Assembly: GCA_001772625.1 (NCBI GenBank)
Contig: MEVA01000016.1
Span: 1-37,490, forward strand
Length of the DNA: 37,490 nt
Direction of reading: 5' to 3'
From: a candidate division WWE3 bacterium RIFCSPHIGHO2_01_FULL_42_13
GTDB taxonomy: Bacteria; Patescibacteriota; WWE3; UBA101185; UBA10185
Below are positions 1 to 37,490 of this stretch, piece by piece (within the stretch, counting starts at the first letter, position 1; each line of letters begins with the position of its first letter). Below the pieces are notes generated by a model that was given only the letters and a program-made list of their open reading frames with translations, made no database searches and was not told the origin of the DNA. The position numbers were made by a program, and so were the translations under genes.

Positions 1-782
1 AGATACTTTTCCCCATTAGCTTCCACAACGACATAAGTAGCTTTTTCGTCTACAACAAACGCTCTGTTTGAGGGAAGCGTCCACGGTGTTGTGGTCCAAG
101 CTAGGGCGTAAATTCCTTCAAAATCCCCTTTCGAAGTTATTTTGAATTTAACGGTAACGGATGGGTGTTCAACATCGCGGTAAGAATTGTCCATCGCAAT
201 TTCAAAGTTGGAAACCGGCGTGCCGCAAGTTGTACAGTATAGCGACGTTCTAACCCCTTCATAAATTAAACCTTTGTCATAAAGCTGCTTAAAAGTCCAC
301 ATGACACTTTCCATATACGTGCGGTCTGTAGTTTTGTAAGAGTGTTCCATATCTACCCATCTTCCAATTCTATCTATGTACCATTTCCATTCAGATGAGA
401 TTCTTGAGGTATATTCGTAGCAGGCCTGGGTAAACTTTTCTAAGCCGTATGCTTCAATATCTTTTCGATTTTTTATACCTAACTCTTTTTGAACCTTATT
501 TTCGATTGTTAATCCGTGCGCATCCCAACCCCACACTCTTTCAACCCTTTTTCCTTTCATAGTCCAGTAGCGTGGAATTATGTCTTTAGCAATTGATCCT
601 AAAAGATGCCCATAATGAGGAAGTCCAGAAATAAAGGGCGGTCCATCGTAAAACACGTATTGATTGTCTTTTGGTCTAAATTCAACAGACTTTTCAAAAA
701 TCTTATTCTTTTCCCAATAATCTCTTGCCTCATCTTCCAAAACGGGAATACTTTTATTTTCAATGGTCTTAAACCTACTCAT
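1..782 (-). CDS. ileS: Isoleucyl-tRNA synthetase, N-terminal part (runs off the window start)
   Basis: Reverse-strand translation MSRFKTIENKSIPVLEDEARDYWEKNKIFEKSVEFRPKDNQYVFYDGPPFISGLPHYGHLLGSIAKDIIPRYWTMKGKRVERVWGWDAHGL; class I HIGH-like (PHYGHLL) and GWDAHGL motifs typical of IleRS. Not in the ORF track because it is open at the window edge. Confidence 0.95.
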   Translation of the reverse strand, partial: MSRFKTIENKSIPVLEDEARDYWEKNKIFEKSVEFRPKDNQYVFYDGPPFISGLPHYGHLLGSIAKDIIPRYWTMKGKRVERVWGWDAHGLTIENKVQKELGIKNRKDIEAYGLEKFTQACYEYTSRISSEWKWYIDRIGRWVDMEHSYKTTDRTYMESVMWTFKQLYDKGLIYEGVRTSLYCTTCGTPVSNFEIAMDNSYRDVEHPSVTVKFKITSKGDFEGIYALAWTTTPWTLPSNRAFVVDEKATYVVVEANGEKY

Positions 783-906
783 ACACTACCTCCGCAGTAT
801 TTAAGAAAAAATCATCTGTTGCTTTGGCGCGTGAAACTAAGACCCCAATAACGTAGGCCGCAAAGGCTATTAGTAACAAAAAGAGAAATAAAGTTTTTTT
901 ACTCAT
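775..906 (-). CDS. Putative 43-aa single-TM small protein between the adenosyltransferase and ileS
   Basis: Reverse-strand ORF MSKKTLFLFLLLIAFAAYVIGVLVSRAKATDDFFLNTAEVVYE*; ATG overlaps the preceding stop (ATGAGTAA) and its stop overlaps the ileS start. Below the length cutoff of the ORF track. Confidence 0.5.
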   Translation of the reverse strand: MSKKTLFLFLLLIAFAAYVIGVLVSRAKATDDFFLNTAEVVYE

Positions 907-1450
907 TTTTATCAATCCAAATAATGTCTTCTACATTTTCGGTGAAATTAAGGTAGCGTGCAAGGGTAAAGAGTAAGTCGGAAAGTCTATTCACAAACTT
1001 TATAACGAACTTTTTCCCCATTGGATTTTTATCAAAATAGTTTACGAGATCTCTCTCAAGTCTTCGGCAAACTGTGCGGGACAGATGAACCTTTGCCGAG
1101 CCTTCAGTACCACCTGGAAGTATAAAGTTTCGAAGTTCGGGAAGTTTTTTTTCCATTTCATCAATATAGTTCTCAATAAGTGTGGTCCGCCCCTCCAACC
1201 ACTCAAAACTTTGGTCGGTAGATTTAGGGTTGGCTATGAGGGATCCAATCTTAAAAAGATCCCTTTGAGTGTTTATGAGAAAGTCGCGGGCTTCGGTGGT
1301 AAACTTAATTTCCGCCAGAATCAGACCTAAGGTTGCATTAAACTCGTCAAGCATTCCAAGGACATCAAAAACCGGAGAGGCTTTTGATTCTCTTATATTT
1401 CCTATTAGTGACGTGTCACCTGAATCGCCCCTACCTGTGTAGATTGCCAT
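899..1450 (-). CDS. PduO-type cob(I)alamin adenosyltransferase
   Basis: MAIYTGRGDSGDTSLIGN...LDEFNATLG...FILPGGTEGSAKVHLSRTVCRRLER: PduO-type ATR signature motifs; adjacent to a B12-dependent RNR. Confidence 0.93.
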   Translation of the reverse strand: MAIYTGRGDSGDTSLIGNIRESKASPVFDVLGMLDEFNATLGLILAEIKFTTEARDFLINTQRDLFKIGSLIANPKSTDQSFEWLEGRTTLIENYIDEMEKKLPELRNFILPGGTEGSAKVHLSRTVCRRLERDLVNYFDKNPMGKKFVIKFVNRLSDLLFTLARYLNFTENVEDIIWIDKNE

Positions 1451-1459
1451 GATGGGATT

Positions 1460-3898
1460 TTAACACACGCTATAGCCGCAGTTATAGCATTTGGCGCAAC
1501 CTTCTTCTTTCACCAAAGAGGAGTTGCCACACTCGGGACACATGTCGGCATGCGCAGAGGTTTTTGGCGTGGGCTCGGTGGGTTCGGATACAGCAATGGA
1601 GGGGGCGTTTATGTCTAATTTGAACTCTTCAATCAAAACTCTGGCAACAGCGTCGGCAATAGACGAAATTCTATTCTGGCCAAAGCCAACGGACCGGGAG
1701 CCGCCAATTCCACGCAGCTGAGTAGACATTTCAGCGACAGTGGCATGTGTATCAGCGGAAGCCTGTAACCACCCGGATAAAGCCCTTCCCAGAGCTTCAG
1801 CAAGCCCTGAAACGTCGCTGCCGGCTTTTCCAACGCTTAAAAATATTTCGAGCGGGTTGCCAGCTTCGTCGCGATTAAGGGTTACATAGGCGTTTCCTTG
1901 AGGTGTTTTTAGCTTATAAGTAGACCCCGTGAGTTTTGTAGGGCGCGCTAATATTGCTGGTCTGCCAGCGACAACAACTCCGGTTTTTTTATCTTTTGTT
2001 CCCTTGGTTTCTAAAACTACTTCGCTTCTACTTCCCGTTACATATACGGTTAGGCCTTTGCAGCCAAGTTCCCACCCCATTTTGTAAGCCGCGGCAACAT
2101 CTTCTCTTGTGGCATCAGCAGGAAAATTACAGGTTTTTGAGATTGAGTTATCAATGAAAGCCTGAATCGAAGCCTGCATTCTAAGGTGCTCGTCTGGGGT
2201 TATGTCTGCCGAAACAACAAAGGTATTTCGAATTTCCTCGGGTAAAATTTTTATATTCTGGCACGAACCTGCCTGCAAAATTTCGTCAACAATAGCTTTC
2301 CTTTCGTCACCCGATATACCAAGGTTATCTAAAGCTTTCTCAAACATCGGGCTTGTGTAAGTTAAGGTAAGTCCTGCTTCGTCCATCGCGGCTTGGTAAA
2401 CGTTTCGGTAGTAAGCAAGCGCAAATACAGGTTCGCAACCGTAACCCTCAACTCCTGCCACCGTGGAGATCGTTCCTGTTGGTGCAACCGTTGTTTGAGC
2501 CGCATTCCTTATTCCATGCTCTTTGATTCCAGTTGTTATCTCAGTCCAGTCTACCGCCGGCATTCCAAAATCTCTCTTATAGGGAACTAGGGGTCTTGGA
2601 AATTCCCACCTAAAATTCTTTGGGTCATAAATACTTCCTTCAAACTTTGCGAAAGGGCCCTTTTCTTGTGCCAAAGCAATTGATGTTTTCATAGAGTGAA
2701 ATCTCATAAATTCTGTGACTTGGGCCGCAAATTCCTGGCCTTCCTCACTTCCATATCTAATCCCCATCGAATACATTAAGTCAGCCAAGCCCATGAAACC
2801 TAAGCCTATTCTTCTTGCGCCAAGCGCAGCTTCTCTTAAACGTGGGACTTCAGCAACGTAACTATTTTGAGTTACAACATTATCTAAAAACCTTGTGGAA
2901 AGTTCTATTGTTTTTCTGTAGGACTCCCAGTCAAGCTTTCCGTTTTCATCTAAATGCTGGGACAAATTTATGGAACCTAAGCAACAATTTTCATAAGGTC
3001 CAAGCCACTGCTCACCACATGGGTTTGTAGCTTTAAGTTCATATAAGTGAGGGACGGGATTAGTTCTATTTGCTTTATCTATAAACAAAACTCCAGGCTC
3101 ACCATTTCTATAGGCATGCTCAACAATTAAATCAAAAATTTCGCGTGCTTGAGGTATTTCCGCTACCTCTTTTGTTTTTGGATTTATTAGTTCGTATGTA
3201 GTGTCGTTTTGAACTGCGTGCATAAATACGTCAGTTATCGCCACTGATATATTAAAATTTGCCACAGACCCTTCCTGAGACTTACATTTAATGAAGTCTC
3301 GGATATCCGGATGATCAACTCTTAAAACAGCCATGTTGGCACCTCGTCGAACCCCGCCCTGCGCGATTTCGCCAAAAGCGGCATCATAAACCTTTAAAAA
3401 GCCGACCGGGCCGGTTGCCTTGCCGGCACTTTTTGAAACAAAGGAACCTTTCGGGCGCAAATCGGAAAAAGAAAATCCGTTCCCTCCACCAGTTTGCTGA
3501 ATAAGAACGGCATTTCTTAACGTTGAGAAAATTCCATTTTCGCTACGTCCCATTTCATCGTCAATTGGAAGTACGAAACATGCGGCAAGTTGACCAAGTG
3601 GAGTTCCCGCTCCTGTGAAGGTAGGAGAATTGGGGAAAAACTTCTTAGTAGTTAACATGTTATAAAATTCAGTGGTTGAAAGTTCTACATCCCTATATCC
3701 CTCATCTGCCTCAGCCATAGCTTTGGCTATTCTTTCAAACATCTGCTCGATTGTTTCTACAGGAGTTCCGTCTTCTTTCTTTCGCAAATATCTTTTTTCT
3801 AAAATAGTTCGGGAATTATCGCTTAACTCAATAGTTTTGTTCTTTTCGGGAACACTTATTTCAACTTGTTTATTTTCGGACTTTTCTAACCACTTCAT
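1460..3898 (-). CDS. nrdJ: Adenosylcobalamin-dependent (class II) ribonucleoside-diphosphate reductase
   Basis: 812 aa; [71 protein letters not shown]-terminal [26 protein letters not shown] zinc/redox tail. Confidence 0.95.
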
Positions 3899-3908
3899 AT
3901 TTAGGGAA

Positions 3909-3962
3909 TTTCAGGGGGCGACAAGCTTCTACTGCCAGAAACAAATCTGTCGTCTGCTGAAA
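3909..3962 (-). promoter_or_regulatory. Structured RNA leader candidate immediately upstream of nrdJ
   Basis: On the minus strand: TTTCAG-CAGA-CGACA-GATTTGT-TTCT-GGCAGT-AGAA-GCT-TGTCG-CCCC-CTGAAA; three nested stems (6, 5 and 4 bp) ending 10 nt before the nrdJ ATG. Confidence 0.4.
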
Positions 3963-4031
3963 TTACTTTTGTAACTTACTTTGGTACAGAAAAAAGAAAG
4001 AGATATCGGGACGGACAACATCTCGTTATGT

Positions 4032-4062
4032 AATATAAACACATTCGTTGAACGAGAGTCAA
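4032..4062 (-). promoter_or_regulatory. Candidate nrdJ promoter
   Basis: Minus strand TTGACT (4057-4062) and TATATT (4032-4037), spacer 19 (18 for the overlapping TTATAT); leaves a leader of about 125 nt before nrdJ. Spacer contains the dyad TCGTTcAACGA. Confidence 0.4.
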
Positions 4063-4091
4063 TACTTTATGAACTTTTATGTGAAATTATG

Positions 4092-5270
4092 CTAATTACC
4101 TCTTAAAAACGCAGGGATGTCGTACTTTCTATCGCCTTCTGGGTCAAAATCATCATCGCTAAGGCGTTCTTTCTTCTCTTCCTGTTGCGGAGCGTCCTTG
4201 CTACCGCCTGTAACTTCAATTTCAACTTCTTCTACACTTACTTCCACGTCTCGCATTTCCCGTACCTCTCTTCTTCTAGCACCTTCGGGCATACCTAATT
4301 GCGACCTTATGTCTAACTCTGCACCAAATCCTGTAGCAATAACTGTAATTTTTATCTGATCGGTCATGTTGGCATCAATTGTGGTACCAAAAATAATTTT
4401 GGCCTCCGGGCTTGCCGCCTCGTTAATAATTTTTGCCGCAGCATCTACTTCCTGCATGCTCATATCCAATCCACCAACAATGTTAAACAATATACCGGTT
4501 GCGCCTTCAATATCTACCTCAAGCAATGGCGAGGAAATTGCCGCTTTCGCAGCCGTAACTGCTCTGTTTTCTCCGGTACCAATACCAATGCCCATTAAAG
4601 CTGAGCCTGCGTTCTTCATAATTGTTCTTACATCCGCAAAGTCAACATTTATAAGTCCGGGCATAACTATCAAGTCTGAAATGCCCTGAACACCCTGGTG
4701 CAAAACACTGTCCGAGACTCTAAAGGCCTCAAGTACCGACATTTTTTCATCGGCTATTTCTAATAATTTTTCGTTTGGAATTGTTATAAGTGCGTCAACT
4801 TCTTTTCTAAGAGCCGCGATCCCTACTTCCGCACTTTGCATTCTTTGGGCACCTTCAAAATGAAAAGGTTTGGTTACAACCCCAATTGTAAGCGCTCCCA
4901 AATCCTGAGCAATTTGGGCAATAATAGGAGAGGCACCTGTGCCCGTTCCACCACCCATGCCCGCGGTTATGAAAACCATGTCACTTCCTTCAAGGTTTGC
5001 TTTAATAATTTGAACAGATTCTTCCGCGGCTGTTCTACCAATTTCTGGATCAGCACCCGCCCCTAAACCTTTTGTTATTTCCTGACCAATTGGAAGTTTA
5101 ATCGTGGCTTTATTTACAGAAAGCGCCTGAGCGTCTGTATTAATTGCGATAAACTCAACTCCTTGAATTTGTTGAGAATCAATCATTGTGTTAATGACAT
5201 TACATCCGGCTCCACCAACACCTACTACTCGAATTTTCGCAAATTTTTCTATTTCAGGTTTTACAAACAT
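4092..5270 (-). CDS. ftsZ: Cell division protein FtsZ
   Basis: Tubulin signature [14 protein letters not shown]-terminal [12 protein letters not shown]-terminal peptide [10 protein letters not shown]. Confidence 0.98.
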
Positions 5271-5326
5271 ATTTAAACACTACACTATAACTAGTAGTCC
5301 AATTATATATCTACATTACAAACTTT

Positions 5327-6580
5327 TTAGGGCAGGAAGGATTTTGCTTTCTCCAATAGTCTGGACAGGATGTTTCCAATCTTACCTCGTCCGGCTTCAA
5401 ATGACAATAAGGAACCGCTTCTTATAAGCCTTGACCCATAAATTACTTCCCCTACTGTTGCGGCGAATGCCGGACCTTCTATCTCATCTATAAGACCTGT
5501 CACACCTTTTGGATAACCTATTCTCACGGGAGCCTTAAGGACATATTTGGCAATTCTCTCAATTCCAGAGGTTAAGGAAGCGCCTCCAGTAAGTATTAGC
5601 CCTGCTGGAAGCTTGCCCTGTAGATCAGCTTTCTTAATTTCTAAGGCTATAAGGCTGAAAATCTCGTTTAGACGCGCATCTATAATTCCATAGAGGAGTT
5701 TTTTTGGCACCTTCTCCATATCCAAGCCAAATCCCGAAACGTCTAAATCTTCGCTGTTCATATCCCTTTCCAAGGGGCTTAGGCTTTCTCTCTCCTCACT
5801 TAGTTTTATTTTTATGCTTTCGGATGCCTCCATATGGGCACGCAGACCAATAGCAAGGTCACTTGTAATGTGTTTCCCTCCTATTGGAAGGACATCGGAG
5901 TAAACCGGACTTCCTTCGTGGAAAGCGATAACGGAAGTGGTTCCGCCGCCTACATCTACCAGCAGGCAGCCCAAATCCTTTTCCGTATCAGTTAAAACTG
6001 CTTCAGCCGACGCTACACCTACGTAAACCATATCCTCAACCTCAACACCCACCTGTTCAACACACTTGGCCAAGTTTCTCATTGCTGTAGCCGAACCGTG
6101 AATGATGTTAGTTTCAACCTCAAGTCTTATACCCGACATCCCGATCGGATCTCTAATACCGTCCTGGCCATCAACCATAAAGTCCCGCGGGATCACATGG
6201 ATAATTTCCCGTGTGGAAGGCAAAGAAACAGCCTGTGCCGCCTCTGTAACCCTGGCTACGTCTTCATTTGTTATTTCCGCGCCTTGATGAGAAACTGCCA
6301 CCACGCCGTGTGAATTTAGAGTTTCCAAATGGCTACCGTTTATTGTCACAAAAGCCGAGGAGACTGAAACGCCTGCCATTCTTTCAGCCCGTTCTAAACT
6401 ATTGGAAATTGCCTGGACAGCATCGTCTATATCTACGACATTGCCTTTCTTTATTCCTTGTGATGGGACATTTCCGCTAACTCCAATTACGGAGATTTTA
6501 TTATCGGTAAGCGCGGCTATGATGGTGCTGATTTTCGAAGACCCTATATCTATTGCTGTTATGATTTTTTCTTTGGACAT
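5327..6580 (-). CDS. ftsA: Cell division protein FtsA
   Basis: Actin-fold motifs ITAIDIGSSKIST, LLVDVGGGTTSVIAF, GLILTGGASLTSGI; adjacent to ftsZ. Confidence 0.96.
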   Translation of the reverse strand: MSKEKIITAIDIGSSKISTIIAALTDNKISVIGVSGNVPSQGIKKGNVVDIDDAVQAISNSLERAERMAGVSVSSAFVTINGSHLETLNSHGVVAVSHQGAEITNEDVARVTEAAQAVSLPSTREIIHVIPRDFMVDGQDGIRDPIGMSGIRLEVETNIIHGSATAMRNLAKCVEQVGVEVEDMVYVGVASAEAVLTDTEKDLGCLLVDVGGGTTSVIAFHEGSPVYSDVLPIGGKHITSDLAIGLRAHMEASESIKIKLSEERESLSPLERDMNSEDLDVSGFGLDMEKVPKKLLYGIIDARLNEIFSLIALEIKKADLQGKLPAGLILTGGASLTSGIERIAKYVLKAPVRIGYPKGVTGLIDEIEGPAFAATVGEVIYGSRLIRSGSLLSFEAGRGKIGNILSRLLEKAKSFLP

Positions 6581-6592
6581 TCTGTTTAAAAT

Positions 6593-7348
6593 TTATCTAT
6601 ACGATACTATTACTTTATCATACCGTAAATCAACCCTCTTAACATCCCTGCCCTGTGTGGCAAGTTGCTTTAGTAACGCCGAAAGCAGAGAAGCCGCTTC
6701 GTAGACATTTCTTTCCCTACTTACCAAAACCTCTATGGAGTCCGGAATAAAAAGGGAAACGTAATCTGAATGCACACTCATGCTGGACGCGCTTATCTTT
6801 TCTACGTCCAAAGCCTGCAAAAGTCCAAAGTAGGCTGAAACTAGGTTTTCGTCCAAAAAGTATCCAACGGCGATTTGGCCTGAATATAAAATTTCCGGAA
6901 AGTTTGTGGTGCCAGGCTCAATTTGCCCCAAAACATAACCTTCCTCGTCCACCAGGTAAAAATTCTCCTTTTTCTCATCATACATAACTACGGCTGGAGT
7001 TCTTTCTATTACGGAAATTTTTAGGGTGGAAGGAAAACTCTTTCGTACAAAAATTTCTTTTGCTCCCTGGAAGCTCTCCAGTAAAGACGTCTCTAACGCT
7101 CCGGAATTAAAAATTAAAATATTTTGTCCAAAGGCACGCGATTTAACCAACTCTGCTACATCAACTTGGCTGACGAAACTTTTTGTACCGGTAACCTCCA
7201 CACTTTGAATTCTAAATGCTCCCCTCTCGATAAAAACAATGTAACCTGATAAAACTATGATCAATAAAACCAAGAATAAGGTTATATAAGAGGCAAGCCT
7301 AGCAAACTTTCTTCTAAATTTATTTTTTGACGATTGAGAGTACTTCAT
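6593..7348 (-). CDS. ftsQ: FtsQ/DivIB-type cell division protein (POTRA domain)
   Basis: N-terminal TM, POTRA-like FRIQSVEVTGTKSFVSQVDVAELV, VRKSFPSTLKISVIERTPAVV; position next to ftsA. Confidence 0.87.
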   Translation of the reverse strand: MKYSQSSKNKFRRKFARLASYITLFLVLLIIVLSGYIVFIERGAFRIQSVEVTGTKSFVSQVDVAELVKSRAFGQNILIFNSGALETSLLESFQGAKEIFVRKSFPSTLKISVIERTPAVVMYDEKKENFYLVDEEGYVLGQIEPGTTNFPEILYSGQIAVGYFLDENLVSAYFGLLQALDVEKISASSMSVHSDYVSLFIPDSIEVLVSRERNVYEAASLLSALLKQLATQGRDVKRVDLRYDKVIVSYR

Positions 7349-8417
7349 TTACAATCCGCTCCGCAGAATCTGAAATCATATTCTCTTTAATTTTTCTATC
7401 TCTTAATTTCATTTGATCTAAGTTCTCCAAAGCAAGTTTTACGGTTGTGACTAAAGATTTAGGCGATAAGTCCTTTTGTTCAAGGATCCGGGCAAGCCCT
7501 GCTTTATAAAGTAAAGCTGCATTTTCGAACTGCTCATTATGTGAAACCGCAGGTAACGGAATTAAAATGGCCGGCTTTTCCAGTGCTAAAAGTTCATAAA
7601 TAGTGTGAGCCCCGGATCTCCCAACGACTAAATCTGTTTTTGCAAAAATTTCACCAATCTCATCTTCCATAACAAAACTCTTCAGATTATATTTCCCTGG
7701 TGCAGTTATAGCCTCTGACTTTTTCAGCAATTTCTGGTAGTCATTAAAGATTGAAGTGTCCCCGCACTGATGGATTACATTCGATACTGACAGCAGTTCG
7801 GATAAAACCTCCAGAACCGCTTTGTTTAAGGTATGCGAACCAGTCTTGCCGGCTGTTATATAAATTGTGGGGAGGTCTGGGTTCAAGTTTAGTTTATTAG
7901 TTTCCTGTTCGAAAATTTCTTTCCTTAGGGGAAGGCCAACCGTTACAACATTCTTGCCCGGAAAATACTTTTTTGATTCTTCCCAGGTTACCAAAACTTT
8001 TTTTGTAAACTTAGCCACAAATTTATTGGCATAGCCCGTTACCACAGTTTGTTCATGAGTAATTGACGGTATGCCAAGAAACCACCCGGCAAAAACCACA
8101 GGTGCAGCAAGATACCCACCAAAAGATAGAATCACGTTGGGCCTAACCTTTTTTAAAAGATAGAGAGATTGAAAAAACCCAAACGGAATTTTTAACAAAC
8201 GGATAATATTTGTTGTTCTATATAATTTTCCGGCTTTAAGGTCGTAGAAAGGAACTCCAAGCGCGGTAATTTCCCTATATTCCAAAGTTGGATTTTTATC
8301 TCTTGCTATTGAATATTTATGGCCAAACCAGAAAATTTGAACTTCGGGGGTTTTTCTAAATTCTTTAATGACAGGGATTGCGCTTGTATGATGCCCTCCG
8401 GTTATTACTACTTTCAT
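7320..8417 (-). CDS. murG: MurG-like UDP-GlcNAc:undecaprenyl-PP-MurNAc-pentapeptide transferase
   Basis: MKVVITGGHHTSAIPVIKEF..., VILSFGGYLAAPVVFAGWFLGIPSITHEQTVVTGYANK, VGRSGAHTIYELLALEKPAILIPLPAVSHNEQFENA. The track start (8453) is longer; internal ATG at 8417 fits the family better. Confidence 0.87.
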   Translation of the reverse strand: MKVVITGGHHTSAIPVIKEFRKTPEVQIFWFGHKYSIARDKNPTLEYREITALGVPFYDLKAGKLYRTTNIIRLLKIPFGFFQSLYLLKKVRPNVILSFGGYLAAPVVFAGWFLGIPSITHEQTVVTGYANKFVAKFTKKVLVTWEESKKYFPGKNVVTVGLPLRKEIFEQETNKLNLNPDLPTIYITAGKTGSHTLNKAVLEVLSELLSVSNVIHQCGDTSIFNDYQKLLKKSEAITAPGKYNLKSFVMEDEIGEIFAKTDLVVGRSGAHTIYELLALEKPAILIPLPAVSHNEQFENAALLYKAGLARILEQKDLSPKSLVTTVKLALENLDQMKLRDRKIKENMISDSAERIVNEVLSIVKK

Positions 8418-8471
8418 GTGGACATTATGCCCACCTACCTCGCGGCTGTGCAACTAGGCATCCCTCTCATA

Positions 8472-9668
8472 TTAGGAATTTCGCGCGGAAATGTTAGCCA
8501 GCAAACCTAAACCCATTAAGCTAAAAACCAATGAGGATCCGCCGTACGAAACCAAAGGTAACGGCACGCCCGTTAGAGGAATTAGTCTGGTCATTGCGGC
8601 TACGTTCACAAAAAATTGAACGGCGATCCAGGTTGTGATTCCAGTTGCTAAAAGCCTGCCTAATAATGTTGTGGAATCTTTGGCCAGCATAAATCCTTTA
8701 TAAATAAAAAAACTAAAAATTAAAATAAAAACCGCGGTACCAATAAAACCAAATTCTTCGCCAATGATCGCAAAAATTGAATCCGCGGCAACCTCAGGTA
8801 AGTACTGAAACTTTTGCCGGGATTGCCCAAAACCTAATCCCCACAACCCACCGGATCCTAAAGCAATTTGAATTTGTCTTATGTGATAACCCAAAGATAA
8901 ATCACCTGACTCTGCGGGATTTAAAAATGTTAAAAGTCTGGCCCGCCTGTAATCGGACGAAAGAATGAAACCAACCCCGGCAAGAAACAGCGGTGGCAGT
9001 AGAGCTACTAGCGGCGCTAAACTCGCCCCCGACACAAAATACATAGAAAGGCCTATTATAAAAAGGAGCGCCGCCGTGGACATGTTAGGCTGCATCAAAA
9101 CCAACACCGATGTTAGCCCCACTACAATAATAAAAACCCAAAAGGGCTTTTCTTTGTTGCGCACAAATTTATCTAAAAGCACTCCTAAATAAATGACGAG
9201 GGCAAGTTTCGCAAACTCACTGGGCTGAAAGCCCAAAACACCTAACAATGGAATTTGTGGTAAGGGCGGAGGATTAACATAAAGCCATCTATGAGCGCCA
9301 TTTACGCATGGCGCAAAAATAAGGCCACCGGAACCACAGCCCGAAAAAAGGTTGGCCAAAGATAATACAACTAATGAAAGGAGGGCAATTCCAAATAGAG
9401 ACAGGGAGATTCTTCTTAAAGTATCAAAATCTAATTTGAAGAAAAAGTAAAATCCTAACAAACCAATACCAAGCCATCCCACCTGCAACAAGGCAAATCT
9501 ATACGCTCCACCAAAAGCACCTTGCGAATAGACTCCGGTAGCGTTGTATATCATAACAACCCCAAAAACCAGTAGTGCAATCAGAAGAATCAGAAAAGAC
9601 CTGTCTATATCTTTGATGCCATATCCAGCTTTATAAGAACTTTCCCTAGTTTTTTTTCTTGGAGACAT
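8472..9668 (-). CDS. ftsW: FtsW/RodA-type SEDS peptidoglycan glycosyltransferase
   Basis: MIYNATGVYS, FQPSEFAKLALVIYLG, GVPLPLVSYGGSSLVFSLMGLGLLANIS. Confidence 0.95.
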   Translation of the reverse strand: MSPRKKTRESSYKAGYGIKDIDRSFLILLIALLVFGVVMIYNATGVYSQGAFGGAYRFALLQVGWLGIGLLGFYFFFKLDFDTLRRISLSLFGIALLSLVVLSLANLFSGCGSGGLIFAPCVNGAHRWLYVNPPPLPQIPLLGVLGFQPSEFAKLALVIYLGVLLDKFVRNKEKPFWVFIIVVGLTSVLVLMQPNMSTAALLFIIGLSMYFVSGASLAPLVALLPPLFLAGVGFILSSDYRRARLLTFLNPAESGDLSLGYHIRQIQIALGSGGLWGLGFGQSRQKFQYLPEVAADSIFAIIGEEFGFIGTAVFILIFSFFIYKGFMLAKDSTTLLGRLLATGITTWIAVQFFVNVAAMTRLIPLTGVPLPLVSYGGSSLVFSLMGLGLLANISARNS

Positions 9669-9672
9669 AGAT

Positions 9673-10758
9673 TTACAACAGAGCTACCAATAATCCCAAA
9701 AAGGCAAATAAAGCTCCCACCAGCCAGAATCGCAGAGTCACCTTGGTTTCATGCCAGCCTAAAAGTTCAAAATGGTGGTGTACAGGTGCCATTCTGAATA
9801 ATCTCTTTTTCGTCAGGGCATACGAAAGCTGTTGTAACGGGCTGGAAATACCATCTAACAAGAAAACTATGGCGACAAGCAAAACCGCCACCTCTCTATG
9901 CATAACTACACCTAAAACGGCAATTGTTGCCCCCAACACGTGTGAGCCCACGTTGCCCATAAAAATTCGCGCGGGGTTCACGTTAAAATATAAAAATGGC
10001 AACAAGGCGCCTACAAAGGTCGCGCTAAAGAGTGCAAGTTCATTGTAATTTAGTTCGCTAGCCATAACCCACAGGGCAATGAAGGCTATTAATCCCAACC
10101 CGCCTGCCAACCCATCCAAACCATCGGTAAAGGCAACGGAATTCAAAACCACTATAAACATGAGGAAAATTACCACGGGATATAACCACCCGATGTGAAC
10201 ATCGCCCAACAATGGAAACCAAATATAATCCCATCCCAATTTAAAATAAGTCCAGTATGAAACAAAACCGCCGATTAGAGACTGAATTAAAATCTTCTGG
10301 TAAGTTTTCATGCCTGACTCGTCAGAACTTCCAACTATTCGCCAAAATTCTTTAAATCCCCTCCAGGGTGTAAGCAGTGCTTGAATCATAAATCTTAAAG
10401 GCGCTATCAAAAAAATCTTTCCCAACCATACATTTCTAAAATAAAATCTAAAACCGGTTGTTTTATATATTTTTCCGAAATCTTCCATGATTCCAAAAAA
10501 CCCGGCCATACATGCCACAAGGACGGGGAAAAGTGTTTGGGTTCTGGAACGGTTAAAAAGAAGTGTGATCACAGAGACGATTAGGATAAAAACCAGGCCA
10601 CCCATTGTTGGGGTTCCGAGCTTTTTCAAATGGGATTTCGGTCCATTACCGCGGACTTCCTCACCCATGTGATATTTATAAACGAAATTAATCCAAAGCG
10701 GATAAAGTAAACCTGTTAAAACTACTGCTAAAAGTAAATAAAGGAGCTGCGCGTGCAT
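9673..10758 (-). CDS. mraY: Phospho-N-acetylmuramoyl-pentapeptide-transferase (MraY)
   Basis: KKLGTPTMGG, NSVAFTDGLDGLAGG, MAPVHHHFELLGWHETKVTLRFW; deviations at the DD and MGD motifs are described in findings. Confidence 0.92.
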   Translation of the reverse strand: MHAQLLYLLLAVVLTGLLYPLWINFVYKYHMGEEVRGNGPKSHLKKLGTPTMGGLVFILIVSVITLLFNRSRTQTLFPVLVACMAGFFGIMEDFGKIYKTTGFRFYFRNVWLGKIFLIAPLRFMIQALLTPWRGFKEFWRIVGSSDESGMKTYQKILIQSLIGGFVSYWTYFKLGWDYIWFPLLGDVHIGWLYPVVIFLMFIVVLNSVAFTDGLDGLAGGLGLIAFIALWVMASELNYNELALFSATFVGALLPFLYFNVNPARIFMGNVGSHVLGATIAVLGVVMHREVAVLLVAIVFLLDGISSPLQQLSYALTKKRLFRMAPVHHHFELLGWHETKVTLRFWLVGALFAFLGLLVALL

Positions 10759-10777
10759 ACTAAGTTTTAGTATATCA

Positions 10778-12106
10778 CTATTCTACGGCTGAAATGTTGG
10801 CCCCAAGGCTTGCGAGCTTGGATATAAAGTCTTCGTAACCGCGGGTTACATTTTCGAACCCTACAATCTCACTTTTACCCTCGGCGGCAAGGGCGGCTAT
10901 AACTAAAGTCGCACCGGCACGCAAATCAGGCACATAAAGTTTTGTGCCGTGCAAAGGAGTCTTTCCGGTTATTTTAGCTACGCTTTTTGGTTCCCCAAGT
11001 TTTTCGAGATCATATGTATCGTCATTAACTTGTACTTCCAAACCTGATTCTTGAGGCGTGGTTAAATTTATTTTCGCACCCATTCTATTTAGATCCACTG
11101 TGTAGCCAAATCGATCCCAGTAAATTGTGTCGTGGACAGTGCTTTCCCCGGAAACTTGCGTGAGAAGCAGCGTGATTAGGGGTTGCCAGTCGGTCATGAA
11201 ACCTGGGGCTGGCGCTGTTGTTATATCAACCGGTAGCAAATCCTCTCCAGATCTCCAAATTCTCATTTCATCGTCATTAATTTCAAACTTAGCCTCCATT
11301 TTGGTTAAAACGTTCACAAACGAAAGTAAATGCGCGCGGTTAACACCTTTTATTGTCATGTTTCCGTTTGTAACAAGCGCAGCAACAGCGTAAGTTACAA
11401 CCTCATTCCTATCCGGCTGAACTGTAAAAGAAGCGCCGTTAAATTGCTTGCTGCCTGTAACTTTTATTCTTGTTGATTCCAATCTTTCTACTTTGCCGCC
11501 AAGAAGGTTTATAAACTCTATTAAATCATCAACTTCTGGTTCTTGAGCAGCGTTGTTTATTATTGTCTCTCCGTTTGCAAAGGCGGAAAAAAGAATAGCC
11601 ATATCTGTTCCCATGTGTGTATTTCTCTGGAAATTAATATTGCTTCCAGACAAGGTCTGAGCGTCCAGGTAAATGAACTTTTCATCGTTTTTAACACTTA
11701 TGCCAAGCGCTTCCCACACACCAACCCACCTGTTAATAGGCCGCGGGCCAATTTTGCAACCGCCTGGAAACGGGACCACAGCCTTGCCAAATCTAAAAAC
11801 TAATGGCGCGGCGTATAAAGGGGCTGTTCTATTTTTGCTACCAAGTTCATACGGGATTTCAAAAGTGTTGACGCCCGACCCATTTATCAAAAGCTTATTT
11901 GTACCTAACCATTCAACCTTTCCTCCCAAAAGCTTTACAATTTCAAGGTCTGCGTCCAAGTTTTCTATTCTGGGAACATTATCAAAAACAACATCTTCGT
12001 TGCATAAAAGTGCAGCTGGGATTAATTTCAAAATAGAATTTTTCGAGCCGGAAGTTCTTACAGTTCCTACAAGAGGGTTGCCACCTTCAACTAAAACGTT
12101 TGACAT
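10778..12106 (-). CDS. murA: UDP-N-acetylglucosamine 1-carboxyvinyltransferase
   Basis: EPSP synthase-like fold motifs: TSGSKNSILKLIPAALL, catalytic-loop PGGCKIGPRP (Cys retained), GFMTDWQPLIT, DLRAGATLVIAAL. Confidence 0.94.
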   Translation of the reverse strand: MSNVLVEGGNPLVGTVRTSGSKNSILKLIPAALLCNEDVVFDNVPRIENLDADLEIVKLLGGKVEWLGTNKLLINGSGVNTFEIPYELGSKNRTAPLYAAPLVFRFGKAVVPFPGGCKIGPRPINRWVGVWEALGISVKNDEKFIYLDAQTLSGSNINFQRNTHMGTDMAILFSAFANGETIINNAAQEPEVDDLIEFINLLGGKVERLESTRIKVTGSKQFNGASFTVQPDRNEVVTYAVAALVTNGNMTIKGVNRAHLLSFVNVLTKMEAKFEINDDEMRIWRSGEDLLPVDITTAPAPGFMTDWQPLITLLLTQVSGESTVHDTIYWDRFGYTVDLNRMGAKINLTTPQESGLEVQVNDDTYDLEKLGEPKSVAKITGKTPLHGTKLYVPDLRAGATLVIAALAAEGKSEIVGFENVTRGYEDFISKLASLGANISAVE

Positions 12107-12109
12107 AAA

Positions 12110-12334
12110 CTAACTTAGAAAAACAATTACAAGAGAATTAATTACAAAAATTACTCCAAAAGTCACGGTTAAACCAAAAATTAACTTTTCAACACCTCTG
12201 CGTGTCCTGTAAAATCCACCAACATTACTAAAAGCGCTTGAAAGGCCAATGCCTTTGGACTGAATCAACACAAAAAGGGTTAGAAGGGCGGCGAGGAGTA
12301 TTTGTAGTAATTTACTTAGGTTCAAAAAGTTCAT
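12110..12334 (-). CDS. secG: Preprotein translocase subunit SecG
   Basis: 74 aa, two TM segments, LLTLFVLIQSKGIGLSSAFSNVGGFYRTRRGVEKLIFGLT. Confidence 0.85.
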   Translation of the reverse strand: MNFLNLSKLLQILLAALLTLFVLIQSKGIGLSSAFSNVGGFYRTRRGVEKLIFGLTVTFGVIFVINSLVIVFLS

Positions 12335-12336
12335 GC

Positions 12337-12747
12337 TTATCTTTTTTCACACAACCACTCAAAGAAGTGGTAAACAAAACTTAAAACAAACGCTGAAGCT
12401 GCGGCGGACTCAACCACCGAAAGCAGCCTTGATGGTAACACAAAGCCGAAAATTCTCAACTCGGGAAGCGTTGTTTCCACAATACTCAAATCCGTAATAA
12501 AGATCGTCAGAATATACAGAACAGTAAGTGTGAGTAGGAAGTTTAAAAGTATAAAACCTAAGCCCATGTGTGGAAGAGACAGGATTCTAAGAATCGGGAT
12601 TATGAACAGATTTAAGAGAACTAAAGCAACAAGAAGTAGGATCATGTTTTGTTCGGGATTCGCACCAAAGTCAATTCCACTAACAAGTCTTTGAGCTATT
12701 TGAATAGAGGCGTACGAAATAAGAACTGAGCGTAAGATTAATCTCAT
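12337..12747 (-). CDS. Small multi-TM protein, phage-holin-family (4-TM holin superfamily IV-like)
   Basis: 136 aa, about 4 hydrophobic helices, NLFIIPILRILSLPHMGLGFILLNFLLTLTVLYI resembles PF04020-type proteins. Confidence 0.6.
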   Translation of the reverse strand: MRLILRSVLISYASIQIAQRLVSGIDFGANPEQNMILLLVALVLLNLFIIPILRILSLPHMGLGFILLNFLLTLTVLYILTIFITDLSIVETTLPELRIFGFVLPSRLLSVVESAAASAFVLSFVYHFFEWLCEKR

Positions 12748-12754
12748 GCATTAA

Positions 12755-14104
12755 TTATAACCCGCTACCTATCTTTCTCAACCTAAGCTGCATATGGTAT
12801 TTTTTGGCAAACCTGTGCGCCTCATCCCTTAGTCTCTGCAAAAGCTTTAAACCTGCATTATCTTTTGACAGTGAAACTTCCGATAACCCGGACAAAACTA
12901 TAGTCTCAAGCCTTTTTGCCAGTCCGATAATGGGAATTGAGAGTCCAAGTTTCTGCAAAACCTCAACCGCTGCTGAAACCTGCCCCTTTCCACCATCTAT
13001 CACAATTAAATCTGGCGTTCCCCACTTCTTCATATTTTTACTTTCAAGCTTCTCCCGCGCAAACCTTCGCCTTAAGACTTCTCGGATCATTTCAAAATCA
13101 TCTGGTGTTTCCTTAAACTTAATTCTAAATTTTCGGTATTCACTTTTATCAATACGCCCATCGGTTGCCACAACCATAGAACCCGTCGCGTCTTTTCCAA
13201 ACAGATTTGAAATATCGTAACATTCAATCCTTGACGGGAGTCTTTTTAATTCAGGAATATTTGCAACCAACTCATCTAACGCTTGTGAAACTAAATCTTC
13301 AATTAAATAAGGGTTATCCATGTACTCTTCCGGATCTCTAAAGTTGCGGGTTATATAGTTTATTTTTGAAAGAAGATCCCGCTTTTGAGCCGCCTCCTCA
13401 TATTTCATCTCTTTAGAAAGTTTTCTCATTTCTTTTTCCAGCGAACCTAGAAGTCTTGGACTTTCACCTTCTAAAAGTCTTTGGAGTTGTTTTATTTGAG
13501 CCTTATATTCATCAACGGAAACAGCATTGGTACAAGGCGCAGGACAAAGACCAACATGTCCATAAAAACACGGCGAGCCAAGACCCTGGTACCTTTGAAA
13601 CTTGGAGGTAGAACAGTCTCTAAACGGAAACATTCGACGAAGAGTCCGTAGCAAATACTTTGCAACGGTTCCGTGAGCGTACGGGCCGTAGATTTTATCA
13701 TTAGGTTTTAGTTCAGTTGCACGCGCTGTAATCACTACTGGAAGTTTTACCGGTTTTCCATTAATCTTTACTTCCTCGTTTCGAATAACAATATGAAGCG
13801 AAGATTTGTCATCTTTTAAAGCGACGTTATATTTCGGATTGTGTTTTTTAATAAGAGAAGCTTCAAGAATTAATGCTTCAAGTTCCGTTTCAACTTCGAT
13901 AGTATCCAGATCCACAATTTGTCTAACAAGAGCTGCAGTTTTTGAACTTGTGTCAATTGCTATAACAAAATAGGATTTAACCCTGTCATACAATCTTATC
14001 GCTTTACCAACATAAATAACCTTCCCACTTTCATTTTTGAACATATAAATGCCTGGGCGTTTGGGGAGATTATTTACTTTTTGTAGAAGTTTGTTTGGAG
14101 ACAC
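12755..14104 (-). CDS. uvrC: Excinuclease ABC subunit C, lacking C-terminal HhH domains
   Basis: GIY-YIG PGIYMFKNESGKVIYVGKA, Cys-rich CFYGHVGLCPAPC, IECYDISNLFGKDATGSMVV, LIVIDGGKGQVSAAVEVL, ends shortly after RDEAHRFAKKYH. Confidence 0.95.
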   Translation of the reverse strand: MSPNKLLQKVNNLPKRPGIYMFKNESGKVIYVGKAIRLYDRVKSYFVIAIDTSSKTAALVRQIVDLDTIEVETELEALILEASLIKKHNPKYNVALKDDKSSLHIVIRNEEVKINGKPVKLPVVITARATELKPNDKIYGPYAHGTVAKYLLRTLRRMFPFRDCSTSKFQRYQGLGSPCFYGHVGLCPAPCTNAVSVDEYKAQIKQLQRLLEGESPRLLGSLEKEMRKLSKEMKYEEAAQKRDLLSKINYITRNFRDPEEYMDNPYLIEDLVSQALDELVANIPELKRLPSRIECYDISNLFGKDATGSMVVATDGRIDKSEYRKFRIKFKETPDDFEMIREVLRRRFAREKLESKNMKKWGTPDLIVIDGGKGQVSAAVEVLQKLGLSIPIIGLAKRLETIVLSGLSEVSLSKDNAGLKLLQRLRDEAHRFAKKYHMQLRLRKIGSGL

Positions 14105-14137
14105 AAAGGGATTTTATAGCTTAATTAGGGAATAGAC

Positions 14138-14180
14138 AAAAAACAAGGCTTAGGAAAAGCGGTGATGCTCCTAAGCCTTG
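14138..14180 (-). terminator. Intrinsic terminator downstream of the 104-aa ORF
   Basis: Perfect 12-bp stem CAAGGCTTAGGA/TCCTAAGCCTTG (14144-14155/14169-14180) followed on the minus strand by TTTTTT. Confidence 0.88.
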
Positions 14181-14204
14181 TAAGATAGCTACGTTAGTAC
14201 TTAC

Positions 14205-14519
14205 TTAACGGTAGCTTGGGTGCCGACGCCAATTGGCGCGCTGGGTCGGCGTAGCGTTGCGCAGGTATACCTTCGGCCGGTGAGTAGGGCTACCGCGGCC
14301 GCTGCGCACGAATGGGCGCTTGTTCCGGGGGTCACGCTTGCTCCACACCTGCTGCACGGGCTCTGATTTCTTGCCCAGCAGGACCGGTACCAAGTTGCCT
14401 GTAGTCGCGATATTGCGACGGACCGGCGAAAAGGTAGGGCGGCGCCCTGCGAACAGCATAGCAGCGCCACCAAGGAAAGCAAAAGCTACCAAAAAGACTA
14501 AAATCAACGTCGGGTTCAC
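14205..14519 (-). CDS. Hypothetical 104-aa protein: N-terminal TM plus long Arg/Lys-rich tail
   Basis: GTG start preceded by AGGAGG at 5-nt spacing, consensus promoter upstream, intrinsic terminator downstream; MNPTLILVFLVAFAFLGGAAMLFAGRRPTFSPVRRN...ATPTQRANWRRHPSYR. Confidence 0.72.
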   Translation of the reverse strand: MNPTLILVFLVAFAFLGGAAMLFAGRRPTFSPVRRNIATTGNLVPVLLGKKSEPVQQVWSKRDPRNKRPFVRSGRGSPTHRPKVYLRNATPTQRANWRRHPSYR

Positions 14520-14554
14520 CTAAGCCTCCTGAGCTTTTGAAAGGAATTTCTGTA

Positions 14555-14583
14555 ATTATACCCTATAATAGCTTTACGTGCAA
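14555..14583 (-). promoter_or_regulatory. Strong sigma70-like promoter for the 104-aa ORF
   Basis: Minus strand TTGCAC - 17 bp - TATAAT. Confidence 0.72.
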
Positions 14584-14631
14584 CCTATAGGTCCATAGCC
14601 ACCTCTTACCGCATCTTGTATTATTAGTGCA

Positions 14632-16530
14632 ATGCCTAGAATACTAAAGTCGTTAACCTTAGCCACTTTTCTGATTATTACCTCTCTTTTGCTACCCCCC
14701 GCTTTGGCAGACGAGCTATTCGACACAGAATTCAATGTCGTCTACAACATCGCCCCAACCGGTGAAGCTAGCATTGTTCAAAACATAAAAATTACCAACA
14801 AACAGGATGACGTGGTTGCGACAAATTATTCGCTAACCATAAAAGACATGAACATTTACGATGCGGCAGGAACTGATGATGAAGGTGAACTAAAACTTGA
14901 AACATCAAAAGACGTAAACACAACTACACTTAAAACAGAATTCAATGAACAAGTAATTGGAGCCGACAGAAGTTACGAATGGCAACTTAAATACAAGTCT
15001 GGAGATATTGCCACTAAAGTTGGCGAAGTTTGGAACGTACATATACCACAAGTTGAGGTTTTGGATTTAACTAAGGATTACAACGTAACGCTAGTGGTTC
15101 CAAAGGAATTTGGACCGGAAATTTTTATTTCGCCCCTACCAACAAAAGCAACTGATGAAGGTGCCTCAATAACCTATTTTTTTGATAAAAAAACCCTGGC
15201 CGAAAAAGGAATAACCGCGTCTTTCGGAAATTTTCAGACTCTAAACTTTCAACTCAAATATAACCTGTCCAACGAATCGGCTTTTACTTCATACCAGGAA
15301 ATTGCTCTGCCACCGGATATTACTAATACACAGCAAGTTTTGTATAAATCATTGGAACCTAAACCCTACAGTTTTCATACAGATGATGACGGAAACCTAA
15401 TTGCGACATATAAACTTGGCGGGCATGATGAGGTAGAGGTTATCCTCACCGGCTCTGCAAGAATTGCTGGCAAACAGATAAATCCGTTTTTTGGGGGAAG
15501 TTTGAGCGAAATACCGGGGGAGTTGAAGCGCAAGTACACCGGCGCGGAGAAATATTGGGAAGTAGACGCACCTATGATAAAGGATCTTGCCAGTTCACTT
15601 AAAGATACAGGATTAACGACATCTCAAAACGCACAAAGGGTTTACGAATATGTAACTCAAAATCTCAAATACGATTTTGATATTGTAAATAAGTCTTTTG
15701 TCGATAGAAACGGCGCGTTAAACGCATTAACAAACCCCGGTCCATGGGCGTGCATGGAATTTACCGACTCATTTATTGCAATTACGCGTGCAATGGGGAT
15801 TCCCGCCCGGGAATTAAATGGTTATGCTTTTGCCCAGGAAAGTAACCTCACTCCCCTATCAATAAATTTAAAAGGCGGGGACTTACTTCACTCGTGGGCG
15901 GAATTTTATGATCCTAATTTTGGTTGGGTGCAGGTTGATCCAACATGGGGAAATACTTCGGGGATTGATTACTTTACAAAACTAGACACAAACCACTTCG
16001 TATTTAGCATAAAGGGCACAAGTTCTGAATACCCGTTTCCTGCGGGCGCGTATAAAGTAACAGGAAACGAAAAGCAGGTTGAAGTGGATTTTGCCCAAAA
16101 CCCAGAAGAAATAAACTTTAATGAGAATATAAAAGTTTACGAAGAAGCAAATCCAAGCCTTATACTAAAACTGCTTAGCCGCTTTAGGGAATTAAAAACG
16201 TACACCATCTACAATCAGGATGGAATAAAACTTTACAACCTCAACCGAAAAAGACAAATCTTGCAACCCTTCTCTACTGCAACCGTTCAGCTTCCAAAAG
16301 ACTCTAACGAATTGTATTTTGAAGATTTTACCGGAAAAGGAAAGGTTTTAAGTTTCGCGGTTTCGCAAGGCGAGCCGCCAGAAACGCCTAAACCAGTTTT
16401 TTCTCTTTTTGGAGTTGCTGCCTTAGCACTTCTGCTGTGTACGATGATTTATTGGCTGGCAATTCATCCCGAGGCCCTGAAAAAAGTATCTCGCCGCCTG
16501 CCTCACCGCCCTCAGGCCCAAGGTCAATAA
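14632..16530 (+). CDS. Secreted/membrane-anchored transglutaminase-like (Transglut_core) protein
   Basis: Signal peptide; Cys in GPWACMEFTDSFIAITRAMGIPARELNGYAF, His in LLHSWAEFYDPNFGWVQVDPTWG; C-terminal TM and basic tail. Confidence 0.87.
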   Translation: MPRILKSLTLATFLIITSLLLPPALADELFDTEFNVVYNIAPTGEASIVQNIKITNKQDDVVATNYSLTIKDMNIYDAAGTDDEGELKLETSKDVNTTTLKTEFNEQVIGADRSYEWQLKYKSGDIATKVGEVWNVHIPQVEVLDLTKDYNVTLVVPKEFGPEIFISPLPTKATDEGASITYFFDKKTLAEKGITASFGNFQTLNFQLKYNLSNESAFTSYQEIALPPDITNTQQVLYKSLEPKPYSFHTDDDGNLIATYKLGGHDEVEVILTGSARIAGKQINPFFGGSLSEIPGELKRKYTGAEKYWEVDAPMIKDLASSLKDTGLTTSQNAQRVYEYVTQNLKYDFDIVNKSFVDRNGALNALTNPGPWACMEFTDSFIAITRAMGIPARELNGYAFAQESNLTPLSINLKGGDLLHSWAEFYDPNFGWVQVDPTWGNTSGIDYFTKLDTNHFVFSIKGTSSEYPFPAGAYKVTGNEKQVEVDFAQNPEEINFNENIKVYEEANPSLILKLLSRFRELKTYTIYNQDGIKLYNLNRKRQILQPFSTATVQLPKDSNELYFEDFTGKGKVLSFAVSQGEPPETPKPVFSLFGVAALALLLCTMIYWLAIHPEALKKVSRRLPHRPQAQGQ

Positions 16531-19375
16531 CCCAATCACAGTTTGCTATCACATCAATGTTATGTTCTATTACCAAAACAGTGTTTCCACGGGAAGTAAG
16601 ACGTTTAATTATCGTAATAAGTCTTTCTAAATCAGCAAAATGAAGTCCAGTTGTAGGTTCGTCCAAAATATATAAGGTTCTACCTTTCATTTTCTTTGAA
16701 AGTTCGGTTGCAAGTTTTACTCTTTGAGCCTCACCACCAGAAAGTGTTGGCGCAGGTTGTCCAAGCTGAATGTAACCTAAACCTACATCATTTAAAGTTT
16801 TTATTTTTCTACGGATGGCCGGAACATTTTCAAAAAACTGTAAGCCCTCTTCAACAGTCATGTCTAAAACTTCGCTAATGTTTTTATCCTTGTAGGTTAC
16901 CTCCAAAGTTTCGCGGTTGTATCTTTTACCTCTACAAACTTCGCAGTTAACATAAACATCTGGCATAAACTGCATTTCAATTTTAATTTGGCCCTCGCCA
17001 TCGCACGCTTCACAACGCCCACCCTTAACATTAAAGCTAAACCTTCCGGGGCTGTAACCGCGGATTCTTGCCGCTTCAGTTTTAGCAAAAAGGGTGCGGA
17101 TATAATCAAAGGTTTTGGTGTAAGTGGCGGGGTTGGATTTAGGTGTTCTGCCAATTGGGGATTGATCTATTGCAATTACCTTATCGACATGTTCGGTGCC
17201 TTCTATTGATTTGAAAGGTTCGGCTCTTTCATAAATCTTTAAACCAAAATCTTGTCTTAAAGCCGTATATAAAGTATCCATAACTAAAGACGACTTTCCC
17301 GAACCCGAAACTCCGGTAACACAAACGAATTTTCCAAGCGGCACTTCAAAATTAATATTCTTTAAATTTCTTCCGGTTGCGCCTTTTAGTTTCAAAAACT
17401 CGCCGTTATAAACTCTTTTTTCTTCGTCCTCATCAATAGCTTCAATGTGCTTCATAACTTGCTTGCCAACTTTCTTCTTTCCGGATAAGTACTGGCCGGT
17501 TAGAGAGTTTTTATCTTTCATTATTTCTGCAGGCGTGCCCTGAGCCACAACTTTTCCTCCGTGTGCACCAGCTCCAGGCCCAAAATCCACAATATGATCG
17601 CTTTCCATCATAGTCTCGGTATCGTGCTCAACTACCAAAACCGTATTTCCCAGATCTCTTAAGTTTTTCAAGGTTTTAATCAAACGTCCCTGATCCTTTT
17701 GATGAAGCCCAATTGAAGGTTCGTCCAAAACATACAAAACTCCGGATAACCCCGAGCCAATTTGCGAGGCGAGTCTAATTCTTTGAGCCTCACCACCAGA
17801 TAAATCTCCAGCAGCTCTACTTAAAGTTAAGTAACTTAATCCCACGTCAACCAAAAACTTAATCCTATACATAATTTCTTTCATAATTGGCGTTGCAATG
17901 GTTTGTTCACGTTCCGAGCTTTTTTCATGAAGTTCCCCGCACCACTTAGCTAAAATATCCACGGACATTTCAGCAATCTCAAATATACTTTTTCCATCTA
18001 TAACCACACCCATCGCCGTGTCATTCAAACGTGAACCTAAACACTTGGGACACGGTTCCTTAACCATATACTTTTCAATTTCACGTCTTATAAAATCGGA
18101 ATTGGTCTCTTTATGTCTGCGGATTAAATTTGGGACAATTCCTTCAAAACGCGCGTGGAAAACATTTCTTTGTCCATCCTTAACATACTCAACTTTAAAC
18201 CTTTCATCGGTTGGGGTTCCGTAAAAAAGAATTCTGCGTGAAGCTTTATCAAGTTCGCCAATTGGAGTTTTTAAAGAAAAGCCGTAGGTCTTAGAAACAG
18301 CTTCCACAACCCTTGCCGTCCATGAGTACGAGTCAAAAAGGCTTGACCACGGGAAAACCCCGCCCTCTTTAATACTTAGCCGCGGATTTACTACCAAGTC
18401 TTCCTCGATGTTTAGCTGCGTCCCCAAACCATCACAAACTAAACAGGCTCCGTGAGGCGAGTTAAACGAAAACATTCTAGGTTCCAAGTCCGGTAAAGAA
18501 ATTCCACAGTGCGGACAAGCAAAATTTTCCGAAAACATCTGGTCTTCAAACTTTTTGGGTTTGGAATCTGCGGTAAAATCAAAATCTTTATCTTTAACAA
18601 TTGTTAAAACAACATAACCACTACTAAGTTTTAACGCAGTTTCTACAGTTTGATGAAGCAAACTGTGCAAAGCTTTTTCCTCCCCTGCCTCCTTAAGTTT
18701 TTTGTGGGTTACTATTTGACGGGAAAGAATAGCTTCAATTGTATGTTTGTTGGTTTTTATAAGCTCCAGGTGATCACTTAAGTCGTAGATTTGACCGTCA
18801 ATACGGGCTCTAACGATACTCTGCTTTTGAAGGTTTTCAAAAAGCGCAGAATACTCTCCCTTTCGATCTCTAATCACCGGAGACAAAATCATTAAGCGAA
18901 CTCCCCGCGCTGTTTTAAACTCCGGCTGCTCATGAATAGTTTTTAAAATATTATCAACAATTTGTTGTGAACTTTGTCTGCTAATCTCACGCCCACACTG
19001 CGGACAATGAGGGTGACCAATTCGCGCGTATAAAAGTCGCAAGAAATCGTAAACTTCGGTAACAGTTCCAACGGTTGAGCGTGGATTATTGGAAGTAGTT
19101 TTTTGATCAATAGCAATTGCGGGGGAAAGTCCTTCAATACTATCAACATCAGGCTTGTCCATTACTCCTAAAAACTGCCGCGCGTAAGCGGAAAGGCTTT
19201 CAACATATCTGCGCTGGCCTTCGGCATAAATTGTATCCATCGCAAGAGACGATTTTCCCGAACCGGAAACGCCAGTAAATACCACGAACTTATTTTTGGG
19301 AATTTTCAAATCAATGTTCTTTAAGTTGTGCTGACGGGCACCACGGACTGTAATTGTATCTTGAGGGTTTGGCAT
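16388..19375 (-). CDS. uvrA: Excinuclease ABC subunit A
   Basis: Two ABC modules ([52 protein letters not shown]), zinc fingers [16 protein letters not shown] and [16 protein letters not shown]. Confidence 0.98.
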
Positions 19376-19384
19376 GACCTATTT

Positions 19385-19413
19385 ATATTACGGTAAAGTT
19401 TCGGGTTTGTGAA
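19385..19413 (-). promoter_or_regulatory. uvrA promoter with candidate LexA operator in the spacer
   Basis: Minus strand TTCACA (19408-19413) - 17 bp - TAATAT (19385-19390); spacer contains CGAAACTTTACCG (19391-19403). Confidence 0.6.
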
Positions 19414-19435
19414 TAGGAAATTGAAAGTGTATACT
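19407..19435 (+). promoter_or_regulatory. Candidate promoter for the FBP aldolase/phosphatase gene
   Basis: TTGTGA - 17 bp - TATACT; a GCGG-AAAA-CCGC mini-hairpin (19459-19470) precedes the SD. Confidence 0.5.
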
Positions 19436-19484
19436 CGTCTTTATCCTATAAGCTATGTGCGGAAAACCGCAGAAGGAGAGACCA

Positions 19485-20624
19485 GTGGCAAATTCAAACT
19501 TGCTTACCCTCACTGCTATTAAGGCAGATGTTGGAAGCAGAGGAGGGCACACCCAACCTTCAGAAGAAATGGTTGCGGTGTGTGAGGAAGAAATGCACAA
19601 TGCAGTTGGCGAGACACTCTTGGACTGTCGTGTGACAACTACAGGCGATGATATTTGCATGTTGATGTCGCATCTTCCGGAGAACGGCCCAAGCGTAAAT
19701 GATCTTGCATGGAAAGCGTTGGATCGGGCCGGGGACATTGCAAAAACGCAAGGTCTCTATGGAGCAAAGCAAGACTTGCTCACAAGCGCGCCATCTGGAA
19801 ATGTCCGAGGGGCAGGGCCTGGTGTCGCTTCAATCACCTTCGCCACAGACGCCCCGGAACGCCCAGCCGAAACATTCATGGTGGTGACAGCCGACAAGTG
19901 TGGGCCAGGCATTTTCAACTTCCTGTTCGGAAAGGTTTTCACCGATCCCGACATGGCTGCCGGCTTGATGTTACCAAATATGCTTGATGGGTTCACTTTC
20001 ACCATGATTGATATGGAGCATGTTGAACCAGGAAAGAATGTTGACAGGGTAATCAGGCTCGACGGTGGGAAGGAACTTCCCAAACTGAAGTTGCTACTTC
20101 GTGGAGAAGATGAGTATGGGATTTTAGCGATCCACTCCAACCGATACCCGCACCAACAGGTGGCATCGACATCCACCGACAGACTCCATTCGATTGCCGG
20201 TGTCTACAAGGGTAAGGATGATCCCGTAGGGCTCGTTCGCACACAAGGCATCTTCCCTGCACCAGAAGAGCTTATGTCACCCTTTACGGTAGCGCCATAT
20301 GTTGCGGGTGACGCGCGTGGCAGCCATAACATGCCTCTCATGCCTGTGCCTATCAACACAGCCGTAACTGGGGTGTACTGCTTGCCGATCGTGTCGGCGA
20401 TGGCGTACTCCATTACGCCAGAGGGGATGTTTTCTGAGGGCGTAGACATGTTTGACAACCCAGCTTGGGACAGCACTCGTAAAAAGGCCCAGCTAAAAGC
20501 TATGCTGATGCGCGAACAAGGATCCTTCGGATGTGCCATGCTACCTTACAGCCAGCTTGAATATGCTGCCTACAGGAAAGTTATGGAGGATCTTAATGAA
20601 AGGTTTGTAACTGAGAGTCGTTAA
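19485..20624 (+). CDS. Fructose-1,6-bisphosphate aldolase/phosphatase (archaeal-type bifunctional enzyme)
   Basis: AIKADVGSRGGHTQPS, TTGDDICMLMSH, ADKCGPGIFNFLFGKVFTDP, VDMFDNPAWDSTRKKAQ. GTG at 19485 is preceded by AAGGAG; preferred over the track start 19455. Confidence 0.93.
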   Translation: MANSNLLTLTAIKADVGSRGGHTQPSEEMVAVCEEEMHNAVGETLLDCRVTTTGDDICMLMSHLPENGPSVNDLAWKALDRAGDIAKTQGLYGAKQDLLTSAPSGNVRGAGPGVASITFATDAPERPAETFMVVTADKCGPGIFNFLFGKVFTDPDMAAGLMLPNMLDGFTFTMIDMEHVEPGKNVDRVIRLDGGKELPKLKLLLRGEDEYGILAIHSNRYPHQQVASTSTDRLHSIAGVYKGKDDPVGLVRTQGIFPAPEELMSPFTVAPYVAGDARGSHNMPLMPVPINTAVTGVYCLPIVSAMAYSITPEGMFSEGVDMFDNPAWDSTRKKAQLKAMLMREQGSFGCAMLPYSQLEYAAYRKVMEDLNERFVTESR

Positions 20625-20655
20625 AAATCAGTGCAAAACTATGGCACTCGTGCCA

Positions 20656-20695
20656 AAGGGCAGTTCATTCTTTGAACTGTCCTTAGTTTTTTCTT
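20656..20695 (+). terminator. Intrinsic terminator after the FBP aldolase/phosphatase gene
   Basis: AAGGGCAGTTCA-TTCT-TTGAACTGTCCTT hairpin followed by AGTTTTTTCTT; preceded by small palindrome TGGCACTCGTGCCA. Confidence 0.78.
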
Positions 20696-21522
20696 ACCAT
20701 TTCGTTTATCAAATCGAAGCCGCCTAAAACCCCATTTATATCACCAAGGTCTGATTTCACGACTTTGGGAATCTCGACAATGTTTTCCTCAATCTCTTTA
20801 AACATCGCATCTTTAAACTTTTCGAACTGATTAGACACTCCCCCTCCAAGAATAACTATTTGCGGGCTCCACAAAGCTTGTAAATTAATTATTCCGGAAG
20901 CCACATGCCTTCCAAACTCATCCCAAACCTTCTGATCCTCGCAAGTTTCGGGATCAACCCCATAAAATTCTCTAAGAGCTGAGCCTGAAGCATAAGCTTC
21001 AAAATGTCCTTTGGGAACTTCCCTATTAGGAAATCTTCTTCCGCCTTCTAATATGACTTGTCTACCCGGCTCCAAATTTCTAGGCGTGTTGAGTATTTTC
21101 TTATCCAAAATTAATGTGCCGCCAAGGCCAGTGCTTAAAGTTAAGTATGCAACCGCTCTGTAGTTCTTTCCTTGACCTCTTATAGCTTCCCCAAGTCCAG
21201 CTAGTGCGGCGTCATTTTCTACAATCAGATTGGCACCTTTCTCAACTCCAAAGAATTCTTCAAAAGGCATGTCTTTTACACCTGGGATGCGGGGTATTCT
21301 AAGAACCTTTCTCTCATATCTATCGATCGCTCCCGGAACTCCAATACATACATATTCAACCTCCTCACCATCAATAACTTTAGAAATTGCTTGATGAACG
21401 GACTTTCTTAATCCTTCAATATCAGGTATCGTTAAAAACCTTTCAATCTTATAAATCTCCTTCAAATCTTTCGAGGAGGCAACCCGTGTATTTGTTCCGC
21501 CTAAATCTATTGAGATATACAT
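20683..21522 (-). CDS. ROK family sugar kinase / glucokinase-like
   Basis: SIDLGGTNTRVA, VCIGVPGAID, NLIVENDAALAGLGEA, LTLSTGLGGTLILD, IVILGGGVSNQ. Confidence 0.88.
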   Translation of the reverse strand: MYISIDLGGTNTRVASSKDLKEIYKIERFLTIPDIEGLRKSVHQAISKVIDGEEVEYVCIGVPGAIDRYERKVLRIPRIPGVKDMPFEEFFGVEKGANLIVENDAALAGLGEAIRGQGKNYRAVAYLTLSTGLGGTLILDKKILNTPRNLEPGRQVILEGGRRFPNREVPKGHFEAYASGSALREFYGVDPETCEDQKVWDEFGRHVASGIINLQALWSPQIVILGGGVSNQFEKFKDAMFKEIEENIVEIPKVVKSDLGDINGVLGGFDLINEMVRKN

Positions 21523-22181
21523 ATTACCTCCACATCTTCCATTTCTTTAAAAACTAACGCCGGAAACTTAGCAATTTCTTCTTCTCTCATTATATCCTCA
21601 AAAGCTTTAAGTTTTTCTTTGGTATTCAAAAGCACAATGGCAACATCAACATGATTTCTTATGGTATTAAGGGTTAAGGTAACTCTTTCACCGTATTTAT
21701 CCCCACTTTTATATCCAATCACTAACTCTTCTGAAGCAATAGCTGGACTGTCCGGAACAATACCCGCAATATGTCCAGCCTCACTTACCCCAAAAACTCC
21801 AATTATTCTTCCAGCGTATTCAACAAAAAGGTCAGATAGCTTTGACGCGTAAAGTATCGAGGTCTTTTCAACAGTGTTTTCGCCTATTAGCATAGGATGA
21901 AACCTTCTACCTTCTCTTTCTATGCGAACCAGTAAGCCCGAGTCCTTAATCATTCTATAGTTACTAAACTCATGCATGGGAAAGGTTCCCCAGCGGTCAT
22001 CAACCTGTGCGGTGTCTCGTGGCAGTTTGAAACTATCGTTATTAGCCATCTGAAAATAGAGTTCTTCAGGAGATTTACCACCGGAAAGAAGTAATAAATA
22101 ATCGTTAAATTTGTTTAACAGGTTTATAACGTACTCGGCCTGTTTTTCAACAGATTTTACTTTGACGATTCTTATGGACAT
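21507..22181 (-). CDS. 6-phosphogluconolactonase / glucosamine-6-phosphate isomerase-like protein
   Basis: LLLLSGGKSPEELY, AQVDDRWG, GVFGVSEAGHIAGIVPDSPA, RVTLTLNTIRN. Confidence 0.78.
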   Translation of the reverse strand: MSIRIVKVKSVEKQAEYVINLLNKFNDYLLLLSGGKSPEELYFQMANNDSFKLPRDTAQVDDRWGTFPMHEFSNYRMIKDSGLLVRIEREGRRFHPMLIGENTVEKTSILYASKLSDLFVEYAGRIIGVFGVSEAGHIAGIVPDSPAIASEELVIGYKSGDKYGERVTLTLNTIRNHVDVAIVLLNTKEKLKAFEDIMREEEIAKFPALVFKEMEDVEVICISQ

Positions 22182-22189
22182 TAAGAAAA

Positions 22190-22738
22190 TTATACATGGA
22201 AGCGGAGGAACTCAAAAAAGCTAACAGCAAGCTTAAAATCCATCGGGAAAAGCCCAACAAGCCCAAGCCTGCGATTTCCAAACTCTTTATAGATGAAAGC
22301 CACGTTATTAAGCCTAGATGAACTTATATTAATGTGATTTGTTACAAGTGTCGGGTAAAGCGAAAAGTTGTCTTCAATAAAATTCCAGATCTTCTTTGGG
22401 TTTTCAAGAAAATTCAGAACCTTGCCAACCTCATCGTGAGTTTCTAAATACCTTAAGCCGCGTAGTTTTACGCTCTTTTTGCCTAAACTAAAGGCACAAC
22501 AACCCAAAGCCTCTGAAAAATACTCCAGCAAACCACCTATATCGTTGTTTCTCACAACTTCTTTAACAAAATTGTCTAAACGAAGTTGATAGTGCAGCGG
22601 CAACTCAAAATCGTTAAAAACAATTTCTGAAAGGTACTTCCTAAAAAGCTTATCGGTGACGACGTCTGAATCTTCACCATTAAGCTTTTGAAATACCCTT
22701 ATATTTAAGTTTGTTAGTTTAGTTCCACTACTTTCCAA
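22190..22738 (-). CDS. Protein resembling the HrcA C-terminal (effector/dimerisation) domain, no N-terminal HTH
   Basis: GKKSVKLRGLRYLETHDEVGKVLNFLENPKKIWNFIEDN and IYKEFGNRRLGLVGLFPMDFKLAVSFFEFL resemble the HrcA core; TTG start, so the N-terminus is uncertain. Confidence 0.5.
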   Translation of the reverse strand: MESSGTKLTNLNIRVFQKLNGEDSDVVTDKLFRKYLSEIVFNDFELPLHYQLRLDNFVKEVVRNNDIGGLLEYFSEALGCCAFSLGKKSVKLRGLRYLETHDEVGKVLNFLENPKKIWNFIEDNFSLYPTLVTNHINISSSRLNNVAFIYKEFGNRRLGLVGLFPMDFKLAVSFFEFLRFHV

Positions 22739-22777
22739 CCAAAACCAGTTGAGCAGGTGAACTGTCTTTCAATCTTA

Positions 22778-23173
22778 TTAATAATTACAGCTTACGGTAA
22801 GTTCTTGTCCTTCACTTATCTCCGACCAAACGCTTAGGCCATTTTCTGCAGCAATGAGGTTGTACATTTCTCCATCACCACAAACTCTTTCTGCTACCTG
22901 CCAAAGCCCCTCGCCAGCCTGAACTGTAACTATGTTAGGGGTGCCTGCGGTTTCTTCTGTTTGAGTTTCCTGCGCGTTGAAGATTTCGTTAAGTAACCCG
23001 CCTCTGTCTTCGGAAGTGTTACCAAAGTACCAAATGCTAAAAGCGGCAATAAGAACAAGAATTACGACTCCGGTAAGAAGATTTCCCCAGTTTGCTTCGG
23101 GGTTATCCCTTCTTATAGAAGCCATGAAATTGTTTAAACCTTGTCTAAATCTATTCACAAAGTTCACCCCCAA
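22778..23173 (-). CDS. TM-anchored LysM domain protein
   Basis: TM LLTGVVILVLIAAFSIWYFG; LysM-like IVTVQAGEGLWQVAERVCGDGEMYNLIAAENGLSVWSEISEGQELTV. Confidence 0.82.
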   Translation of the reverse strand: MGVNFVNRFRQGLNNFMASIRRDNPEANWGNLLTGVVILVLIAAFSIWYFGNTSEDRGGLLNEIFNAQETQTEETAGTPNIVTVQAGEGLWQVAERVCGDGEMYNLIAAENGLSVWSEISEGQELTVSCNY

Positions 23174-23181
23174 TCAAAGAA

Positions 23182-25527
23182 TTAATCATCGTTATCATCC
23201 TTTTTGTTATCATCGGAGGGATCGCACAGGTGTGCGGGGGCAGAACCCTTAACAAATACTTCACTTCTATTATCACATTCTGGGTCAACTTTTACAAAGA
23301 CGTTGGAGGGGGCTTCAAAAGGCTCATTTGGCTTTCCCTCTAAGAGAACTAGCATTATTTTATTCCAGATAGGCGATGCTCCCGAAAGTCCCGAACTGAG
23401 TATTGGGTTCATCGGGGTGTTGTCGTTATTTCCCACCCACGTTCCAACCGTAAAAGAGGGCGTATAACCAAATGTCCAGTTATCACGTTTGGAATCTGTA
23501 GTTCCGGTTTTTACCGCAACCTGATGGCCTGGTATAACTAAAGTGCTATTGGGGCCAAACGCCGCGCTTCTTGCATTGTTATCCGACAGAATATTTGAGA
23601 TTAAATACGAAACCCCTTTTGAAATAAGCCCACGGCCCTCGGATTCAGCATTGTAAATTTCATAACCGTTAGCGTCTTTTATAGATAAAATTGGCTCAAC
23701 CTTTTTGTACTCGCCACTACGCGCAAAAGTGGCGTACAAGTTCGCTAGATCCAAAAGTCTTATTTCTTTTCCACCCAAAGTAATGGAAATTCCATACGAT
23801 CCGTCAACTTCCCATCTTTGAAATCCCAGCTTTTTGCCAAATTCTACAATTTTGTCAGGTCCTAAAGTGTTTGCCACTTTTACCGCCGGTATATTGTACG
23901 AATTGGCAAGCGCCTGCCTTAACGTAACTTTCCCGTGATATCTCCCATCGTAGTTTACTGGCGTGTAGGGTGCAGAACCTGGAAAACTAAAGGTAATCTT
24001 TTCGTCTTCTATAACGGTTGCGGGCGTAAACCCGTTTTCTAAAGCTAAGGCGTAGGTTAGAGGCTTGATTGAAGAACCTGGCTGTCTGAAAGCCGTAATA
24101 ATATCTACTTCTCCGTCAATTGTGTCGCTGAAAAAGTCCGTGGAGCCAACATAGCTTAAAACTTCACCATTTCTTGAGTCTAAAACCAGCGCCGCCCCGT
24201 TTGAAAAGTTAAGATACGAGTTATTAACCACTTCGCTTGTCACAATATCCTGAACCTTGTTTTGCAAATCCAAATCTAGAGTTGTTGTAATTGTAAGACC
24301 GCCTAAATTTACCAGACGGGTTCCGTATTCATGCTCCAGTTGGTCGCGGATGAAATTAACAAAATGGGGCGCTCTTATGTATTCTGTCTGTGGCGAGAAG
24401 TTTAGGGTTTCTGCTAAAGCCAAATCCACATCTGCCCGGCTCGCGTATCCTAACTCAACCATCTGCTCTAAAACCTGCGTCTGCCTCTGCTTACTCGCCC
24501 TTACATTCCCCGTAAAAGGCGAAAAAGAAGATGGTGACGAAGGAAGGCCAGCAAGAAAGGCCGCTTCTGCCAGATTTAAATCTTCAACATTTTTTCCAAA
24601 AAACTTTTGCGAGGCTGACTGAATTCCCCAAGCTGTGCCTCCATAAGAAATGTTATTTAAGTACATCTCAAGAATTTCGTCTTTTGTGTAGGCTTGCTCG
24701 GCCATTAAAGCCACAACTATTTCCTTAGTTTTTCGCGATATTGTTCTTTCAGGATCAAGGAGCACGTTTTTTACCAATTGTTGAGTTATAGTTGAGCCAC
24801 CCTGCAAACCACCATTGAAAAGATTATTCCATGCAGCCCGTAACATTGCCCTAAAGTCCACACCAATGTGAGAATAAAAACCTCTATCTTCTATAGCCAA
24901 AGTTGCCTGAATAACATGTTGGGGAATTTTATCAAGCGAAACCGGGTCATAGTTTTTGTCAACATAGATTTCGTAAAGAAGGTGGCCCTGCCTATCTAAA
25001 ATGCGTGTGGATTTATGATTTACTTGTGAAAGAAGTTCCGGGCGCGGAAGTTCGCGGTACCAGATATAAACTCTAAAAGGTGTATAAATAAACAAAAGCG
25101 AGAAAATAATTCCGAGAACAAAAGGCGCGTACCTGCTACCCTTAAGCGTTTTTCTAACCTTTCTAACAATTTTACTTTTTTTGCCCTTTTTTAATTCTTT
25201 GACCAAATTTGTGAATTGGGGCTGCAATTTCTTAACGGCCTCCACAGCAAACACTGCGATCTTCAAAACATGTGGTATTAATTTTTTGTAAAATTTGCGA
25301 ATTTTCTTTGAAATCGGCTTTAGGTTTGAATTAAGCCTAAGTTTACGAATAGGGCTTTTGATTTTTGGGAATTTGAATTTAAGTTTAGGAAATCTTTTTG
25401 GCTTTAATTTAATCTTGGCCGAAAACCTGACAATTTTTTCAAACGGTAGCAAAACACTTCGGCCAACAAAAATAACAATACCAATCAAAGCAGCTATAGA
25501 ACTGTTTAAAAGCTTTTTAAAATTCAT
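23182..25527 (-). CDS. Penicillin-binding protein 1A (transglycosylase/transpeptidase)
   Basis: GT51 EDRGFYSHIGVDFRAMLRAAWNN, GGSTITQQLVKN; transpeptidase SSIK, SYN, KTGTTDSKRDNW. Confidence 0.96.
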   Translation of the reverse strand: MNFKKLLNSSIAALIGIVIFVGRSVLLPFEKIVRFSAKIKLKPKRFPKLKFKFPKIKSPIRKLRLNSNLKPISKKIRKFYKKLIPHVLKIAVFAVEAVKKLQPQFTNLVKELKKGKKSKIVRKVRKTLKGSRYAPFVLGIIFSLLFIYTPFRVYIWYRELPRPELLSQVNHKSTRILDRQGHLLYEIYVDKNYDPVSLDKIPQHVIQATLAIEDRGFYSHIGVDFRAMLRAAWNNLFNGGLQGGSTITQQLVKNVLLDPERTISRKTKEIVVALMAEQAYTKDEILEMYLNNISYGGTAWGIQSASQKFFGKNVEDLNLAEAAFLAGLPSSPSSFSPFTGNVRASKQRQTQVLEQMVELGYASRADVDLALAETLNFSPQTEYIRAPHFVNFIRDQLEHEYGTRLVNLGGLTITTTLDLDLQNKVQDIVTSEVVNNSYLNFSNGAALVLDSRNGEVLSYVGSTDFFSDTIDGEVDIITAFRQPGSSIKPLTYALALENGFTPATVIEDEKITFSFPGSAPYTPVNYDGRYHGKVTLRQALANSYNIPAVKVANTLGPDKIVEFGKKLGFQRWEVDGSYGISITLGGKEIRLLDLANLYATFARSGEYKKVEPILSIKDANGYEIYNAESEGRGLISKGVSYLISNILSDNNARSAAFGPNSTLVIPGHQVAVKTGTTDSKRDNWTFGYTPSFTVGTWVGNNDNTPMNPILSSGLSGASPIWNKIMLVLLEGKPNEPFEAPSNVFVKVDPECDNRSEVFVKGSAPAHLCDPSDDNKKDDNDD

Positions 25528-25561
25528 TAAACGCGATGGCAGGGGAATTTACGCTGGCTTC

Positions 25562-25590
25562 ATTTAACTTCAATGGTAGCCTAGAGTCAA
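25562..25590 (-). promoter_or_regulatory. Candidate PBP1A promoter
   Basis: Minus strand TTGACT - 17 bp - TTAAAT upstream of the ATG at 25527. Confidence 0.4.
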
Positions 25591-25600
25591 GGAGTTTGGG

Positions 25601-27676
25601 TTATTCGAGGTATTTCTTAATACCTCTAACTTTGTCTCTCAAAAGAGCCGCTTTTTCAAAATTTAGTGTCTCGGCTTCGTACTTCATCATTTCGGTTAGG
25701 CGCTTGATTTCCTTTTTGATCTCATTTGGCGGCAGTTGGGCAAAATCAATCTCATCTATATCTTTGCCCAGTTTCTTAGACTCAAGTTGCTCCTCAAGTA
25801 GTTCGTCTATTAGTTTTTCTCTGAAAGGTTTTTCGATCTGGGTTGGTTTTACGCCACGGTCTTTATTGTACTTTTCCTGAAGAGCTCTTCGTCTGTCTAC
25901 CTCGGCAATGGCACTTTTCATACTGTCGGTAAAATTATCAGCGTACATTATAACCTCACCCTCCAAATGCCTTGCAGCACGGCCCATGGTTTGAACCAAA
26001 GACCTCTCAGATCGCAAAAAGCCTTCTTTATCCGCATCTAAAATGGCAACCAGCGAAACTTCGGGCAAATCCAAACCTTCCCTTAATAAGTTAATTCCAA
26101 CCAAAACGTCGTAATTTCCCCGCCTTAAGTCATCTAAAATGTTAGTTCTTTCCAGGGTCTCAATGTCAGAGTGTAAATAAGTAACTTTAATGTCTTTTTC
26201 AAGCAAAAACGACGAAAGCTCTTCGGCCATTCTTTTCGTTAAGGTTGTAACTAAAACCCTTTGGCCTTTTGAAACCTTATCTTTAATCCTTGCCTCCAAA
26301 TCCTCTATCTGACCTTTTGTTGGCAAAACCGTAACTTTAGGATCAGGAATGCCGGTTGGACGAATAAGCTGTTCAGCAACATTTCCAATGGACATGCTCA
26401 TCTCCCAATCAGCAGGTGTAGCGCTGGTATAAATAGTTTGATTTATTTTTCGCTGAAATTCATCAAAATTTAAAGGACGGTTGTCGGCGGCGGAAGGAAG
26501 CCTAAAACCATATTCAATAAGATTGCTCTTTCGCGCGTAATCTCCGTTGTACATTCCGCGGATCTGCGGGATTGTAATATGAGACTCGTCAATAATAACT
26601 AGAAAATCTTTTGGAAAAAAATCAAGCAGTGTGTAAGGGCTTTCTCCAGGCTGCCGGCCATCAAAATACCGCGAATAATTCTCAATTCCTTTGCAATACC
26701 CGATTTCCTGAATCATTTCCAAATCGTATTTTGTTCTTTGCTGTAAACGATAAGCTTGAATTGCCTTACCGGATTTATTTAATTCTTCAACCCGCAATTC
26801 CAAATCTTTTTCAATTTGTTTTATTGCCCCCTCTCTTCGTTCTTCCGCGGTAATATAGTGCTTGGCAGGGTAAATTACTCCCCAATTCCCTTCTTTCATC
26901 CGATGTTCAGTATAATCCTGTTCGTCTTGGGTTAGCGATCTTGAATGGCTTCCACGTCGCTCTGTAGGCAAGATACTGCGGTCTATTCTGGTTCCCGTCA
27001 AAGGATCAAAATGAGTAACTGAAACTAAAGTATCGCCTAAAAGCTCCAGCCGTACACCATAATCCTGATACGCCGGAAAAACGTCAACCACATCTCCGCG
27101 AACCCTGTAAGTGCCGCGCTTAAACTCAAACTCGTTTCTTTCGTAATGAAGCTGATCTAATCGTTTTAGCAAATCCATTTGGCGAAGTTTCATGCCGCCA
27201 ACTAAACCTAGCGCAACTTTTGAGTACTCAGCAGGAGAACCTAAATTGTAAATGCATGAAACAGACGAAACGATAATTACGTCTTTTCTCGTCATAAGTG
27301 AGGTTGTTGCCGAAAGCCTAAGTTTATCTATTTCCTGATTTATGTCAGCATCTTTTTCAATGTAAGTGTCGGTTTGAGGAATGTAGGATTCGGGCTGGTA
27401 ATAATCGTAGTAACTTACAAAATATTCAACGGCATTTTCCGGAAAATAATCTCGGAATTCTTGATAAAGTTGGGCTGCCAAAGTTTTGTTATGCGAAATA
27501 ATGAGCGTTGGTCTTTGAACATTTTGAATAACGTTGGCAATCGAAAAAGTTTTGCCCGAACCTGTAACCCCGAGAAGAGTTTGGTGCCTTTCACCCTTTT
27601 TCAAACCTTCAGTTAGCTGCTTTATCGCAGTTGGTTGGTCTCCCGTTGGTTTGTAATCGGAAACTAGCTTAAACAC
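25601..27676 (-). CDS. uvrB: Excinuclease ABC subunit B
   Basis: LLGVTGSGKTFSIANVI, YFVSYYDYYQPESYIP beta-hairpin region, IDESHITIPQIRGMYNGD, C-terminal UVR motif MMKYEAETLNFEKAALLRDKV; GTG start. Confidence 0.98.
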   Translation of the reverse strand: MFKLVSDYKPTGDQPTAIKQLTEGLKKGERHQTLLGVTGSGKTFSIANVIQNVQRPTLIISHNKTLAAQLYQEFRDYFPENAVEYFVSYYDYYQPESYIPQTDTYIEKDADINQEIDKLRLSATTSLMTRKDVIIVSSVSCIYNLGSPAEYSKVALGLVGGMKLRQMDLLKRLDQLHYERNEFEFKRGTYRVRGDVVDVFPAYQDYGVRLELLGDTLVSVTHFDPLTGTRIDRSILPTERRGSHSRSLTQDEQDYTEHRMKEGNWGVIYPAKHYITAEERREGAIKQIEKDLELRVEELNKSGKAIQAYRLQQRTKYDLEMIQEIGYCKGIENYSRYFDGRQPGESPYTLLDFFPKDFLVIIDESHITIPQIRGMYNGDYARKSNLIEYGFRLPSAADNRPLNFDEFQRKINQTIYTSATPADWEMSMSIGNVAEQLIRPTGIPDPKVTVLPTKGQIEDLEARIKDKVSKGQRVLVTTLTKRMAEELSSFLLEKDIKVTYLHSDIETLERTNILDDLRRGNYDVLVGINLLREGLDLPEVSLVAILDADKEGFLRSERSLVQTMGRAARHLEGEVIMYADNFTDSMKSAIAEVDRRRALQEKYNKDRGVKPTQIEKPFREKLIDELLEEQLESKKLGKDIDEIDFAQLPPNEIKKEIKRLTEMMKYEAETLNFEKAALLRDKVRGIKKYLE

Positions 27677-27701
27677 TGATTTATTGTAACATCAAAACCT
27701 C

Positions 27702-27731
27702 TTGACATCTTCGGTAAAAGTTCGCTAATAT
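27702..27731 (+). promoter_or_regulatory. lexA promoter with candidate LexA operator in the spacer
   Basis: TTGACA (27702-27707) - 18 bp - TAATAT (27726-27731); spacer contains CGGTAAAAGTTCG (27712-27724). Confidence 0.62.
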
Positions 27732-27753
27732 GAATATACCGAAAGAAACACAA

Positions 27754-28383
27754 ATGAGTCCAGTTACACTTTATAAACGCCAAAAAGAAATCTTAAACTT
27801 TATCTCTCAATACATTCAGAAAAATGGAACTTCGCCCACCCTTCAAGAAATTGCCAATGCCATGAACCTTTCGTCCCTTGCCACCGTCCACGAACACTTG
27901 CAAACACTGGCCAGAAAAGGCGTCATTAGAAGGTTTGAGGGCACAGTTAGAGGAATTGAGGTTTTGGATCAAACAATTGAAGCGTCATTGCAAGGAATTC
28001 AGCTTCCACTAGTGGGCTACATTGCCGCAGGTGAGCCAATTGAGGCTCTTGAGAACCCCTTAGAAACCGTAACTGTAGCTCCAGACCTAGTTTCGCAAAC
28101 AAAGCGCTGTTACGTTCTTCAGGTTAAAGGCGATTCCATGATTAAAGAGGGTATTTTTAACGGCGATAATGTGGTCATTCAGCAGCAAGAAACGGCAAAT
28201 AACGGCGATATAGTGGTGGCTTTACTTCACAACGAATTTGCAACTCTAAAAACCTTCTACCGTGAAAAGGGTGGAAAAGTGAGACTCCAACCCGCCAACG
28301 ACACAATGGATCCGATAATTGAAGATGCGAAAAACATTAGAATTCAAGGAAAAGTTACCGGGGTCATAAGACGGTACATCTAA
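27754..28383 (+). CDS. lexA: LexA repressor
   Basis: MSPVTLYKRQKEILNFISQYIQKNGTSPTLQEIANAMNLSS HTH; Ala-Gly cleavage site YIAAGEP; Ser VKGDSMI; Lys FATLKTF. Start moved from 27730 because that ATG overlaps the -10 box. Confidence 0.94.
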   Translation: MSPVTLYKRQKEILNFISQYIQKNGTSPTLQEIANAMNLSSLATVHEHLQTLARKGVIRRFEGTVRGIEVLDQTIEASLQGIQLPLVGYIAAGEPIEALENPLETVTVAPDLVSQTKRCYVLQVKGDSMIKEGIFNGDNVVIQQQETANNGDIVVALLHNEFATLKTFYREKGGKVRLQPANDTMDPIIEDAKNIRIQGKVTGVIRRYI

Positions 28384-28385
28384 TA

Positions 28386-29060
28386 CTATCTTTTAAACCT
28401 TTTTTGTAGATTTTCTATAAAGCTATCTCCCCCACCAGAACGTCTCCTTTGATAAAACCAAATCACAAGAACTGCTAAAAGAGCAAATATTATTACGTAG
28501 CCCACACTTTCCCATGTTTCCAAACCTTCGTTCAAACTCTCCAGTGTTGTAAAGCCACTAAAACCTAAATATAAGTACAAGATATTTCGAACTAAAGTTC
28601 CCCAAAACGTTGAGTTTAGGTACGTACGAAGTTTAAGTTTTAGCAGGCCGCTTACGATTGACACTGGAGCGGTTGGAACAATTGGAATGGCGCGAAGTAA
28701 AAATAGAATTAGATCATCTTTTATACCACCGCTAAGAAGTTTACCAATTCCTTCAACCTCTTTATGCGAAACCCCTAAAAATTTCCCGAACTTTCCTAAA
28801 ACTAGATCCTCCGCCTTATCGGAAACAAAATAGACTACCCAGCTACCAAGAGTTTTTGCCGCTGCACCAAGCAATGCTAACAGTAGCAAAAACACCACAG
28901 GCCTGCCCTGGGCCTCAGCAATGGAGCCTGCTAAGGTCATAACTAAGGGTGATGGAATAGGCGCTATAACTTCCTCAACAAATGCCCCTACTGTAACAAA
29001 TATAGTGACGGGTATTTTTGTAGCGAGGTGTGTTAGATAGCCAACAGTGGCGGTAAACAT
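28386..29060 (-). CDS. DedA/VTT (SNARE-associated) family membrane protein
   Basis: IPSPLVMTLAGSIAEAQG, GSWVVYFVSDKAED, LLRAIPIVPTAPVSIVSGLLKLKLRTYL. Confidence 0.87.
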   Translation of the reverse strand: MFTATVGYLTHLATKIPVTIFVTVGAFVEEVIAPIPSPLVMTLAGSIAEAQGRPVVFLLLLALLGAAAKTLGSWVVYFVSDKAEDLVLGKFGKFLGVSHKEVEGIGKLLSGGIKDDLILFLLRAIPIVPTAPVSIVSGLLKLKLRTYLNSTFWGTLVRNILYLYLGFSGFTTLESLNEGLETWESVGYVIIFALLAVLVIWFYQRRRSGGGDSFIENLQKRFKR

Positions 29061-29097
29061 AAACTTTATTCTAACAGCTTGTGTTAATATTTAGTAG

Positions 29098-29793
29098 ATG
29101 AGCTTGCCCGAGTTGCCACAATTATACGAAAAATATGGAAAAGAAAAGGTTGATGAGGCTATCAGCTTTTTAACTTACCGCCACACGACTCCACTTCCCA
29201 AGGACGAACCTTTAGATACCCCGATTTTATATGTTTTCAGACATGGCCAAAGCCAGGACAATCTAGACCTTCTTTTTAGCGGCTGGCGTGATGTTGATTT
29301 AACAGACGAGGGTGTCGAGCAGGCGGAAGTTTTAGCAGAGAAGTTAGCGGACAAAAAAATTCAAATGCTTATTTCTTCTGACCAAAAGCGCACTTACAAA
29401 ACGATGCAGATAGCGATGTCAAAAAATCTCCATGCGCAAGGTTTAGAAACAATTCTTGATAAAAGACTTCGGGAAAGAAGTTATGGAGACTGGCAAGGGA
29501 CAAGCAAGCTTGTAATGCAGCTTGAAGATCCGAAAGGTTTAGCGGAAGTAAGGCGGGGCTGGAAAAAGCCTGCCCCAAATGGAGAAAGTTTAGTTGATGT
29601 CAATAAAAGGGTAAACGAACTTTTAGACGAAATAATCCCACAAATGAAAGAGCATAAGATAAATGTGGCAATTGCCTGTAGCAGCAACTCTATTAGGCCA
29701 ATTAGAAAAAGGTTTGAAAATTTAAGTGAGGATGAAGCCGCAAACATAGAAACTCAACTTGCTCAAGATTACGCCGCCTACCCAATCAAATAA
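29098..29793 (+). CDS. Histidine phosphatase superfamily, phosphoglycerate mutase-like
   Basis: YVFRHGQSQDNLDLLFSGWRDVDLTDEG, LRERSYGDWQG; second catalytic-His motif is degenerate. Confidence 0.87.
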   Translation: MSLPELPQLYEKYGKEKVDEAISFLTYRHTTPLPKDEPLDTPILYVFRHGQSQDNLDLLFSGWRDVDLTDEGVEQAEVLAEKLADKKIQMLISSDQKRTYKTMQIAMSKNLHAQGLETILDKRLRERSYGDWQGTSKLVMQLEDPKGLAEVRRGWKKPAPNGESLVDVNKRVNELLDEIIPQMKEHKINVAIACSSNSIRPIRKRFENLSEDEAANIETQLAQDYAAYPIK

Positions 29794-31684
29794 GCTTTGC
29801 CAGAAAATATTTCCCCCACCCGCCAATATGCCACACAAAATCCCAAATGCTCCACGCGCCAATAAAGTAGTCGGAGATTGCATAATTTAATTTGTAGTCG
29901 TCCGGAAAAATATCCTGGAAAATAAGTTTTGCTCTTGTCATATGATCGGCTGAAGTTATTATTACAACATCTTTTATATCGTGGGCTTTTAAAATCTCAA
30001 GCGCACCCAGGGCGTTTTCGTCTGTGTTCATCGAAGTTTGCTCAACAAAAACTTTATCCTGCGGTACACCTCTTGTTACTAAATAATCTTTCATCAAAAC
30101 TCCCATGGGTATTTCCGAGTCATTAAAAAGCCCCGCCCCACCGGTTGTAATAAGGTAATCTACTTTGTACTGTTTAAAAATCTTGATTCCCTCTTCCAAT
30201 CTTCGAATGGAACGCTCGGAAAATTTACCGTTCCAATACACGTGTCCAAGTATTACTCCCGCGGTTGCAGCCTTTTCGCACTTAAAGATCGTAACAATTG
30301 AGATGTTGCTAGGGCCAAAAATTTTTTCGATTTGAGGACAATTTTCATCCCACACCTGGCGCCTGTTCCAATCGACAGATCTAATTACATAATCAACGTC
30401 TGGATTAAATTCGCGAACAACGGTTCCTTTGAAGTAAAACAAAAACGACTCAATATTATCCGGAACGTACACAACAGCATCTGGCCCAATAGAATTTAAG
30501 TAGCTCGCGGTCTGGGCAAAATATTCACCGCTATTATCATAAACTTGAACCTTCATAGCGCCATTAAACCCGTCAAGAATCGGTGAGTAATACGCCGAAT
30601 AAACCGGGTGGTAAATGTGTGCAACATAAACGAAAAATAAAAGGACTCCGAATAGACAGACAGAAAGTTTTTTAAACGACAGCTCCGAAAGATAAAGTGA
30701 GACAATAAGAATAATCGGAGGAATAAAAACCAAGGCGTACCTATCAATTTTTTGACCTGCAACGGAGAGGAACAGATAATAAATCCCGAGGTAAGCAAAC
30801 ACGTAGGAAGCTTTTATTTTCTTAAGCATCGCAAGCCCAAAGAAAAGCAGCGTTAGCGGGCTTAGTTTAAATAGCAAAATAGCGGCGTAGTAAAACGACC
30901 CTGGTAAAATAACAGATTCTCCTCTAATTTCATTTGTAACGGCTCCGAGAAGTGCTTCTTTTACATTTTGGAAAACGGTTAGCGGAGCAACCCACAAAGC
31001 TGGGAACAGGACAAACAAACTCAAAAGAAAAACAAGCAAAAATTCCACTAACCTCTTTTTGTTCGTACGAAAAATTATAAATACAAAAAGTGGGAGAAGT
31101 ATAAGCGAAGTGAATTTGGCCAAAACCGAAAGTGAAAGAAGTGCCGCGGAGAGTAAAAGTAGTTTTCTGTTCTGATCCTTAAGCCATAACAGCAAAGCCA
31201 AAAACGCGGTAAAACCAAAGTAAATCTCAAGGGAAGTAACATGGTACCAACGGTCAACTCCTATCAAATAAGGTTCTAGAGCAAGAAGTGAACCATAAAT
31301 CACCGCAGTTTTTTCACCGTACAGCTTGCGCAAGGCAAATAACTGGGCCGCAAAAAGAATAGTCAAAACCCCCACTATACTTGCCTGCCCAACCATGTTG
31401 ATCGTGGGAAAGTAGTCGGCATGCTCCAAAAGTCCTTTATAGACAAAGTGTTTGGCGGGGATGCTGACCCACATTAAAGTTACGCCGGGCTGATAGTGCT
31501 GGTAGGTTGAAGCAAAATCAAAGTTCGCGATTGCGGAAATAAAATTTTCTGTCCGTCTATGCCATCTTGTGGCGTCGGAATTGGCTATGTCGCTACCAAG
31601 CCCAACCGTTCGCACGAACAAAAACAAAATCGTTAAAATCAATAATTTGTGCACAAAGTTCAACCTGTAATAGAATTGCTGCAT
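29786..31684 (-). CDS. GT-C (ArnT/PMT-like) membrane glycosyltransferase fused to a C-terminal DUF218/YdcF-like domain
   Basis: N-terminal multi-TM with SDATRWHRRTENF; C-terminal AGVILGHVYWNGKFSERSIRRLEEGIKIFKQYKVDYLITTGGAG...TDENALGALEILKAHDIKDVVIITSADHMTRAKLIFQ. Confidence 0.8.
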   Translation of the reverse strand: MQQFYYRLNFVHKLLILTILFLFVRTVGLGSDIANSDATRWHRRTENFISAIANFDFASTYQHYQPGVTLMWVSIPAKHFVYKGLLEHADYFPTINMVGQASIVGVLTILFAAQLFALRKLYGEKTAVIYGSLLALEPYLIGVDRWYHVTSLEIYFGFTAFLALLLWLKDQNRKLLLLSAALLSLSVLAKFTSLILLPLFVFIIFRTNKKRLVEFLLVFLLSLFVLFPALWVAPLTVFQNVKEALLGAVTNEIRGESVILPGSFYYAAILLFKLSPLTLLFFGLAMLKKIKASYVFAYLGIYYLFLSVAGQKIDRYALVFIPPIILIVSLYLSELSFKKLSVCLFGVLLFFVYVAHIYHPVYSAYYSPILDGFNGAMKVQVYDNSGEYFAQTASYLNSIGPDAVVYVPDNIESFLFYFKGTVVREFNPDVDYVIRSVDWNRRQVWDENCPQIEKIFGPSNISIVTIFKCEKAATAGVILGHVYWNGKFSERSIRRLEEGIKIFKQYKVDYLITTGGAGLFNDSEIPMGVLMKDYLVTRGVPQDKVFVEQTSMNTDENALGALEILKAHDIKDVVIITSADHMTRAKLIFQDIFPDDYKLNYAISDYFIGAWSIWDFVWHIGGWGKYFLAKLI

Positions 31685-33233
31685 GCTACCACTTATTCTA
31701 GCAGTTGGGGTATTATTTAGACTTTTTAATCTTGGGTATTCGGACTTTCAGGGCGATGAGGTAGTGGCCCAAAACTATCTTTGGGATGAGAGAAGCTTTG
31801 TTACTTTCCTCCTCACACGAACCATTGGGCCCGGGCAGTTTATTATTTCCAAAATTATGAACTTTTTCTTTCTCGACTCTCCCCGCCCCGAGTTTTATCA
31901 AAGACTTCCTTTTGCCCTCGCAGGAATTGCTCTTCTCATCGTCGCCTACACAATAATTGCAAAATGCTTTAACAAAAACGCAGCGATCATAACTACACTT
32001 TTACTTGCAACGTCAGGTTTACTTATTGCCTTCGCAAGAATTGTTCAGTATCAAACTTTTGTGATGCTCTTTAGCCTCCTGGCAATCTACACCTTACATT
32101 TGTACTTTCAGCAGCGTAAAGAGAAGTTTTTAAACATTTCTGCAATTTTGTCAGCTGTTTCGCTTCTTTTTCATTACGATTCCCTAAGTTTTATTTTGCC
32201 CATAATCTTCATACTAGCCTTTACGAAAAGCTTTAGGGCGTTGTTTAAGTATCTGATCATTGTGGGCGCTATAGCGGGGAGTTTTTACATTCCGTTTATC
32301 CTCACACCAACGTTTAAAACAACGTTCTTCTTTTTACTAGGGGAGCGAATTTCTTCCGGAACCTCACACGATTCAATATTTTATTCGGTAAAACTGCTTT
32401 TCATATACCATCCAAAAGAATTGCTGGTTTTATACGGGTTGGGTTTTCTAGCGGTTTGGATAGGTTTTATGAAAAATGCATCGAAACTCGAAAAAACCAG
32501 TTGGCTTCTAACACTCGCGCTAATTCTTCTACGATTTTATTTACAAGCTTCTAATCCAATTTTAATTTACTCATCTACTTTGATTCTTTGTTTGCTGATT
32601 CTTAATTTCTTGATGAAAATGACAAAAACTATACCTTCGTTTAAAAATCTAATTGAACTTTGGTTTCTAGTTTCTTTTACTTCTTACGCAGTTTTTATGA
32701 ATTTGCCCCTTACTCATATCTACAACTTCTTCATACCACTTTTTATACTGGTTGGCATCGAGTTTACAAGTCTAAAAAGTACGAAGAAGACTCTTACAGC
32801 AGGGGTTGCAGCTTTGGTGCTAGTTGTAGTAGTGTCTGCTCTCTCCTTTAATTTCAAGGCTTTCATAGATACATCCCCTGAGTACCCGTGGAATTCAAAA
32901 AGTTATATCTTCGGTCAAATGCCTAGAAATGTTGCTGGGGGTGAGGAGGTTAAAGGAATATTTGGATTTCCTTACTACCGAAACTGGAAAGAAATTAAAG
33001 GCTTTATCGATACAAAGGGGCTTTCTACTTATAACTCAAACGAAAAGTACAGGCTTGTGAAATATTATATGAAACCCCACGAATGGATTTACGGCGACGT
33101 AAGATACTACATTTACATTAAACTTCCGCAGAGTTTATCAAAATATGAAAAGCCGCAGGAAATTCCAGTTTTGGAAGGCCCTACCTTTGCCATTTACGAA
33201 AATCTTGTTTATAAGAAGGAGATGACTGATTAA
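31683..33233 (+). CDS. GT-C (PMT_2-like) membrane glycosyltransferase
   Basis: RLFNLGYSDFQGDEVVAQNYLWDE acidic motif in the first loop followed by about 10 TM helices. Confidence 0.77.
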   Translation: MLPLILAVGVLFRLFNLGYSDFQGDEVVAQNYLWDERSFVTFLLTRTIGPGQFIISKIMNFFFLDSPRPEFYQRLPFALAGIALLIVAYTIIAKCFNKNAAIITTLLLATSGLLIAFARIVQYQTFVMLFSLLAIYTLHLYFQQRKEKFLNISAILSAVSLLFHYDSLSFILPIIFILAFTKSFRALFKYLIIVGAIAGSFYIPFILTPTFKTTFFFLLGERISSGTSHDSIFYSVKLLFIYHPKELLVLYGLGFLAVWIGFMKNASKLEKTSWLLTLALILLRFYLQASNPILIYSSTLILCLLILNFLMKMTKTIPSFKNLIELWFLVSFTSYAVFMNLPLTHIYNFFIPLFILVGIEFTSLKSTKKTLTAGVAALVLVVVVSALSFNFKAFIDTSPEYPWNSKSYIFGQMPRNVAGGEEVKGIFGFPYYRNWKEIKGFIDTKGLSTYNSNEKYRLVKYYMKPHEWIYGDVRYYIYIKLPQSLSKYEKPQEIPVLEGPTFAIYENLVYKKEMTD

Positions 33234-33235
33234 AA

Positions 33236-34462
33236 CTAGTTTGAACTAAGCTCTAGAAAAATCTCAAGCAGCCTATTGTACTTAGCCACTCTTTCACCTC
33301 TTGCCGGCGCGCCGGATTTCATGAATTCAGCCCCTACCGCCACCGCAAGATCTGCAATAAACGTATCTTCGGCCGTATCCCCACTCCTATGTGAAACTAT
33401 GACTTGCAGATTATTATCTTTAGCGATTTTTATAAACTCAAAAGTTTCAGTTAAGGTTCCGATCTGGTTAGGTTTGGCAATAACCGCGTTTATTAACTTC
33501 ATGGGAATAATTTGCTCCAGCACTGAGGGGTTCGTAACCGTTAAATCATCACCAACAATCATCAAGGTCTCGGAAAACTCATTGTAAAACTTCTTCCATG
33601 CCGCAAAATCTTCTTCCTGAAACGGATCCTCCAGATAAATAAGCGGAAAATCTTTCAACAAATCGCGGTAATAATCAGCTAAGCCTTCGCTATTTAAATG
33701 CAAGCCCTCCTCTTCAATAAAGTAATTCAAAATTTCCTTAAAAGAGTCGGCCGCCACATCAATTCCAAAAAAAACATTGCCTCCGGGTTTGCTTCTTTCA
33801 GCTGCACATTCTTTTATAAACTCAAGAGCCAGTTTTGGTGTTAAGCCATTTGGCGCAAACCCTCCCTCATCTCCAACATCAATATCCATACCAGCTTTCG
33901 CAAGGTTTTTCTCTAAATCATGGTAAATGTTTACACCCATTTCATATGCTTTATCAAACGGAACTTTTTTAGCAGGCATTACCATAAACTCCTGAAAGCT
34001 TAATTTATTATTCGCGTGCTTTCCGCCATTTAAAATATTAAAGGCAGGTGTTGGAATTGTGTATTCGTTATTCCCTGGATCAAAAATTTCCCTTAGATAT
34101 TTGTAAAGGGGCGTTCCTTTTGAAGCGGCCGCAGCCTTGCTTACAGCCAAAGAAACAGACAAAATGCTATTTGCTCCAAGATGCCTTTTATTTTCCGTTC
34201 CGTCAATTTCCACCAAAGTTTTGTCTATATTGCCCTGATTAAATGGGTCTTTTCCCAATAGCGCCGCGTTTATTACATTTGAGACTAAATCCACGGATTT
34301 TTCGGGCAAAATGTCCACCGCCTCTTTTTTTCCTTTTGAAGCGCCCTCCGGAACGCTTTGAACCCCCACCGACCCGTCATCAAGCGTAACCTTGGTCATA
34401 ACAGTCCAGTCTCCCCGGGAGTTTACTATCTTATGGCATGAAATATTAGAGATTTTGGGCAT
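33236..34462 (-). CDS. eno: Enolase
   Basis: NILNGGKHANN, SFQEFMVMP, GDEGGFAP, YLEDPF, VSHRSGDTAEDTFIADLAV, KSGAPARGERVAKYN. Confidence 0.97.
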   Translation of the reverse strand: MPKISNISCHKIVNSRGDWTVMTKVTLDDGSVGVQSVPEGASKGKKEAVDILPEKSVDLVSNVINAALLGKDPFNQGNIDKTLVEIDGTENKRHLGANSILSVSLAVSKAAAASKGTPLYKYLREIFDPGNNEYTIPTPAFNILNGGKHANNKLSFQEFMVMPAKKVPFDKAYEMGVNIYHDLEKNLAKAGMDIDVGDEGGFAPNGLTPKLALEFIKECAAERSKPGGNVFFGIDVAADSFKEILNYFIEEEGLHLNSEGLADYYRDLLKDFPLIYLEDPFQEEDFAAWKKFYNEFSETLMIVGDDLTVTNPSVLEQIIPMKLINAVIAKPNQIGTLTETFEFIKIAKDNNLQVIVSHRSGDTAEDTFIADLAVAVGAEFMKSGAPARGERVAKYNRLLEIFLELSSN

Positions 34463-34483
34463 TATAGTTTTTTTCTTCCTACC

Positions 34484-36763
34484 TTACTTCTTGGATTTTC
34501 TTTTCAGCAAGCCCTGTTCGGCATCATAAATGATCTTTCGCGTTTTATCTATTACGTCAGGGCTTATGGAAACCGAGGTCATTCCCCAACCAACAAGTTT
34601 TTTCACCAAATCGGGATACTCAGAAGGGGCCTGTCCACAAATAGAGGAAGTAACTTTATATTTTTTCGCCGTAGTGATAACTTTTTCCAAACACCACAAC
34701 ATGGCCGGATCCAACTCATTGTAAACACTTATTACTTTCTCATTATCTCTGTCAACTCCTAATATAAGCATGGTCAAGTCATTTGTTCCTACTGAAACCC
34801 CATCAACCCCCTCGTCTAGGAACTCTTCCAACGAAATAACATTAGAGGGAATCTCCACCATCATCCAAAGTTTAAAATTACTACTCCTTCTTAATCCAAA
34901 TGAGGCCATTAACTTTTTTACCTCCCTTAGCTGTTCAACCGTTCGAACAAACGGTAGCATTACATATAAATTCTTGTAGCCTTTTTTATTACGGACAATT
35001 TTTATAGCTTCGATTTCCATTTTAAAGACATCTGCATCGTCCAAGTATCTGGAAACCCCTCTAAAACCTATCATTGGGTTTGGTTCTTCAGTTTCAAACT
35101 GAGCCCCACCCTTTAAATTTCGGTATTCATTTGTCCTAAAATCTGTTGTCCTATAGACAACGGGTCTGGGGTGAAAGGCCTTGGCAAAGGTCTCTAAACC
35201 TTTAGCCATGTGATTTATAAACTCCTTTTGCCTTCCCTCCTGCACAAATTTCCTCGGGTGTGTGCCCATGTGAGCTATCATAAATTCAGCGCGCAATAAC
35301 CCAATACCATCAACATTTCTTTTTGCATGCAGGTCTGCAAGTTCGGGTTCGGCAAGATTCAAATAAACCTTTGTTGCAGTTTTGATACTTTCTTCCGAAA
35401 TGGAAGATATACTTTCTTTTTTACTTAACGCAACCACAATGTTTCCCTCAAACACCTTTCCATTTGAACCATCAACACTAATAATTTCACCATCTTGTAG
35501 TATTTTTGTGGCCTCGCCGGCCCCAACTACAGCTGGAATCCCAAGCTCACGACTTACAATTGCGGCATGTGAAGTTCTTCCTCCCTTATCAGTGAGAATT
35601 GCAGCTGCCCGTTTCATTGCTGGAACATAATCAGGGTTAGTCATTTCGGCAACTAAAATATCGCCCGGTTGAATTTTTGTAATTTCTCCAGACGACTTAA
35701 TAATTCGTACAGGCCCACTAACAGCTCCCGGTGAGGCTCCCAAGCCCTCAAGTAGCAGCTTGGCATTCTTCTCGTCAGAAATTTTAATCTCTCCTACAAC
35801 ATTACCTCCCATTTTCAACGTAGTAACCGGCCTGGACTGAACAATATACAGAGTTTTGTCCTGATATCCCCACTCCATATCCTGCGGCCTGCCATAGTGC
35901 TTTTCCACTTTCATACCAAGTTTAGCCAGTTCAATCACATGTTTGTCATCAAGCTTTTGTTTCTCCTGGTAGGCCTTTGAAACTTTTACCTCGCCCGCAT
36001 CTGTAAGCTGCCAGGTCTGCTTTACAATTTGTTTTTTCGTAATTTTTCCCGTTTCTTTGCTTACAATAAACTGGTCTGGAGTTATTTCACCTGAAACAAT
36101 GGGCTGACCCAAACCATAAGCCGCTTCAATTGAAACTTCGCTCGAACTGTTCGTAATAGGATTAACCGTAAACATTATTCCAGAAACCTCGGACTGCACC
36201 ATTAGCTGAATGGGAACGGCAATTCCCACCTTCATATGATTAAATTTATTTTCGGTTCTATAAAAAATCGCGCGCGCTTCAAACAGAGACGCCCAACACT
36301 TTTGAACAGACTTAATAACGTCTTTTGCACCTTGAATGTTTAAGTAAGTTTCCTGCTGACCTGCAAACGAAGCATCGGGCAAATCCTCGGCCGTAGCAGA
36401 TGAGCGTACTGCCACCCTCTTATCAAACTCACCACTTAGCTCGTGATATGCCTCGGCAATAAGTTTAGCCAGGTCTTTTGGCATTTGTGCCGCTAAAATG
36501 GCGGTTTTAATGTTTTTTGAAGCTTCAATAAGTTTTTTGGAATCCTGGGTATCCAAACCTGAAAGTTCAGTTAAAATCTTTTGACGTAATGAGGTCTTTT
36601 TCAGAAATTCAAAATAGGCGTAGGCGGTAACGCAGAAACCGTTCGGAACGGGAATTCCAGAACGGTACATTTCACCAAGGTTTGCGCCCTTACCTCCAAC
36701 CAAAGATATACTATTTTTTGAAACTTCTTCGAACCAGAGAATTTGAGCAGTTTTTCTGGGCAT
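34484..36763 (-). CDS. ppsA: Phosphoenolpyruvate synthase
   Basis: LVGGKGANLGEMYRSGIPVPNGF, VRSSATAEDLPDASFAGQQETYLN, DKGGRTSHAAIVSRELGIPAVVG, SICGQAPSEYP. Confidence 0.96.
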   Translation of the reverse strand: MPRKTAQILWFEEVSKNSISLVGGKGANLGEMYRSGIPVPNGFCVTAYAYFEFLKKTSLRQKILTELSGLDTQDSKKLIEASKNIKTAILAAQMPKDLAKLIAEAYHELSGEFDKRVAVRSSATAEDLPDASFAGQQETYLNIQGAKDVIKSVQKCWASLFEARAIFYRTENKFNHMKVGIAVPIQLMVQSEVSGIMFTVNPITNSSSEVSIEAAYGLGQPIVSGEITPDQFIVSKETGKITKKQIVKQTWQLTDAGEVKVSKAYQEKQKLDDKHVIELAKLGMKVEKHYGRPQDMEWGYQDKTLYIVQSRPVTTLKMGGNVVGEIKISDEKNAKLLLEGLGASPGAVSGPVRIIKSSGEITKIQPGDILVAEMTNPDYVPAMKRAAAILTDKGGRTSHAAIVSRELGIPAVVGAGEATKILQDGEIISVDGSNGKVFEGNIVVALSKKESISSISEESIKTATKVYLNLAEPELADLHAKRNVDGIGLLRAEFMIAHMGTHPRKFVQEGRQKEFINHMAKGLETFAKAFHPRPVVYRTTDFRTNEYRNLKGGAQFETEEPNPMIGFRGVSRYLDDADVFKMEIEAIKIVRNKKGYKNLYVMLPFVRTVEQLREVKKLMASFGLRRSSNFKLWMMVEIPSNVISLEEFLDEGVDGVSVGTNDLTMLILGVDRDNEKVISVYNELDPAMLWCLEKVITTAKKYKVTSSICGQAPSEYPDLVKKLVGWGMTSVSISPDVIDKTRKIIYDAEQGLLKRKSKK

Positions 36764-36803
36764 AGTTAAAGTATAACATCTGAAAAAGGATGTGGGTAAA
36801 GTT

Positions 36804-36840
36804 CAAGATCCCCCTTTCTGTGTGAGAAAGAAGGATCTTG
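36804..36840 (-). terminator. Stem-loop downstream of the 118-aa ORF, possible terminator
   Basis: CAAGATCC...GGATCTTG with inner TTTCT/AGAAA pairing; U-tract on the minus side is weak. Confidence 0.45.
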
Positions 36841-36855
36841 TTTTGTCAGGCCCTA

Positions 36856-37212
36856 TTACCGGAACTTTATCTGAGCCAGTCCGATCGCAACCCCTGCCAG
36901 CAACATCGCGATGACTGGGATGTAAAGTCCAGTCAGGTCGGGAGCAAAGCCAGGATTGCCCATGGAGAGTAAGCCGACACACATAAAAGCGCCAATTCCC
37001 ACAAGTGTCGCAAGTAGCCCCACACCCATCCACCAGGCCTCCCAAAGAGGCGTCCACATGTACACCTCGCAGTCGGCAAAGGCAAATAAACCGGCGGCGA
37101 GCAAAAGCGAAACCCAAACCTGCATGCTCAGCTGATAGGAAAATGCTACGAAACTGCCAATCGCCAAGGCAGCTCCCACCAGGTGAAACCACTTAATTCT
37201 AACACTCGCCAT
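36856..37212 (-). CDS. Hypothetical 118-aa multi-TM membrane protein
   Basis: About 4 hydrophobic helices; AAGGAG SD before ATG; consensus promoter upstream; GC-rich. Confidence 0.73.
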   Translation of the reverse strand: MASVRIKWFHLVGAALAIGSFVAFSYQLSMQVWVSLLLAAGLFAFADCEVYMWTPLWEAWWMGVGLLATLVGIGAFMCVGLLSMGNPGFAPDLTGLYIPVIAMLLAGVAIGLAQIKFR

Positions 37213-37257
37213 TTCGAGCTCCTTTACTCCTAGGATTGTGAAAGATTTGTTTCGGCT

Positions 37258-37286
37258 ATTATAGCAACAAAATTCTATAACGTCAA
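37258..37286 (-). promoter_or_regulatory. Strong sigma70-like promoter for the 118-aa ORF
   Basis: Minus strand TTGACG - 17 bp - TATAAT. Confidence 0.73.
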
Positions 37287-37314
37287 CGCTATAGGGTTAC
37301 GCTGTGAGATAAGT

Positions 37315-37490
37315 TTATAAAGGAAGCGTGAAAACTACTCTCGTACCACGGGGTTTATTATCTTCAACCCAAATTTTACCACCGTGCGCCTCGACAATTC
37401 CCTTGGTAATGACCAACCCAAGTCCGGTGCTGGGCATTTCAGGATCATTAGATTTATGTAATTGCGCAAACTTGTGAAATAGCTGAGGTT
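37315..37490 (-). CDS. Sensor histidine kinase, C-terminal ATPase part (runs off the window end)
   Basis: Reverse translation [56 protein letters not shown]: HATPase_c F and G boxes. Confidence 0.87.

Follow-up and report, generated by a model that had tools for sequence, protein, structure and literature searches.

What LexA probably recognizes in a WWE3 genome

The divergent lexA-uvrB promoter region of a WWE3 (Katanobacteria) genome raises the question of which sequence serves as the SOS box in this uncultured lineage of Patescibacteria. The window (the whole 37,490-nucleotide stretch of DNA analysed here) is part of a 154-kb contig from a 642-kb genome, 87% complete. In a public genome collection, the nearest relative of its lexA to turn up belongs to a candidate division WWE3 bacterium. 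The regulator itself is a true LexA: it scores 207 bits against TIGR00498 (cut-off 110.95), its wHTH and S24 autopeptidase domains both lie above their curated cut-offs, and alignment with solved LexA structures finds the AAG-E cleavage site and the Ser/Lys dyad (GdSM and tlK positions) retained. Translation most likely starts at ATG 27754 rather than at ATG 27730, as the resulting N-terminus (MSPVTLY...) is conserved in lexA orthologues; the upstream ATG overlaps the -10 box of the lexA promoter (Table 1).

An earlier note on this DNA had drawn attention to a 13-mer, CGGTAAAAGTTCG, at 27712-27724 between the TTGACA and TAATAT boxes of lexA, and to a similar minus-strand sequence, CGAAACTTTACCG, lying against the TAATAT box of uvrA at 19391-19403, and had proposed that the shared element is the SOS box of the lineage. 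Both positions are correct and the two sequences do match at 11 of 13 residues. Taken alone, this identity is weak evidence, since 66 of 400 shuffled promoter pairs (16%) reach the same value. The claim was therefore decided by comparison across genomes.

Table 1. Positions of promoter elements, predicted operators and genes. Coordinates refer to the window except in the last line.
Feature	Position	Strand	Basis
LexA operator O1 (predicted), TTCGGTA-AAAG-TTCGCTA	27710..27727	+	Profile search; conserved in orthologous promoters
lexA -35 box, TTGACA	27702..27707	+	TTGAC invariant across 22 aligned lexA promoters
lexA -10 box, TAATAT (overlaps the end of O1)	27726..27731	+	TAnnaT conserved, 22 aligned lexA promoters
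O2, candidate weaker LexA operator, TTTGTGTTTCTTTCGGTA	27737..27754	-	Profile rank 3; moderate column conservation; TTTG-half variant
lexA (LexA repressor), revised start	27754..28383	+	TIGR00498; Pfam LexA_DNA_bind (PF01726) and Peptidase_S24 (PF00717)
uvrB extended -10 (probable), TGTTACAAT	27683..27691	-	Sequence; relatives also have TGnTAnAAT ahead of uvrB
uvrB, divergent from lexA	25601..27676	-	TIGR00631, 984.6 bits
LexA operator of uvrA (predicted), TACGGTA-AAGT-TTCGGGT	19389..19406	+ (read against the gene)	Profile rank 2; orthologue conservation
uvrA -10 box, TAATAT	19385..19390	-	Sequence; TAnnaT box after the site in most relatives
uvrA -35-like box, TTCACA	19408..19413	-	Sequence; CACAAACCCGAA recurs in relatives
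uvrA	16388..19375	-	TIGR00630, 1330 bits
86-87 aa small protein	L170:1722-1982, L156:2019-2279, L165:1735-1995, L171:1700-1963		

A direct repeat in the lexA and uvrA promoters

A repeat search made with no prior motif ranked TTCG-N7-TTCG at the top; it occurs in 22 of the 24 lexA promoters of the order, against 0.17 expected in shuffled sequences. The ten strongest repeats did not include an inverted TTCG/CGAA pair, whatever the spacing, and no rival element recurred as strongly in these promoters. Alignment of the orthologous upstream regions yields an invariant TTGAC, followed by TTCG kr TA ww n TTCGgTA, which leads into a TAnnaT -10 box; the site columns that overlap this box are constrained by promoter function as well. 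The 18-bp consensus, TTCGgTA-N4-TTCGgTA, thus consists of two tandem half-sites, with the second copy in direct orientation. In the window, the corresponding site (O1) is a direct repeat with an 11-bp period that fills the spacer between the -35 and -10 boxes of lexA and is common to the divergent uvrB gene. Its location in the lexA core promoter, where an autorepressor would be expected to act, is kept across the order.

These data show that the shared element was real but wrongly cut. Conservation covers 18 bp, which rules out the 13-mer as a unit: CGGTAAAAGTTCG joins the tail of the first copy to the head of the second, and its two ends therefore looked unlike. What had been read as a Gram-positive half-site next to an unrelated half is instead a pair of tandem TTCGgTA copies.

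The same repeat is found in opposite orientation within the -35/-10 spacer of uvrA. All 24 of the order's uvrA promoters that were examined contain it (0.01 expected), and the sequence flanking it is not conserved among relatives. One genus departs from this arrangement, its site being placed upstream of the -35 box. The systematic T-to-A change at the second base of the uvrA site would be accounted for by its overlap with the -10 box (TACCGTAtAAT). With the repeat recurring at this frequency at lexA and uvrA, the proposal of a lineage-specific SOS box gains firm support.

A second copy (O2) occurs in the lexA 5' leader, where TACCGAA-AGAA-ACACAAA faces O1 across 9 bp. Its TTTG-type half is a variant also seen at separate uvrB promoters, and O2 is a probable, though not proven, second and weaker operator of lexA. 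On the minus strand, the probable extended -10 of uvrB lies immediately downstream of O1. Where uvrB is located apart from lexA, it has a site of its own, usually a softer TTTGGGT-TTTA-TTTGGTA against a TGnTAAAAT extended -10; altogether, the repeat is found in nearly all uvrB promoters examined.

Distribution of the site in the genome and across the order

To scan the window, we used a profile built solely from other genomes, leaving out this genome's own sites. O1 (27710), the uvrA site (19389) and O2 (27737) ranked 1, 2 and 3 among 74,946 window positions. Since lexA and uvrA sites went into the profile, there is some circularity in using it afterwards; this does not apply to the de novo repeat search or to the genome-wide pattern counts. 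Promoters elsewhere in the genome were covered by pattern searches and by inspection of targeted stretches. A loose pattern, TWCGNNWWNNNTTCGNNW, has 6 matches in the 642-kb genome, the reversed control pattern having 14. Only three of the 6 are intergenic, and these fall in the lexA/uvrB, uvrA and dinB promoters; the three others (L259, L260 and L262) lie inside coding sequence and were discarded. Allowing two mismatches gave 76 matches, no more than the reversed control, and this version of the search was dropped. The dinB (Y-family polymerase) site, at contig position 46918-46935, is weaker (13.1 bits with the profile) and sits between a -35-like TTTACT and TATAAA, about 11 bp ahead of the ATG. 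A MAFFT alignment of the genome's three promoters is uninformative, since their sites do not all run in one orientation. The earlier note had seen no element upstream of uvrC (12755-14104), and we find no site there either.

Across 27 genomes, a stricter pattern, TWCGKNWWNNNTTCGGKW, produced 51 matches versus 18 for the control. Forty-five of these lie upstream of uvrA (17), lexA (15), Y-polymerase/umuDC operons (9) or rarA (4); the remainder comprise one match at recA (G004) and 5 at other genes. Enrichment at DNA-repair genes, which the earlier note had named as the check to be made, is thus borne out: besides lexA and uvrA, the site recurs at uvrB, dinB/Y-polymerase, umuDC and some rarA promoters, with few sites elsewhere, as would be expected of an SOS box. 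Outside the window's own genome, nearly all of the Y-polymerase operons examined carry a site, which in most cases is some 320 bp ahead of the polymerase motif, directly before a small conserved ORF. In several WWE3 genomes, the protein preceding the polymerase in the operator-marked operon is a conserved one of 86-87 aa (Table 1). It has no match in Pfam or NCBIfam and is a possible uncharacterised partner of the Y-family polymerase.

The gene set departs from expectation at recA. A recA site had been predicted, and its presence would be usual for an SOS box; 21 of the 22 recA upstream regions examined contain no convincing site. The only convincing operator-like sequence near recA in the order, TTCGGTATAGCTTCGGGT, is about 210 bp upstream of the gene in one genome (L174:1009-1026, G004). 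Elsewhere, recA is a core SOS gene and usually the tightest LexA partner; it is a common SOS target, not a defining one. What the missing site narrows is the regulon; the operator claim is unaffected.

The repeat follows the LexA recognition helix

The comparison was extended beyond the order by examining the upstream regions of 60 lexA genes that belong to other families in the class and phylum. Where LexA has a recognition helix of the (A/T)TVxEH type, TTCG-N7-TTCG once more ranks first (15 of 34 regions, 0.38 expected). LexAs whose helix reads SPMGVVSHL, SPRAVAYHL or similar have no such repeat upstream of their genes, where a GTATAC-rich element is often present instead. Profile scores differ between the helix groups with a Mann-Whitney p of 2e-8, a value to be read with the reservation that related genomes are not independent. 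That the motif follows the type of LexA helix links the element to LexA and not to some other regulator.

The GTATAC-rich element, e.g., TATAGTATACACTTACACTATACAAA, was seen upstream of lexA in L224, L227, L219, L215, L251, L211 and L221, all encoding LexAs of the SPMGVVSHL type. It is probably the operator of these proteins.

Probable assignment of the element to LexA

We consider it very probable that the tandem TTCGgTA copies, 11 bp apart, constitute the LexA operator (SOS box) of this genome, an assignment made from sequence comparison. The site, its positions, its conservation, the set of genes that carry it and its co-variation with the LexA recognition helix are established. A different transcription factor co-regulating DNA repair genes could in principle own the element, with LexA binding elsewhere, and the lack of a site at recA would suit such an arrangement. 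This seems quite improbable, as lexA is among the most consistently marked genes, presence of the motif tracks the helix type of LexA across the phylum, and the de novo search returned no other element as strongly recurrent in lexA promoters.

Less probable still is a Gram-positive (DinR-type) palindrome, CGAAC-N4-GTTCG, in which one half is degenerate. The recognition helix of the window's LexA, SSLATVHEHL, resembles that of Gram-positive LexA. The TTCG/CGAA core also occurs in the SOS box of Bacillus, CGAACN4GTTCG (PMC9578287, table). Against this, 22 of the 24 lexA promoters of the order carry the direct repeat, and no inverted pair is among the ten strongest repeats, a result on which the palindromic reading was rejected. 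Finally, the likeness between two AT-rich promoters might have been fortuitous, and the frequency of 11/13 matches among shuffled pairs of both regions shows how easily this could happen for a single pair. The site is conserved throughout the order at the promoters of lexA, uvrA, uvrB and Y-polymerases while its flanks are not; this makes chance the least credible of these explanations, and the cross-genome counts already refute it.

Comparison with known LexA sites

Direct-repeat LexA sites are already a known kind. A passage in PMC7739468 states that LexA evolved direct-repeat recognition several times, and supports this with three papers, including that of Sanchez-Osuna, Barbe and Erill (2017; doi 10.1111/1462-2920.13826) on the LexA network of Patescibacteria. 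The latter may already report the operator described here.

The closest parallel in geometry is the LexA-bound GTTC-N7-GTTC site of alphaproteobacteria (Caulobacter), which likewise has four-base cores 7 bp apart and an 11-bp period. The two motifs differ, however: the WWE3 core is TTCG with a GTA tail, and the base preceding TTC varies (C, A, T or G), so that a GTTC core is not found in both copies. The WWE3 site would work alike through another motif. It also differs in its host, a member of Patescibacteria, and in that recA is mostly not part of the regulon. With the DinR (LexA) box of Bacillus and Staphylococcus, the WWE3 site has the CGAA/TTCG half-site core in common; the DinR box is an inverted repeat, whereas the WWE3 site is a direct repeat only. 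The WWE3 site thus combines the alphaproteobacterial geometry with a core nearer to the Gram-positive half-site. Another independently evolved direct repeat, the LexA motif of Balneolaeota, TTACACATATTTTWTACATA, is also found at translesion polymerase genes, but its half-site differs and its regulon includes recA.

Proposed mode of regulation

Binding by LexA, the geometry of the dimer, repression and induction are inferred from what is general to the family. The 11-bp period being one helical turn, a LexA dimer would contact the two copies from the same side of the double helix. At lexA, uvrA and dinB, the sites fill the -35/-10 spacer and touch the -10 box, so that bound LexA would block RNA polymerase. 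In the divergent lexA-uvrB region, a single site would repress both genes; autorepression would be reinforced by O2, the weaker copy that faces it in the lexA leader. Upon DNA damage, activated RecA would trigger self-cleavage of LexA at Ala-Gly, which would open the promoters; the recA gene would mostly lie outside the regulon. Since recA has no site in most genomes, induction of the gene set by damage is an assumption.

In the wider picture, LexA of WWE3 would control lexA, uvrA/uvrB and a translesion polymerase through a direct repeat, doubled and facing at lexA, with recA outside its reach, and Patescibacteria would comprise at least two LexA lineages with different helices and operators (the TTCGgTA repeat versus the GTATAC type); we regard the chances of this picture as evenly balanced. 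The operator assignment is of interest in that an uncultured lineage gains a precise SOS operator, with a minimal regulon of lexA-uvrB, uvrA and dinB; the conserved targets are nucleotide excision repair and lesion bypass, not recA. For the question of how LexA changes its specificity, the link between helix and operator in Patescibacteria provides a natural data set.

Two further genes with operator-like sequences were noted in one genome (G022). One encodes a second LexA-like protein (L030; G022:C1:750829-751496), 47% identical to the LexA of the window, and has a strong operator copy, TTCGTAAGATTTTCGGTA, ahead of it. The other is a Clp-protease-like gene (L172:1960-2613; PF00574), whose start directly follows an operator-like site.
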